NCBI GenBank assembly: GCA_018061005.1
Contig: JAGOVA010000003.1
Coordinates: 1 to 64,000, forward strand
Reading direction: 5' to 3'
From: Sterolibacterium sp.
Lineage (GTDB): Bacteria > Pseudomonadota > Gammaproteobacteria > Burkholderiales > Rhodocyclaceae
DNA length: 64,000 bases
Shown: in pieces, positions 1 to 64,000 of the stretch
How positions within the stretch are numbered: the first letter of the stretch is position 1
How the letters are laid out: each line of letters begins with the position of its first letter
Translations under genes and position numbers: made by a program
Notes under the pieces: model-generated
The model's database searches: none
What the model was told of the DNA's origin: nothing
Seen by the model: only the letters and a program-made list of their open reading frames with translations

Positions 1-309
1 TCGTCATGCTGGTTTATCCTCATGAAATATTGCAAAATCACATCCTTCGGGTTTGAAGGCGTGAAGATGCAGAATAGATCATGCGGTTCGGCGAGGCGAT
101 TCCTCCGCGTAGCGGCTTCGTTCAACCCCCGGATCCGCGTGATTGATGGAGCCAGTTTTTATGCGCGGGTGACGGGTCGGGAGGACGCGTTAGCGCAGTT
201 GTTTGACGCGTTACCCCGGGTGCTTGCGGATTGCTATCCCGATAGCCGTCATCAACTGGCGAGCCTGGGCAAAGCCGGTGATTACTTCAGGAAGGCGTAT
301 GGGGCGTGA
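1..309 (+). CDS. C-terminal part of a possible type II restriction endonuclease (5' end outside window)
   Basis: The reading frame is open from the first base to a TGA at 307-309, so this is the end of a longer gene. The visible C-terminus (IDGASFYARVTG, then ALAQLFDALPRVLAD) reminds me of the tails of Eco47II/PmeII-like type II restriction enzymes. That is recollection of family style, not a search result. The gene runs tail to tail into the cytosine-5 methyltransferase and overlaps it by 23 bases (287-309), a normal arrangement for a restriction-modification pair. An internal ATG at 22 is probably not a start. No catalytic PD-(D/E)xK motif can be judged because the N-terminal part is missing. 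Alternatively it is an unrelated gene end. Confidence 0.45.
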   Translation, partial: SSCWFILMKYCKITSFGFEGVKMQNRSCGSARRFLRVAASFNPRIRVIDGASFYARVTGREDALAQLFDALPRVLADCYPDSRHQLASLGKAGDYFRKAYGA

Positions 310-1516
310 CGTGTTCCAGGTCGGGCGTGTATTCCCCTGTCAGCATGGCAATCACGGCTTTACCAATGTGGTAACCCAGATTGACAGGCACTGCGTTGCC
401 GATCTGTTTGTATTGAGCCGCCGTGCTGCCCATAAACGTCCAGTCGTCAGGAAATGACTGGATGCGAGCGTATTCACGCACGGTCAATGGGCGGGTCTCA
501 TCGGGGTGGCAACGTTCGGTTTGTTTTTGTGCCGGGTTGCAGGTGAGGGTCAGCGAGGGCTCATCCCAGGCCAGTCGTCGCGCCATGCCTGTCTTTCCGC
601 CCCCCAGGTGAAAGCTGGCACCCATATAACTCTGTTGCACCGGTAAGGGCAGGTCACGCCAATAGCCCCCTTCAGGCACCTGCATCATGATGTTCAGTTT
701 TTTTTCGGTGTATTGCTGGCCCGCAGACAACGGCACGTCCTGCAATGCTTCGCGCACGCTGACGGTGTAATTTTTTTCCACGGGAAAGGCGATGGAGTGG
801 CCGAGGTCTTTGCGAACACCCAAAATGACCAGGCGCTCACGTTTTTGTGCGACATCCAGGTATTGTGCGCGTAACACCCGGTACGCCACAAAATAGCCCA
901 GTTCGTCGAGTACGCGCAGCATGGTTTCCAGCGTGCGTCCGCTGTCGTGCCGCAGCAACCCTTTGACATTTTCACCCACAATGACTTTCGGCTGTATTTC
1001 CTGAACGGCACGCGCAAATTCGTAGAACAACGTGCCGCGAGTATCTTCAAACCCCAGACGTTTCCCCGCATAACTGAAGGCCTGGCAGGGAAAGCCGCCC
1101 GCTACGACAGCGGCCTCAACATTAACAAAGCTGACGTGGTGAATATCGCCCTCGATGGTTTTCCATTCAGGGCGGTTGTGGCGCAGGGTGGCGCAGGCGT
1201 GTTTGTCCAGTTCCACCAACATTTCACAACCCAGACCGGCATTTTCCATGCCCAATGCCAGCCCGCCCGCGCCCGAAAACAGTTCAACGACTTTGTAAGG
1301 GGATGGCTGGGTGGCTTTCAGCGTGGCAAATGGGCGTTCAACCTGTTTGGTCTCCCCCGTTTTTTCGAGTACCCGACGGACTTCGTCGGCATGGAAAATC
1401 CGGTTTCCTTTTTCGCAGCGTCGTGCCTTGATCAGCCCCTTTTTTTCCCAGCGACGGATGGTGTCGATGGATACATTCAGTGCCGCGCTGACCTCTGAAA
1501 TCGGGTGCCATTCCAT
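287..1516 (-). CDS. DNA (cytosine-5) methyltransferase with N-terminal MerR-like HTH
   Basis: The 409-residue protein should methylate cytosine C5 in a specific DNA site, probably protecting it from a partner endonuclease. Residues 1-55 form a MerR-like DNA-binding unit (ISEVSAALNVSIDTIRRWE). The C5-methyltransferase motifs follow: I, FSGAGG at 80-85; IV, GFPCQ at 141-145 with catalytic Cys144; VI, ENV at 182-184; VIII, QKRER at 224-228; and X near the end (QIGNAVPVNLG). All key motifs are present, so it looks active. The fused HTH suggests it also binds its own promoter. The gene overlaps the convergent partial gene at 1-309 and lies directly downstream of thiL. The specificity cannot be read from the sequence. 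Confidence 0.93.
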   Translation of the reverse strand: MEWHPISEVSAALNVSIDTIRRWEKKGLIKARRCEKGNRIFHADEVRRVLEKTGETKQVERPFATLKATQPSPYKVVELFSGAGGLALGMENAGLGCEMLVELDKHACATLRHNRPEWKTIEGDIHHVSFVNVEAAVVAGGFPCQAFSYAGKRLGFEDTRGTLFYEFARAVQEIQPKVIVGENVKGLLRHDSGRTLETMLRVLDELGYFVAYRVLRAQYLDVAQKRERLVILGVRKDLGHSIAFPVEKNYTVSVREALQDVPLSAGQQYTEKKLNIMMQVPEGGYWRDLPLPVQQSYMGASFHLGGGKTGMARRLAWDEPSLTLTCNPAQKQTERCHPDETRPLTVREYARIQSFPDDWTFMGSTAAQYKQIGNAVPVNLGYHIGKAVIAMLTGEYTPDLEHVTPHTPS

Positions 1517-1521
1517 GTTAA

Positions 1522-1554
1522 TAACCTTTGCCTATGCACGGGTTACTTATTGTA
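1522..1554 (-). promoter_or_regulatory. Candidate promoter and operator dyad of the methyltransferase gene
   Basis: Just upstream of the methyltransferase start (1516) there is an inverted repeat, TAACC (1522-1526) and GGTTA (1541-1545), separated by 14 bases. On the minus strand a -10-like TACAAT (complement of 1549-1554) sits directly before it. The dyad therefore lies between the putative transcription start and the gene, where a bound HTH domain would repress. This is inferred from position and symmetry only. Confidence 0.3.
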
Positions 1555-1598
1555 TCCGATCCCGGTTGGAACGAACAGCGAGAGGGGGGCGAAGAGTT

Positions 1599-2600
1599 TC
1601 AGGCAAAGTGATCGTAGCCGCGACGGGCGGGGGTGATGTTTTTTCCATCGGCATCGAGGAGTTGCAACTGCTGAGCGGGTATGGTTTCAGTGTGTGTGAT
1701 CTGGCCGATGCAGGTGAGCGGCAGGTTGAGTTGCGCGCTGAGGGCGCGTATGGCCGCGTGTTGTGCGGGGGCTGCGGTGAATAGCAGTTCGTAGTCGTCA
1801 CCACCGGCCAGCAGGCAGTTTTGCGCCAGTGCGGCATCGACCCCGGTGTTGAGGGCTGTGTGTGGTAGATGAGACAGCAGGGGCAGATGCAGTGTGGCCG
1901 CCTTGGCGGATTGTTCGAGGATGTGCCCCAGATCGGCCAGCAGGCCGTCGGAGATGTCGATGGCGGCGGTGGCAAGGTGGTGTTGCTGCAGTGCGCGTCC
2001 GAGTGCCACACGTGGTTGCGGGCGGTGCAGGGCGTGCAGGCAGGCGGGTTGTTGGGCGGGCGGCAGGGTGCAGCGGCCTTGCAGATGCGCCAGCCCTAGC
2101 GCGGCCAGCCCGGGGCTGCCGCTGACCCAGATTTCATCGCCTTCTTGCGCGCCGGAGCGCAGCAGGGCGCGCTGGCTTTCTACTTCGCCGAAAATGGTGA
2201 CGCAGAAATTGAGGGCGCCGTGGGTGGTGCAAGTGGTGTCGCCGCCGATCACGTCGATGTCGAACGCATCGGCGCAGGCAAAAAAGCCGTCGGCAAAAGC
2301 GGCGATCCAGGGCTCATTAGCGGCGTAGTCTGCCGGCAAGGCGGCGGCCAGCAGTGCCCAGCGCGGGTGGGCACCCATGGCGGCGAGGTCGGAGACATTC
2401 ACGGCCAGGGTTTTCCAGCCAAGTGCGGCGGGGTCGGTGTCGGGCAGGAAATGCGTGCCGCAGACCAGCATGTCGGTGGAGATGGCCAGTTCATGGCCTG
2501 CAGCGGGGCGCACGATGGCTGCGTCGTCGCCCACCCCCAGCACGCTGTGGCGGGTGGGGCGGGTGAAGTGACGGGCGATCAGGGCGAATTCAGAGGGCAT
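1599..2600 (-). CDS. thiL: Thiamine-monophosphate kinase
   Basis: ThiL phosphorylates thiamine monophosphate to thiamine pyrophosphate with ATP in the cytoplasm. The 333 residues show the AIR-synthase/ThiL pattern: GVGDDAAIV at 22-30, STDMLVCGTHF just after, a Mg-binding GGDTTC in the middle, DISDGLLADLGHI and the C-terminal GGDDYELLFTA. Length is normal for the family. It is the last gene of the minus-strand ribBX-ribH-nusB-thiL run, 22 bases after nusB. In many proteobacteria pgpA follows thiL; here the restriction-modification genes do. Confidence 0.95.
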   Translation of the reverse strand: MPSEFALIARHFTRPTRHSVLGVGDDAAIVRPAAGHELAISTDMLVCGTHFLPDTDPAALGWKTLAVNVSDLAAMGAHPRWALLAAALPADYAANEPWIAAFADGFFACADAFDIDVIGGDTTCTTHGALNFCVTIFGEVESQRALLRSGAQEGDEIWVSGSPGLAALGLAHLQGRCTLPPAQQPACLHALHRPQPRVALGRALQQHHLATAAIDISDGLLADLGHILEQSAKAATLHLPLLSHLPHTALNTGVDAALAQNCLLAGGDDYELLFTAAPAQHAAIRALSAQLNLPLTCIGQITHTETIPAQQLQLLDADGKNITPARRGYDHFA

Positions 2601-2622
2601 GGTGACCCGTTCGCTTCAGGTT

Positions 2623-3054
2623 TTAGCCGCGCCGGGCTTCGTGCGGGCGCAGGTCGGGGGCGAGTTTGTCGAGCACGCCGTTGATGAATTTGTGGCCGTC
2701 CGTGCCGCCATAATCCTTGGCCAGATCTATCGCTTCGTTGAGAATTACGCGATAGGGCACTTCCGGGAAATGATTGAATTCGCAGGCGGCCATCAGCAGA
2801 ATGGCGCGTTCGATGGGCGAGACTTCGTTCCAGGGGCGCGACAGGTGCGGCTCGATGGCGGCTTGCAGCGTGGCCGCGTGGTCGAGCGTTTGCGTGAGCA
2901 GCCCGCGATAGAGGGGCAGGTCGGCCTTGTCGAAATGGGTGATGTCGACGGCGTGGCCTTCGATGGCGGCTTGATCCTGGCCGCCGACCATCCATTGATA
3001 CAGCCCCTGCAGGACGAATTCACGCGCCCGGCGACGTGGTGTTTTGGCGGCCAT
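2623..3054 (-). CDS. nusB: Transcription antitermination factor NusB
   Basis: NusB pairs with NusE (ribosomal protein S10) on boxA RNA and supports antitermination of rRNA operons. The 143-residue all-helical protein starts with a basic stretch (PRRRAREFVLQGLYQW) and contains the typical SPIERAILLMAACEF and VILNEAIDLAKDYGG segments. The last, with GTDGHKFINGVLDKLA, is the family signature. Its ATG overlaps the ribH stop (TGATG), so the two are probably translationally coupled. Co-location with riboflavin and thiamine genes is the classic arrangement. Confidence 0.96.
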   Translation of the reverse strand: MAAKTPRRRAREFVLQGLYQWMVGGQDQAAIEGHAVDITHFDKADLPLYRGLLTQTLDHAATLQAAIEPHLSRPWNEVSPIERAILLMAACEFNHFPEVPYRVILNEAIDLAKDYGGTDGHKFINGVLDKLAPDLRPHEARRG

Positions 3055-3521
3055 CAGCGGACTGCTTTCAGTAGATTGATCATTTCAATGGCGGCCTGGG
3101 CGGCTTCTGCGCCCTTGATGTGCATGCGCGCCAGTGCCTGGTCGTCGTCTTCGGTGGTCAGCACGGCGTTGGCGATGGGGATGCCGGTTTTCAGCTGGAC
3201 ATCGAGCACGCCGCGTGCGGATTCGTTGGAAACGATTTCGAAGTGATAGGTTTCGCCACGGATCACGCAGCCGATGGCGATTAACGCATCGAACCGGCCA
3301 CTTTGCGCCATGACCTGCAACACCAGTGGAATCTCCAGTGCGCCAGGGACGCTGGTGCGGGTGATGGCCTCGGTGCCCACCCCCAGCCGTTGCAGTTCGG
3401 TGATGCAGGCCGAAATCAGGCCGTCACCGATGTCGGGGTTGAAACGGCTTTCGACGATGCCGATGCGTAAGCCCGCCCCGGCGAGGTTGGCTTCGATTTC
3501 CTTGATTTGTGCGGAGGACAT
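3054..3521 (-). CDS. ribH: 6,7-dimethyl-8-ribityllumazine synthase
   Basis: RibH condenses 5-amino-6-ribitylamino-uracil with 3,4-dihydroxy-2-butanone 4-phosphate, the penultimate step of riboflavin synthesis. The 155 residues carry the family motifs: [16 protein letters not shown] near the N-terminus, the substrate loop [28 protein letters not shown] and the nucleotide-binding [12 protein letters not shown]. It is 15 bases downstream of ribBX, which supplies the butanone substrate, and overlaps nusB by one base. Its partner riboflavin synthase, ribE, lies about 7 kb away on the same strand. Confidence 0.96.
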
Positions 3522-3536
3522 GATGAGATTTCCGGT

Positions 3537-4655
3537 TCAGGTTTTGCTGCCGTCCGGTGCCAGATAGCCGCAGACTTCGAGGCCGAAGCCGGTCATGCTG
3601 GGCATCTTGCGCGGGCTGGACATCAGGCGCATCTTGCCGACCCCCAGGCTGCGGAGGATCTGTGCGCCGATGCCGTAGGTGCGGGGATCCCACTTTACGG
3701 CGGGGCGGCTGGGGGTGTCGGTGGCATCGGCGTGCAGGGCGGCGAGCAGGCTCTGGCCACTTTCCGGATTCTGGCGTTGCAGCAGGATGATCACGCCCGA
3801 GTCGGCGGTTGCGATGGTCTGCATGGCCTGATCCACATTGAATGAGCTGCGGGTACGTTTGCAGTCGAGAAAATCCAGTAGCGATGCCGACTCCTGCACG
3901 CGCACCAGGGTTTCCTGATCGCGCTGGATGTCGCCCCGGGTGAGTGCCAGATGCACTTCGCCCGAGGTTTTGTCTTCAAACGCTGTCAGCCGGAATACCC
4001 CGTGGTGACTGAGGATTTCTTTTTCAGCCACGCATTCGATCAGGGTTTCCGTTTCGCTGCGGTAGTGGATGAGGTCGGCAATGGTGCCGATCTTGAGGCC
4101 GTGTTCTTTTGCGTATTCGATCAGGTCGGGCAGCCGCGCCATGCTGCCGTCTTCCTTGAGGATTTCGCAGATCACCGCAGACGGTTCGCAACCGGCAATG
4201 GCGGAAAGATCGCAGCCCGCTTCGGTGTGGCCAGCACGCACCAGCACGCCGCCGGGCTTGGCCATGATCGGGAAAATGTGACCGGGCTGGACGATGTCGG
4301 TGGCTTTGGCGTTTTTGGCAACGGCGGCCTGTACGGTGCGTGCGCGGTCGTGTGCTGAAATGCCGGTGGTCACGCCTTCGGCCGCTTCGATGGAAACGGT
4401 GAAGGCGGTCGAAAACTGGCTGCGGTTGTCGCGCGCCATTTGGGGCAGGCCGAGCTGGCGGCAGCGTTCTTCAGTGAGCGTCAGGCACACCAGACCACGG
4501 CCATGCCGTGCCATGAAGTTGATGATTTCGGGCGTGACGTGTTCGGCGGCAATCACCAGATCGCCTTCGTTTTCACGGTCTTCCTCGTCGACGAGGATGA
4601 CCATCTTGCCGGCACGGATGTCGGCGATAATGTCCTGGATCGGGCTGACGCTCAT
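3537..4655 (-). CDS. ribB: 3,4-dihydroxy-2-butanone 4-phosphate synthase fused to a degenerate GTP cyclohydrolase II-like domain (RibBX type)
   Basis: Translation from ATG 4655 gives 372 residues; the AGGA upstream supports this start over an upstream in-frame one at 4733. The N-terminal half (about 1-205) is a complete DHBP synthase with [12 protein letters not shown] and the [14 protein letters not shown] segment, converting ribulose 5-phosphate to the four-carbon riboflavin precursor. The C-terminal half resembles GTP cyclohydrolase II in fold regions ([38 protein letters not shown]). It lacks the zinc-binding CxxGD...RCDCGxQ block that RibA needs, so cyclohydrolase activity is unlikely. 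A separate ribA is expected elsewhere. Such RibBX proteins are known in proteobacteria. Confidence 0.9.
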
Positions 4656-4737
4656 GATGTCCTGCTGACCGAAGGTGAGGGAAAAGGACACACATTCTAA
4701 TCGTTTCAGGAACCCGCTGACGGTTGCGCTCAAACTT

Positions 4738-5502
4738 ATGAATCATGAGGAAATCTATCCGGTCGTGCTGCTGGCCATTCTGTTGCTGGGGGGTTTCACC
4801 CTGTATGGCACGGTCAACAACCTGAGCCCTTATGGGCGGCTGAAAGCCGCCGATGCGAAGGCCTGGAGCCTGCCTTCATCATGGGCCTGGCTGCTGTTTG
4901 AAAGTCCGCAACTGTTTGCTTTCGCGCTTACTTTCTGGTGGACGGCGGCGCATCCTTCGCCCACCGCCGTGTGGCTGTTCGCACTCTGGCAAACACATTA
5001 CCTGTATCGGGGGCTCATTTATCCGCTGCGACGTAATGACCAGGGCAAACGGTTTCCGCTGCTCAATGTGTTGTTTGGCTTTTTGTTTAATCTGATGAAC
5101 GGTTACGCCAATGGTTATGCAGTGGCACATGCCGGGCATCTGGCCACACTGGCGTGGCTGACAACCCCCTGGTTCATTGGCGGGTTGATGATGGCGGCGA
5201 CAGGCTGGTGGATCAATTTTCAGGCCGATAACCGGCTCATTGACTTGCGTCGCGACGGTTCGACGGGTTACAAGATTCCTTATGGGGGCTGCTTTCGTTA
5301 TGTTTCTGCCGCCAATTATTTTGGCGAAATCCTGCTCTGGAGCGGTTGGGCATTGATGACGCTGACCTGGGCGAGCGGCGTGTTCGTGTTATTTACACTG
5401 GCCAATCTGGTGCCTCGCGCGCTCATCAGTCATCGCTGGTATCGCACGCAGTTTCCTGATTATCCGGCGCAGCGGCGGGCGATCATTCCCTTTCTGCTCT
5501 GA
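4738..5502 (+). CDS. Steroid 5-alpha-reductase-like integral membrane protein
   Basis: The predicted 254-residue protein starts at ATG 4738; a longer in-frame start at 4675 would overlap the ribBX promoter region. It has about six hydrophobic segments. The C-terminal third carries the pattern of 3-oxo-5-alpha-steroid 4-dehydrogenase family members: GYKIPYGGCFRYVSAANYFGEILLWSGWAL, a conserved NYFGE, and SHRWYRTQFPDYPAQRRAIIPFLL at the end. The family reduces a double bond next to a carbonyl using NADPH. In bacteria the substrate is mostly unknown; sterols, polyprenoids or fatty-acid derivatives are possible. It is divergent from ribBX and 77 bases before a FadL-type channel. Confidence 0.8.
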   Translation: MNHEEIYPVVLLAILLLGGFTLYGTVNNLSPYGRLKAADAKAWSLPSSWAWLLFESPQLFAFALTFWWTAAHPSPTAVWLFALWQTHYLYRGLIYPLRRNDQGKRFPLLNVLFGFLFNLMNGYANGYAVAHAGHLATLAWLTTPWFIGGLMMAATGWWINFQADNRLIDLRRDGSTGYKIPYGGCFRYVSAANYFGEILLWSGWALMTLTWASGVFVLFTLANLVPRALISHRWYRTQFPDYPAQRRAIIPFLL

Positions 5503-5540
5503 GCGCCTCTGAGTGGTTCTGAGCAGTTATGCGGGGCTGG

Positions 5541-5546
5541 TAGAAT
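5541..5546 (+). promoter_or_regulatory. Candidate -10 element for fadL-like gene
   Basis: TAGAAT lies 33 bases before the ATG of the FadL-like gene. A -35 element at the right distance is poor (TTCTGA at 5517-5522, 18-bp spacer), so this is a weak call. Confidence 0.3.
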
Positions 5547-5579
5547 CCTCCCTTTTTCACACATCTTTCCGGATTCATC

Positions 5580-6851
5580 ATGTCGATCAAGAAAACTTCG
5601 GTTCTAAATTGCAGTGTCGCGCTGGCCATGCTGGCGATTTCCTCCACCACCTGGGCGACCAATGGCTATTTTCAGCATGGCTATGGCGTTAAATCGCAGG
5701 GCATGGCGGGGGTGGGCATCGCGCTGCCGCAGGATGGTCTGGCGGCAGCGACCAATCCGGCCGGGCAGGCGTTCGTTGGGGATCGCGCAGATCTCGGCCT
5801 GACCTGGTTTGTGCCCAAGCGCGGCGCCGAGGTGGTGGGTAATCCGATGATCAGTGGCTCTTACGACGGCAACGAAACTCGCAATTTCTTCATTCCCGAA
5901 TTTGGCTATGTCAAACAGGTGACGCCGGCGCTGGCAGCGGGAGTGGCCGTGTATGGCAATGGCGGCATGAATACGGATTATTCGCGTAATCCTTTTGCCG
6001 GTTTCGGCTCGACGGGCACGGCTTACATGAACATGGAACAACTGTTCATCGCGCCGGCATTGGCCTGGAAGGTGACCCCGCAGCAATCACTGGGCGTGGC
6101 CTTGAATCTGGCGTATCAGCGTTTCTCGATCAAGGGTCTGGGCGCGTTTGCCAACCCCATGTTTTCGTCTGACACCGCCCATGTGACCGATCGCGGAACA
6201 GACACCAGCACCGGTGCGGGCGTGCGTCTGGGCTGGACGGGGCAAGTGCTGCCGAGCCTCACGCTGGGCGCGACCTGGGCATCGAAAACCCGCATGGGCA
6301 AGCTGGACAAGTATCGCGGCCTGTTTGCCGAGCAGGGTAGCTTCGATGTGCCGGCCAACTATGGCGTGGGCGTGGCCTGGAAACCGTTGGGCGCGCAGGA
6401 TGCACTCACGCTGGCGCTGGATGTGCAACGCATAGAATATAGCGGCGTGAAATCCGTTGGTAATTCACTGGCCAACCTGTTCGCGGGCAATCCGCTCGGC
6501 TCGAACAACGGCGGCGGTTTCGGCTGGCGTGATGTGACGGCGACCAAGCTGGGCGTGAGTTACGAGGCGAGCCGTGATTTGACGCTGCGTGCCGGTTACA
6601 GCCACAACACCCAGCCGATTCCGGCCGACCAGACGATGTTCAACATCATCGCGCCGGGGGTCATCAAGGAGCACCTTTCGCTGGGCGGAAGCTGGAAGAT
6701 TGGCACTGGCGAACTGAGTGCCGCTTACACCCATGCCTTCAAGAACACGGTGAACGGTTCTGGCTCGATCCCCGCCATGATGGGCGGGGGTGAAGCCAAT
6801 CTACACCTGAAGGAAGACATCTTCGGCGTGGCCTGGGGCTGGAAGCTGTAA
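5580..6851 (+). CDS. FadL/OmpP1/TodX-family outer membrane transporter
   Basis: The 423-residue protein starts with a cleavable signal peptide (about 1-26, cleavage after TTWA). The mature N-terminus follows with the FadL-family opening NGYFQHGYGVKSQGMAGVG, in which NGY inserts into the barrel, and then LPQDGLAAATNPAG. The rest alternates amphipathic strands and ends in VAWGWKL, a typical outer-membrane C-terminus. The family moves long-chain fatty acids or other hydrophobic compounds across the outer membrane by lateral diffusion. The neighbouring 5-alpha-reductase-like gene fits a lipid or steroid-like substrate, which is inference. Confidence 0.88.
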   Translation: MSIKKTSVLNCSVALAMLAISSTTWATNGYFQHGYGVKSQGMAGVGIALPQDGLAAATNPAGQAFVGDRADLGLTWFVPKRGAEVVGNPMISGSYDGNETRNFFIPEFGYVKQVTPALAAGVAVYGNGGMNTDYSRNPFAGFGSTGTAYMNMEQLFIAPALAWKVTPQQSLGVALNLAYQRFSIKGLGAFANPMFSSDTAHVTDRGTDTSTGAGVRLGWTGQVLPSLTLGATWASKTRMGKLDKYRGLFAEQGSFDVPANYGVGVAWKPLGAQDALTLALDVQRIEYSGVKSVGNSLANLFAGNPLGSNNGGGFGWRDVTATKLGVSYEASRDLTLRAGYSHNTQPIPADQTMFNIIAPGVIKEHLSLGGSWKIGTGELSAAYTHAFKNTVNGSGSIPAMMGGGEANLHLKEDIFGVAWGWKL

Positions 6852-6859
6852 TCGGTTCG

Positions 6860-7303
6860 TCATACGTCTGCTGCACGGTCTGACCACAGGCCGTGCAGCA
6901 AGGCGCCGATCAGGATGCAGATCAACGCCACCAGCAGGTCGTAGCGGCCGATCACGATGCCCGCGCCCAGTCCGGCCAGTGCCGGGCCTGGGCAGACGCC
7001 ACACAAGCCCCATCCCAGACCAAACAGCACGCCGCCCAGCGCACTCTGGCGATCGAGCGTGAACGGGCGTTTTTCAAATTCGTTGCCCAGCAGGGCGCGT
7101 GCGCGCAGGCGCGGCAGCAGCTGAAACACCAGCAGATTCACGCCGACCGCACTGCCCAGCACCAGCAGCAGGCCGAGATCCTGCAGGGTGAGAAATGCCA
7201 GGATGGATTCCGGGCGGATCATCGTCGCCCAGGCAAGCCCGAAACCAAACAGCAGACCACTGGCGAGGGTGAAGAACAGGTCGAGTAACGGTTTCATGTT
7301 CAT
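6860..7303 (-). CDS. YeeE/YedE-type (DUF6691) membrane protein, second subunit of a sulfur-compound transporter
   Basis: The 147-residue protein has four or more hydrophobic segments and the pattern GLGWGLCGVCPGPALAGLGAG, the half-channel motif with conserved cysteine and proline in YeeE/YedE proteins. In E. coli YeeE takes up thiosulfate as one long chain. Here, as in many proteobacteria, two short proteins form the pair. It starts 3 bases after the upstream subunit's stop, so they are one transcription unit. The last codons contain a perfect 10-bp inverted repeat (6869-6878 with 6891-6900) with no U-run after it. Confidence 0.85.
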   Translation of the reverse strand: MNMKPLLDLFFTLASGLLFGFGLAWATMIRPESILAFLTLQDLGLLLVLGSAVGVNLLVFQLLPRLRARALLGNEFEKRPFTLDRQSALGGVLFGLGWGLCGVCPGPALAGLGAGIVIGRYDLLVALICILIGALLHGLWSDRAADV

Positions 7304-7306
7304 GGT

Positions 7307-7768
7307 TCAGACCCCCAGACGTGCCATCAGCAGGGCGGTTGCAATCGCTGTGCTGAGAAAGGTGCAGACCATCAGGATCGAGCCGCCCGACAGTGAAGCC
7401 ATGCCGCAGATACCGTGGCCGGAGGTGCAGCCGCCGCCCAGGCGCGCGCCAAAGCCGATCAGTAACCCACCGACGGCAAATTTCCAGAGTGGAATCTGCG
7501 TGGCTTCCATCGGCAGGCCGATGGCGGCATACAGCAGCCCGCCCAGCAACATGCCGATGGCGTAGGTGTTGCGCCACTGGCGGCTGCCCAGCAGGCTGGC
7601 CTGGCGGAAGAAGGGGGTTTGCAGAAAGTAGGTCCAGACCGCGCTGAGGAAGGTGGACGCGCCGCCCTGGCGACCGGTGGTGGCGTAAAGCAGCGCCACG
7701 CCACTCCCCATGATGAGGCCGCCAATCAGATAGGGCGCAAAGCCGTGAGGAAACAAGGTGTCGATCAT
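7307..7768 (-). CDS. YeeE/YedE-family sulfur transport membrane protein, first subunit
   Basis: The 153-residue membrane protein contains RLGGGCTSGHGICGMASLSGGS, the signature of YeeE/YedE proteins, whose Cys residues are thought to pass thiosulfate or persulfide through the membrane. N-terminal PYLIGGLIMGSGVALLY is a typical first helix. It forms a pair with the gene at 6860-7303. Comparable pairs in other bacteria are often controlled by persulfide-responsive BigR/SqrR repressors; no such gene is beside it here. It follows apeB by 39 bases on the same strand. Confidence 0.87.
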   Translation of the reverse strand: MIDTLFPHGFAPYLIGGLIMGSGVALLYATTGRQGGASTFLSAVWTYFLQTPFFRQASLLGSRQWRNTYAIGMLLGGLLYAAIGLPMEATQIPLWKFAVGGLLIGFGARLGGGCTSGHGICGMASLSGGSILMVCTFLSTAIATALLMARLGV

Positions 7769-7807
7769 GATGTTCAGTGTAAAGGTCAGGGGGCGGTCGG
7801 TGGGAAA

Positions 7808-9130
7808 TCAGTCGGCGTAGGCTGCCGTCAGTGCCGCGATCATCCAGGCGTGGTCGAGCACACCGGCACTTTCGCGCGCGCTGTGCATGGCCCACATCGG
7901 TGAGCCGACATCCACACTGGCGATCCCCAGTTGCGCCGCCAGCAGGGGGCCGATGGTGCTGCCACAGCCCAGGTCGCTGCGATGGGCGTATTGCTGGAAG
8001 GGCACACCGGCGGTCTTGCAGCAGCGCATGAAACGCGCCGCCGTTTCGGCCTGCGTGGCATATCGCTGGCTGGCGTGGGTTTTGATGACCGGCCCGCCAT
8101 TGACGGCGACCTTGTGAGCGGGCTCGTAAGCCGCCGGAAAATTGGGCTGATAAGCATGCGCCATGTCGGCACTGATGAAAAAACTGCGGGCGCGGGCGCG
8201 TAGCTGGTCTTCGGCATCCAGCCCCATTTGCGAGGAGATGCGGGTGAGCACATCGGCCAGGAAACTGCCCGCCGCACCCGTCGCACTTTCGCTGCCGACT
8301 TCTTCGTGATCAAACAGGGCGGCCATGCAGGTGGCTGTGGGCTGCGGGGTGGCGACCAGGGCGCGAAGTGCCGCGCAGGAGGAGGCGAGATTGTCGAGCT
8401 GGCGGCTGGCGATGAATTCTTCGTTGGCGCCCCACAGACTGCCGGGTTGCGCGTCATGCACATTCAGTTCCCAGCTTTGAATGTCGCAGGCTTCGGCTTG
8501 CACCGCGCTGGCCAGCAAGCCGCGAAAACGGGCTTCGGCGGAATGTTCGTCGCTGGCACTCAGGAGCGAGAGTTGCGCCAGCAGCAGCGGCAGCTCGGTT
8601 TGCCGGTTGAGCTTGAGCCCTTGCTCATTCACCTCGCGGTTCATGTGGATGGCGAGATTGGGCAGCCGCAGCAAGGGACGGGGAAAGCGCAGCAGACGTG
8701 GAACCAGCCCGGTCTTTGTCTGCACCACGACGCGTCCGGCCAGGCTCAGGTCGCGGTCGGTGAAGCTGGCCAGGATCGGCCCGCCATACACTTCGACCGC
8801 CAGCCGTGCCAGGCCATCGCTTGCCAGCGTGGCTTTGGGTTTGAGACGCAGGGCGGGGGAGTCGGTATGCGTGCCGACGATGCGAAAGCCGGTTTCCGTC
8901 AAAGGCTGGCTGCCCATGACAAACGCAATCAGCGCGGCACCGCCTCGCACGACGTAATAACGGCCACCGGCCTGCAAAGACCAGCGCGCGGTCTCGTCAA
9001 GCGCGCTGTAACCCTGGGCATCCAGCCGTGCTGTGGCGGTCGCAACAGCATGCCAGGGGCTGGGGCTGGCGTCGATGAAGTCAATCAGGTCAAGCGCGGC
9101 AGCGCGGGCGGTGGGGGAAATGTTCATCAT
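7808..9130 (-). CDS. apeB: M18-family aspartyl aminopeptidase
   Basis: The 440-residue zinc aminopeptidase should release N-terminal acidic residues from peptides in the cytoplasm. Metal and catalytic motifs are in place: VGTHTDSPALRLKP (His and Asp ligands), DHEEVGSES, SADMAHAYQPNF, and the C-terminal HRSDLGCGSTIGP with SVDVGSPMWAMHSARE. Length matches the family. Its ATG (9128-9130) directly abuts a stranded ribE stop codon (TAA, complement of 9131-9133). The original arrangement was therefore ribE followed at once by apeB, before the AbiE island came between them. Confidence 0.95.
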   Translation of the reverse strand: MMNISPTARAAALDLIDFIDASPSPWHAVATATARLDAQGYSALDETARWSLQAGGRYYVVRGGAALIAFVMGSQPLTETGFRIVGTHTDSPALRLKPKATLASDGLARLAVEVYGGPILASFTDRDLSLAGRVVVQTKTGLVPRLLRFPRPLLRLPNLAIHMNREVNEQGLKLNRQTELPLLLAQLSLLSASDEHSAEARFRGLLASAVQAEACDIQSWELNVHDAQPGSLWGANEEFIASRQLDNLASSCAALRALVATPQPTATCMAALFDHEEVGSESATGAAGSFLADVLTRISSQMGLDAEDQLRARARSFFISADMAHAYQPNFPAAYEPAHKVAVNGGPVIKTHASQRYATQAETAARFMRCCKTAGVPFQQYAHRSDLGCGSTIGPLLAAQLGIASVDVGSPMWAMHSARESAGVLDHAWMIAALTAAYAD

Positions 9131-9170
9131 TTAATGGGCGCTGGTCAGTCGCTCGCAATAGCGGGCGATC
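9131..9170 (-). pseudogene. Displaced original 3' end of ribE
   Basis: On the minus strand this stretch reads IARYCERLTSAH followed by TAA. The intact ribE at 10758-11363 ends IARYCERMTLASCT. The first 19 bases (complement of 9152-9170) are identical to the ribE copy at 10785-10803; after that the DNA differs although the next residues stay similar (R-L-T versus R-M-T). It abuts apeB without a gap. It is the old ribE terminus cut off by insertion of the AbiE module. Confidence 0.85.
9152..9170. repeat. 19-bp direct repeat, left end of AbiE island (att-like)
   Basis: CTCGCAATAGCGGGCGATC is identical to 10785-10803; the flanking base differs on each side (G versus T left, G versus T right). 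The repeat is the coding sequence IARYCE of ribE read on the plus strand. It contains a small dyad, TCGC and GCGA. Identical copies at both ends are what site-specific integration with a core crossover would leave. Confidence 0.9.
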
Positions 9171-9253
9171 GCGTCGTTTCGTATTTCATTGATTTAGCGG
9201 AATTTCGCGCAACCCCGTATTGTCCCAGAAGGGGTTTGGACGTAGCAAGGCCA

Positions 9254-10041
9254 CTAAACATTCTTCCCCCACAGCAGTGGGCGTAACTCGCTGACCAGTT
9301 CATTCAGGGGCGGCGCCTGCAGTTTGTTCTTGTTGAGAAAAGCCTTCCACTGCTGAATCTTCGTACCGTCGTGGGTAAATGCATCCGACAAACCCAGCGG
9401 CAGTTCCTGTGGCATGGGGGTTCCCCGTCGCGAGAACGTCGCGGCAATGGCTTCCTGCAAGATGTTGGGGTCAAACGGAACATGTTTTGCCAGCATCCAA
9501 AGATCAAAATAGTCTTTGAGGCGGGTGTTTACCATGCCAAGGCTGACCATCGCTTGGTACTTCTCGGCGACGACGGTATAGGCCGGATAGGCTCTCATCA
9601 CCGGCGCGGCCATGTCGTCAAGCAGCACGGGGAAGGTCACGCGTTCTGGTTCTGGCGTGATGGCATCACCATAGCCCACGTCGATCTGGACGGCGCAACG
9701 GGCACCATCCAGAATTCCGAGCAAGGTCACGCGAATCCTCGCGTAGTGAGCCTCCTTGCGTATCTCTGCTGCGCGTATCGTAGTTGCGTCGAAGGTGATG
9801 CCGTCTTCGCATGCAAGGACACAGACTTCGCGGAAGATATTTGCTACAGCATCCCCTTCAGGCTGGCCAAGGCCGAGCAAGTCTATGTCACGCGTAGGGC
9901 GATGCGGTTGATCGAACCAGAGATCAAATAGCAATGCGCCCTTGAGCAGAAACGCATCATGCCATAGTCGGCGCCATTGTCTTTGGCGCGGTTTAGCAAA
10001 CGGACACGAACTGATGCCCCAATGTTCTTGTGGGCACTCAT
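9254..10041 (-). pseudogene. AbiEii-like nucleotidyltransferase toxin, broken by internal deletion and frameshift
   Basis: The gene begins at ATG 10041 with MSAHKNIGASVRVRLLNRAK, a normal AbiEii N-terminus. About 27 codons in, it jumps to sequence that belongs in another frame: HDAFLLKGALLFDLWF, then RPTRDIDLLG (nucleotidyltransferase GS/DxD-type motif) and about 200 further residues of the family. Roughly 20-25 residues normally between these parts are missing and the frame is lost; the original frame stops at the TAG whose complement lies near 9883. The long remaining frame has only a TTG at 9934 as a start. The toxin is therefore probably inactive. Its start overlaps the antitoxin stop (ATGA), the usual AbiE coupling. 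Confidence 0.82.
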
Positions 10042-10649
10042 GGCTTGGCTCCCAGTGCTTCCATATAAGGGCGCATCACGTTCGCCACCCGGCAAATTTG
10101 CGCGTAACGCCAGAGTTCATCCATGGTCACGCGTCGCGCTGCCCATGCTTCATTCAGGGCTTCCAACGCCACATCAAGCCCCAGCTTGTTGCGGAATTTG
10201 AAGCAATCAGCTACCGTTTTTGCCACGCAGAATACGCGCACGCTGGTTCCGGCAACATTCGCGCTCTCTATGCCGGTCGTCATGGCTACACCGGACATGT
10301 GAACAATACGAAGCGGTGGGTAGTCGAGCTTCGGCGGGTGTGCCTTATGGGGGATTGCCAGCCAGATTTCAGAGGATTGCTGGGTAGTCAACTCATGAAA
10401 TCGCAGGGCTGAAATCAGGCACACCACGCCGCGCTCACTTTTGGCCGATACCTCAGCCAGCGCCCCGTTTTCCGAGAATGGTCTGTCCGGCAGCGCATAC
10501 AGGCCGCGCCCAAGCCTGGAGAGAAGCCCTTCGCGTACGAGCTTCGCAAGTGCGACCCGTGATTCTCCTGCGGCACACACATCACGCGTGCGCAGTACGC
10601 CCTTGCTATGCGCAAGATTCAGTATGGGGTGGTACGGTGTGTTTGCCAT
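10038..10649 (-). CDS. AbiEi-family antitoxin of a type IV toxin-antitoxin/abortive infection system
   Basis: From ATG 10649 the protein has 203 residues. The N-terminal winged helix (HPILNLAHSKGVLRTRDVCAAG, then LVREGLLSRLGRGLYALP) is the DNA-binding, autorepressing part of AbiEi. The C-terminal antitoxin domain contains RVFCVAKTVADCFKFRNKLGLDVALEALNEAW, typical of the family. AbiEi represses the operon and neutralises AbiEii without binding it. The gene appears intact although its toxin is broken. Together with the toxin remnant it is the only cargo of the island flanked by 19-bp repeats. Confidence 0.9.
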   Translation of the reverse strand: MANTPYHPILNLAHSKGVLRTRDVCAAGESRVALAKLVREGLLSRLGRGLYALPDRPFSENGALAEVSAKSERGVVCLISALRFHELTTQQSSEIWLAIPHKAHPPKLDYPPLRIVHMSGVAMTTGIESANVAGTSVRVFCVAKTVADCFKFRNKLGLDVALEALNEAWAARRVTMDELWRYAQICRVANVMRPYMEALGAKP

Positions 10650-10757
10650 GCGGTTAAGCTTGTACAAATGCGCGGCACAAATCAAAAAATACCGACGTTT
10701 TGTATTGTTTCTGCAGGCGGCGTGAGCATCTTTTGTAACCCCCTGCGTCGTCGTTAT

Positions 10758-11363
10758 TCAGGTACAGGATGCCAAAGTCATCCTCTCGCAATAGCGGGCG
10801 ATCTGGTCGATTTCCAGATTGACGCGGCTGCCGGGCTGGAGGTGACGCAGGGTGGTGACGGCCACCGTGTGCGGGATCAGGTTGATCGAAAAATCCGCGC
10901 CGTCGGCGACATCCACGACATCATTGATGGTGAGGCTAACGCCCTGGACGGCGATCGAGCCTTTGCGGGCGATGTAGCGTGCGAGGGCTTGGGGGGCGCG
11001 GATTACCAGCAGGTGAGATTCGCCGATGGGCTCGAAGCGGACGACCGTGCCGATGCCATCGACATGGCCGCTGACCAGATGGCCGCCGAGGCGGTCGGCC
11101 AGACGCAGCGCCTTTTCGAGGTTGACTTCGTTCATGCCGTCGAGCCCGCTGGTGCAGTCGAGGGTTGCACGCGAAACGTCGATTTTGTATTGATGCGCGC
11201 TTATTTCGATGACGGTGAGACACACACCGTTGTGGGCGATGGAGTCGCCCAGGGCGACATCGGTGAGATCGAGGTCGGGCGCATCGATGGTCAGGCGCAG
11301 GCCTTGTTCAAGGGGCTGGATGTGGGAGATTTTGCCGATGGCGGCGACGATGCCTGTGAACAT
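10758..11363 (-). CDS. ribE: Riboflavin synthase alpha chain
   Basis: RibE dismutates two 6,7-dimethyl-8-ribityllumazines into riboflavin and the pyrimidine precursor. The 201-residue protein starts MFTGIVAAIGKI and shows the two lumazine-binding repeats: GDSIAHNGVCLTV with GGHLVSGHVDGIG, and GSIAVQGVSLTINDV with NLIPHTV. The start at 11363 is set by the family N-terminus. The last residues (ERMTLASCT) come from the inserted AbiE island; the original end (ERLTSAH) is at 9131-9170. The core is complete, so activity should be preserved. It lies 22 bases downstream of dsbD on the same strand. Confidence 0.96.
   Translation of the reverse strand: MFTGIVAAIGKISHIQPLEQGLRLTIDAPDLDLTDVALGDSIAHNGVCLTVIEISAHQYKIDVSRATLDCTSGLDGMNEVNLEKALRLADRLGGHLVSGHVDGIGTVVRFEPIGESHLLVIRAPQALARYIARKGSIAVQGVSLTINDVVDVADGADFSINLIPHTVAVTTLRHLQPGSRVNLEIDQIARYCERMTLASCT
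10785..10803. repeat. 19-bp direct repeat, right end of AbiE island inside ribE
   Basis: This copy is identical to 9152-9170 and lies within the ribE coding sequence, encoding IARYCE. Bases 10758-10784 to its left, the ribE tail, therefore belong to the island. Confidence 0.9.
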
Positions 11364-11385
11364 GATGGTGGATGGGTACGGAGGA

Positions 11386-13260
11386 TTAAAAAATCTGTTG
11401 CAGGATGGGCAGGAAGGTTTCGGCGGGCTGAAAGCCGATGACGCGCAGGTCGTGGTTTTCCTGGCCTTGGGCGTTGAAGAAGATGATGCCGGGCGGGCCG
11501 AAGAGCTCGAAACGCTTGAGCAGTGCGCGGTCGTCGGCGGTGTCTTCGGTGACATCCACCTGCAGCAGTTGCATCCGGTTCATCTGCGCGGCGACTTGTG
11601 GGTCGGCAAAGGTGAGCCGTTCCATTTCCTTGCAGGAGACGCACCAGTCGGCGTAGAAGTCGAGCAGCACCGGGCGGCTGGGGTTTTTCAGGTGGGCTTC
11701 GAGTTCGGTTAGGGTCTTGATGCGAGTGAAGTGCGTCGGGGTTTCGGTGGGGCGAGTGTGTGGGGTGGCATTGCCGCGCAGAAAGCCCAGAGGTTGCAGC
11801 GGATCGCGGCTGCCGCCCAGCGCGCCCATCAGGAGGGCGGCGCCGAGCAGTAACGAGATCACCCCCAGCCCTTTGCCCAGCTTTTGCCAGCCGTGGGCGC
11901 GCGGCGGCAGGGGGTCGAGGGCGTGCAGGTAAATGGCGGGCAGGATTAGCAGCGCGGCCCAGGCGAGCATTTGCGCCATCAGCGGAATGACGGGTGAGAT
12001 GAGCCAGATGGCGACCCCCAGCAGCAGTACGCCGAAGAAACGGTTGACGGCATTCATCCACGGCCCGGGTTTGGGCAGCAGGTGACGTGCCGAGGCGCCG
12101 ATGAGGATGAGCGGCAGCCCCATGCCCAGCCCCAGGGCAAAGAGTGCCAGCCCGCCCAGTAGTGCTTCGCCGGTTTTGGCGATGTAGAGCAGTGCGCCGG
12201 CCAGCGGTGCGGCTACGCAGGGGCCGACGATGGCGGCGGAAATCACGCCCATCAGGAATACGCCATGCAGGCTGCCGCCTTGTTGCCGGTTGGCTTCGTC
12301 GCGGAAGCGGCCTTGCAGGAAGCTGGGCATCTGCAATTCGTACACGCCGAACATCGACAGGGCGAGCAGGACGAAAATCAGTGCGCCAAAGCCGAGAAAC
12401 CAGACGTTCTGCAAGGCGGCAGACACGAGTGTGCCGGAAAGCCCGGCGGCCACTCCGACGGCGGCATAGGTGAGTGCCATGCCGATGACGTAGGCGAATG
12501 AGAGGGCAAAGGCACGGCCACGGCCGATGTCATGGCCATGGCCGACGATGATGCCGGAGAGGATGGGCACCATCGGCAACATGCAGGGCGTGAATGCCAG
12601 CACCAGGCCAGAACCGAGAAAGAACAGCAGGCTGGCGCCGAGGCTGGCATCTTTGATGAGGCGGGCGATGCGTGAGGATTCATCCCCTTTTTCCGGGGGG
12701 GCTGTGGGCGGCGCGGTTTCGGTCATGTCCGGTGCTTCGGCAGGCGCTGTGCTCATCGGCAAGGGCGGTGCGGGCGCGTCGAACTGTTGGGGTGTGCGTG
12801 ATGTGAGGGGGGCGGGGCGGCTTGCCGGGGTGCTGGCGGGGAATGTGATGACTGTTTGTTGTGCCAGCGGCGGGTAGCAGATGCCCATGTCGGCACAGCC
12901 TTGCGAGCGCGCCTTGAGGGTGAATTGTGAGCGGTCGCCCGCTTCGACCGGCAGGCGGATCGTGACGCTGTCGTGATAGGTTTCCACTGAGCCAAAGTTG
13001 TCATCCGCCTTGAGCTTGCCAGGCGGAAGTTGCGCTGCGCCGAGCTTGATCGAGGCGGGTTCTGCTTCGAAACGGAACTTGTCGCGATAGAGGTAGTACT
13101 CAGGCGCGATCTGCCAGCGCGCTTCAATCGTGTGTGCGTCGAGTGCGCGGGCGGAAAAGCGGAATGCCTGATTTGGATCGAGCGGATCGGCGTTGGCGGG
13201 CTGCAGATGCGCCAGCCCGGTCAATAGCAGCAATAAGGTGAGCAGCAGTCGTTTCAGCAT
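11386..13260 (-). CDS. dsbD: Thiol:disulfide interchange protein DsbD
   Basis: DsbD carries electrons from cytoplasmic thioredoxin across the inner membrane to periplasmic DsbC/DsbG and cytochrome c maturation proteins. The 624-residue protein has a signal peptide (1-24) and an N-terminal immunoglobulin-like domain with the Cys pair QGCADMGIC (C122, C128). A middle membrane domain of about eight helices from residue ~205 contains FTPCMLPMVPILSG and GPCVAAPLAGALLYI. The C-terminal thioredoxin domain has WCVSC (C540, C543). All six redox cysteines are present. It overlaps the cutA end by 7 bases, an order (cutA-dsbD) common in proteobacteria. Confidence 0.96.
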   Translation of the reverse strand: MLKRLLLTLLLLLTGLAHLQPANADPLDPNQAFRFSARALDAHTIEARWQIAPEYYLYRDKFRFEAEPASIKLGAAQLPPGKLKADDNFGSVETYHDSVTIRLPVEAGDRSQFTLKARSQGCADMGICYPPLAQQTVITFPASTPASRPAPLTSRTPQQFDAPAPPLPMSTAPAEAPDMTETAPPTAPPEKGDESSRIARLIKDASLGASLLFFLGSGLVLAFTPCMLPMVPILSGIIVGHGHDIGRGRAFALSFAYVIGMALTYAAVGVAAGLSGTLVSAALQNVWFLGFGALIFVLLALSMFGVYELQMPSFLQGRFRDEANRQQGGSLHGVFLMGVISAAIVGPCVAAPLAGALLYIAKTGEALLGGLALFALGLGMGLPLILIGASARHLLPKPGPWMNAVNRFFGVLLLGVAIWLISPVIPLMAQMLAWAALLILPAIYLHALDPLPPRAHGWQKLGKGLGVISLLLGAALLMGALGGSRDPLQPLGFLRGNATPHTRPTETPTHFTRIKTLTELEAHLKNPSRPVLLDFYADWCVSCKEMERLTFADPQVAAQMNRMQLLQVDVTEDTADDRALLKRFELFGPPGIIFFNAQGQENHDLRVIGFQPAETFLPILQQIF

Positions 13261-13646
13261 GATGGGGTGGCGGGCGTAGATGCCGACGTAGCGGCGGGGG
13301 TCGTGGTTTCGGCGATCCAGCCCAGGTAGGCATCCAGGCCGTCAGTTATTGGGACTGCGATGATTTCGGGAAGTTCATAGGGATGTGCGTGACGGATGGC
13401 TGCTTCCAGTTCGGCATAACGTGTGGTTGTGGTTTTGATGAGTAATGGCACTTCGCTTGCCGTTTCAATCTGCGCTTGCCAGCGGTAGATCGAATGGCAG
13501 GGCGCCAGAATATTCACGCAGGCCGCCAGCCGGGCTTCAACGAGTTGTGTGGCCAGCGCGTGCGCCGCAGGTGCGTCAGGCAGGTTGGTCAGGACGAGCA
13601 GCGCGTGGGGATCGGCGTGAGGGGTAGAGGATGCGGGCATTTTCAT
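13254..13646 (-). CDS. cutA: Divalent-cation tolerance protein CutA
   Basis: The 130-residue protein belongs to the trimeric, PII-like CutA1 family, named for copper tolerance, with unclear biochemical function. Characteristic segments are LVEARLAACVNILAPCHSIYRWQ, ASEVPLLIKTTTTRYAELEAAI, and HPYELPEIIAVPITDGLDAYLGWI. The C-terminal ~18 residues (Ala/Thr/Pro-rich) extend past the family core and overlap the dsbD start by 7 bases. A second Met at residue 3 could equally be the start. Confidence 0.93.
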   Translation of the reverse strand: MKMPASSTPHADPHALLVLTNLPDAPAAHALATQLVEARLAACVNILAPCHSIYRWQAQIETASEVPLLIKTTTTRYAELEAAIRHAHPYELPEIIAVPITDGLDAYLGWIAETTTPAATSASTPATPSC

Positions 13647-13836
13647 CGGGCAATTTTACCTTGCCCAGCGGCCATGAGCGGATGTCGGCAGGCGCAAACG
13701 GTGAGGTATGGGCGATGTGGTCGGTGGATCGGTGTCAGGTGCTGATGGCGCTGGTTTTCAGGTTGAACACGGCGGGAATGACGGAATGCGGGATAATGCC
13801 CGGATACTGTTGGGGTGCAGGCGATCTGATCACTAT

Positions 13837-15090
13837 ATGGTTGAAAATAATCGGGATGTTGAGGGCAGTGGCGCGCGTGCGCTGGCGTTGGTTGATGTTG
13901 AGGTTGATCCGGACAAGGAGCTGGCGCTGTTGGCGGCTGCCCGCTTGAAGGCGCAGGCAGAGCGTGAATTCGCACAAAACCTGGCCTTGAGCATCGAGGC
14001 CGAGCAGGCGGCTGAGTTGCTGGCGGTTGAACGAATGGCGGCCGAAGGCAAGGCGGCTGTTGAGGCGCGGCGGCGCGAGAAGGTGGAGGCCGAGGCGCGG
14101 CGCGCGACCGAACAGCGACTGGTGGCTGAACGCGAACGCGAGCAGGCTGCGCTGGCGCGACAACAGGCCGAGGAGCTGACCGAGCGGGAGGTTGCGGCGC
14201 GCGAACGAACAGCAGCGGAAATTCTTGAATCGGCGCGCAACCGGGCGGCGGCGGATGATGCCGCGATCGAGGCAGGGCGACGGCGTATCGAGTCGGACAA
14301 GCGCACCGTTCGCCATTGTGCGGAACAGGCGGCGGCGGAAGCCGAGGCGGAGCGTGTGGCGCGTGCGCGGGTTGAAACGGATGCCCAGGTGCTGGAAGCC
14401 TTTCGCCAGCGCGAGCAGGCGGAAGCCGAGGCGCAGGCGCTGGCGGATATCCGCTTGCGCGCCGACAGCATCTTGCTGACCCAGGCGCAGGCGTTGATTG
14501 AGGCCGAGCGTGCGGCCGAGGCGGCAGCCGCCAAACGGCTGGATGCCGAAAACGCAGCAGCCCGGGTGGCGCGTGACAAGCTCGATGCCGAAGCCGAAGC
14601 CACACAACGGAACAAGGTGCGGATCGAAACCGAACGCAAGGCCGATGCGGTGGCGCAGGAGCGACTCAAGGCGGCAGAGGAATTGCGGAGCGAAATCACC
14701 CTGCAGCGTGAAACGGCAAAGCAGGCGGGAGCCAAACGGCGTGCCCGGCTCAAGCTGGAGTGGCAGGCGTTTCGTGGTGGGTTGCGGGTGATGGGCGGGC
14801 GTTGGCTGGGCGCGATGATCGTGTTGCTGCTGCTGATCGGGGGTTGGGCGGGTGCTTTGCTGGGCGGTGTGGCGGTGGATCGGGCAGGTACAGCGGAGCC
14901 TGCGCTGTGGGCGGGCACTGCTGAAGCCTGTCCGCCCGCGCCCAGCGCGGCAATCTCTCCCGCGAATGCGAACAGTGAGCCAGGCTTTCTTGCATCGTTG
15001 TTCGCGGGTAAGGAAAGCGAGCACCTGGCGGATATGCCAACCGGGCTGCGGCTGGATGACGATTTTGCGGCTTTTGGGGCGCGGCACTGA
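13837..15090 (+). CDS. Alanine/glutamate-rich coiled-coil protein with one C-terminal membrane segment
   Basis: I do not recognise this gene. From ATG 13837 it encodes 417 residues; a longer frame starts at 13708 but its extra part looks non-coding. Residues ~25-300 are almost pure charged coiled coil rich in Ala, Glu and Arg (AEAERVARARVE, ERAAEAAAAKRLDAE), without a signal peptide. A basic patch (AKRRARLKLEW) is followed by one hydrophobic helix at ~324-346 (AMIVLLLLIGGWAGALLGG) and a ~70-residue tail. By topology the coil is cytoplasmic and the tail periplasmic. It directly precedes the polysaccharide cluster by 67 bases, so a scaffold or polymer-length role is possible. The long antisense frames here reflect its codon pattern. 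Confidence 0.7.
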   Translation: MVENNRDVEGSGARALALVDVEVDPDKELALLAAARLKAQAEREFAQNLALSIEAEQAAELLAVERMAAEGKAAVEARRREKVEAEARRATEQRLVAEREREQAALARQQAEELTEREVAARERTAAEILESARNRAAADDAAIEAGRRRIESDKRTVRHCAEQAAAEAEAERVARARVETDAQVLEAFRQREQAEAEAQALADIRLRADSILLTQAQALIEAERAAEAAAAKRLDAENAAARVARDKLDAEAEATQRNKVRIETERKADAVAQERLKAAEELRSEITLQRETAKQAGAKRRARLKLEWQAFRGGLRVMGGRWLGAMIVLLLLIGGWAGALLGGVAVDRAGTAEPALWAGTAEACPPAPSAAISPANANSEPGFLASLFAGKESEHLADMPTGLRLDDDFAAFGARH

Positions 15091-15157
15091 TGTGGGGTGG
15101 CTGGGACATTGAAGCGCGCGGATTGTGGAGTGTGATGTTGAGTCACATGATGAATTC

Positions 15158-16462
15158 ATGATCGGGGCGCGGGCGCGTGGCGAAGTGATCTGGGTCGCTG
15201 CAGGGCAGGGCGTGAGCTTGCTGCTGGGCATGCTCACGTTGAAGTTGCTGACGTTTCAGCTGGGGCCTGAAGCATATGGTCAGTTTGCGCTGGGTTTGAG
15301 CATTGCGGGGGGGCTGGGTCTGTTGATTTATGGGCCGCTTGCCCAGGCGGTAACGCGATATTTTCATCGTTGCCATGAAAATGGCCATGCCGCTGAGTTT
15401 GATGGCCTGGTGGGCAGATTGTTGCAAATGCTCGCCGGGTCGATCGTGATCGTCACGTTGTTGCTGGGGTGGTTGGCACATGGCTGGATGCCCGAATGGG
15501 TGGATCGCTGGGGCTGGTTGATTTTTTCGGCATTGGCCTATGGCCTGGTGAGTGGCACGCTGTCGGTTTATCTGGCGGGTATCAATACCCGCCGTGAACG
15601 GCGCGCTTATGCGCTGCTGCAATCGCTTGATGCGCTGTTGCGACTGGTGGGCGCGATGTTGCTGGTGGTTTGGCTTAGTGTACGTGCCGAGTTTGCGCTG
15701 GCGGGATTTCTGGCGGGTTCGTTGCTGAGCCTGCTTCTGGCATGGCACTTTCATCGACAGCGAGTACACGCGGAATCGCCCCCGTTCTCATGGAAAGTGC
15801 TTGGCGCACCGGGAAGCTGGGCAAGCGGTTTCGGGGGGTATGCCGTGTCTTTTGCCTTGTTTGCCATACCCTCGTTTGCTACGGGCTATGGCGATCGTTG
15901 GGTCATTCAGCAAAATCTGTCGGCTGCGGATGTCGGGGTTTATGTTGCTCTGGCGCAAATTGCCAACGCGCCGGCCAACCTGATGCTGGCGATTTTCTCG
16001 CAGGTGCTCAATCCCATCCTGTTTCAGCAGGCGGATCGTTCCAGCGATAGCACTGCTATCAGCAGTAGTCGCCATTTACTCTATCGTTCTTTACTGGCAT
16101 TGGCGGCCATGCTGGTGCTTGTGGTTGGTTTCTGTTTTGCTTTCGACGACAGGATCGTCGGATTATTGACGCGTAATGATTTTGTTCCCTATGCGTATTT
16201 GTTGTGGCAACTGGTCTTGGCCGCTGCGATTTTTCAATTGTCACAGGCGCTGAGTTCAGAGGTTTTTGTTTATAACCGGCCATTTTTGCTGTTTTTTCCT
16301 AAAATGACGCACGCTGTTTTGTTTGTCGGCCTGGCCATGGCCTGGGTGACAGGTTGGGGCTTGCAGGCTGTAGTGCTCGCCAGCATCATTGCGGCGACTG
16401 TGTATCTTGGGTTGGTCATCTGGACCAATGCGCGTGCACGCCGCGAGTCGGCGTTGATTTGA
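15158..16462 (+). CDS. Polysaccharide flippase-like membrane protein (Wzx/MATE superfamily)
   Basis: The 434-residue protein has about a dozen hydrophobic segments and the organisation of Wzx-type exporters: an N-terminal GVSLLLGMLTLKLLTFQLGPEAYGQFAL segment, common to oligosaccharide flippases, and a central YGDRWVIQQNLSAADVGVYVAL. Such proteins move undecaprenyl-linked sugars across the inner membrane. I chose ATG 15158; a GTG at 15125 is in frame but has no clear ribosome site. The following glycosyltransferases are on the same strand, so it probably begins their operon or follows the coiled-coil gene in it. Confidence 0.85.
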   Translation: MIGARARGEVIWVAAGQGVSLLLGMLTLKLLTFQLGPEAYGQFALGLSIAGGLGLLIYGPLAQAVTRYFHRCHENGHAAEFDGLVGRLLQMLAGSIVIVTLLLGWLAHGWMPEWVDRWGWLIFSALAYGLVSGTLSVYLAGINTRRERRAYALLQSLDALLRLVGAMLLVVWLSVRAEFALAGFLAGSLLSLLLAWHFHRQRVHAESPPFSWKVLGAPGSWASGFGGYAVSFALFAIPSFATGYGDRWVIQQNLSAADVGVYVALAQIANAPANLMLAIFSQVLNPILFQQADRSSDSTAISSSRHLLYRSLLALAAMLVLVVGFCFAFDDRIVGLLTRNDFVPYAYLLWQLVLAAAIFQLSQALSSEVFVYNRPFLLFFPKMTHAVLFVGLAMAWVTGWGLQAVVLASIIAATVYLGLVIWTNARARRESALI

Positions 16463-16545
16463 TGGATTCGGATATATGAACTTCCTGATTGTTTTACGAC
16501 CTTTCATAAGGCATCGTTTTTTGTTGCAGTTAAAAGCGAGTCAGC

Positions 16546-17340
16546 ATGTTTGAGGCTTTTGTGCGCAGCCATCCGGCCTTATTACGCTGGGCTTATTTCA
16601 TTTATCGCGGTTTGCGGCCGTTACGCGAACACCCTCTGGCGGGTATTCGTGGCTATTTTCGGCTCTTTCGTGACTGGCGCAGGTTCCGTGCGCTTGGTGG
16701 CGTGGCTCGGTTGACGGATTTTTACCCCTGTCTGTTTGATCAGGTCAGTTCAACACCGGTCGATCCTCATTATTTTTATCAGGCGGCCTGGGCTTTTCGC
16801 CGAATCCTGCGCGAGCAGCCCGCTCGTCATGTGGATATTGCTTCGGATGTGCGCTTTGTCGGCATGCTGAGTCAGGCCGTGCCGCTCACCTTTGTTGATA
16901 TTCGTCCATTGCAACTGGATTTGCCCGATCTGGATTGTCGTATCGGCAGTGTGCTTGAACTGCCCTATCCGGATGGCAGCGTGCCGTCGATGTCCTGTCT
17001 GCATGTGATTGAGCATATCGGCCTCGGGCGTTATGGCGATCCGCTGGATCCGGAAGGCAGCCGCAAGGCGGCACATGAGTTGAGCCGCGTGCTGGTGCCG
17101 GGGGGGCGATTGTACGTTTCCGTTCCGGTTGGGCGAGAGCGGATTTGTTATAACGCACACCGTGTTTTTTCGCCCCATGAATTCATGGCGATGTTTGCGA
17201 GCCTCAGGCTGCTGGAGTTTTCTATGGTGACGGATGAAGGGCGGCTGTCCCTTGATGCCGACATGCTGCAGGCAGCACGGGCTGATTATGGCTGTGGCCT
17301 GTTTGTGTTCGAGAAGCCGGTGCAGGATAGTCCGACATAA
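16546..17340 (+). CDS. DUF268-type methyltransferase-like protein
   Basis: The 264-residue protein matches the DUF268 group, distant relatives of class I SAM methyltransferases. Conserved stretches are FVDIRPL (~116-122), HVIEHIGLGRYGDPLDPEG (~153-171), HELSRVLVPGGRLYVSVPVG (~177-196) and NAHRVFSP (~203-210). The post-motif I and PGG loop are methyltransferase-like. The glycine-rich SAM loop is poor, and activity is undemonstrated for the family as far as I know. DUF268 genes often lie in polysaccharide loci, as here. It is 83 bases after the flippase and 10 bases before the next gene. Confidence 0.8.
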   Translation: MFEAFVRSHPALLRWAYFIYRGLRPLREHPLAGIRGYFRLFRDWRRFRALGGVARLTDFYPCLFDQVSSTPVDPHYFYQAAWAFRRILREQPARHVDIASDVRFVGMLSQAVPLTFVDIRPLQLDLPDLDCRIGSVLELPYPDGSVPSMSCLHVIEHIGLGRYGDPLDPEGSRKAAHELSRVLVPGGRLYVSVPVGRERICYNAHRVFSPHEFMAMFASLRLLEFSMVTDEGRLSLDADMLQAARADYGCGLFVFEKPVQDSPT

Positions 17341-17350
17341 TGGCGACAGC

Positions 17351-18565
17351 ATGAAAGTTCTCTGTGTCCTGGGGCGTCATAATTATGGTCGCGTGGAGCG
17401 GGGTGCTTCTTATGAGGCGGCCAACTTCCTGCCTGCGTTGAAAAACATCGGTCATGAGGTCGTGTTGTTTGATAGCTGGGAGCGTGAGTGCTATGGGGAT
17501 TTCATCGAACTCAACCGGGCATTTCTGGCAACAGTGGAGCGTGAGCAGCCAGACATTATTTTCTGTGTATTGCTGGGTTATGAGTTGTGGCTGGAAACCC
17601 TGGAGTTGGCGAAGCAGGTCAGTGGGGCTTGTCTGATCAACTGGGCAACCGATGATTCCTGGAAATATGAGGAGTTTTCACGTTGGGTGGCAGGGGCTTT
17701 CGATATTTATGCAACCACCTATCGATCTGCTCTGGATAAAGCGCAGCGCGATGGTTATGATCATTTTTTCCTGACGCAATGGGCGGCCCCCGCAAGTCTG
17801 TTGCAAGCACCGAAAGCGGCGCAAGATTGCCGTTATCCGGTCAGTTTTGTCGGTGCGGCCTATGGAAATCGGTTGAAGTGGGTTGAGCAATTACGACAGC
17901 GTGGCATCGAGGTGAATTGTTTTGGCCATGGCTGGGCAGGCGGTGTGGTTGCTTCTGCGGATGTTCCACGCATCATCAATGATTCTGTGATTAGCCTGAA
18001 CTTTGGGGATTCTGGATTGCGGCTCCAGGGTGGGCGTTTGCAGTACACCCGGCAAATCAAGGCGCGTGTTTTTGAGGTTCCGGCGGCAGGCGGGTGTTTG
18101 CTGACCGAACCGGCCGAGAACCTCGACGATTATTTTTCCGTGGGTGAGGACATCGCGCTTTACCAGACTCTCGATGAGTTGGCAGACAAGATACACCGCT
18201 TGCTGGAGAGCCCGCAGCAACGGGATCACATGGCGCAGTCCGGTCATGCGCGTGTCCGCGACGAACACACTTACGAAGCCCGGTTTAACCGACTGTTTGA
18301 GCGGGTGGCCATGGTGCGGGCGACCCGCGTGGCGAAACCCTTGGGCAATCAGGTATTCGAGGATCTGGTGGCGCGTCATCGGTTGTCTTCTGGATTGCGC
18401 GTATTGCGGAGGGGGCTGGTGTGGCTGGGTGTTGTGCTCTGGGGGCGACAGCGTGGGCCGCGTGCGGCGCGCCGCCTGCTGTTTGAACTGAGCTGGCGTG
18501 TGGCTAGACGTCATACCTATACGGCGGCTGGCTGGCCGGGGCGGTTGTTCTATCATGAAAGTTGA
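17351..18565 (+). CDS. CgeB-like glycosyltransferase
   Basis: The 404-residue protein resembles the CgeB/spore-maturation family of GT-B glycosyltransferases, which add sugars to surface proteins or glycans. The N-terminal half has VLCVLGRHNYGRVERGASYEAANF. The C-terminal nucleotide-sugar domain has VSFVGAAYGNRLKWV, a family-typical SLNFGDSG...QIKARVFEVPAAGGCLLTEP pattern, and YTRQIKARVFE. The end (~360-404) is basic and hydrophobic and may touch the membrane. The start at 17351 is set by the family N-terminus and follows the DUF268 stop by 10 bases. It overlaps the next gene by 11 bases. Confidence 0.82.
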   Translation: MKVLCVLGRHNYGRVERGASYEAANFLPALKNIGHEVVLFDSWERECYGDFIELNRAFLATVEREQPDIIFCVLLGYELWLETLELAKQVSGACLINWATDDSWKYEEFSRWVAGAFDIYATTYRSALDKAQRDGYDHFFLTQWAAPASLLQAPKAAQDCRYPVSFVGAAYGNRLKWVEQLRQRGIEVNCFGHGWAGGVVASADVPRIINDSVISLNFGDSGLRLQGGRLQYTRQIKARVFEVPAAGGCLLTEPAENLDDYFSVGEDIALYQTLDELADKIHRLLESPQQRDHMAQSGHARVRDEHTYEARFNRLFERVAMVRATRVAKPLGNQVFEDLVARHRLSSGLRVLRRGLVWLGVVLWGRQRGPRAARRLLFELSWRVARRHTYTAAGWPGRLFYHES

Positions 18566-19433
18566 ATCGCCAGAACGTGCGCCGGTATGGGGTATTGCGC
18601 CGGTCAGCGTGGTCATTCCGTGTTACCGCTGTGCGGCGACGATTGAGCGCGCCGTGGCGTCGGTGTGGGCACAAACACAACCGGTCACTGAAATCATACT
18701 GGTCGATGATGCCAGTGGCGATGACACGCTGGCGGCTCTGCAGCGTCTGCAGTTGGCAGATCCGGCATCGGCTGTGTTGCCGTACATCAAGGTGCTTGCG
18801 GCGACCCGTAACGGAGGCGCGGGCGAGGCGCGCAATCTGGGTTGGGCTGCGGCCAGCCAGCCCTGGGTGGCGTTTCTTGATGCCGATGATGCCTGGCATC
18901 CGCGCAAGATCGAAATTCAATATGCAGCGATTTGTGCACACCCGGATACTGTTTTGTCGGCACATCAGACCTGTGTGGCGCGCGCCGCTGATTGGCCACT
19001 CGTCACACAGAGCGAAGCGCACTTGGTCATGCGACGAATACAGCCCGCATGGCTACCGTTTTCCAACGTGATCCCTACGCGTTCGGTGATGCTGCGGCGT
19101 GATATGCCCTGGCGCTTCTATCCGGGTAAACGCTATTCGGAAGACTTTGCGCTCTGGCTGAAAATTGTGGCAACAGGACAACCGGCTTACCGGTTGGCGT
19201 TACCGCTGGCCTGCTCGTTTCGTCCTGAATATAGTGCGGGTGGCATGAGTGCCCAACTCTGGCAGCAGGAGCTGGGCGAACTCGATGCTTTGAGCCGTAT
19301 CCGGCGAGAGGGTTTGATGTCACCTTTAATCTGGCTGGCCGCTTCATTGTGGTCGTTGCTGAAATATGGGCGACGGCTCGTCATTCAGCAGGGACGGCGC
19401 TGTTTCGCCAGAAAGGCGGTTGATGGTGGCTAA
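18555..19433 (+). CDS. Family 2 glycosyltransferase
   Basis: The 292-residue GT-A enzyme has VSVVIPCYRCAATIERAV (~17-34), nucleotide-binding DDASGDD (~51-57) and the metal-binding FLDADDAW (~107-114), followed by a conserved RRDMPWRFYPGKRYSEDFALWLKI acceptor region. It should transfer a sugar from a nucleotide donor to a lipid-linked glycan on the cytoplasmic face. The start at 18555 overlaps the preceding gene by 11 bases and its stop overlaps the next start by 11 bases, so all three are coupled. Confidence 0.9.
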   Translation: MKVESPERAPVWGIAPVSVVIPCYRCAATIERAVASVWAQTQPVTEIILVDDASGDDTLAALQRLQLADPASAVLPYIKVLAATRNGGAGEARNLGWAAASQPWVAFLDADDAWHPRKIEIQYAAICAHPDTVLSAHQTCVARAADWPLVTQSEAHLVMRRIQPAWLPFSNVIPTRSVMLRRDMPWRFYPGKRYSEDFALWLKIVATGQPAYRLALPLACSFRPEYSAGGMSAQLWQQELGELDALSRIRREGLMSPLIWLAASLWSLLKYGRRLVIQQGRRCFARKAVDGG

Positions 19434-20565
19434 GTTGCTATTCCTCATTACCGAAGACTGGTTCTTCTGCTCGCACTTCCTGCCGCGTGCCATCGCTGCC
19501 CGTGAGGCAGGTTTTGAGGTGGTGGTGGCGGCGCGCGAGCAGCGGCATGGCGATTTCATTCGTGCGGCGGGCTTGCGTTTTGTTCCTTTGCCCTTTGATC
19601 GGCGCAGCATGAATCCGCTGCGTGAATTGAGGCAGTTGGTAATGATCTGGCGGCTTTATCGGCGTGAGCGACCGGATATCGTGCATCAGATTGCCGTCAA
19701 ACCGATTTTGTATGGCACGCTGGCCGCTCGTCTGGCGGGCGTGCGCGCCATCGTCAATGCGCCGGTGGGGCTGGGGTATGTGTTCAGCTCGGCAGATCGT
19801 ACTGCCCGCGGCTTGCGTCCTGTGTTGCGGCTGGCGTATCGTTGGTTGATGAATCCAGCGGGGAGCCGGGTGATTTTCGAGAATGGCGACGATCTGGCCA
19901 GTTTTGTCGCAGAAGGCGCGGTTCGGCAGGCAGATGCTGTGCTGATCCGGGGCGCCGGGGTGGATGTGACGCGCTTTTGTGTTGATCCGGCTGCGCGCCC
20001 TGCCGGAAAAGATGCAGTGCCGGTCGTGATGCTGGTTGCCCGTATGTTGCGGGATAAAGGGGTGCTCGAATTTGTCGCCGCGGCGCGCTATTTACGTGCG
20101 GCGGGTGTGGCGGCGCGGTTCGTGCTGGTGGGTGACCCGGATCCGGAAAATCCGGCGTCGCTGGATGAGGCTACCTTGCAAGCCTGGCATGATGGCCACG
20201 TTATCGAGTGGTGGGGGCGGCGTGAGGATATGCCGGAGGTTTTCGCCGAGGCCGATATCGTGTGCCTGCCTTCTTATCGCGAAGGCTTGCCCAAGGTGCT
20301 GCTGGAGGCGGCGGCCTGCGGTTGCGCGCGGGTGGCAACCGATGTGCCCGGTTGCCGGGAGGCTGTGATCGATGGGCACGATGGCTTGCTCGTGCCGCCA
20401 CGCGATGCCCTGGCGTTGGCGGCTGCGATCCGCCGTTTGCTTGAGGATACGTCATTGCGTGTCCAGCTGGGCGGGCGAGGGCGGACGCGGGTCGAGCAGG
20501 AGTTTTCGGATGCCATCGTCGTCAATCAGACACTGGCGGTATATCGTGGGATGGCCGGGCTTTAA
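19423..20565 (+). CDS. Family 4 (group 1) glycosyltransferase
   Basis: The 380-residue GT-B enzyme has an N-terminal acceptor domain (LLFLITEDWFFCSHFLPRA, HQIAVKPILYGTLAARLAG) and a C-terminal donor domain with VARMLRDKGVLEFVAAAR and the E-x7-E region SYREGLPKVLLEAAACG. The pattern is close to enzymes such as WbpH or PglA that add N-acetylated sugars to lipid carriers; exact donor and linkage cannot be told. The start at 19423 overlaps the GT2 gene before it. A 66-base gap separates it from the fusion gene that follows. Confidence 0.9.
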   Translation: MVAKLLFLITEDWFFCSHFLPRAIAAREAGFEVVVAAREQRHGDFIRAAGLRFVPLPFDRRSMNPLRELRQLVMIWRLYRRERPDIVHQIAVKPILYGTLAARLAGVRAIVNAPVGLGYVFSSADRTARGLRPVLRLAYRWLMNPAGSRVIFENGDDLASFVAEGAVRQADAVLIRGAGVDVTRFCVDPAARPAGKDAVPVVMLVARMLRDKGVLEFVAAARYLRAAGVAARFVLVGDPDPENPASLDEATLQAWHDGHVIEWWGRREDMPEVFAEADIVCLPSYREGLPKVLLEAAACGCARVATDVPGCREAVIDGHDGLLVPPRDALALAAAIRRLLEDTSLRVQLGGRGRTRVEQEFSDAIVVNQTLAVYRGMAGL

Positions 20566-20631
20566 AATAAGAACACATTCCGAACATTCTGCACGGGCAG
20601 ACACATTGCCGTCACTTGGGTCGCACTATTC

Positions 20632-22437
20632 ATGATCACCGCCATCATCGTCAATTACAACAGTGGCCCGCAGCTCACTGCTTGCGTGGCTTCTTTGCGG
20701 GCTTCGACGGTTCCTGTGCGGATCGTCGTGTCCGACAACGATTCCCGGGATGACAGCCTGGCGCGGCTGGAGGCGTTTTTTGGCGGCGATGAGCAGGTGA
20801 TGGTGATCCGTAACGGTGTCAATCTGGGTTTTTCGGTGGGTTGTAATATCGGTTTGACGCATGCGGTGGGCGATTATGTGCTGTTCATCAATCCGGATTG
20901 CGTGGTTCCTTCGGATGCGATTGAGCGTATGTGCAATCTCATGCAGGCGCGGCCGGAGGTGGGGATGGCGGGCTGCATGATCCGCAATCTGGACGGTAGC
21001 GAGCAGGTCGGGTGCCGTCGTTATACGCCCACTCCCTGGCGTGCGCTGATGCGGGTGTTGCGGCTGGATCTGCTGTTTCCCGGCCATCCGAAATTTCAGA
21101 CTTTCAACATGAAAGATACCCCGTTACCCGCGCAGCCTGTGCCGGTCGAAGCTATTTCGGGAGCTTTCATGTTGGTGCGTCATAGGGCACTGGAGCAGGT
21201 GGGGCCGCTCGATGAGGATTATTTCCTGCATTGCGAGGATCTTGACTGGTGCATGCGCTTCAACCGCGCAGGCTATCTCATCCTGTTTGTGCCGGATGTT
21301 GAAATTCGCCATTTCAAAGGAGGCAGCCATGTTTCGCCGCTCTTTGTGGAATGGCACAAGCACAAGGGGATGACACGCTTTTATCGCAAGTTCTTTCGTG
21401 AGCGTTATTCCTGGGCGTTAATGTGGCTGGTGATCCTGGCAGTTCATGCGCGCTTTGCCTTGCTGGTTCCAGTGCTGTGGGGGCGACGGCTCATGCCGGG
21501 GGCTGCGCTGCGCGATGCCAGGCGTAGCTGGGGTGGGGTGGTGGATTTACCTTGTGCGCGTGATGCTGCCTTGAGTCAGCGCACGCTCATGGTCGTTGGG
21601 GCAACCAGCCAGGTGGGGCGGTTTTTGCTACCGCGTCTGGTGCAGGCCGGTTATCGGGTTGTCGCGCTGAGTCGTCAAGGTGCGCCAGACTGGGCGGCGG
21701 AAGTTTCGCCCGGGGTGCTGTGGTTCCGCGCAGATATTCGTGAGCCGGAAAGCCTGGCGATGCTGCCGAGGGCTCATGCCTTGATTCATCTGGCACCGCT
21801 GATGATCCTGTCGGCGCATCTGCCGGCTTTCGCGGCGCGGGGTGTCCGGCGTCTGGTCGCATTCAGTTCGTCGAGCAAGTACAGCAAGGCGCGTTCGCCG
21901 GTGGCGAGAGAGCGGGATTTTGCGACACGCCTGGAGGCCGCCGAGCAGGCCGTGGTTCAGGCAGGACGAGTGCAAAATGTTCGCTGGACGATCTTTCGGC
22001 CGACGCTGATTTATGGTTGCGGCATGGATCGAAATGTGGCATTGATCCGTCGGGTGGTGCGTCTCGTGGGGTTTTTTCCCTTGCTGGGTGCGGCCAGTGG
22101 CTTGCGTCAGCCGGTGCATGCCGATGATCTGGCCGCCGCCTGTGTGGCTGCACTCGATCATCCGGCAGCCTTCGATCAAGGCTACGAATTGAGTGGAGGC
22201 GAGTGCCTCAGTTATCGGGAGATGGTGACGAGGATTTTTTCCAGCCTGCATCGGCAGACGCATTTTTTACGCATTCCCATTCCTTTGTTTGCGCTGGCAC
22301 TGCGCCTGGCAGCATTGATTCCACGTTATCGGGATTTCAATGTGGCGATGGCGCAGCGCATGAATGAAGATCTGGTTTATTCGCATGAGGCCGCGACGCG
22401 TGACTTTGGCTATCAACCGCGTAAGTTCATCCCTTGA
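20632..22437 (+). CDS. Fusion of a rhamnosyltransferase-like GT2 with an NAD-dependent sugar epimerase/reductase domain
   Basis: One uninterrupted 601-residue frame joins two enzymes. Residues 1-~290 are a WbbL-like GT2: TAIIVNYNSG (3-12), SDNDSRDDS (~34-42), FINPDC (~85-90), GAFMLVRHRAL and DEDYFLHCEDLDWCMR, then a hydrophobic segment near 265-287. Residues ~315-601 are an extended SDR: MVVGATSQVGRFLLP Rossmann motif (~317-331), FRPTLIYGCGMDRN, RQPVHADDLAAACVAAL and ELSGGECLSY. The canonical YxxxK is not evident, so it may bind rather than turn over substrate. The pairing suggests coupled synthesis and transfer of one sugar. It ends the polysaccharide cluster. Confidence 0.85.
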   Translation: MITAIIVNYNSGPQLTACVASLRASTVPVRIVVSDNDSRDDSLARLEAFFGGDEQVMVIRNGVNLGFSVGCNIGLTHAVGDYVLFINPDCVVPSDAIERMCNLMQARPEVGMAGCMIRNLDGSEQVGCRRYTPTPWRALMRVLRLDLLFPGHPKFQTFNMKDTPLPAQPVPVEAISGAFMLVRHRALEQVGPLDEDYFLHCEDLDWCMRFNRAGYLILFVPDVEIRHFKGGSHVSPLFVEWHKHKGMTRFYRKFFRERYSWALMWLVILAVHARFALLVPVLWGRRLMPGAALRDARRSWGGVVDLPCARDAALSQRTLMVVGATSQVGRFLLPRLVQAGYRVVALSRQGAPDWAAEVSPGVLWFRADIREPESLAMLPRAHALIHLAPLMILSAHLPAFAARGVRRLVAFSSSSKYSKARSPVARERDFATRLEAAEQAVVQAGRVQNVRWTIFRPTLIYGCGMDRNVALIRRVVRLVGFFPLLGAASGLRQPVHADDLAAACVAALDHPAAFDQGYELSGGECLSYREMVTRIFSSLHRQTHFLRIPIPLFALALRLAALIPRYRDFNVAMAQRMNEDLVYSHEAATRDFGYQPRKFIP

Positions 22438-22605
22438 AACGTCGTTTCACATTGCGAAATCCATAGCGACAAAGCGGCTTTTGGCGCATAATTCGAAAGT
22501 TTGATAAACCGCATGCCTGGGTTGTGATTGGTGATCGCCGGGCGCATTCAGGTTCACGCAAACTTTGTTTTTTACGATATCAACTACACACGAGATGGAG
22601 CAGGC

Positions 22606-23835
22606 ATGAGCACTTCGCTGATCAAGATTCCCCAGGGTGGCAAGAAAATCGTCGCCGGTCAAACGATTCCCGACAATCCCATCATCCCGTTCATCGAAGG
22701 TGACGGTATCGGCATCGATATCACGCCGGTGATGAAAAAGGTGGTCGATGCGGCCGTGGCCAAGGCTTACGCGGGCAAGCGTCAGATCCATTGGATGGAA
22801 ATTTATTGTGGTGAGAAGTCCACGCGTCTGTACGGTCCGGATGTCTGGCTGCCGGAAGAAACCCTGGCAGCACTCAAGGAATATGTCATCTCCATCAAGG
22901 GGCCGCTGACGACCCCGGTCGGCGGTGGTATCCGTTCGTTGAACGTGGCGCTGCGCCAGGAGCTGGATCTTTACGTCTGCCTGCGTCCGGTGCGTTATTT
23001 CCAGGGCGTGCCTTCGCCGCTCAAGGATCCGTCGAAGACCAACATGGTGATCTTCCGTGAAAATACCGAAGACATTTATTGCGGCGTCGAATGGCAGGCT
23101 GAAACGGATAATGCCCGCAAGGTCATCAAGTTCCTGACCGAAGAAATGAAGGTCACCAAGATCCGTTTCCCGAATACCTCGGGCATCGGCATCAAGCCGG
23201 TCTCGCGTGAAGGCACTGAGCGTCTGGTGCGTCAGGCAATCCAGTATGCCATCGACAACCAGCGCAAGTCGGTGACGATCGTGCATAAAGGCAACATCAT
23301 GAAGTACACCGAAGGTGGCTTCCGTGATTGGGCGTATGCGCTGGCCAAGAAGGAGTTTGGTGGGGTTGAAATCGATGGTGGCCCGTGGCTCAAGTTGCCT
23401 AACGGCATTGTCATCAAGGATGCCATTGCCGATGCCTTCTTGCAGCAAATCCTGCTGCGTCCGGCTGAATATGACGTGATCGCCACGCTCAACCTCAATG
23501 GTGACTACGTTTCCGACGCACTGGCCGCTCAAGTGGGCGGGATCGGCATTGCGCCGGGTGCGAATCTGTCCGACAACGTGGCAATGTTCGAAGCGACTCA
23601 CGGTACCGCGCCGAAGTATGCCGGTCAGGACAAGGTGAATCCGGGTTCGTTGATTCTTTCCGCCGAAATGATGCTGCGTCATATGGGCTGGACAGAAGCG
23701 GCTGACCTGATCATTTCCTCGACCGAAGCTGCCATCAAAGACAAGATCGTGACCTACGATTTTGCCCGTTTGATGGACGGTGCCAAGGAAGTGTCTTGCT
23801 CGGCCTTCGGTGATGCGATGATTGCGCGCATGTAA
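22606..23835 (+). CDS. icd: Isocitrate dehydrogenase, NADP-dependent
   Basis: Icd oxidatively decarboxylates isocitrate to 2-oxoglutarate in the TCA cycle. The 409-residue protein follows the homodimeric bacterial type: [26 protein letters not shown] with Ser111 equivalent to the phosphorylation site of E. coli IDH, and [13 protein letters not shown]. The signature [19 protein letters not shown] and the cofactor region [22 protein letters not shown] also fit NADP use. ATG 22606 has GGAG six bases before it; an in-frame start further up at 22528 is not conserved. A strong terminator follows at 23925. Confidence 0.97.
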
Positions 23836-23924
23836 AACCCGCTGCGCGGATAGGAGTGGATGAGGCGTCAGCAACAGGGCGCCGTCACTGCTGCGCTGTG
23901 GCTCTGGCTGGTAATAATGCAATG

Positions 23925-23962
23925 AATGACAAGGGCTCCTGCGGGAGCCCTTGTCATTTTGG
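23925..23962. terminator. Rho-independent terminator after icd
   Basis: A 15-bp stem (AATGACAAGGGCTCC at 23925-23939 with its complement at 23944-23958) closes a TGCG loop and is followed by TTTT. It ends icd transcription; the A-rich opposite side could also stop transcription from the minus strand. Confidence 0.85.
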
Positions 23963-23991
23963 CGGCTTGTTGTGGCGTGGCCTGGTTTGAC

Positions 23992-24030
23992 TCAAAGAAA
24001 AAGCCCGTCGGCATTTGCATGCCGACGGGC
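23992..24030 (-). terminator. Rho-independent terminator of cold-shock gene
   Basis: On the minus strand the 12-bp stem GCCCGTCGGCAT/ATGCCGACGGGC (24003-24014 with 24019-24030) with a 4-base loop is followed by TTTTTCTTT (complement of 23994-24002). It is 25 bases after the cold-shock stop codon. Confidence 0.88.
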
Positions 24031-24054
24031 GGAATCTTGTGCTGCTATGAAAGC

Positions 24055-24261
24055 TTAGGGAGCTTTCTGGATATTGGAAGCTTGCTTGCCTTTGGGGCCT
24101 TGCACCACTTCGAACATGACCTTTTCGCCTTCTTTCAGCGATTTGAAGCCGGGCATGTTGATTGCGGAGAAGTGTGCAAACAAATCTTCGCTGCCGTCAT
24201 CCGGAGTAATGAAGCCAAAACCTTTGGCGTCGTTGAACCACTTAACAGTACCTTGTGCCAT
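24055..24261 (-). CDS. CspA-family cold-shock protein
   Basis: This 68-residue single-domain nucleic-acid chaperone has the RNP1 motif KGFGFITPD (residues ~14-22) and RNP2-like DLFAHFSAI, with aromatic residues for stacking on RNA. Such proteins melt structures in mRNA and are often induced by cold. The start at 24261 ([10 protein letters not shown]) is fixed by the family; 14 extra in-frame codons upstream are not part of it. The long leader (about 165 bases) and strong promoter fit a cold-shock gene. The paralogue letter cannot be assigned. Confidence 0.96.
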
Positions 24262-24433
24262 GAAAAAACATTCCTTAAAAAAACACACAAACCAGCAAGT
24301 CATGATGACAAGCCAGGCTATGTTTGTGCTTCAAGCTCACAACAATTGCAAATACGCCAAGCGGTGATTCCGGAACGGAGACTGCAGAGCTTACAAGGCT
24401 GAGGTGATCTTGATAAAAACAAACATGGGAGGC

Positions 24434-24462
24434 TTTTTACGCACTTTGAATCGGCTTGTCAA
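24434..24462 (-). promoter_or_regulatory. Sigma-70 promoter and start of the long leader of the cold-shock gene
   Basis: On the minus strand a consensus -35 TTGACA (complement of 24457-24462) is followed after exactly 17 bases by TAAAAA (complement of 24434-24439). Transcription would begin near 24427, giving a leader of about 165 bases before the ATG at 24261, as in cspA-type mRNAs. No other gene lies in 24262-24548. Confidence 0.65.
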
Positions 24463-24548
24463 CACTTTTTTATTAGTCTGGTATAGGCCGGTTTGTGGCG
24501 TTTTTCATGCCTGAATTAATCAATGGTGTAAACGGGGTTTATGACCGC

Positions 24549-26174
24549 TCAGGAATGGCCTGATATCCAGCGGATAAGCCCCAGGGTGGAGTTGTCGGCG
24601 CACGGAAGGTCGCTCTCGAGCGTGTGCTGGCCATTGAGCAGGGGGAGCAGGTGGTTGGCGAGTTGTTTGCCGTATTCGACACCCCATTGATCGAAGGAGT
24701 TGATCCCCCAGAGGATGCCTTGCACGAAGACTTTGTGTTCGTAGAGGGCGAGTAGCTGTCCCAGGGTGTAGGGAGTCAGGCGCGCAAACAGCAGGGTGGT
24801 TGATGGCTGGTTGCCAGGAAAGACCTTGAAGGCGGCGAGTTGATTGATTTCTTCGCTGGAGAAGCCTGCAGAAGTCATTTCGGCACGGGCTTCAGCTAGT
24901 GTCTTGCCGCGCATCAGCGCCTCACTTTGGGCAAAGCAATTGGCCAGAACGGCGGCCTGGTGTGGGGGGGCTGCAAAATCGGCGTGGCGGAAGGCAATGA
25001 AATCGCAGGGGATCAGTCGTCCGCCCTGGTGGATCAGCTGAAAAAAAGCGTGCTGTCCGTTGGTACCGGCTTCACCCCAGAGGATCGGGGCGGTGGCGCA
25101 ACCCGTGGGGGTGCCATCACGACAGGTCTGCTTGCCGTTGCTCTCCATTTCGAGTTGTTGCAGGTAATGTGGCAGATGTTCGAGCGATTGGCTGTAAGGC
25201 AGGATCGCCAGGTTTTCCGCGCCAAGAAAATTGGTGTTCCACAGTCCCAGTAATGCCATGGTGGCTGGCAGGTTGCTTGCGACGGGTGTATCGAAGAAGT
25301 GCTGATCCATTGCATGAGCACCTGCCAGCAGTTGCTGAAAGTGATCATGGCCAATGGCCAGCATGAGGGGCAGCCCGATGGCCGACCAGAGCGAGAATCG
25401 CCCACCAACCCAGTCCCAGAATTCGAAGATGTTTTCAGCAGCAATGCCGAATGCACTCACGGCCGTCCGGTTGGTCGAAACGGCGACAAAGTGTTGCGCT
25501 ACGGCCGCTTCGCCCAATGATTGCGTCAGCCAGTCGCGGGCAAAGCGGGCGTTGGCCAGTGTTTCGTGGGTAGTGAAGGATTTGCTGGAAACGATAAACA
25601 ACGTGCTGCGTGGGTCGAGTCGCGCCAACGTGGCGGCAATGTGGGCTGCATCCAGGTTGGAGACAAAATGTACCTGAGTTTGTGGGACATGATGCGCCAC
25701 CAGCGCGTGGGTGGCCATTTTTGGACCCAGGTCGGAGCCACCGATGCCGATGTTGACGATGTCGCGCAGCGGTTCGCCGGTCGCACCGCAACGCTGGCCC
25801 GTGTGAACCTGTGTGCAAAACTGGCGCATCTGTTCGAGCACGGTCGCCACTTCGACGCGCGGCTGTGGTTCGCGCAAGGCGGTGTGGAGGACAGCCCGGT
25901 TTTCGCTCTGGTTGAGCAATTCACCGGCGCGCATCCGTGTGATCCAGCCGGGCAGGTCGGCTTCGTGCCAAAGGCGATGCAGGGCGCTCAGGCTGGTGTG
26001 GTGGATGCGCTGTTTCGAAAAGTCCATCAACATGCCATCGTGCGACAGTGAGAACTCGTGAAAGCGTGCGGGTTCCTGAGCGAAACGTTCGCGCAGCGAT
26101 GGCGTCGCGTGGCGTTCAGCCTCGGCCAGTTCGGACAGATGCCGCCAGGCGGGTGTGGAGACAAGTTTGTTCAT
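24549..26174 (-). CDS. pgi: Glucose-6-phosphate isomerase
   Basis: Pgi interconverts glucose 6-phosphate and fructose 6-phosphate, linking glycolysis or gluconeogenesis with polysaccharide precursors. The 541-residue protein has GGSDLGPKMATHAL, VSSKSFTTHETLANA phosphate-binding region, and the catalytic GEAGTNGQHAFFQLIHQG. The C-terminal signature KVFVQGILWGINSFDQWGVEYGK is also present, with Lys and His in place. Length is standard. It is transcribed alone, divergent from the porin-like gene. Confidence 0.97.
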   Translation of the reverse strand: MNKLVSTPAWRHLSELAEAERHATPSLRERFAQEPARFHEFSLSHDGMLMDFSKQRIHHTSLSALHRLWHEADLPGWITRMRAGELLNQSENRAVLHTALREPQPRVEVATVLEQMRQFCTQVHTGQRCGATGEPLRDIVNIGIGGSDLGPKMATHALVAHHVPQTQVHFVSNLDAAHIAATLARLDPRSTLFIVSSKSFTTHETLANARFARDWLTQSLGEAAVAQHFVAVSTNRTAVSAFGIAAENIFEFWDWVGGRFSLWSAIGLPLMLAIGHDHFQQLLAGAHAMDQHFFDTPVASNLPATMALLGLWNTNFLGAENLAILPYSQSLEHLPHYLQQLEMESNGKQTCRDGTPTGCATAPILWGEAGTNGQHAFFQLIHQGGRLIPCDFIAFRHADFAAPPHQAAVLANCFAQSEALMRGKTLAEARAEMTSAGFSSEEINQLAAFKVFPGNQPSTTLLFARLTPYTLGQLLALYEHKVFVQGILWGINSFDQWGVEYGKQLANHLLPLLNGQHTLESDLPCADNSTLGLIRWISGHS

Positions 26175-26300
26175 AACCGGACATTATGCCAATTTTCATC
26201 CATTGCGTAAGCGGAAATATGGCGAAAACATGGCGACTGCATGTTGATGGGGGCGCAGGGGGGGGGCTGAATTCGCTGCGCGCAGTCGGGTACAGGCGGG

Positions 26301-26306
26301 TAGAAT
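26301..26306 (+). promoter_or_regulatory. Candidate -10 element and upstream G9 tract of porin-like gene
   Basis: TAGAAT lies 34 bases before the GTG start. A run of nine G (26258-26266) lies about 35 bases further up, near the position where regulator binding usually occurs. No good -35 is visible. Confidence 0.3.
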
Positions 26307-26339
26307 GAAAGCTTTCCCCTACCGCAAGGAAACCGTATC

Positions 26340-27623
26340 GTGAAGATAAGCTGCCCGCTGTTCACCCGTCGCCTTTCCATGGTTTCTGTGTTGAGTGCCC
26401 TGTTGTGTCAGGCCACCCCGGTCTGGGCGGAAACAACATCTGCCTGGAGTGGCTTCGGCACGCTGGGGGCGGTTCATAGCAACAACCGCGAGGCAGATTT
26501 CATCGGCAGCATTGTCCAGCCGGTGGGCTCCGGCAAGAGCCAGGCCACGAGCTATGGGGTCGATAGCAAGTTGGGCGGGCAGGTGGCGGTGAAGTTTGAC
26601 AGCGGGGTGAGTGGCATTGTTCAGGTGGTGGTGGATCATCGTTATGATCATACCTATCGCCCCGAGATTGAGTGGGCCAACCTCAAATACGATCTGGGCA
26701 AGAATGCCTATGTGCGCGCAGGCCGTGTGGTGGCTCCGGTGTTCATGTACTCGGAGCAGCGCAATGTGGGTTATTCGCTGACGCCCGCGCGTGAGCCGGT
26801 GGATGTGTATTCATTGAATCCGATTACCCATCTGGATGGACTGGATGTCGGCGTGCGTCACGAGATGGGCGGTGGCGTGCTCTCGGCGCAAGTGACGGGT
26901 GGGCGTCACAAATTGCGGATCAATCCGGTTCCCGTCATCGAACTGTCTGGTTCGGCGGCCATGTTCAATTCGACGTATGAAACGGGAGCTTCGACCTTCC
27001 GTTTTGGTTACGGCAAATACAAGTTGCAGGTTCGCGTGCTGGACCCGACCAGCGGCTTCATGGATATGTACGAAGATAGCGTGAAAGTCTACGGTTCGGC
27101 CACGGGTTACGGCGCCGATGTGGCCAATTTACGGTTGCACGATGTGCGCGTGGATATCTGGGGCCTGGGTTATGCCTATGATCCGGGCACCTGGCTGTTG
27201 CAGACCGAGTATGTCAGCCGTAAATCGCCGGGTAATTTCGTGCAGGATGCGGTGGCGGGTTATGTGCTGGGCGGCTATCGCATCGGCAAGCTGACACCTT
27301 ACGCCTCGTACAGTCGCCTCAAGTCGAAAGAGTCGCCCCTGCGCCCGGTACCGGCGGCTTTCATGGCGGCCGATCCGCTGAATCCGTTTCTGATTCCGGC
27401 GATTGAAAGTCAGTTCCAGTCGTACAACGAGCAGAGCACGCTGGCATTTGGCGTGCGTTATGACTTCTACCGGAATCTGGCACTCAAGGCGCAGTTCGAA
27501 CGGGTACGCAAGCCAGGTACGCCCACGCCGAATATGGGCACTTTCAATTTGGGCACGCCCGTTTTTGCCGCGAACAACCAGCAAGTAAACCTGCTGACGC
27601 TGAATCTGGATTTCGTGTTTTGA
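26340..27623 (+). CDS. Outer membrane porin-like beta-barrel protein
   Basis: The 427-residue protein begins at a GTG (26340) with a basic signal peptide (1-~30, cleavage after PVWA). Its mature part is built of alternating strands ending in a terminal Phe (LNLDFVF), the outer-membrane insertion signal. Stretches such as SGFGTLGAVHSNN, EIEWANLKYDLGKNAYVRAGRVVAPVFMYSEQRNVGY resemble a group of proteobacterial porin-like proteins found with phosphate or organic-acid uptake. The specific substrate cannot be told. Adjacent genes (pgi, dnaE) give no clue. Confidence 0.8.
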   Translation: MKISCPLFTRRLSMVSVLSALLCQATPVWAETTSAWSGFGTLGAVHSNNREADFIGSIVQPVGSGKSQATSYGVDSKLGGQVAVKFDSGVSGIVQVVVDHRYDHTYRPEIEWANLKYDLGKNAYVRAGRVVAPVFMYSEQRNVGYSLTPAREPVDVYSLNPITHLDGLDVGVRHEMGGGVLSAQVTGGRHKLRINPVPVIELSGSAAMFNSTYETGASTFRFGYGKYKLQVRVLDPTSGFMDMYEDSVKVYGSATGYGADVANLRLHDVRVDIWGLGYAYDPGTWLLQTEYVSRKSPGNFVQDAVAGYVLGGYRIGKLTPYASYSRLKSKESPLRPVPAAFMAADPLNPFLIPAIESQFQSYNEQSTLAFGVRYDFYRNLALKAQFERVRKPGTPTPNMGTFNLGTPVFAANNQQVNLLTLNLDFVF

Positions 27624-27739
27624 TCCACAGGCATCGGCCGGTTCTGCATGTGTGAAGTTGCTTGCGGTAATGTTTATCATCGGTTGTTGTATCAGCGCAT
27701 TACCCTCCAACCGTGGGGGCGAGAGTAAAATGGTCGGCT

Positions 27740-30700
27740 ATGCTCGCTCCCCAGTTCGTCCATCTCCGTCTTCATAGCGAATACTCGATTACCGACGGGA
27801 TCGTGCGGCTCGATGTCGCCATCGCGCGTGCCGCAGCGGAAGGCATGCCCGCGCTGGCGATGACCGATCTGGCCAATCTGTTCGGGATGGTCAAGTTTTA
27901 TACGGCAGCGCGGGCGCGTGGTCTCAAGCCCATCATCGGCTGTGATGCCTGGATGGCTGCCAGCGATGGTGACCGGGAGTCGCGAGAAGACGGCCAGCGG
28001 CTGTTGCTGCTGGCAAAAAATCGCGGCGGTTATCTGCGCCTGTGTGAATTGTTGAGTGAGGCCTATCTGGCTCCCCGTCGGCGTGGTCGTGCTGAAATCC
28101 GTCGCGAGGCTTTGGCGACAGGGGATAACAGCGGTCTGATTGCCCTTGCGGGGGCGCATACGGGCGACGTGGGGCAGCTACTGCTGGCCGGCAAAACGGC
28201 ACAGGCTGAACAGCGGGCGCTTGAGTGGGCGGCCTTGTTCCCGGACAGTTTTTACATTGAAGTGCAGCGTTACGATCAGCCACAGGCAGAGGCACTGGTC
28301 GCATCGAGTGTGGCCTTGGCCGGGCGGACAGGGCTGCCGCTGGTGGCAACCCATCCGATCCAGTTCATGACGCCGGAAGACTACAAGGCGCATGAGGCGC
28401 GGGTCTGTATTGCGGAAGGCTATGTGCTGGCCGACAAGCGGCGACCACAAAACTTTACCGAACAGCAGTACTTCAAGTCGCCTGCTGAAATGGCCGCGTT
28501 GTTTGCCGATCTGCCCGAGGCGCTGGAAAACTCGGTGGAGATCGCCCGGCGTTGCAGCCTCAGCGTGGAGCTGGGCAAGAGTCGTCTGCCGCAGTTCCCG
28601 ATCCCGGATGGCCTGAGCGATGACGATTATCTCGACCAGCAGGCACATGAAGGGCTGGAGCGTCGGTTGGCGCAGCTTTATCCAGATGAGGCCGTGCGTA
28701 CTGAAAAAAGACCGCAATATCTGGAACGTCTGGCTTTCGAGATCAATACCATCCAGCAAATGGGTTTTCCCGGTTATTTCCTGATCGTGGCTGACTTCAT
28801 CAACTGGGCCAAACATAGCGGTGTGCCGGTGGGCCCCGGGCGCGGCTCGGGTGCGGGTTCGCTGGTGGCCTATTCCATGGGCATTACGGATCTCGATCCG
28901 CTGGCCTACGATCTGCTGTTTGAGCGATTCCTCAATCCGGAACGCGTGTCGATGCCTGACTTCGATATCGACTTCTGTCAGGATGGCCGCGATCAGGTGA
29001 TCGACTACGTCAAGCGCAAATATGGCGCGCATGCCGTCTCGCAGATTGCCACCTTTGGCACCATGGCGACCAAGGCGGTGATTCGTGACGTCGGACGTGT
29101 GCTCGATCTGCCCTTCAACTTTGTCGATCAGTTTGCCAAGCTGATTCCCAATGAGCTGGGTATTTCGCTGGCCGAGGCGCGCGAAAAGGAACCGGCGATT
29201 CATGAGCGCATCGAGCAGGAAGAAGAAATCCGTGAACTGTGGAGTCTGGCCGAGAGACTTGAAGGGTTGACGCGCAATGTCGGCATGCACGCGGGGGGGG
29301 TGCTGATCGCCCCGGGCAAGCTGACGGACTTTTGCCCGCTGTATTCGGCGCAAGGTGAGGTCGATGGTGTAACGCAAAGCGTGGTCAGCCAGTTCGACAA
29401 GGATGATGTGGAAAAGGCCGGGCTGGTCAAATTCGACTTCCTCGGGCTGCGAACACTGACCATCCTCGATGAGGCCGTGGATTGGGTACGCGCGCTGAAT
29501 CCGGCGATGAAGGATTTTCGCCTTGAAGACATTCCGCTCGATGACAAGGCTACCTACGCACTGTTTGCGGCAGGCAATACCACGGCAGTGTTCCAGTCTG
29601 AATCGCGTTCGGCCAAGGACCTGGAAAAGCGTCTCAAGGGCGATACCTTTGAAGACATTATTGCGTTGATGGCACTCAACCGCCCCGGCCCGCTGGGTTC
29701 GGGCATGGTGGATGACTTCATCAACCGCAAGCACGGGCGCGCCAAGGCCGAGTACTTTCACCCGGATCTGGAACCGGTACTCAAACCGACGTATGGTGTC
29801 ATCGTCTATCAGGAACAGGTGATGCTGGTGGCGCAGGTGCTGGCTGGTTACACGCTGGGCGGCGCTGACATGCTGCGTCGCGCGATGGGCAAGAAAAAAG
29901 CGGAAGAGATGGCTCAGCAGCGCGCCATCTTTACCGAAGGCGCGGCACGCCGTGGTGTGAGCGAGGCATTGGCCACGCAGCTATTCGATCTGATGGAAAA
30001 ATTTGCCGAGTACGGTTTCAATAAATCGCACTCGGCCGCCTATGCGCTGGTAGCCTTCCAGACCGGCTGGCTCAAGCACTATCATGCTGCTGCCTTCATG
30101 GCGGCGACGATGTCTTCGGAAATGGCAGACACCGACAAGGTGCAGCTGTTTTATCAGGACAGCATGGCCAATGGCATCCGTTTTTTGCCGCCCGACATCA
30201 ATCTGGGCGGTATTCGTTTCGAACCGCTTGATACCGGCACGATCCGTTACGGACTGGGCGCGATCAAAGGCACGGGTGAAGCCGCGCTGGGGGTCATCAT
30301 GCGCGCCCGTGAAGCCGGGCGATTTGTCGAGCTCTTCGATTTCTGTCGGCGCATTGACAAGCGCGTGGTGAACCGGCGCGTCATCGAGGCGCTGATCCGT
30401 GCCGGTGCGTTTGACAGCATCGACACGGAGCCGCTGGGGGTGCCGACTGATCCGGCTGCCGCACCGCGCGCGCATCGCGCCCGCCTGCTGGCCTCAGTGG
30501 GGGTCGCCCTTGAAGCGGCAGAGCAAGCCGAGCGGCATGCCTTGCAGGACAACCTGTTTGGCGACGATACGGCGAGTGGTGCAGACAATCCACACTATGT
30601 CGATGTGCCGCGCTGGAGCGAACGCGAATTTCTGCTGAATGAAAAACAGGCACTGGGCTTTTTTATTTCGGGTCATCCATTCGATGCCTATCGCAGCGAA

Positions 30701-31276
30701 CTGACGCGGTTCATCCGCAAACCACTGGCGCAGCTCGAAGCACCCGCCCGCAATGCCGGCGCGGCTCGGGAGTCGGTGATGATGGCGGGAATGGTGGTGT
30801 CGACGCGCACCCAGATGACGAAACGCGGCAAGATGGCCATTGTGACCATCGACGATGCCACGGCGCAGCTGGAGGTGGTCGTGTTCAACCAGATATTCGA
30901 GGCGGAGCGCAACAAGATCCGTGAGGATGAGCTGTTGTTCATTGAAGGGCGGGTGGCGCGCGATGATTTCAGTGGTGGCCTGCGCGTTTCTGCCGACAAA
31001 CTGCTCACGCTGGGAGAGGCGCGCAGCCGCTTTGCCAAGGGGTTGAGGCTTTCGATGAATGGCGGCTCGAATGCGGAAAAGCTGCGAACCTTGCTAGCAC
31101 CCTACCGCGCCAGTCGAAACGGCGGGGCGTGCCCGGTGGTGCTGAACTATCGCAATGCCTCGGCAGAAGTGCAGATGGGCTTGCCGGATGACTGGTGCGT
31201 GCGGCTCGATGACGAACTGCTCACCGGCCTGCGTGACTGGCTGTCACCCCATAACGTCCATGTGGTGTATTCATGA
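27740..31276 (+). CDS. dnaE: DNA polymerase III alpha subunit
   Basis: DnaE is the replicative polymerase. The 1178 residues show the usual order: PHP domain at the N-terminus (HLRLHSEYSITDGIV...LAMTDLANLFG), the palm with PDFDIDFCQDGRDQVIDYV catalytic aspartates (~residues 412-430), and the tandem-HhH region. An OB-fold lies near the C-terminus (MMAGMVVSTRTQMTKRGKMAIVTIDD). The start at 27740 (MLAPQFVHLRLHSEYS) is set by the family; a GTG at 27713 is in frame. It lies after a short inverted repeat GGTAATG/CATTACC (27666-27704). Its last codon overlaps the following gene (ATGA). Confidence 0.97.
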   Translation: MLAPQFVHLRLHSEYSITDGIVRLDVAIARAAAEGMPALAMTDLANLFGMVKFYTAARARGLKPIIGCDAWMAASDGDRESREDGQRLLLLAKNRGGYLRLCELLSEAYLAPRRRGRAEIRREALATGDNSGLIALAGAHTGDVGQLLLAGKTAQAEQRALEWAALFPDSFYIEVQRYDQPQAEALVASSVALAGRTGLPLVATHPIQFMTPEDYKAHEARVCIAEGYVLADKRRPQNFTEQQYFKSPAEMAALFADLPEALENSVEIARRCSLSVELGKSRLPQFPIPDGLSDDDYLDQQAHEGLERRLAQLYPDEAVRTEKRPQYLERLAFEINTIQQMGFPGYFLIVADFINWAKHSGVPVGPGRGSGAGSLVAYSMGITDLDPLAYDLLFERFLNPERVSMPDFDIDFCQDGRDQVIDYVKRKYGAHAVSQIATFGTMATKAVIRDVGRVLDLPFNFVDQFAKLIPNELGISLAEAREKEPAIHERIEQEEEIRELWSLAERLEGLTRNVGMHAGGVLIAPGKLTDFCPLYSAQGEVDGVTQSVVSQFDKDDVEKAGLVKFDFLGLRTLTILDEAVDWVRALNPAMKDFRLEDIPLDDKATYALFAAGNTTAVFQSESRSAKDLEKRLKGDTFEDIIALMALNRPGPLGSGMVDDFINRKHGRAKAEYFHPDLEPVLKPTYGVIVYQEQVMLVAQVLAGYTLGGADMLRRAMGKKKAEEMAQQRAIFTEGAARRGVSEALATQLFDLMEKFAEYGFNKSHSAAYALVAFQTGWLKHYHAAAFMAATMSSEMADTDKVQLFYQDSMANGIRFLPPDINLGGIRFEPLDTGTIRYGLGAIKGTGEAALGVIMRAREAGRFVELFDFCRRIDKRVVNRRVIEALIRAGAFDSIDTEPLGVPTDPAAAPRAHRARLLASVGVALEAAEQAERHALQDNLFGDDTASGADNPHYVDVPRWSEREFLLNEKQALGFFISGHPFDAYRSELTRFIRKPLAQLEAPARNAGAARESVMMAGMVVSTRTQMTKRGKMAIVTIDDATAQLEVVVFNQIFEAERNKIREDELLFIEGRVARDDFSGGLRVSADKLLTLGEARSRFAKGLRLSMNGGSNAEKLRTLLAPYRASRNGGACPVVLNYRNASAEVQMGLPDDWCVRLDDELLTGLRDWLSPHNVHVVYS

Positions 31277-31761
31277 ACATGATCCCGACCCTGATTGACG
31301 TTGAACTCCTCGATACGGTGAGTGCCGCCGCGCAAACCAGTCCTCGCGGCCGGAAGAATCACAATTTTCACACGGCGGATGCGGCGCAGTGTCATCGTTT
31401 GCTCAACGCCATCGAGCCGGGTTCGTATGTCGCTCCTCATCGGCATCTCGATGCGAATAAAAGCGAGGCCATGCTGGTGCTGCGCGGCAGTCTGGGGTTG
31501 GTGATTTTTGCGGAGGATGGCCAGGTGATACAGGCCATCGAACTGGCTGCCGGGGGTACGCGCTGCGGGGTCGATATCCCGCAGGGATGCTGGCATTCGG
31601 TGCTGGCGTTGTGTGCCGGGACGGTATTTTTCGAAGCCAAGGCCGGCCCCTATCGGCCATTGGGTGACGAGGAACGCGCGCCCTGGGCGCCGCTGGAAGG
31701 GGATGCGGCGGCAGTGGCGTATGCGCGGCAACTACAGGGGCTGTTCAGTACCGTGGAATGA
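31273..31761 (+). CDS. WbuC-type cupin protein
   Basis: The 162-residue single-domain cupin resembles WbuC, a small protein found in O-antigen loci, with the metal-site pattern HRHLDANKSEAMLVLRGSLGLVIF (His and Glu ligands) and CGVDIPQGCWHSVLAL. It may be a sugar-modifying or binding protein; the function is not established. Its ATG overlaps the dnaE stop by four bases, so it is coupled to replication polymerase expression, an unexpected partner. It converges with rarA, 9 bases away. Confidence 0.8.
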   Translation: MNMIPTLIDVELLDTVSAAAQTSPRGRKNHNFHTADAAQCHRLLNAIEPGSYVAPHRHLDANKSEAMLVLRGSLGLVIFAEDGQVIQAIELAAGGTRCGVDIPQGCWHSVLALCAGTVFFEAKAGPYRPLGDEERAPWAPLEGDAAAVAYARQLQGLFSTVE

Positions 31762-31770
31762 GCAGATCGG

Positions 31771-33075
31771 TCATTTTTTCTTGGCTTCTGCATCCCATTG
31801 TTTCAGCCGTTCCAGTTTTTCAGCGATCTTGATTTCCAGGCCGCGTGGCACGGGTTGATACCAGCCCGGCTCAGCCATGCCCTCGGGTAAATAAGTTTCG
31901 CCTGCGGCATAGGCATTGGGCTCGTCGTGGGCGTAGCGGTACGCATGCCCGTAGCCTAGTTCTTTCATGAGCTGGGTGGGCGCGTTGCGTAAATGCACGG
32001 GAACCTCGCGGCTTTTGTCCTGCTTCACGCAGGCGCGTGCCTGATTGTAGGCGTTGTAACCCGCGTTACTTTTGGCGGCGGCGGCCAGATAGAGTACCGC
32101 CTGCGCCAGTGCCAGTTCGCCTTCGGGGCTGCCCAGCCGCTCATAGGTCAGCGCGGCATCGTTGGCGATTTGCATGGCGCGCGGGTCGGCCAGGCCGATA
32201 TCTTCCCAGGCCATGCGGATGATGCGGCGCGACAGATAACGCGGGTCGGCACCGCCATCGAGCATGCGGGTCAGCCAATAGAGCGCGGCATCGGGGTGAG
32301 AGCCGCGCACCGATTTGTGCAGGGCGGAAATCTGGTCGTAGAAATGATCGCCGCCCTTGTCGAAACGCCGGGCATTCAGGGTCAGGGCGTTTTGCACAAA
32401 ATCGGCGGTGATCTGCAGGGTGCCCGCCGCACCGGCGGCCGTCTGACATTGCTCCAGCAGATTCAACAATCGGCGGGCATCGCCATCAGCATAGCCGATC
32501 AGGGTATCGCGTGCCTGATCGTCAAAGGTCAGCCCGGCAAGTGCTTGCGTCTGGGCGCGTTGCAGCAATTGTTGCAGCTCCGCATCGCTCAGCGATTGCA
32601 GGACATACACCTGGGCGCGTGACAGCAAGGCCGCGTTGACTTCAAAGGACGGGTTTTCGGTGGTTGCCCCGATGAACGTCACCAGGCCGCTTTCTGCATA
32701 AGGCAGCAGGGCGTCTTGCTGCGCCTTGTTGAAGCGATGGATTTCGTCAACGAACAACAAGGTGCGCTTGCCCAGTGCCAGATGCTGCTCGGCCTGTTCC
32801 ATTGCGGCGCGGATGTCTTTGACCCCGGAAAACACCGCAGACAGGGCGATGAACTCACATTGGAAGGCCGTCGCGGTGAGTCGGGCCAGCGTAGTTTTAC
32901 CCACGCCGGGTGGCCCCCAGAAGATCATTGAGTGGGGTTTGCCTGACTGAAAGGCCAGGCGTAACGGCTTGCCTGCACCCAGCAGATGGGTTTGCCCGAT
33001 GACCTCGTCCAGGTTGGCTGGGCGCAGGGCTTCGGCTAGCGGGGCGGTCGGCGAGCGGGCAAACAGGTCAGGCAC
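31771..33075 (-). CDS. rarA: Replication-associated recombination protein A (AAA ATPase)
   Basis: RarA (MgsA) is an AAA+ clamp-loader-like ATPase that acts at stalled replication forks. The 434 residues contain DEVIGQTHLLGAGKPL, Walker A GPPGVGKTTLAR, Walker B FVDEIHRFNKAQQDALLP, sensor 1 FIGATTENPSFEVN and the C-terminal oligomerisation part (RSKTIEX-like GSHPDAALYWLTRMLDGG and LPEGMAEPGWYQPVPRG). Its start is 15 bases after the lolA stop, completing an ftsK-lolA-rarA operon on the minus strand. Confidence 0.96.
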   Translation of the reverse strand: MPDLFARSPTAPLAEALRPANLDEVIGQTHLLGAGKPLRLAFQSGKPHSMIFWGPPGVGKTTLARLTATAFQCEFIALSAVFSGVKDIRAAMEQAEQHLALGKRTLLFVDEIHRFNKAQQDALLPYAESGLVTFIGATTENPSFEVNAALLSRAQVYVLQSLSDAELQQLLQRAQTQALAGLTFDDQARDTLIGYADGDARRLLNLLEQCQTAAGAAGTLQITADFVQNALTLNARRFDKGGDHFYDQISALHKSVRGSHPDAALYWLTRMLDGGADPRYLSRRIIRMAWEDIGLADPRAMQIANDAALTYERLGSPEGELALAQAVLYLAAAAKSNAGYNAYNQARACVKQDKSREVPVHLRNAPTQLMKELGYGHAYRYAHDEPNAYAAGETYLPEGMAEPGWYQPVPRGLEIKIAEKLERLKQWDAEAKKK

Positions 33076-33090
33076 GATGGCGATGCGGCG

Positions 33091-33726
33091 TCATTCGCCC
33101 ACAACATCGGCGCCCTTGGGCGGCGTGAAGCGGAACAGGTCGGGTGCTAGCGTGGGGTTGCGCTCGAACTGACTGAAGGTCAGGGTGGTTCGCTGGCCAA
33201 AGTTGTCATGCACGATCATGATTTTGGGCAGGTTGTTGGCCAGACCGATGCGAACCAGTTCGAAGCTGCCTTCGTCCTTATTCTTGGGCAATGCCTCGAT
33301 GAAATCCAGACCATCCGCGCTGCCCGCGTCGGTGATGATGAAGTTTTTGTCGAGCGCGTTGTCTCCGGCCAGCAGTGCGGCGGGGCTGGCACCCAGTGCC
33401 TGGCCGAGTTTTTTAACGGTGACCTGATTCAGGTCGCGGTCAAAAATCCATAGCCGTGTGCCGTCGCCAACCAGTAGCTGGTAATACGGTTTGTCATACA
33501 CCCAGCGGAATCGCCCGGGGCGTGCGAAGGCCAGCGTGCCTTGCGAGAGTTGCGGCTTGCGACCGGACTGCGCCGTGACGGTCTGGCTGAAGCTGGCGCG
33601 TGCGGTGTGTGTGCTGCTGATGAACGCCTGAAACTGTGTCGGGCCGCTGGCGTGGGTGAGTGCGCTTGCCAGGCAGAGAGCGCCAGTTAGCAGCGTGGTG
33701 AGCAGGGTGCGGTGGCGTGGGTTCAT
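33091..33726 (-). CDS. lolA: Outer-membrane lipoprotein carrier protein LolA
   Basis: LolA carries outer-membrane lipoproteins from LolCDE across the periplasm to LolB. The 211-residue protein has a Sec signal peptide (1-~27) and family segments ARASFSQTV, SQGTLAFARPGRFRWVYDKPYYQLLVGDGTRLWIFDRDLNQVTVKKL and the C-terminal TLTFSQFERNPTLAPDLFRFTPPKGADVV. The order ftsK-lolA-rarA is common in proteobacteria. It follows ftsK by 12 bases. Confidence 0.95.
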   Translation of the reverse strand: MNPRHRTLLTTLLTGALCLASALTHASGPTQFQAFISSTHTARASFSQTVTAQSGRKPQLSQGTLAFARPGRFRWVYDKPYYQLLVGDGTRLWIFDRDLNQVTVKKLGQALGASPAALLAGDNALDKNFIITDAGSADGLDFIEALPKNKDEGSFELVRIGLANNLPKIMIVHDNFGQRTTLTFSQFERNPTLAPDLFRFTPPKGADVVGE

Positions 33727-33738
33727 GATTCCATGATT

Positions 33739-36042
33739 TTATTCGACACGTTCTGGCACCAGCACTTCGCGGCTGCCCGCGCCATTCATGGCGGAAACCA
33801 GCCCGGCACGTTCCATCTGCTCGATCAGGCGCGCGGCGCGGTTGTAGCCGATGCGGAGATGACGCTGTACCAGTGAAATCGACGGACGACGTGTTTTCAA
33901 TACGACCTCGACAGCCTGATCGTACATCGGGTCTGCTTCGCCCGCGCCGTCGCCATCGGCACTGCCGCCCGCACCATTTTCTTCGCCAGCAACGGCATCG
34001 AGTATGCCCTCAATATAATCGGGCGCGCCGACTTGTTTCAGGTACTCGACGACACGATGAACCTCGTCGTCTGATACGAAGGCGCAGTGCACGCGTTGTG
34101 GCAGCCCCGTACCGGGCGCGAGATACAGCATGTCGCCTTGCCCCAGCAGAGCCTCTGCGCCCATCTGGTCGAGGATGGTGCGCGAGTCAATTTTTGAGGA
34201 AACCTGAAAGGAAATGCGCGTTGGAATGTTGGCCTTGATGAGGCCGGTGATGACATCCACACTCGGCCGCTGGGTGGCGAGCACCAGATGGATGCCCGAG
34301 GCACGCGCTTTTTGTGCGAGACGGGCGATCAGTTCTTCAATTTTTTTGCCGACCACCATCATCAGGTCGGCCAGTTCGTCGATGATGACGACAATGTAAG
34401 GAAGGGTGGTCAGCGGCTCCGGTGTTTCGGGGGTGAGCGAGAAGGGGTTGGGGATGAACTTCTCGGCTTTTTGCGCTTCGTGGATCTTGGCGTTGTAACC
34501 GGAAAGATTGCGTACACCCAGCGTCGACATTAGTTTGTAACGCTTTTCCATTTCACCCACACACCAGTGCAGCGCGTTGTGCGCCTTGCTCATGTCGGTG
34601 ACGACCGGTGCCAGCAGATGGGGGATGCCTTCGTATACCGAAAGTTCCAGCATTTTCGGGTCAACCAGGATCAGGCGGACATCCTTTGGTTCGGATTTGT
34701 AGAGCAATGACAGAATCATCGCATTGATGCCGACCGACTTGCCCGAGCCGGTCGTGCCGGCGACCAGCAGATGCGGCATTTTGGCCAGATCGGTGACCAC
34801 CGGCTGGCCACCGATGTCCTTGCCCAGTGCCAGTGCCAGTGCAGTGTGCATGCCGTGGTAGGCCTTGGAGCCGATAATTTCGGTCAGGCGCACGGTTTGC
34901 CGCTTCGGGTTGGGTAGCTCCAGTGCCATGCAGGATTTGCCCGGCACGGTTTCAACAACGCGCACGCTGACCAGCGACAGGGCACGCGCCAGATCTTTGG
35001 CCAGATTGACGACCTGGCTGCCCTTGACCCCGATGGCGGGATCGATTTCGTAACGGGTGACCACCGGCCCTGGGTAAGCGGCCAGTACCTGCACGCTCAC
35101 GCCAAAATCGGCCAGCTTGCGCTCGATCAGGCGCGAGGTGAATTCCAGGGTTTCGGTGTCGGGCAGGTCGGCAATGTGATGCGTGGCTTCGTCGAGCAGA
35201 TGCAGGGGCGGCAGTGCGCTTCCCGGCGCGTCGAAAAACAGCGTGGCCTGCCGTTCTTTTTCCATGCGCTGCTCTACCTTGGGTGCGCGCGGAATTTCCT
35301 GTGGTGGGGTTTCGATTTTGAGGGGAGGGAGTTCCTCGATTTTCTTGCGCTCGACTTCGACCACTGTTTCACGTTGCTGGGCAATGTTGCGACCGATGCG
35401 TCGATCCTGCCAGGTTTGCCAGAGCCGCTGGCTGCCGAACACGGCCAGTTCCAGCAGCGTGCCCATGCCTTCGGCGATACGCAACCAGGAAAGGCCGGTA
35501 AATAGACTGATGCCGACCGCGAAAAATGCCATCAGGATCAGCGTGCCGCCGCTGAAACCCAGATGTGTAGCGGCCAGACGCGCAATTTCATGGCCGAACA
35601 TGCCGCCTGGAGCTAGTGGCAGTGCGGCTTTCAGACTGTAAAAACGCATCGCTTCGATGCCACAGCTGCCGATCATCAGCAGGATGAAGCCAGTCAGCGC
35701 AATGAAAAAAGGTCGGCGGTCGCGCCCGGGTACGGCGGGCATGAGTGTGTCGAGGCGACGGTAGCCCCAGAACACGGCAAAGACCAGAAACACCACCAGC
35801 CACCAGGCGGAAAGGCCGAACAGATAGAGCAGCAGATCTGCCAGCCAGGCACCGAAACGCCCGCCCGGGTTGCTGATCCGCTCAGGCGTTGCCGCGTGTG
35901 ACCAGCCGGGATCGAGAGGGGAAAAGCCGCCGAGTACCAGCACCAGATACAACGCCAGCGCACCCACGACCAGCCAGCGCACTTCCTGCAGCAGTGCGGC
36001 GATTTTTTCAGGCAGGGGTTGGCGGGATGTGAGATCAGCCAA
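33739..36042 (-). CDS. ftsK: DNA translocase FtsK
   Basis: FtsK pumps chromosome-dimer DNA through the closing septum and activates XerCD at dif. The 767 residues have four or so membrane segments (1-~190), a short linker, a RecA-type motor (~400-680) with Walker [15 protein letters not shown] and Walker [15 protein letters not shown]-terminal gamma winged helix ([33 protein letters not shown]) reads KOPS. The gene starts at TTG 36042; a GGAGG seven bases upstream (complement of about 36051-36055) supports this rare start. Confidence 0.96.
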
Positions 36043-36148
36043 AGTGTCGCCTCCGGCGTATCCGCAGCTGCAAGGGGGTGATGGCGAACATGGGCGGTTT
36101 GTAGGTTATAGCGAGGCAGGAAGTACGACAGATGACCGCAACGTGGTT

Positions 36149-36538
36149 TCAGCGATAGCCACCCGCCTGGGGCTGGGGGCCCAGCAGCTTTTCGAGATCT
36201 TCCTTGCGGAAGGATTTCCAGTGCATGTCGGGATTGACCAGGGCGATCGCATCCGCACCGGGAAAGTCGAAGCTGATCTGCAGACATTCGCGCAGCGGCA
36301 GGGTTGCGCAGGGTTGTTCCAGACGGTGGTGGTCTGCGCGGGTGTAGAACACCAGCATGACTTGCTCGCCGACCCGTTTGGCCTCCAGCGGCCAATCCAC
36401 TTCCTTGCTGGAAGCCAAGGGCGTGCTGCCGCTTTCAGGAGAACGGTTGAAATAGACGGTGGTATCCAGAAAAGGCTGCAGTGCCAGCCCGGTTTCACCT
36501 GCGACCGCCGGTTGTGCGATGTATTCCGCGAGATTCAT
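36149..36538 (-). CDS. SseB-like N-terminal domain protein
   Basis: The 129-residue protein resembles the small SseB N-terminal domain (MLVFYTRADHHRL, CLQISFDFPGADAIALVNPDMHWKSFRKEDLEKLL), of unknown biochemical function. No signal peptide or membrane segment is present, so it is cytoplasmic. It lies between the Crp/Fnr regulator (starts 37263) and ftsK, all on the minus strand, 11 bases after the regulator's stop, so it may be co-transcribed with it. The family match is by pattern and moderate. Confidence 0.6.
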   Translation of the reverse strand: MNLAEYIAQPAVAGETGLALQPFLDTTVYFNRSPESGSTPLASSKEVDWPLEAKRVGEQVMLVFYTRADHHRLEQPCATLPLRECLQISFDFPGADAIALVNPDMHWKSFRKEDLEKLLGPQPQAGGYR

Positions 36539-36549
36539 GAGGGATCTGC

Positions 36550-38323
<1,774 letters not shown>

Positions 38324-38356
38324 ACGCCTGAACCTTGAGCACATCCCCTCGCTTTC

Positions 38357-38974
38357 ATGGGGGAGTGCACGCTCGTCCCCTTCCTCTCCGGGTTGACCGT
38401 GGCGCGACGGCGCAAGATTTTTGTGGCTCCTGGTCCGACCCTTGCGGAGCGCGAGTTATTTCGTACCGCCGTGGCGGATGCCATGCCGTTATCTGCGATT
38501 CACGGCCGTGCCAACCTCGAACCCGCGCCACCCGCAGCGATCGTCAAGGCCTCGGGGGACGACGGATATTGTGTTCCCGTCGTCTGGGTCGAACCGCATA
38601 CCACGCTGGTACCGGGCAGCCCGGCATCAGGCGATGAACTCACCTGGCTGCGCCCCGGCCTACCGCGTAAACTGCTGACCGACCTGCGGCGAAACCGTTG
38701 GCGGGTAGAAGACGGGCTGGATTTGCATGGTCTCGATCGCGATGCCGCCCGCGACCAGTTGATTACCTTCATTGCCCATAGCCTCATGGGTCGCCTGCGC
38801 TGCGTTCGGATCGTGCACGGACAAGGGAGCAGCACCCTCGGGCGGGAGTCCGTGCTGAAAAGCGTGGTGCGCCGCTGGCTCGCGCATCGACCGGAAGTGC
38901 TCGCCTATTGTCAGGCACCTTCCGCCGATGGCGGTGCGGGCGCCGTGTGGGTGCTGCTGCGGAGAGGGCGATGA
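38357..38974 (+). CDS. Smr-domain protein (SmrA-like endonuclease)
   Basis: The 205-residue protein has a C-terminal Smr domain with DLHGLDRDAARDQL, HGQGSST and LRESVLKSVV...W at its core, the nucleic-acid-nicking Smr fold found also in MutS2. The N-terminal 100 residues match the SmrA/SmrB type (IFVAPGPTLAERELFRTAVADAMPL). Such proteins cut mRNA at stalled ribosomes or nick DNA. ATG 38357 is chosen; GTG 38399 just before ARRRKIF could be the real start. It is beside trxB. Confidence 0.85.
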   Translation: MGECTLVPFLSGLTVARRRKIFVAPGPTLAERELFRTAVADAMPLSAIHGRANLEPAPPAAIVKASGDDGYCVPVVWVEPHTTLVPGSPASGDELTWLRPGLPRKLLTDLRRNRWRVEDGLDLHGLDRDAARDQLITFIAHSLMGRLRCVRIVHGQGSSTLGRESVLKSVVRRWLAHRPEVLAYCQAPSADGGAGAVWVLLRRGR

Positions 38975-39130
38975 GATCGGCGTTACTGAATAATTCAGCG
39001 CAAAACAGCCGTTTGGGTCTGGGCGTGATGGCTGCGAGATTTTTTGGGCTGCCTCGTTCGAATAGAAAAAGAACCGAAAGCTTTTGTGTCGAAGTGTTGA
39101 TATGTTGGCGTATGGCGGGCATGTGACTTG

Positions 39131-39511
<381 letters not shown>

Positions 39512-39551
39512 TCAGTGTGTGGGTGGGGATGGGGGGGGAATCAGGCTTCAT

Positions 39552-41183
39552 TCACCATTCGTCCGGGTAGCGTGATGTTATCGGATATCGCCAGTCCTTG
39601 CCAAAGCCACGCCGGGTAATCCGGATGCCGGGAGGCGACTGGCGGCGTTTGTATTCGTTGCGTTTGAGCAGGTGAATGACGCGTTTCACGTCATCAGGGG
39701 CATGCCCCTGGGCGACGATCTGGCGCGGGCTCATGTCCTGTTCCATATAGGCCTGGATGATGGCATCCAGTGTGGCGTATTCGGGCAGGGAGTCCTGGTC
39801 TTTCTGGTCGGGCTTGAGTTCGGCGGAAGGGGCGCGGCTGAGGATGTTTTGCGGGATGACGGGGGTGTCTCCCTGGGCATTGCGCCAGGTACAGAGGCGG
39901 TAGACGAAGGTTTTGTAGATGTCCTTGATGACGGCGAAACCACCGGCCATGTCGCCGTAGAGGGTGGCGTAGCCGACCGCCATTTCACTTTTGTTGCCGG
40001 TGGTCAGCACGATGGCGCCGGTTTTGTTGGAGAGTGCCATCAGCAGCATGCCACGTATGCGTGCCTGGAGGTTTTCTTCGGTGGCATCGGCGGGCAGGCC
40101 GTGGAAGTGGGGTTCGAGCAGGCCGGCGAAGGTCTGCATGGCAGGTTTGATGGCGATTTCGTCGTAACGTACCCCGAGACGACGCACCATGTCGCGCGAG
40201 TCGTCGAGGCTCATCTGCGCGGTGTAGGGCGAGGGCATCATTACGGCGCGCACCTTGTCCGCGCCCAGCGCGTCGACGGCGATGGCCAGTACCAGGGCGG
40301 AATCCACGCCGCCCGACAGGCCAATGAGCGCGCCGGGGAAGCCGTTTTTACCGAGATAGTCGCGCACGCCCAGTACCAGTGCGGCATAAGTTTCGGCTTC
40401 GCTGGCGCGGGGTGGTGCGATTTTGCCCGCAGCCAGCTGGCCGTCGACATAATCGACGATGCCCAGGGTTTCTTCAAAGGAGGGAAACTGGTGGGTGAGC
40501 TGGCCGTTGCGGTCGAGGGCGAAGGATGCGCCGTCGAAGACCAGTTCGTCCTGCCCACCGACGAGGTTGGCGTAGATCACGGCCAGCCCGGTGGCCTGGA
40601 TGCGTTCGCGCAGCACTTCGTAGCGACGCGCCTGTTTGTCGGTGTGGAAGGGCGAGGCGTTGAGGGTTAGCAGCAGTTCGGCACCGGCGGCGTGGGCGGC
40701 TTCGGCTGCGCCAGTTTCCCAGACATCGGCACAGATATTGATGCCGCAGCGCACGCCATTGAGCGTGAAAACGCAGGCTTTGTTGCCAGCTTCGAAATAG
40801 CGTTCTTCGTCAAAGACAGCGTAGTTGGGCAGGCGTTGCTTGTCATAGGTGGTTTCGATGCGTCCTTGACGCAACAGGGAGGCCGCGTTGTAATGTTTTC
40901 CGGCGGCTGGATGGGGATGGCCGACGATCAGGGCGAGTCCGGGGGCTATCTGGGCGGCGCGGTGAGCCAGTTGCTGCAGTTCGTGCTGGGCTGCGCGAAA
41001 GAAATCGGGGCGCAGCAGCAGGTCTTCCGGTGGATAACCACACAACGCCAGTTCGGGGGTCAGCAGCAGGTCGGCTCCTTGTGCGTGCGCCTGGCGGGCG
41101 GCGGTCAGGATCCGTTCAGCATTGCCGGTCAGGTCGCCGACAATGCAATTGATCTGGGCGATGGCGATACGCAATCTGTTCAT
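39552..41183 (-). CDS. nadE: Glutamine-dependent NAD+ synthetase
   Basis: NadE amidates nicotinate adenine dinucleotide to NAD+. The 543-residue protein has an N-terminal nitrilase-type glutaminase domain with its catalytic triad (ELALCGYPPE, DKQRLPN, GINICADVWE). A C-terminal synthetase has the PP-loop LSGGVDSALVLAIAVDALG and the TTGNKSEMAVGYATLYGDMAGGF segment. Ammonia reaches the active site by a channel, so the fusion is coupled. glnB follows by 55 bases and the pair seems an operon linking nitrogen status with NAD. Confidence 0.96.
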   Translation of the reverse strand: MNRLRIAIAQINCIVGDLTGNAERILTAARQAHAQGADLLLTPELALCGYPPEDLLLRPDFFRAAQHELQQLAHRAAQIAPGLALIVGHPHPAAGKHYNAASLLRQGRIETTYDKQRLPNYAVFDEERYFEAGNKACVFTLNGVRCGINICADVWETGAAEAAHAAGAELLLTLNASPFHTDKQARRYEVLRERIQATGLAVIYANLVGGQDELVFDGASFALDRNGQLTHQFPSFEETLGIVDYVDGQLAAGKIAPPRASEAETYAALVLGVRDYLGKNGFPGALIGLSGGVDSALVLAIAVDALGADKVRAVMMPSPYTAQMSLDDSRDMVRRLGVRYDEIAIKPAMQTFAGLLEPHFHGLPADATEENLQARIRGMLLMALSNKTGAIVLTTGNKSEMAVGYATLYGDMAGGFAVIKDIYKTFVYRLCTWRNAQGDTPVIPQNILSRAPSAELKPDQKDQDSLPEYATLDAIIQAYMEQDMSPRQIVAQGHAPDDVKRVIHLLKRNEYKRRQSPPGIRITRRGFGKDWRYPITSRYPDEW

Positions 41184-41354
41184 GAGAGAATGGACGACTT
41201 GAATTGTGGCAGCGGCTGAAGGGTGTCAGGGCGGTAAAATGATCGGCTCGAAGAGGCGGAGATTGTAGTCCAGGTGGTCTGGGTAGGCGAGTTGTCCGGG
41301 CTTAGGCGTGTGGCGTGAACGACGCGACGCGGCGGCTATTTAGAATCAGGAACC

Positions 41355-42191
41355 ATGATGACAGCAGAAATTGATATTGAAAGCGCGCAAAAAGCGGTCA
41401 AGGGCATCAACATTCCGCCGCGCCCGGCGTTGTTGAATGAACTCAGCAATGAGATGCAGAAGCGCGATCCGGACACTAATTTCATGGCGGGGCGTATCGC
41501 CAAGGATGTCGGCTTGTCGGCGGCGATCCTGAAAGTCATCAATTCACCTTATTTCGGTTTGCGCTCTAAGGTGGGCTCGGTGCCGATGGCGGTGCAGTTG
41601 CTGGGGATCCAGAATGTCAAAAGTATCGTAACCGGACTGCTGCTGAAGTCGACCATTGGTGGCGGCCTGTCGCTGGAGCGTTTCTGGGATAGTTCCGAAA
41701 AAGTGGCGAAGATTTCAGCGTACATTGCGTCCATTTTGCCGCGCGCGCCGCGCGATGAGGCGTATACGCTGGGGCTGTTCCGTGAATGCGGGATTCCGCT
41801 ATTGATGCTGCGCTTCGAAAATTACAAGGACACGCTCAAGCTGGCGGGGGCTGATTCGCGCCCCATGAATCTGGTGGAAGACGAGCATCATGGAACCAAC
41901 CATGCCGTAGTGGGCTATATGGTGGCCAAGACCTGGGGGCTGCCGGATATTCTGGTTGAGGCCATCTTGCGCCACCATGATACCGATGTGTTTTCTGCTA
42001 CAGACAATGCGGCGGCGGGGGTGCGTACGCTGATTACCATCAATTATCTGGCGGAATATCTCAACGATACCAGTGTCCGTATGCGTGACAACCTGCAATG
42101 GCAGGCTGTGGCAGAGCCGGTGCTGGATCACCTGGGGCTGACGGCGGGTGAGTTTAATGAGCTGAAGGATGATATTGCTTCGGTGCTGTAG
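41355..42191 (+). CDS. HDOD-domain signalling protein
   Basis: The 278-residue protein is one HDOD domain (residues ~15-215: IPPRPALLNELSNEMQK, VINSPYFGLRSKVGSVPMAVQLLGIQNVKSIVTGLLL, GLFRECGIPLLMLRF, EDEHHGTNHAVVGYMVAKTWGLP) with no added output domain. HDOD proteins are HD-related but have lost metal ligands and act as binding modules in nucleotide or stress signalling. Upstream gap (171 bases) contains TAGAAT at 41341, too close to the ATG to serve as -10. Target unknown. Confidence 0.88.
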   Translation: MMTAEIDIESAQKAVKGINIPPRPALLNELSNEMQKRDPDTNFMAGRIAKDVGLSAAILKVINSPYFGLRSKVGSVPMAVQLLGIQNVKSIVTGLLLKSTIGGGLSLERFWDSSEKVAKISAYIASILPRAPRDEAYTLGLFRECGIPLLMLRFENYKDTLKLAGADSRPMNLVEDEHHGTNHAVVGYMVAKTWGLPDILVEAILRHHDTDVFSATDNAAAGVRTLITINYLAEYLNDTSVRMRDNLQWQAVAEPVLDHLGLTAGEFNELKDDIASVL

Positions 42192-42287
42192 TGCGGGTCG
42201 CCGGACCGATGGGTTTGTGGTTTCACATTAATCGTTATTGCGCCACCGGCAGGGTGGGGCGTGTCAAAGTAAAGGGAGTGAGCAGAA

Positions 42288-42782
42288 ATGGCTTCAGTCA
42301 ATAAGGTGATACTGGTCGGCAATCTGGGCAAGGATCCCGATGTGCGTTACATGCCTAGTGGCGAGGCGGTGACCAACGTCACGCTGGCGACGACCGAAAC
42401 CTGGAAGGATAAAGCGACGGGTGAGAAGCGCGATGCCACGGAATGGCATCGGGTGGTGTTCTTCCGCAAGCTGGCTGAAATTGCGGGTCAGTATCTGAAG
42501 AAGGGTTCGCAGGTCTACATCGAAGGCTCGCTGAAAACGCGCAAGTGGCAGGACAAGGATGGCCAGGAGCGTTACACCACCGAGGTGGTCGCCGATGAGA
42601 TGAAAATGCTCGGCTCGCGGCAGGGGAGTGGCGATGGCGGCGGCGACTATTCGCCGCGCGAGCGTCCGGCGCCTTCTGGTGGGGTGGCGGCACGACCGCA
42701 GGCCAGCTCCTCGTCGCAAAGCGCAAATATGCCCCCGTCCAGTGGGGGGATGGGTGATTTTGAGGACGACATTCCGTTCTGA
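42288..42782 (+). CDS. ssb: Single-stranded DNA-binding protein
   Basis: Ssb coats single-stranded DNA and recruits repair and replication enzymes. The 164 residues have an OB-fold ([72 protein letters not shown]), a Gly/Pro/Ser-rich linker and the acidic tip DFEDDIPF that binds partner proteins. AAAGGGAG lies about 10 bases before the ATG. It does not lie beside uvrA as in E. coli. Confidence 0.97.
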
Positions 42783-42796
42783 AAACCCATGAGTAC

Positions 42797-43141
42797 ATGG
42801 GGCTGCGTCGCGTGGGGATAGCCAAACGCTGGGTGCCGGGGCTGTTGTGGATGGTGCTGTCTGCCCCGCTGCAGGCATACGGGCCGTGGCGTGCGGATGC
42901 GCAGAATACACGCGGCTGGCAGTTTATGTCGCCGGAAGAGCGGATCGAGCATCAGGCGAGGATGCGCGGGTTTCGTGACGCGGACGCGTGCCGTGCCTAT
43001 CAGCTTGAACAGCACCGGCGCATGACTGAGCGCGCTCAGGTACAAGGGGTGACGCTGCGACCGGCACCGCGCGATGCCTGCGCGCATCTGCCGCCCGCCG
43101 AGGTGGTGGGCGCGGTGGGCGCGGTGCGGGTGGCACCTTGA
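42797..43141 (+). CDS. Small secreted protein of unknown function
   Basis: The 114-residue protein has a signal peptide (about 1-26: WVPGLLWMVLSAPLQA) and a mature part with GWQFMSPEERIEHQARMRGFRDADACRAYQLEQHRRMTERA. That pattern recurs in small betaproteobacterial periplasmic proteins of unknown role. Two cysteines (in DADACRAY and RDACAHL) could form a disulfide. It begins 14 bases after ssb, and its stop overlaps the TTG start of the flavocytochrome gene, so it is the first gene of that redox operon or the end of the ssb unit. Confidence 0.65.
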   Translation: MGLRRVGIAKRWVPGLLWMVLSAPLQAYGPWRADAQNTRGWQFMSPEERIEHQARMRGFRDADACRAYQLEQHRRMTERAQVQGVTLRPAPRDACAHLPPAEVVGAVGAVRVAP

Positions 43142-44442
43142 CGTTGAGTCTGCGAGTGGAAGCATTGTCTCCGGCTTTTCGTTACCAGCTTCGTTTGTCG
43201 TTGCTGGTTTTGATCTGTGTGGGCGTGCCGCTGTGGTGGGGGTTGCCCGGGCAAATAGAAGCTGGGCGTGCGGCAGGCATCGTCATGGGTTGGCTGGGCT
43301 GTGGTCTGCTGCTGACCTGTTTGTGGCTGATGTTGCGCGAGCCACGTCTGGCCGCGTGGCTGGGCGGGCTGGAGCGCATGTATCGCTGGCATCATCGTCT
43401 GGGTGTGCTGGCTTATCTGTGTCTGCTCGTGCATCCGTTGCTGCTGGCCGTGGCTGAATGGCAGGTGCAGCCCGCCCGAGCCTGGGCGTTGCTGGCTCCC
43501 CTGCAGGAAGGGCGTGCCGTCTGGTCTGGCTGGGCAGCCTTGCTGTGCCTGATGGTCGGGCTGTACTTTGCCCTGATGCCGGGTGAGGCACTGCGCTATG
43601 CCCGTTGGCGACAGTTGCATGGATTGCTGGGCGTGGCAGTGCTGCTGGGGGCTTTGCATCTGTGGTGGCTGGGGATCGATACGCCCTTGCTGGCCTTGCC
43701 GTTGCTGGCGATCAGTCTCTTGGCGTGGCGCATGCTGCGTGCCCATGCCGGGCTGGCAGCACGGCCTTTTCTGGTGGAACGGGTGACCCCGCTGGCGCGC
43801 GATGCGGTGGAAGTCTCTTTGCGTCCTTTGCAGGCAGCGTTGCCCGTGCAAGCGGGGCAGTTCGTGCTGGCGGCTTTTTTCGATGCCCCGGGGTTTCATG
43901 GCTGTGGCGAATACCATCCTTATACCGTCAGCGCGTGCGACGCGCAGGGGCGGCTTGCTTTGGGGATCAAAGCATTGGGCGATTGCACGCGTCGCTTGCA
44001 GGGGGTGCGTGCGGGTGTGGCGGTTCGCTTGCAGGGACCTTTCGGCGCATTTCTGCCGGCCACGATCAGCCGCCCCAGTCTGTGGCTGGCAGGCGGCATC
44101 GGCATCACCCCGTTTATGGCGACATTGCGGGCGGGCTCGCTCAGTGCGCCGGTGCATCTGATTTATCTGCACCGGGATGCGGATGACGCCGCCTATGTTG
44201 ATGAACTGCATGCGCTGGCACAGCAGCAGCCGCTGCTGACGTTGGTCGTGCAGGCCAGTGGTGCAGCGCTGCCGGATTTGTCGAAACTTCTGCCACAAAT
44301 TCTGTCGGATGCGCCGCAAGGTGGCTCGCGTGACTGTTATCTGTGCGGCCCGCCCGGGCTGGTCGCGGCGGCGCGGCGAGTGCTGATGCAGCGTGGTGTT
44401 GCGGCCACGCAGATTCATGACGAACGTTTCGATTTTCGCTGA
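43138..44442 (+). CDS. Ferric-reductase-like transmembrane flavocytochrome
   Basis: The 434-residue membrane protein combines a ferric reductase-type heme domain (~1-215; GGLERMYRWHHRLGVLAYLCLLVHP and RWRQLHGLLGVAVLLGALHLWWLG, each with a His pair for heme) with a cytosolic FAD/NAD(P) reductase part. It has EYHPYTVSACDAQGRLALGIKALGDCT, GPFGAFL and GGIGITPFMATLR, then CYLCGPPGLV. It should pass electrons from NAD(P)H through FAD and two hemes across the membrane. It starts at TTG 43138, overlapping the previous stop by four bases; a GTG at 43156 is an alternative. Confidence 0.85.
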   Translation: MTLSLRVEALSPAFRYQLRLSLLVLICVGVPLWWGLPGQIEAGRAAGIVMGWLGCGLLLTCLWLMLREPRLAAWLGGLERMYRWHHRLGVLAYLCLLVHPLLLAVAEWQVQPARAWALLAPLQEGRAVWSGWAALLCLMVGLYFALMPGEALRYARWRQLHGLLGVAVLLGALHLWWLGIDTPLLALPLLAISLLAWRMLRAHAGLAARPFLVERVTPLARDAVEVSLRPLQAALPVQAGQFVLAAFFDAPGFHGCGEYHPYTVSACDAQGRLALGIKALGDCTRRLQGVRAGVAVRLQGPFGAFLPATISRPSLWLAGGIGITPFMATLRAGSLSAPVHLIYLHRDADDAAYVDELHALAQQQPLLTLVVQASGAALPDLSKLLPQILSDAPQGGSRDCYLCGPPGLVAAARRVLMQRGVAATQIHDERFDFR

Positions 44443-44468
44443 ACATTGCTGATCGAGGTGATGGGGTG

Positions 44469-44843
44469 ATGAAGGTACGCCGTTGGTTTCTGGTTGCGAC
44501 AGGGCTGTTCTGGCTGCTAGTGCTGGCAGCCTGGGTCGTCAGCCGTTTGCTGCCGCCTGTGGCCGTTCCGTCAGCCCGGGTCGCTCCCGTGTCAGCGGGT
44601 TACACCCTGGCGCAGGTGGCGCAGCATGCGAGCGAGCAGGATTGCTGGATGGCCATCGACGGCAGTGTTTATGATCTGTCGGCCTATTTGCCCGATCATC
44701 CGGCGCGCAGCGGCCTCATCGAAGTCTGGTGCGGTCGGCAGGCCAGCGATGCGTATCACACCAAGCAGCGCGGCCGCCCGCATTCGGCGCAAGCCGACGC
44801 GCTGCTGCATGAATACCGGATTGGAACCCTGGGGTTGCCATGA
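44469..44843 (+). CDS. Membrane-anchored cytochrome b5-like protein
   Basis: The 124-residue protein has one N-terminal membrane helix (~6-27) and then a cytochrome b5-like heme fold outside: YTLAQVAQHASEQDCWMAIDGSVYDLSAYLPDHPARSGL with His in HP as the first heme ligand, and SDAYHTKQRG with the second. The usual HPGG is HPAR here. I use ATG 44469; GTG 44466 is one codon earlier. It ends at an ATGA overlap with the TAXI gene and follows the flavocytochrome by 26 bases, so it is a likely electron partner. Confidence 0.8.
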   Translation: MKVRRWFLVATGLFWLLVLAAWVVSRLLPPVAVPSARVAPVSAGYTLAQVAQHASEQDCWMAIDGSVYDLSAYLPDHPARSGLIEVWCGRQASDAYHTKQRGRPHSAQADALLHEYRIGTLGLP

Positions 44844-46198
44844 AGCCTAAACGCGCTAGACGCTATCGATACCGCCTGAAAATCTCTTCCTGGCAGGATG
44901 TTCTGCTGATCGGCGTGCCGGCCGTGTTGCTGGTGGTGGCCGGGTTCTGGTTGGCTGCACAGTTTGTGCAGCCCGCACCACCGCATCAACTGATCTTGTC
45001 GAGTGGCAGCGAGGGCGGGGGGTATCAGCGGTTTGCGGCGCGCTATCGCGAACTGCTGGCGCGCAACGGGATCGAGCTGGTGGAGCGTCCTTCGGCAGGC
45101 GCGCTGGAGAATCTGCAGCGTCTGCGCGATCCGGCGGAGCTGCTCGATGCCGCCTTTGTGCAGGGCGGGACGGCCAGCGTCAGTGAGGAAGACCGGCAGC
45201 GGCTGGTGTCACTGGGCGGCTTGTATGCAGAGCCGGTATGGATTTTTTATCGCACAGCGCTGGCGCAGCGTATGCCGGGGAAGTCGCTGGACCAGATCAG
45301 CCAGCTACGCGGTCGTCGCATCGCCATCGGTGCGCCGGGTAGCGGTACGCACAAGCTGGCCATGGATCTGCTGGGAACCAACGGCATGGCGCAGGATGAC
45401 GGGCGCACAAGCCTGCGGACACTGGATGGTTTGGCGGTGGTCGAGGCCTTGCGTCAGGGACAGGTTGATGCAGCGTTCGTGGTCGGGCCACTTCATTCGG
45501 CGGTGGTGTGGACGCTGCTCTACGATGAAACGGTGCGACCGATGAGCCTCAGCCATGCAGCGGCCTATACCCGGTTGTATCCGCCGTTGCAGCAGCTGAG
45601 CTTGCCACGCGGCGCGATAGACATGATCCGCGACATTCCGCATCAGGAGATGACGCTGTTGGCGCCGATGGCGACATTGGTGGTGCGGGTGGGCACGCAT
45701 CCGGCGTTGATTGATTTGTTGTTGCAGGCAGCGACGGAAGTTCATGGTGAACCGGGCATATTCCAGAAGCCGCATGAATTTCCCCGGGCGATGGCGGTGG
45801 ATTTTCCGCTGGCAGAAGAAGCCGAGCGGTATTACCGTGCGGGCAAGACCTTCCTGCAACGTTATCTGCCTTTCTGGCTGGCGACGCTGGTGGATCGCAT
45901 GCTGGTGCTGCTGGTTCCCTTGCTGGCCTTGCTGTTGCCGATTGCCCGGTTTGCGCCGATGTTGTATGGCTGGCGTATCCGCGCGCGTATTTTTCGACGT
46001 TATGGCGAACTCAAGTTCCTTGAGGCCGAGCTGGAGCTCGATGCCTGTCGTCACAGTCAGGGTGAGTGGCTGGCGCGGCTCGATGAGATCGAGGCGGATG
46101 TCTATCATCTGCCCACGCCGCTGGCCTTTTCGGACATGTTGTATACCTTGCGAGGCCATATCGGTCTGGTGCGGGCGGCGATATTACGCAAGACGTGA
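44840..46198 (+). CDS. TAXI-family TRAP-type binding protein anchored in the membrane, with a C-terminal membrane segment
   Basis: The 452-residue protein has an N-terminal helix (~19-43), a TAXI solute-binding domain (~50-335: SSGSEGGGYQRFAARYRELLA, ERPSAGALENLQRL, GAPGSGTHKLAMDLL) and a second hydrophobic segment (~350-375: ATLVDRMLVLLVPLLALLLPI). A ~75-residue cytoplasmic tail follows, rich in charged helices. No DctM/DctQ-type permease lies nearby, so it is an orphan binding protein. The tail and second helix suggest a sensor-like receptor or a module that acts with the two redox proteins before it. Start overlaps the b5-like gene by four bases. Confidence 0.82.
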   Translation: MKPKRARRYRYRLKISSWQDVLLIGVPAVLLVVAGFWLAAQFVQPAPPHQLILSSGSEGGGYQRFAARYRELLARNGIELVERPSAGALENLQRLRDPAELLDAAFVQGGTASVSEEDRQRLVSLGGLYAEPVWIFYRTALAQRMPGKSLDQISQLRGRRIAIGAPGSGTHKLAMDLLGTNGMAQDDGRTSLRTLDGLAVVEALRQGQVDAAFVVGPLHSAVVWTLLYDETVRPMSLSHAAAYTRLYPPLQQLSLPRGAIDMIRDIPHQEMTLLAPMATLVVRVGTHPALIDLLLQAATEVHGEPGIFQKPHEFPRAMAVDFPLAEEAERYYRAGKTFLQRYLPFWLATLVDRMLVLLVPLLALLLPIARFAPMLYGWRIRARIFRRYGELKFLEAELELDACRHSQGEWLARLDEIEADVYHLPTPLAFSDMLYTLRGHIGLVRAAILRKT

Positions 46199-46273
46199 AT
46201 CCCTTGATCGTTTAAGATGGCAATTTTGTCACCGTCGCATGTCGGCGTGTGGAAGTGATACAGGAGCAACCGG

Positions 46274-47131
46274 ATGTTCTTGCTGATCGGATATGTCATC
46301 ATTCTGGCCGCTTCGGTCGGTACCTATGCGGTGCACGGCAGTCTGGCCGCGCTGTGGGTGCCGCTGGAATACATCGCTATTTTTGGCCTGATGGCGGGGG
46401 GTTTTATCGCCAGTAACAGCAGCAAGGCGATCAAAGCGACGGTGGCCGCACTTCCTTCCGTGCTCAAGGGCTCGACGCTGAATAAAGCGCTTTATATGGA
46501 CGTGCTGGCGATGCTGTTTGAAATCCTCGCCAAGGTGCGTAAGGAAGGCTTGATGTCGATCGAAGGCGATATCGAGTCGCCCGAAGAGAGCAGCATTTTC
46601 TCGAAATATCCGTCCATCGTGCATGACCATCACGTCATGGAGTTCATCACCGATTACCTCCGCATGATGGTGGGAGGCAACCTGAATGCCTTCGAGATTG
46701 AAAACCTGATGGATATCGAAATCGAGACACATCACCACGAAGCGCATGTGCCCGCACACGTCATGTCCAAGACCGCCGATGCCGTGCCCGCCTTCGGGAT
46801 CGTTGTTGCGGTGATGGGGGTGGTGAACGTCATGGGCTCGGTTGGTGAGCCGCCTGCGGTGCTGGGCAAGATGATCGGTGGCGCGTTGGTGGGTACTTTC
46901 CTGGGGATTCTGATTTCTTACGGCTTTGTTGCGCCGATTGCTTCGCAGCTTGAGCAGAAAAGTGAGGAAGGCAGCAAGATTTATCAGTGCATCAAGATGG
47001 TGCTGCTTTCCAGCATGAATGGTTACGCGCCACAGGTGGCGGTTGAGTTTGGTCGCAAGGTGCTGTATTCAACCGATCGTCCGAGCTTCTCCGAGCTTGA
47101 AGAAGACATCAAGAGCCGCAAGGGGAAATAA
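46274..47131 (+). CDS. motA: Flagellar motor stator protein MotA
   Basis: MotA with MotB forms the proton-driven stator. The 285-residue protein has four membrane segments (MFLLIGYVIILAASVGTYAVHGSLAALW; FGLMAGGFIAS; AVPAFGIVVAVMGVVNVMG; GGALVGTFLGILISYGFVAPIA). The cytoplasmic loop carries charged residues that contact FliG (EDIESPEESSIF; around LRMMVGGNLNAFEIE). It is the start of motAB; motB begins 36 bases after. No other flagellar genes are in the window. Confidence 0.95.
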   Translation: MFLLIGYVIILAASVGTYAVHGSLAALWVPLEYIAIFGLMAGGFIASNSSKAIKATVAALPSVLKGSTLNKALYMDVLAMLFEILAKVRKEGLMSIEGDIESPEESSIFSKYPSIVHDHHVMEFITDYLRMMVGGNLNAFEIENLMDIEIETHHHEAHVPAHVMSKTADAVPAFGIVVAVMGVVNVMGSVGEPPAVLGKMIGGALVGTFLGILISYGFVAPIASQLEQKSEEGSKIYQCIKMVLLSSMNGYAPQVAVEFGRKVLYSTDRPSFSELEEDIKSRKGK

Positions 47132-47167
47132 TGCAGAAAGCGGCTGACGGAATGGCGAGGTGCGCTC

Positions 47168-48139
47168 GTGGGTGACGATACCCAGCAACCGATCGTCGTC
47201 AAACGCATCAAGAAGGGCGGCGGTGGGGCGCATGGGGGTGCGTGGAAGATTGCCTACGCCGACTTCGTGACGGCGATGATGGCGTTTTTTCTGCTGATGT
47301 GGCTGCTGGGGTCGACGACCTCGGGCGATCTCAAGGGGATTGCCGATTACTTCAATACCCCGCTCAAGGTCGCCCTTTCGGGCGGCTCTGGCAGTGGTGA
47401 TTCTTCGAGTATCATCAAGGCGGGTGGCGAGGATCTGTCACGCAGCTATGGGCAGGAGAACAAGAGCGACGAAAACCAGCGCAAGATCATCAATCTGCGT
47501 GCCGCGCAGGCCGATCATGCCGCCATTGAAAAGGCAGAAAGAGAAAAGCTCTCGGGGCTCAAGAGGCAGCTCGAGGCGATGATCGAGGGCAGCCCCAGTC
47601 TGCGTCAGTTCAAGAATCAGTTGCTACTCGATCTGACCACGGAAGGTTTGCGGATCCAGATTGTGGATGAGAAAAACCGGCCGATGTTTGATACGGCCAG
47701 TGCCGACCTCAAACCGTATACGCGCGACATCCTGTATTCGATTGCGCCGGTGCTGAATGATGTCCCCAACCGCATCAGCCTCTCTGGCCACACGGATGCC
47801 ATGCCTTTTGCCGGCGGGAAGCTCGACTACAACAACTGGGATCTTTCCACGGATCGCGCCAATGCTTCGCGGCGTGCCCTGATTGCGGGAGGGCTGAAGG
47901 ATGACAAGGTGATGCGCCTGGTGGGGCTGGCTTCGGCGGTTCCTTACGACAAAATGGATCCTTTCAGCCCGATCAATCGCCGCATCAGCATCATCGTCAT
48001 GAACAAGCGCACTGAAGATGCGATTTTGCGGGATGGCGCGCCAGAGGAAGGGGATGGCGCTGCAGCAACTGCTGCCCCCGCTGCTGAGCTGCCCGCCCTG
48101 GCCATGCCGCAATCCCCTGTCGTTGCGCCACGTCACTGA
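47168..48139 (+). CDS. motB: Flagellar motor stator protein MotB
   Basis: MotB anchors the stator to peptidoglycan. The 323-residue protein has one membrane helix with the proton-carrying Asp (AYADFVTAMMAFFLLMWLLGS, Asp ~33), a plug-like segment and an OmpA-type peptidoglycan domain (LSGHTDAMPF; NRRISIIVMN). It begins at GTG 47168 after GAGG. The tail (~285-323) is Ala/Pro-rich and lacks family features. Its 3' gap (48140-48274) holds the surE promoter. Confidence 0.94.
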   Translation: MGDDTQQPIVVKRIKKGGGGAHGGAWKIAYADFVTAMMAFFLLMWLLGSTTSGDLKGIADYFNTPLKVALSGGSGSGDSSSIIKAGGEDLSRSYGQENKSDENQRKIINLRAAQADHAAIEKAEREKLSGLKRQLEAMIEGSPSLRQFKNQLLLDLTTEGLRIQIVDEKNRPMFDTASADLKPYTRDILYSIAPVLNDVPNRISLSGHTDAMPFAGGKLDYNNWDLSTDRANASRRALIAGGLKDDKVMRLVGLASAVPYDKMDPFSPINRRISIIVMNKRTEDAILRDGAPEEGDGAAATAAPAAELPALAMPQSPVVAPRH

Positions 48140-48182
48140 GATGGGCGCGGTTGTCAGCGACAGATGAAACAGAGGGATGTCT

Positions 48183-48274
48183 TATAATCAGCTCCCGAAA
48201 ATACAGGCGGGATGCCTGTCCGCGTCGATCGATGATCGGGCATCCAGCGCAGAACCTGAACAGGCAAAGATGTC
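48183..48274 (+). promoter_or_regulatory. surE operon promoter and foldable leader
   Basis: TATAAT at 48183-48188 gives a leader of about 80 bases before ATG 48275. The leader can fold in mutually exclusive ways: ACAGGC/GCCTGT (48203-48208 with 48214-48219) or GGATGCC/GGCATCC (48210-48216 with 48239-48245). A second ACAGGC at 48260-48265, in the ribosome-binding region, can pair with the same GCCTGT. Which form is used is unknown. Confidence 0.4.
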
Positions 48275-49024
48275 ATGCGTATATTGTTGAGTAATGATGA
48301 TGGCTATTTTTCTCCCGGTATTGAACTGCTGGCGCGCGCCCTGGGCGAGATTGCCACAATCACCGTGGTTGCCCCCGAGCGTGACCGCAGTGGTGCCAGC
48401 AATTCGCTGACACTGGATCGTCCTCTTTCTTTGCGTCGTGCAGCCAACGGGTTTTATTTCGTTAATGGCACACCGACGGATTGTGTGCATCTGGCGGTGA
48501 CCGGTATGCTTGATGAGTTGCCTGACATGGTGGTTTCGGGCATCAATCTGGGTGCCAACATGGGCGACGATACCTTGTATTCGGGCACCGTCGCCGCCGC
48601 AACCGAAGGGTATCTGCTGGGGGTGCCGTCGATGGCGGTTTCTTTGACCAGCCATGCGGGCAAGCATCTGGAATCCGCAGCCCGGATCGCACGGCAGTTG
48701 GTCGAACGTTTTCAGCGCGATGGCTTTGGTGAGCCGCTGCTGCTCAACGTCAATGTGCCGGATATTCCGTTTGATGCCATCAAGGGGGTGCAGGTCACGC
48801 GTCTGGGGCGGCGGCACAAGGCTGAGCCGGTGGTGAAACAGAAAACCCCGCGTGACGAGACGGTGTACTGGGTTGGGGCGGCGGGTGCCGCGCAGGATGC
48901 CAGCGAGGGGACGGATTTTCACGCGGTCGCCCAGCATTTTGTTTCTGTGACACCGATCCAGATTGATCTGACCCACGATCTGCAGATTCCCGAGGTGCGG
49001 CGCTGGCTGCAGGCAGCGCGATGA
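48275..49024 (+). CDS. surE: 5'/3'-nucleotidase SurE
   Basis: SurE dephosphorylates nucleoside 5'- and 3'-monophosphates and short polyphosphate in stationary phase. The 249 residues begin [16 protein letters not shown] (metal-binding Asp pair), followed by [12 protein letters not shown] and [24 protein letters not shown], the signature loops of the family. Length is right. It overlaps pcm by four bases (ATGA), the start of the conserved surE-pcm-nlpD-rpoS order. Confidence 0.97.
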
Positions 49025-49695
49025 CCAAGAGCACATTGCATGGGATCGGCATGACCTCGCTACGCACGCGTGAGCGCATGATCCAGCGTTTGCGTGAGCA
49101 GGGTATCCGCGACGAACGGGTGCTGGCCGCCATGGGGAATGTGCCGCGGCATATTTTTGTTGAAGAGGCACTGGCTTCGCGCGCCTATGAAGACACGGCC
49201 TTGCCGTTGGGCTTTCAGCAGACGATTTCACAGCCGTATGTGGTGGCGCGCATGATCGAACTATTGCTCGAAGGAACGCCGCCGCGTGAACTGGGCAAGA
49301 CGCTTGAAGTGGGGGCGGGGTGCGGCTATCAGGCGGCGGTTCTGGCGATGCTGAGCCGTGAGTTGTTTGCGGTCGAGCGAATTCAGGCGCTGCTGGAACG
49401 GGCACGCAAGAATATTGCCCAGTTACGCTTGCATCATGTGCGTTTCAAGCATGCGGATGGAGGGCGTGGGTTGCCGGAAGCAGCACCATTCAATACCATC
49501 ATCGTCGCGGCAGCTGCTGCGAGTGTGCCGCAATCCTTGCTGGATCAGCTTGCACCGGGTGGTCGGTTGGTGCTGCCGCTGGGTGGGCAGGATCAGGTGA
49601 TTGCATTGATTGAACGCAGTGCCGATGGCAGCAGCTTCAAGGAAACACGCTACGATGCGGTTCGTTTTGTGCCGTTGCTGGGAGGGGTGGAGTAA
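49021..49695 (+). CDS. pcm: Protein-L-isoaspartate O-methyltransferase
   Basis: Pcm methylates damaged isoaspartyl residues for repair. The 224-residue enzyme has [45 protein letters not shown], then the SAM motif [17 protein letters not shown] and [17 protein letters not shown]. The ~18 residue N-terminal extension before [14 protein letters not shown] is slightly longer than usual. It overlaps surE and is followed by nlpD. Confidence 0.95.
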
Positions 49696-49756
49696 TGATG
49701 TGCGTAATGAATTCCAGAAAATATGGCGTGTTTCAGCGTGCCGGGTGGGGGGGGGC

Positions 49757-50779
49757 ATGCGGCTGAGTGTGCTGAGTGTATTGTTGGTCGGATGTGCCAG
49801 CAATGCACCCGCCCCGGTGATCGACCGCACAGTGCCGGGCAGCCTGCAAGGTGAGCTGGGGCATCCGGCGGCAGCGACCGCCGCTGCCACATCAGCCGCC
49901 TCAGCAGTGCCAGCTGTACCGTTGGGGCCGGATATGTATCTCGTCAAGAAGGGCGATACCCTGCGGGCGATTGCGCTCGATCATGGTCAGTCATATCGCG
50001 ATCTCGCGGCCTGGAATGGATTGAGTGATCCGAACCGGATCGAGGTAGGGCAGGCTTTGCGTATTGCACCACCGGGTGCGTCATCGGGTGGCGAGCCCGT
50101 TGCGATGGTGAAGCCGGTCAATATGTCGGGCGGCGTTGAGCCTGCAGCGGCAGGCGGGGTGGCCAGTGCTGCAGGCGTGGTGGCCAGCACCAGCCCGGAT
50201 GGGCAGCTCAAGCGCAGCCCCAAAGGGGGTAAACAGCCGTATACCCCGGACGCGCTGGAGAAAATGCAGAAGGCCGAGTCGACTGTGGGTGCAGGCGCAA
50301 CGGCACCGGTCGCCGCGGTTCCACCGGTGCCAGTGATCCCACCCACCTCCGTTGTGCCCCCGGTGGCGAGCGTTGCGCCTGCCGTGGCAGCGACGGCCAA
50401 GCCGTCCGACGAGACGGTCGATTGGGCCTGGCCGGGGACGGGGAAACTGATCGGTGGTTTTGTCGAAGACAAGAACAAAGGGGTCGATCTGGCGGGTAAG
50501 TCTGGAGAGCCGGTATTGGCAGCGGCTACGGGCAAGGTGATCCTGGTGAGTAATGCGCTACGCGGTTATGGAAATTTTGTGATCATCAAGCATAACAATA
50601 CCTTCCTTTCTGTGTATGCTCACAACAGTCGTATCCTGGTCAAGGAGGAGCAGAGCGTGAGCAAGGGACAGAAAATCGCCGAGATTGGCAGCAGTGATGC
50701 CGATCAACCCAAGCTGCATTTCGAGATTCGTCGACAAGGCAAGCCCGTCGACCCGCTGAAGCTTTTACCGGTACGCTGA
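49757..50779 (+). CDS. nlpD: NlpD-type LysM/M23 lipoprotein, degenerate peptidase
   Basis: From ATG 49757 the 340-residue protein has a short lipobox signal (LSVLLVGC, Cys13), a LysM peptidoglycan-binding domain ([29 protein letters not shown]), a Pro/Ala/Val-rich linker and a C-terminal M23 fold. In the M23 fold the zinc ligands are lost: GVDLAG stands where active enzymes have HxGxD, so like E. coli NlpD it would activate an amidase (AmiC) rather than cut. A GTG at 49700 gives a longer signal; a run of nine G (49747-49755) lies between the two starts. rpoS follows by overlap. Confidence 0.9.
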
Positions 50780-51849
50780 TGATGGTTCGGCGGCGTCAGG
50801 CTGACGTGGGAGCCGGGGCGGGAGAGCCGGATTTTGCGGTGGGTGCAGTGGCTCATTCACGCCCGGAAATCGATGCAGATCACGCGCTGACGGCCGATGT
50901 CATGCTCGACGTCATCGAGGGCGACGGCACGCCTCAGGAAGCCGCGCATGAGCGGAGTGAGGCAGCGGGAACAGATGCGCCACATACCGAGTTTCTCAAT
51001 GATGTGACCCAGCTTTATCTGGATGACATCGGTGCCAATCCATTGCTGACGGCGACGGAAGAGCTGGCATTGGCGCGCAAGGTGGTGGCCGGTGATTTTT
51101 CTGCACGGCAGAAGATGATCGTCTCCAACCTGCGTCTGGTGGTGAGCATTGCCAAGCATTATCTGAATCGCGGCATTCCCATTGCGGATCTGATCGAGGA
51201 AGGTAATCTGGGGCTGATTCATGCGCTGGAAAAATTCGATCCCGAGCGCGGTTTCCGCTTTTCTACCTATGCCACCTGGTGGATCCGGCAGAACATCGAA
51301 CGCGCGATCATGAACCAGTCGCGCACGATCCGTCTTCCTGTGCATGTGGTCAAAGAGCTTAATCTGGTGTTGCGTGCCTTGCGTCAGCTCGATGCTGAAA
51401 GTATCGAACGTGCAGAGCACGGAGAAGGCCTGTCGCATGGCAGTGCCGAAGAGGTGGCGCGCCTGCTCGACAAGCCGGTGGATGAGGTGCGCCACATTCT
51501 CACGCTCAATGAGAGCACGGCTTCACTCGATGCGCCGCTCGATATCGACCCTGATCTTTCGGTGGCGGATGCCATTGCCGCCGATCCCGATTCGAGCCCG
51601 GAAGTGCAGTTGCAAAACGCCGAAACCGGTCATCAGGTTGCGGAGTGGATCTCTCAGCTTTCGGCCAAACAGCGTTATGTGCTCGAACGACGTTACGGGT
51701 TGAATGGTTGCGAGGTGTTTACGCTGGAACAACTGGCGAATGACCTTGAACTGACCCGTGAGCGGGTGCGTCAGATACAGGTCGAAGCGCTCAGCAAGCT
51801 GCGGAAGAAACTGGTGCGTGATGGTGTGAGCAAAGACGGCTATCTCTGA
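50779..51849 (+). CDS. rpoS: RNA polymerase sigma factor RpoS
   Basis: RpoS directs stationary-phase and stress transcription. The 356 residues have an N-terminal extension (1-~70), region 1.2-2 ([74 protein letters not shown]) and region 4 with the [24 protein letters not shown]. The RpoS-typical set of region 1.2 and 2.4 residues and its position after nlpD support the call over RpoD or RpoH. ATG 50779 overlaps the nlpD stop (TGATG). It converges with mltB, overlapping by 10 bases. Confidence 0.95.
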
Positions 51850-52973
51850 GCCGTCGCGGGCGGCTCGCCTGGTTCTCCCTGTGCTTGGCGAGACTGACGA
51901 GATTCACGCAATGCCTGAGCCAGATCGTGGACCGCCATGGCATAGAAGCTGCTGCGGTTGTAACGCGTAATGACAAAGAAATTCTGGAAACCCAGCCAGT
52001 ATTCGGTGGGTTGTCCGGGGGTGATGAGATCAATCAGGGCGGACGGTTGCTCTGGAGGGGGTGCCACTCCCGCTCCCACTGTGGTTACGCCAAACACCGC
52101 CAATTCACTGGGTTTGCGTTTGGGGCGGATGCCTTCGTCGATGAGTTGCGTGTAAGCCTCACCGTCGATTTGCGCCCGGGAAACCACCGTTCCATTTTTT
52201 TCCCAGCCGTGTTGCTGCAGGAAGTTGGCCACACTGGCGATGGCATCGGCTGGCGCGTTTTCCAGGTCGATGCGGTTGTCGCCGTCGCCATCGCGTGCGT
52301 ATTGTCGGACGCTGCTCGGCAGAAACTGTGGCAAGCCCAGTGCGCCGGCGTAGGAGCCTTTGTAACTCAGGGGGTTGCGCTGTGCTTCACGGGCAAGCAG
52401 TAGCAAGGCTTCGAGTTCGCGACGGAACAGGGCGGCGCGTGCGGCATCGGTGGCGGGATTGATTTTCGGATAGTCAAAAGCCAGCGTAGCCAGTGCGGCC
52501 AGCGTGCCGAAATTGCCGGTATGCGCGCCATAAATGGACTCGATGCCGATGATCGCCACAACATATTCTTCAGGCACGCCGCTGGCATTGCTTGCGGCCT
52601 GTAATTCGGTGCTGTGTGCCTGCCAGAAGACGAGGCCGCGCTGGATGCGGCGCGGCTCGACGAAGCGTGAGCGATATTCTTGCCAGGAGCGCACAGCCGG
52701 GTCACGAGGGGGGCGCACGGCCTGGAGGACGGCGGGCAGGGGGCGGGTCTGCGTGAAAACCTGTTGTAGTGCGCCACGATCGAAGCCATGTCGTGCGTGC
52801 ATTTCAAGGATGAATTCACGCACGGCAGGTTGGCTGGCAAAGGGAGCCGGTCGAGTTTTGTGGCGTGCGGGATGCTTGGGTTTTGCTTCGGCATGGAAGC
52901 TCAGGCCAAGCCCCATGATGCCGATGAGCCCCAGTAAGGTCAGCGGGCGCAAAAAAGGAAGGATGGTTTTCAT
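51840..52973 (-). CDS. mltB: Lytic murein transglycosylase B
   Basis: MltB cuts peptidoglycan between MurNAc and GlcNAc forming 1,6-anhydro ends. The 377-residue protein has a signal peptide (1-~30) and the SLT_2 domain with catalytic Glu in [21 protein letters not shown], then [50 protein letters not shown]. The signal lacks a lipobox Cys, so it may be soluble in the periplasm. It overlaps the tgpA-like gene by four bases. Confidence 0.93.
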
Positions 52974-55063
52974 TGGGGATGCTGGAGTTGGCGGATGCGT
53001 TGTTTCAGTTCAAACAGGATGGTTTTGTATTGTTCTGCCGTGGTTTTGCCGTAGCGCAGTGCGACATAACGTGCAGCAATTTCGCGGGCTTCGATGGCCA
53101 GTGATTGTTTGCCGGGGATATTTTCCAGCGTTGCCGAAATTCTTTCGACATAATCGGTGGGGCCTTCCCAGGGCTGGCGCGTCAGCCCGTAGGCGGCCAT
53201 TTTTTTCGAAAACTTTTGCCAGAGTGCTTGCAGGGGATCGGTTGCCTGACGGTGGCGCAAAGCCCAGGCGGTGTAAGCGAACAGCAGCGCAGCACACAGC
53301 CCGGAAAATAATGCGGCCAGATGTGTCCAGTCCACGTTGGTCATGCCAAGATTGGCGAGGAAGCTGCGCTGGCGTTGCGGATTGTAGCCGATCACCCATT
53401 GGTTCCAGGTGTTGGAGATGGCCTCCCATTGCAAACGCATGGGATGCAGCCAGGCAAGTTGCGCGCGTGACAGCAGGGGGAGCGGTTCGCCTGCGGGCAG
53501 GGCTTCGATCAGCCCGCGCTCGGTGCGTGCCGGTGCGACGGCGGCGGTGGGGTCTATCCGCCGCCAGCCCTGGTCGCGCAGCCAGACTTCGGCCCAGGCA
53601 TGGGCATCAGACTGACGCACGATCAGCGTGCCATCGTTTGGGTTGAGCTCACCCCCTTGGTAGCCGGTAACGACCCGTGCGGGAACACCGGCGGCACGCA
53701 TCAGGAATACAAAGGCGGAAGCGTAGTGTTCGCAAAAGCCACGTCGGCTGTTGAAGAGAAAGTCGTCTACGGAGTCTTCGCCGAGCAGTGGCGGGCGCAG
53801 GGTGTAGTAAAACTTTTCTTCGTGCAGGTACATCAACATGCGCTGGACGAGGGCGAGGTCGTTATTGCCGGCTTCCTTGCGCCATTGCGCGGCCAGGGCG
53901 CGGGTGCGCGGGTTGAATTCTGTGGGTAGTTTCAGCGCGGCAGCAATCAGCGCACGATGTTCGTCAGGCGCGATGGGCAGGGGCCGTAGTGTGGAACGGA
54001 GGTCGTAGCGGATGCGTCCCATCACCGGCTGTTTGGCCCAGATTTGATAGTCGAACGTGAGCCCGGCTTCAACGGGCTGCGGCATGCTGATCGGCCATTC
54101 GAGGGCGAACAGCCAGGCGCGGTTATGCGGCTCCAGCGTGACGGTGTAGTCCACGATTTGTCGCTTCTGGATGCTTTGGTCGTGGGCGGCCGGCGTGAGT
54201 TTGGGCAGTTGAACGCGGCTGGAAACGAAGCTGCTGGTGGGTGATGCGTGCCAGGTTCGGCCATCGAAATCGGCAAGCACCGGGCCGCGCCAGTAAAGTT
54301 GTTGCTGTGGCGGCGCACGGCCGTCCAGTGCGCCATGGAAGCGGGCGCGAAAGGCGATGGCATCGGACTGGCTGAGTTGGCTGATGCCGCCGGGTGACAT
54401 CGTGTCGTTCAGGCCGGTCACGCCGCTAAACGCATCGGCAGGTAAAGCCCAGAGCGGGCTTTCAATACGGGGAAAGAGCAGAAACATCAGCAGCATGAAA
54501 GGCACGGCCTGCAGCAGCAGACGGCTGGCCAGGCGCAGGCTGTGCTGCGGGGTTTGTTTGGGATGATTGAGCAGTGCTAACGTGGCGGTCACCAGGCTGG
54601 CGCCGATGAGTGTGAGCCCCCCACTGAGCATGTCTTGTGCATAAAAATACTGGCTCATGAGCAGAAAGCAGGCCAGCAACAGGGTGACGAAGCCATCGCG
54701 GCGATTGCGCGATTCGAGCAGTTTCAGTAGCAGCAACAAAGCCAGCAAGGCGACTCCTGGGCCACGGCCGAACAAGCTTTGATAATGCGCGCCGATGGCC
54801 AGCGTGCCGCCCAGTGCGATGGCGATCAGTGTGCTGCGGCCGGGGTAGTGACTGAGTGCAGTCTTGCGCCAGAACAGCAGCCCATACCAGAGCAGCAACA
54901 GGATGCACAGCCCCGCCAGCCATTGCGGCAGATGCGGAAACAGGGGGAGGCTGCAGGCCAGTGCTGTGGCGAGCAGCCCGCTGATCTGGACGGCTATCAG
55001 CGGGGTGGGCTGGACGTGCGAGACGTGCGGGACGGGCAGATTGGAAGGTTTAGTGCGCGCCAT
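52970..55063 (-). CDS. TgpA-like membrane transglutaminase
   Basis: The 697-residue protein has an N-terminal membrane part of about six helices (DUF3488), a large periplasmic transglutaminase-like domain with the triad Cys in RRGFCEHYASAFVFLMRAAGVPAR, His in SDAHAWAEVWL and Asp in RIDPTAAV, and a last helix (LAALFSGLCAALLFAYTAWAL) with a cytoplasmic tail. The TgpA protein of Pseudomonas is needed for viability, but its substrate is unclear. ATG 55063 is chosen; a start at 55102 would overlap the next gene more. It sits in a moxR-DUF58-tgpA operon, the known arrangement. Confidence 0.9.
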   Translation of the reverse strand: MARTKPSNLPVPHVSHVQPTPLIAVQISGLLATALACSLPLFPHLPQWLAGLCILLLLWYGLLFWRKTALSHYPGRSTLIAIALGGTLAIGAHYQSLFGRGPGVALLALLLLLKLLESRNRRDGFVTLLLACFLLMSQYFYAQDMLSGGLTLIGASLVTATLALLNHPKQTPQHSLRLASRLLLQAVPFMLLMFLLFPRIESPLWALPADAFSGVTGLNDTMSPGGISQLSQSDAIAFRARFHGALDGRAPPQQQLYWRGPVLADFDGRTWHASPTSSFVSSRVQLPKLTPAAHDQSIQKRQIVDYTVTLEPHNRAWLFALEWPISMPQPVEAGLTFDYQIWAKQPVMGRIRYDLRSTLRPLPIAPDEHRALIAAALKLPTEFNPRTRALAAQWRKEAGNNDLALVQRMLMYLHEEKFYYTLRPPLLGEDSVDDFLFNSRRGFCEHYASAFVFLMRAAGVPARVVTGYQGGELNPNDGTLIVRQSDAHAWAEVWLRDQGWRRIDPTAAVAPARTERGLIEALPAGEPLPLLSRAQLAWLHPMRLQWEAISNTWNQWVIGYNPQRQRSFLANLGMTNVDWTHLAALFSGLCAALLFAYTAWALRHRQATDPLQALWQKFSKKMAAYGLTRQPWEGPTDYVERISATLENIPGKQSLAIEAREIAARYVALRYGKTTAEQYKTILFELKQRIRQLQHPQ

Positions 55064-56018
55064 ACAGTGCGAGGTGTCGCAGACAGGTGTGAAAATGTTC
55101 ATCGCCGCTGGCTGGCGGGAGGATGAGTGAGGGGAGGCGCAGCCCCCAGGTCATGTGATTGGCATGGGCATCGCACACCCAGCGGGTGAGGATGGACAGG
55201 CATTGCTCGGTATCGTTGCCCGGTGGCAATGCGTTCCAGTCGAGCCAGAGGGTGAGGGCGGCACTACGGGTGAATTGCTTGGTCAGCAAAGGGCCGTCTT
55301 CCTGTCGTGCGACGGCTTTCCAGGCGACGTGGCGTAAGGGGTCGCCGGGATGGTGTGCGCGCAGGCCGGAAAAGTCATCCTGACCCTCGCTGGCGTGCCC
55401 CCCTTCACCTGTGTTGCCGGGCGGCATGGGGAGTGCGGGGGGCTGCGTGGCGGGGGCGGGGTAGATGAGGCAGCGCAGTTCTGGCGTGGCATATCCCCAG
55501 GCGCGTACGAGACCGAGCGGCCAGGTGCTGGCCAGCGTGACGCGTGGCAGGTCGAGCCAGCCACGTTGGGGTGCGGGATATTCGAGGAACAGATGCTGCG
55601 CGCTCGCGGCGGGCAGGTCGTATTCGCACGCGGGCTGGCCCGGCAGGTTGAGGCGGATGGCGCAGCGGGGTTGTTGGCGGGTGTTATCCAGCGTCAGGCC
55701 GAAGGCGGCCATTTCACCGGCAAACACAGGTGGACAGCGTCCTGTCAGGAGACGCAGATGCGCCAGATTCCTGAATGTGTGCAGAATGGTGACGGTGCCC
55801 AGCCCGGCAAACAGGAATACCAGTGCGTAGCCCAGACTCAGACTGTAGTTCATTGCACCGATCAGCATCAGAACCAGCATGCCGCCAAAGGCTAGCCCCT
55901 GGCCGCTGGGGAGAACGTAGATGCGATGCTGGTCGAGCAGGATGGGGGGCGTTTCGCGTCGCTTGCCGCGCAAAGCCCAGCGATAGAAACCTTCCTGCAG
56001 TTGCGTTTTCAGGGGCAT
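55050..56018 (-). CDS. DUF58-domain membrane protein
   Basis: The 322-residue protein has two close N-terminal membrane helices (~43-80) and a DUF58 region with the conserved FSGLRAHHPGDPLRHVAWKAVARQEDGPLLTKQF. In E. coli-like neighbourhoods DUF58 proteins accompany MoxR ATPases and transglutaminase-like proteins; the biochemical role is unknown. It overlaps the tgpA-like gene by 14 bases and follows moxR by 10 bases. Confidence 0.9.
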   Translation of the reverse strand: MPLKTQLQEGFYRWALRGKRRETPPILLDQHRIYVLPSGQGLAFGGMLVLMLIGAMNYSLSLGYALVFLFAGLGTVTILHTFRNLAHLRLLTGRCPPVFAGEMAAFGLTLDNTRQQPRCAIRLNLPGQPACEYDLPAASAQHLFLEYPAPQRGWLDLPRVTLASTWPLGLVRAWGYATPELRCLIYPAPATQPPALPMPPGNTGEGGHASEGQDDFSGLRAHHPGDPLRHVAWKAVARQEDGPLLTKQFTRSAALTLWLDWNALPPGNDTEQCLSILTRWVCDAHANHMTWGLRLPSLILPPASGDEHFHTCLRHLALYGAH

Positions 56019-56028
56019 GCCGAGAGGG

Positions 56029-56961
56029 TCAGGGCAGGGCGACGGCTTCGGTCAGGCGGCGGGTGATGGCGGTGGCATCCAGGCGTGCGAGTTGATCGTC
56101 ACTGGGGCGCAGTCGATGCGGGACGACGGCTGCCAGTACAGACTGAATATCTTCCGGCAAAACGTGGTCACGACCCGCCAGAAACGCCCAGGCGCGCGCT
56201 GCACGCAGCAGGCCGAGTGCGGCGCGTGGCGATAGCCCGGCCTGCCAGTCGGCGGACTGGCGGGTATGGGCGACGAGTGCCTGAACGTAGTCGAGCAGGG
56301 CATCGCTGACATGTACGCGCGCCGCGTCTGCCTGAAGTTCGATCAGTTCTTCCGGTGACAGGCAAGGCACGAGGGCATCGATCATCTGGCGACGATCCGC
56401 ACCACGCAACAATTCGCGTTCGGCAGCGCGGTCGGGGTAGCCTAGTTCGAGCCGCATCAGAAATCGGTCGAGTTGTGATTCGGGCAGCGGAAACGTGCCG
56501 ATCTGGTGCTGCGGGTTTTGTGTGGCAATGACAAAAAATGGGCTGGGCAACGGCCGGGTGGCACCTTCTGCCGTGACCTGATGTTCTTCCATCGCTTCGA
56601 GAAGTGCGCTTTGTGCCTTGGGCGTGGCGCGGTTAACTTCGTCGGCCAGGATCAGCTGGGCAAAAATCGGCCCTGGATGAAAAACAAAACCGCCATTGCT
56701 GCGGTCGAAAACCGAAACGCCAAGGATGTCAGCCGGCAGCATGTCACTGGTGAACTGGATACGTTGGAATTGCAGACCGAGCAGCCGTGCCAGCAGGTGC
56801 GCCAGCGTGGTCTTGCCCACGCCGGGCAGATCTTCGATCAGCAGGTGGCCACGCGCCAGCAGGCAAGCCAGCGCCATGCGGATCTGCTGATCCTTGCCGA
56901 GGATGATGTCGTTGGCGGTTTTGAGTGCGTGCGCCAGTTTTTGGAGGGGGGTCTCTGCCAT
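56029..56961 (-). CDS. MoxR-family AAA+ ATPase
   Basis: The 310-residue ATPase (start ATG 56961, MAETPLQKLAHAL) has Walker A LPGVGKTTLAHLLA, the Walker B/sensor pair LILADEVNRATPKAQSALLEAMEEHQV and FVIATQNPQHQIGTFPLPESQLDRF, with a C-terminal AAA lid. MoxR ATPases act as chaperones for complex assembly; the target here is probably the DUF58 and transglutaminase-like proteins of the same operon. Divergent from the deacetylase gene by 88 bases. Confidence 0.93.
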   Translation of the reverse strand: MAETPLQKLAHALKTANDIILGKDQQIRMALACLLARGHLLIEDLPGVGKTTLAHLLARLLGLQFQRIQFTSDMLPADILGVSVFDRSNGGFVFHPGPIFAQLILADEVNRATPKAQSALLEAMEEHQVTAEGATRPLPSPFFVIATQNPQHQIGTFPLPESQLDRFLMRLELGYPDRAAERELLRGADRRQMIDALVPCLSPEELIELQADAARVHVSDALLDYVQALVAHTRQSADWQAGLSPRAALGLLRAARAWAFLAGRDHVLPEDIQSVLAAVVPHRLRPSDDQLARLDATAITRRLTEAVALP

Positions 56962-57049
56962 GAGAAGCTGTGTCCATGAAAAAAAGCATAAGATAATGTA
57001 TCGCATTACCTCCGTGTCTGGGGTATGAAATCCATTTGAAACCCATTCC

Positions 57050-57979
57050 ATGACCACTGCCTTTATTACCCATCGTGACTGCTGGCGACACGAAATGGGC
57101 GCACAACATCCCGAGTGCCCGGCGCGGCTCGATGCCATACAGGATCGCCTGATCGCGGCTGGACTGGATATCCATCTTGAATACCATGAAGCGCCGCAGG
57201 CCGGGATGGAGCAATTGCTGCGCGCCCATGCACGGCCTTATGTTGAAATGTTGGCGGATAGCGCGCCGCAAGCAGGCATCGTGCATCTGGACCCGGATAC
57301 CGCGATGTCGCCCGGCACCTGGGATGCCGCGTTGCGGGCGGCGGGTGCGGGGGTGCTGGCGGTTGATCTGCTCATGCAGGGGCAGGCGGATAACGTTTTT
57401 TGCGCGGTGCGACCGCCGGGGCATCATGCTGAACGGGCGCGCGCCATGGGCTTTTGTTTCTTCAACAATGTTGCTGTGGCCGCGCTGCATGCGATTGAGG
57501 CCTGGGGTTTGCGGCGGGTCGCCATCGTCGATTTTGACGTGCATCACGGCAATGGCACCGAGCAGATTCTTTCCGGTCGTGATGAGGTGCTGATGGTCGG
57601 CACTTTTCAACATCCGTTTTACCCTTACAGCGGCACGGCGCATCCCGCAGCCAACATGCTCAATGTGCCACTGCCCGCCGGTACGCGCGGTGAGGGTTTC
57701 CGGCAGGTGGTGAGCGCGCAGTGGCTGCCGCGTCTGCGTGAATTCAAGCCTGAGCTGATCTGTATTTCTGCGGGGTTTGATGCCCATTACGAGGATGACA
57801 TGGCCTCGCTGGGGTTGGTTGAGGAGGATTATGCCTGGGTGACGCGCGAACTGATGGTGCTGGCACGTCCACCGGCGGCCGCCCAAGGCCGTATCGTCTC
57901 GCTGCTGGAAGGCGGCTACGCCCTTTCTGCGCTGGGTCGCAGTGTGGCGGCGCATATCAAGGTTCTGGCCGATTTGTAG
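57050..57979 (+). CDS. Histone-deacetylase-family (acetoin utilisation/APAH-type) hydrolase
   Basis: The 309-residue protein has the zinc-binding site of class II HDAC-like enzymes: CAVRPPGHHAERARAMGFCFFNN, IVDFDVHHGNGTEQIL, and ISAGFDAHYEDDMASLGL, with a Tyr/Gly-rich EGGYALSALG loop. Bacterial relatives remove acetyl groups from polyamines, acetoin-related proteins or lysine side chains; which substrate applies cannot be told. It is alone between moxR and dapA, with 42 bases before dapA. Confidence 0.93.
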   Translation: MTTAFITHRDCWRHEMGAQHPECPARLDAIQDRLIAAGLDIHLEYHEAPQAGMEQLLRAHARPYVEMLADSAPQAGIVHLDPDTAMSPGTWDAALRAAGAGVLAVDLLMQGQADNVFCAVRPPGHHAERARAMGFCFFNNVAVAALHAIEAWGLRRVAIVDFDVHHGNGTEQILSGRDEVLMVGTFQHPFYPYSGTAHPAANMLNVPLPAGTRGEGFRQVVSAQWLPRLREFKPELICISAGFDAHYEDDMASLGLVEEDYAWVTRELMVLARPPAAAQGRIVSLLEGGYALSALGRSVAAHIKVLADL

Positions 57980-57990
57980 GCGCTTTCGAG

Positions 57991-57996
57991 TAAAAT
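57991..57996 (+). promoter_or_regulatory. Possible -10 element of dapA
   Basis: TAAAAT lies 26 bases before the dapA start in the 42-base gap after the deacetylase gene. No -35 of any quality is seen, so it may be only weak or absent. Confidence 0.25.
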
Positions 57997-58021
57997 TCCC
58001 GTTTTTTCGGATCGGCACGTC

Positions 58022-58900
58022 ATGATCACAGGTTCCATCCCCGCTATTGCCACGCCCATGTTTGAGGACGGTCGCCTGGATCTGCCGCGTCTGCGTGCAT
58101 TTATCGACTGGCACATCAGTGAAGGTTCGCATGCCTTGGTCATGGTGGGCACTACCGGCGAATCGCCCACGGTGGATGTCGAAGAACACTGCCAGATCAT
58201 TCAGGCTGCGGTTGAGCAGGCGGCCGGGCGTGTGCCGGTGATTGCTGGCACGGGGGCGAATTCAACGGCGGAAGCGATTGAACTCGCGCAGTTTGCCAAG
58301 AAAGTCGGTGCGACGGCGCATCTGTCGGTCGTGCCGTATTACAACAAACCGACGCAGGAAGGCTTGTATCGCCATTTCAAGGCGATAGCCGAGGCCGTCG
58401 ATCTGCCGCTGATTCTTTACAACGTGCCGGGTCGCACAGGCTGCGACATGAGCAATGACACAGCACTGCGTCTGGCGCAGGTGGCGGGCATTATCGGCAT
58501 CAAGGACGCGACCGGTAACATCGAACGGGGCAGCGATCTCATCAAGCGCGCGCCGAAAGATTTTGCCATTTACAGTGGCGATGATGCGACGGCCCTGGTG
58601 CTAATCCTGCTCGGCGCACACGGCACCATCTCGGTCACGGCCAATGTCGCACCACGGTTGATGAGCGAAATGTGTACGGCAGCTCTGGCGGGCGAACTCA
58701 AGCGCGCGCGTGAAATCAATTTCCGCCTGCTCGGCCTGCATCGCAACCTGTTTCTGGAAGCCAATCCGATCCCCGTCAAGTGGGCGCTGGCGCGTATGGG
58801 CAAAATGACGGATGGCTTGCGCCTGCCGCTGACCCCGTTGGCCGCCGAACATCACGACCGCTTGCGTACCGCGCTCACCGAGGCCGGTATCGCTGTTTGA
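58022..58900 (+). CDS. dapA: 4-hydroxy-tetrahydrodipicolinate synthase
   Basis: DapA condenses pyruvate with aspartate semialdehyde in lysine and diaminopimelate synthesis. The 292 residues have [26 protein letters not shown] (catalytic Tyr), the Schiff-base Lys in [14 protein letters not shown] and the C-terminal [14 protein letters not shown]. Length and order of motifs are standard. bamC follows 46 bases later, an arrangement known in proteobacteria. Confidence 0.97.
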
Positions 58901-58946
58901 CATCCATTGATGTCCATCCTGAATTTTTGACTTTTTCGAGGCTCGC

Positions 58947-60095
58947 ATGAAACGCAATCTGCTGTTGTCGTCGCTGGTTCTCTCTGCTTTTACCCTGGCG
59001 GGCTGTTCCGGCACGCTGCTTGAATCGAAGAAGGTCGATTACAAGTCTGCTGGGCGGCTGCCCTCGCTGGAAGTGCCACCCGATTTGACGACACCCAGTC
59101 GCGATGAGCGTTATGCCATCCCGGTCGGGAGCAAGGGTTCAGAAACCTATTCGTCTTACAACACGGATCGTAGTGGTCTGGCGCGCGCCAGCCTGCCGGA
59201 AGCTGCGGCACAGTCCGACAAGTTGCGGATCGAACGTGATGGTACGCAACGCTGGCTGGTGGTCACAGGCACGCCGGATCAGCTCTGGCCGGTGGTCAAG
59301 GAGTTCTGGCAGACTATCGGGTTTACGCTGGTGCTTGAAATGCCGGAAGCCGGCATCCTGGAAACCGACTGGAACGAGAACCGCGCCAAATTGCCGCAGG
59401 ACATCATCCGCAGCACGATAGGCAAGGCGCTGGATTTCATGTATTCCACTGCGGAACGTGACAAGTTCCGTACCCGCCTGGAACGTGGGAGCACGCCGGG
59501 AACGACCGAAATCTACATCAGCCATCGTGGCATGGCCGAGGTTTATACCAACGAAGGCCGTACGGAGACGCGCTGGCAGCCGCGTGCAGCGGATCCAGAA
59601 CTCGAAGCTGAAATGCTGCAGCGCATGTTGGTGCGTCTGGGGGTGGATGCTAACCGCGCCAAAACCCTGCTGGTTAATGAGCAGAAGCAGGAAATCCGTG
59701 CCAATGTGCTGCAGGTGGCCGGTGGTGGGAGCCAACTTGCTGTGCAGGAGCCTTTTGATCGTGTCTGGCGGCGTGTCGGGCTGGCGCTGGATCGTGTGAG
59801 CTTTACGGTGGAAGATCGGGATCGCGCCAAGGGCATTTATTATGTGCGCTATGTGGATCCAGAGATAGATCAGGCCAAGAAGAAGGGGGATAAAGGCTTC
59901 TTCGACAAACTGGCTTTCTGGCGTAGCGATGACAAGGCGGATGCCCGTCAGGCCGCGCAGATGCGGATAGTTGTCAAGGGTGAAAGCACGGCCAACACAA
60001 CAAGTACGGTGCAGGTGCAAACCCATGATGGTCGTGTCGATGACACGGAGACAGGGCGCAAGATTCTGGGTTTGCTACTCGAACAACTCAAGTAA
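58947..60095 (+). CDS. bamC: Outer membrane assembly lipoprotein BamC
   Basis: BamC is a lipoprotein part of the BAM complex that inserts beta-barrels. The 382-residue protein starts with a lipoprotein signal (LVLSAFTLAGC, Cys19), an unstructured N-terminus (KVDYKSAGRLPSLEVPPDL, the BamD-binding stretch) and two helix-grip domains (~90-220, ~240-345). The linker of both, including RTRLERGSTPGTTEIYISHRGMAEVY, is conserved. The order dapA-bamC supports the call. Confidence 0.93.
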   Translation: MKRNLLLSSLVLSAFTLAGCSGTLLESKKVDYKSAGRLPSLEVPPDLTTPSRDERYAIPVGSKGSETYSSYNTDRSGLARASLPEAAAQSDKLRIERDGTQRWLVVTGTPDQLWPVVKEFWQTIGFTLVLEMPEAGILETDWNENRAKLPQDIIRSTIGKALDFMYSTAERDKFRTRLERGSTPGTTEIYISHRGMAEVYTNEGRTETRWQPRAADPELEAEMLQRMLVRLGVDANRAKTLLVNEQKQEIRANVLQVAGGGSQLAVQEPFDRVWRRVGLALDRVSFTVEDRDRAKGIYYVRYVDPEIDQAKKKGDKGFFDKLAFWRSDDKADARQAAQMRIVVKGESTANTTSTVQVQTHDGRVDDTETGRKILGLLLEQLK

Positions 60096-60112
60096 GCTCG
60101 CCGTTGCGGAAG

Positions 60113-60153
60113 GGATATAGGGACATAGGGAACTGGGGACATAGATTTTCTCC
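60113..60153. repeat. Repeat-like motif with GGGACATAG copies after bamC
   Basis: Two near-identical copies, GGGACATAGGGA (60120-60131) and GGGGACATAGATTTTC (60136-60150), lie just after bamC. The GGGGACA-AGATTTT-type pattern is familiar from REP-like or RAYT-linked repeats of proteobacteria. Only one such spot is seen in this window, so this is a weak call. Confidence 0.3.
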
Positions 60154-60196
60154 CCGCCCTTTTTTCTTTTATTTTCTTTCGCCAATTTTTGGCCAC

Positions 60197-60226
60197 AAAA
60201 AAGCCAGCCTGCAGGCTGGCTTTTTT
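60197..60226. terminator. Bidirectional rho-independent terminator between bamC and the small lipoprotein
   Basis: A perfect 30-base palindrome, with six A, a CCTGCAGG centre and six T, lies between the convergent bamC and lipoprotein genes. It gives a GC stem with a U-run on both strands. Confidence 0.9.
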
Positions 60227-60242
60227 GCAGGGCTAAGCACGA

Positions 60243-60467
60243 TTAGTGCTTGGCTTCTTCCTTCTTCGGCTCTTCAGCGGGCTTGGCAGCAGCATCAGCA
60301 GCCGGAGCAGCCGGTGCAGCAGCGTCAGCGGGCTTGGCTGCGTCAGCGGCCGGAGCGGGAGCCGGGGCAGCAGCCGGAGCGGGAGCAGCAGCCGGAGCCG
60401 GAGCGGGCTTGCTGCAAGCAGCAACGGACAGGGCGAGAAGGGCAGCAACGAGGAGGGAGGACTTCAT
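60243..60467 (-). CDS. Small Ala/Pro-rich lipoprotein
   Basis: The 74-residue protein has a lipobox signal (SVAAC, Cys18) and a mature part of almost only Ala, Pro, Lys and Asp with repeats of PAPAAAPAP and ADAAKPADAA, ending in a charged EEPKKEEAKH. It may span the periplasm as a flexible tether; the function is unknown. AAGGAA lies six bases before the ATG. Promoter at 60552 and terminator at 60197 define it as its own unit. Similar small Ala-rich lipoproteins occur in many betaproteobacteria. Confidence 0.7.
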   Translation of the reverse strand: MKSSLLVAALLALSVAACSKPAPAPAAAPAPAAAPAPAPAADAAKPADAAAPAAPAADAAAKPAEEPKKEEAKH

Positions 60468-61034
60468 TTGTGATTTCCTTTATCGATCAGGAGTGGGGCA
60501 AAGAGAGCATAAAATGGTTTTCGGACCGGTTTTAACGCCAGTCAGCCGAGAATTATATCAGTCGAAAATCAAAAGTGTAGGCGTTGAATCATATTATTTA
60601 ACGGCGAAAGCCCCGTTATTTCATTCGTTTGGTCGGTGAGATTTCCTCAGAATGGGCAGTTTGTTACAGGTGCGGCGACGGGAAACTGTTAAAATTCGCC
60701 GTTCTGCAACTACACCCCCATCTTTCGTAAGCCCTGCGGTCAGCGTGCTGGCTGTGGGTGACAGGAAGTACAGGATACGCGCGGCCAAGCCCGGAAACTC
60801 GTGGTGCTTTGTGACGACATGCGGTGCTCATGTCAGCAGGCATCCTGATGATACGAAAGTTCCGGGCACGCTCCAGTGTGCCAGGCCGCGTTTCAAATTT
60901 TAGATCGTCGGAGTTGGCTGTTCGCCAGTGGCTGTGAATGTCACATCATCACGTCACCACGTCCTCCTGTGGGTGCGCGGTGGCAGTCATGGCGCAGCGT
61001 GCAAGGAAACAACTCCTTTTTTCGAGGGCCGCCC
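60468..61034. other. Gap of 567 bases with lipoprotein promoter and a predicted structured RNA or mltF leader
   Basis: No convincing gene lies in this stretch. On the minus strand a consensus -10 TATAAT (complement of 60552-60557) serves the small lipoprotein. At 60780-60890 three helices can form around a common loop: CGCGGCC with GGCCGCG (60780-60786, 60884-60890), GCCCGGAA with TTCCGGGC (60789-60796, 60860-60867) and GACATG with CATGTC (60816-60821, 60829-60834). A short GCAC/GTGC hairpin joins at 60866-60881. I do not recognise a known RNA family. Confidence 0.4.

Positions 61035-64000
<2,966 letters not shown>

Follow-up and report, generated by a model that had tools for sequence, protein, structure and literature searches.

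Within the window, by which we mean the entire 64,000-nucleotide stretch analysed here (positions 1–64,000 of contig JAGOVA010000003.1 of the Sterolibacterium sp. draft genome GCA_018061005.1, 3.08 Mb in 135 contigs), a pair of AbiE genes lies between ribE and apeB, all on the minus strand. The riboflavin synthase gene ribE (10758–11363), assigned from matches to its lumazine-binding domains and by comparison with 73 ribE loci of relatives, is present as a single copy in this genome, and apeB (7808–9130) encodes an M18 aminopeptidase (PF02127). Further along the span 3537–11363, ribBA (3537–4733) is parted from ribE by apeB, a DUF6691-type gene pair and a FadL-like gene.

The AbiE pair is bounded by two exact copies of a 19-bp sequence, at 9152–9170 and 10785–10803 (minus strand), which delimit a segment of 1633 bp. 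These copies had been noted in a first-pass annotation of the window, and both sets of coordinates were confirmed; no further match was found in the window at up to three mismatches, and in the whole 3.08-Mb draft genome these are the only two exact copies. Shuffled versions of the window gave a mean of 0.02 matches, with two matches in none of 100 shuffles. As had also been proposed, the right copy codes for IARYCE in ribE, as is clear from the minus-strand reading of 10758–11363, while the left copy reads on, in frame with ribE, as ERLTSAH-stop and abuts apeB, whose ATG at 9130 comes directly after the stop. The locus consequently has two ribE tails: one joined to the gene (10758–10784), ending RMTLASCT-stop and, judged by the position of the repeat, probably supplied by the insert, and a displaced one (9131–9151, RLTSAH-stop), which is in frame with the core and was presumably the original. 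The RibE tails of relatives have an Arg at the corresponding position in 73 of 73 cases, followed by Met in 49 and Leu in 12, and both tails in the window retain this residue, as RM in the insert tail and as RL in the displaced tail. The suggestion that incoming DNA gave ribE a new tail is supported by the fact that this tail has both the universal Arg and the commonest next residue.

Six ORFs in the insert were scanned against protein families and only two had matches, consistent with the earlier description of an insert that holds AbiEi and AbiEii alone; none of the four plus-strand ORFs matched a Pfam family. The gene abiEi (10038–10649), for an antitoxin/regulator, is an open frame of 203 aa with the N-terminal domain (PF13338; also called AbiEi by PADLOC), and abiEii (9254 to about 10041), for a nucleotidyltransferase-type toxin, was likewise identified by Pfam (PF08843) and PADLOC. 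Both families were matched at high scores. Beyond abiEii, the insert ends in a non-coding stretch (9171–9253), in which no minus-strand ORF of 60 aa is present. The first-pass annotation had recognized both genes correctly, but it overlooked a break close to the 5′ end of abiEii: the start is in a different frame from the rest, and about 20 residues that are kept in relatives are absent. Relatives carry intact abiEii copies, and the toxin gene of the window is most likely dead. With abiEi open and abiEii broken, the antitoxin/regulator may outlive the toxin. A search with the DNA of the module returned 20 plasmid records at 60–80% identity, all inside the AbiE genes, and no phage records.

The insert is foreign-looking, with a GC content of 0.557 (9171–10784) as compared to 0.636 and 0.625 in the left and right flanks, respectively. 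The presence of the 19-bp repeats at the ends of the gene pair is more than chance would provide, because only 2 of 1398 random 1.4-kb intervals had a repeat score of at least 19 within 300 bp of both ends. A looser event, a repeat of at least 17 bp anywhere within 3 kb, was seen more often, in 4 of 105 control placements (from 2 of 35 loci). We infer that the insertion at the ribE 3′ end is real and that the 19-mers are its putative att cores. Some similarity extends past the 19-mer on both sides (30 of 36 positions), and the ribE-like letters found there, an Asp before IARY at the left copy and Arg-Met at the right copy, are no more than suggestive, with the Arg-Met side also under selection. 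In IMG/VR the 19-mer had one exact match, in a phage ORF without a Pfam family match (L158, 451–469), and this ORF agrees with the region of the left copy at 26 of 27 positions; we take this match as due to chance, though it is unexplained.

The 19-bp identity in a conserved coding stretch of ribE, along with the flanking similarity, would suit a rival explanation, in which a circular DNA carrying AbiE and a short ribE-identical stretch was integrated through one crossover and needed no site-specific recombinase. The 19-bp core permits such homology-based integration too, and this counts against the site-specific reading. Nineteen base pairs is short for homologous recombination. In addition, RibE is kept whole at its last codons, as with site-specific elements, and there are parallels at ssrA, guaA and tRNA genes (see below). 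We consider the homology-driven route improbable.

No integrase, the gene by which an ICE or IME would be recognized, was found between the 19-mers by ORF and family scans. The window's genome as a whole has nine tyrosine (PF00589) and four serine (PF07508) recombinase matches, one of the latter a fragment, and none of these lies on the window's contig; no match is linked to the islet on that contig, and those elsewhere in the genome are candidates for acting in trans. The absence of integration and transfer genes among the six ORFs, which have matches to the AbiEi and AbiEii families only, is as in cis-mobilizable elements (CIMEs), and the exact 19-bp repeats are in the places expected for attL and attR, their att function being putative. 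An insertion sequence or transposon with target duplication was considered and rejected: no transposase family was matched among the scanned insert ORFs, and no terminal inverted pair of at least 12 nt was found at the two insert ends. One inverted 12-nt pair, at 92%, was present further in, about 140 and 60 bp from the ends.

If an island had entered ribE, relatives might retain the empty site, which was predicted to have one 19-mer and ribE running straight into apeB. We sought ribE in 61 genomes (58 with a match) and apeB in 61 genomes (11 with a match), and obtained a further 44 ribE loci from the genome_contigs collection, some genomes being present in both collections. The predicted site was not found on the 73 relative ribE loci, and apeB was on none of them within the 1.5 or 4 kb that they extend downstream, contig permitting. 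Because of this the ribE-apeB junction looks private to the lineage of the window; the sequence upstream of apeB in three genomes of the same genus also differs from that in the window. The first-pass annotation had taken relatives in which ribE and apeB are never adjacent as refuting an insertion, and to the letter this is what was found, but the in-frame ribE end beside apeB remains and still appears best explained by insertion.

These neighborhoods bear on another explanation, by which AbiE was placed otherwise and the apeB block, with a ribE 3′ fragment attached, was relocated into the space between ribE and ribBA. In the relatives ribBA is present on 48 of the 73 ribE loci, on the same strand in all and no more than 200 bp from the ribE match in 40, so that the apeB block of the window, which parts ribE from ribBA, could be the moved piece, and apeB is away from ribE in all 73. 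Such a rearrangement would require two events and a second source of ribE, and the drop in GC ends near the repeats. We regard it as very improbable. A second example of an insertion into ribE was also sought. A degenerate core pattern was searched in 395 family genomes, the places listed being read by eye for same-contig pairs, and no same-contig pair was present among the matches listed. With the core at up to two mismatches, 60 of 374 order genomes had a match and only the window's genome had two near copies on one contig and strand. Other genomes with AbiE or other cargo at the ribE 3′ end, for which the first-pass annotation had proposed a search, were thus not found among the 374 order genomes and the listed family-genome matches.

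The anatomy of the locus does recur at other genes. Searches for relatives of AbiEi covered 297 family genomes, 399 order genomes and 369 class genomes, sets which overlap slightly, and gave matches in 46, 50 and 33 of them, respectively. The 130 loci fetched, together with the window, gave 131 AbiE loci. Both genes are present in 109 of these, and 99 of the 109 have, in addition, 300 bp of sequence on each side; one AbiE place (G240) was left out, and in two IMG/VR loci (L156 and L157) the match spans 19 residues. A direct repeat score of at least 15 within 300 bp on both sides was found at 8 of the 99 AbiE loci versus 6 of 1398 random 1.4-kb intervals, which had been drawn before the locus set was enlarged (p = 6e-7). 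Four of the eight were rejected as islets at gene 3′ ends: L192 (a dispersed repeat), L242 (a hairpin), L229 (unclear) and L281, whose repeat we take to be the start of a mobile gene. The strict set of gene-3′-end cases (4 of 99 versus 6 of 1398, p = 0.003) includes the window that prompted the test, with 3 of 98 being independent.

The three independent cases are AbiE-only units, two of them at the 3′ end of ssrA, with a 46-bp exact repeat and a unit of 1810 bp (G086) and a 52-bp repeat at 94% and a unit of 1800 bp (G515), and the third at the 3′ end of guaA, with an 18-bp repeat with one mismatch and a unit of 1705 bp (G209). The gene upstream of the latter ends in a GMP synthase C-terminal domain, as confirmed by family match. 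The corresponding window islet at ribE has the 19-bp repeat and a unit of 1633 bp. Larger units were found at tRNA-Phe in G087 (49-bp repeats, L171 2423–6694, 4.2 kb), which holds AbiE, a helix-turn-helix protein and two other ORFs without a family, and at ssrA in G440 (about 3.3 kb, with repeats of at least 26 bp). One further locus, L247 in G539, has AbiE between direct repeats of 205 bp (96%) that lie at a larger distance and give a unit of 3.8 kb. No exact repeats of at least 17 bp within 3 kb were present at 28 AbiE loci in viral contigs, which counts against the pattern.

Where a tRNA or tmRNA gene is near AbiE, its 3′ end faces AbiE in 24 loci and its 5′ end in one (p = 1.5e-6), a ratio that becomes 23:1 when L159 and L203, nearly the same element at tRNA-Phe, are merged; counting only genes within 500 bp gives 13 to 0 (p = 2.4e-4). 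This bias is the mark of elements integrated at tRNA/tmRNA 3′ ends. The islet of the window is most likely one of several AbiE islets that sit at the 3′ ends of genes. The first-pass annotation knew of no defence module so small without its own recombinase, but parallels exist in G086, G515 and G209 and in published reports (PMC3191183 and PMC3146451).

Recombinases are also scarce near AbiE in these relatives. Tyrosine recombinases were searched for in 15 of the 21 genomes with a tRNA or tmRNA beside AbiE, and in 13 of the 15 none was found on the AbiE contig within 300 kb, several of these contigs being short. The exceptions are G435, with a weak tyrosine recombinase match about 5.5 kb from AbiE, and G471, with one about 24 kb away; in G086, a one-contig genome, the nearest is about 370 kb from AbiE. 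A serine recombinase domain near AbiE was found only in G106 and G904 (20 genomes searched). These two genomes belong to different orders and have in common a stretch of 16,115 bp at 99.2% identity (L289 and L290, respectively), which starts in tRNA-Phe and continues with AbiE and then the serine recombinase, and which by its near identity is a recently spread island. A genome of another family (G443) shares the first 1955 bp only (98.9%), from tRNA-Phe to just past abiEii. AbiE can thus occupy the att-proximal end of a complete island, and the sharing with G443 indicates that an AbiE-only stretch can be common to genomes while the remainder differs. AbiE segments of about 1.6 kb are also shared between genomes at 90–96% DNA identity (L187, L190, L224, L265, L266, L193 and L230), with edges about 90–150 bp before abiEi and 10–75 bp after abiEii. 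No repeats coincided with these edges where they were looked for, which shows that AbiE is also moved or maintained by repeat-independent routes.

The shared segments, and the similar sizes of the units at ribE, ssrA (two) and guaA (1633–1810 bp), would suit an AbiE unit of about 1.6–1.8 kb that never had a recombinase and is a minimal element mobilized in trans by the enzymes of resident islands, as for microcin H47, the precedent (PMC3191183). The two near-identical AbiE copies that lie in a full serine-recombinase island set against this that loss of the remainder is as easy an origin. Moreover, the toxin gene of the window is broken, the repeats vary in sequence and length by site, and mobility is hypothetical. 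We think this origin unlikely for the window. More generally, and only tentatively, AbiE with short flanks may constitute a class of recombinase-free minimal islets that borrow resident tyrosine or serine recombinases, have the 3′ ends of core genes (ribE, guaA, ssrA and tRNA-Phe) as their landing sites and spread as addictive defence cassettes.

For the window itself, we consider it probable that an AbiE-only islet was integrated site-specifically at the 3′ end of ribE and is now a stranded remnant of the CIME type. The 1633-bp islet would have entered the chromosome by site-specific recombination, with the 19-bp repeats as the two recombinant attachment sites. A crossover within the IARYCE-coding sequence would have joined the ribE body to the tail on the incoming DNA, keeping RibE whole and pushing the old tail to the far side, beside apeB. 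The recombinase, encoded outside the islet, would have acted from elsewhere or been lost, and the present copy would be a stranded remnant rather than an active element, which is favored because abiEii is damaged. The repeats, the frames, the two ribE tails, the lower GC, the broken toxin gene, the recombinase-free insert and the parallels at ssrA and guaA are observed directly; the att function of the repeats, the involvement of a recombinase, the order in which things happened and any larger size of the original element are putative. Counted against this explanation are the empty site and second ribE case that were not found in the searches above, and a draft of 135 contigs.

Islets without a recombinase are already known, and as far as our searches tell it is the ribE target and the AbiE-only size that are new; no report of ribE as an island target or of AbiE-only islets was found among the titles and abstracts listed in the literature searches, which covered few subscription journals. 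The single locus is of modest interest, and the greater interest is in the pattern, that AbiE pairs recur as tiny recombinase-free islets at classic att genes. This provides a testable case of how defence or addiction modules outlive, or travel without, their carrier islands.

The families of the insert are those of the AbiE type IV toxin-antitoxin/abortive infection system, with the AbiEii of the window being broken. In E. coli, AbiEii is reported from three defence hotspots, and several kinds of element use the tmRNA locus as a hotspot (PMC10121019). CIMEs have lost their integration and transfer genes and kept attL and attR (PMC5704250), and the islet of the window resembles them in that it is flanked by att-like repeats, lacks genes for integration or transfer and leaves a housekeeping gene whole at its 3′ end. 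It differs in comprising only a 1.6-kb toxin-antitoxin pair at a ribE target, with a putative att function, and in that no related ICE or IME was found at the ribE site among the 374 order genomes and the listed family-genome matches. The microcin H47 island moves without a recombinase of its own, the host supplying excision and integration (PMC3191183), and is similar to the islet of the window in being a small island with direct repeats and no recombinase genes. In contrast to the islet of the window, whose mobility is hypothetical, it is 12.6 kb in length, with long imperfect repeats and a microcin cargo, and its mobility was tested. Of the ssrA islands of Dehalococcoides, 15 are without an integration module, and the full versions carry a serine recombinase (PMC3146451). 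These islands also have repeats derived from the 3′ end of a gene, and their cargo-only members were proposed to be cis-mobilizable, but they belong to another phylum and carry other cargo, and the islet of the window targets a protein gene. In this last respect the closer likeness is to the IMEs at the guaA 3′ end, as described in PMC5704250, which enter a protein gene at its final codons and leave the protein nearly unchanged; unlike the AbiE islets reported here, they encode a tyrosine integrase. The gene ribE would be an addition to the protein genes known to accept an island at their 3′ ends and to gain a new tail from it.
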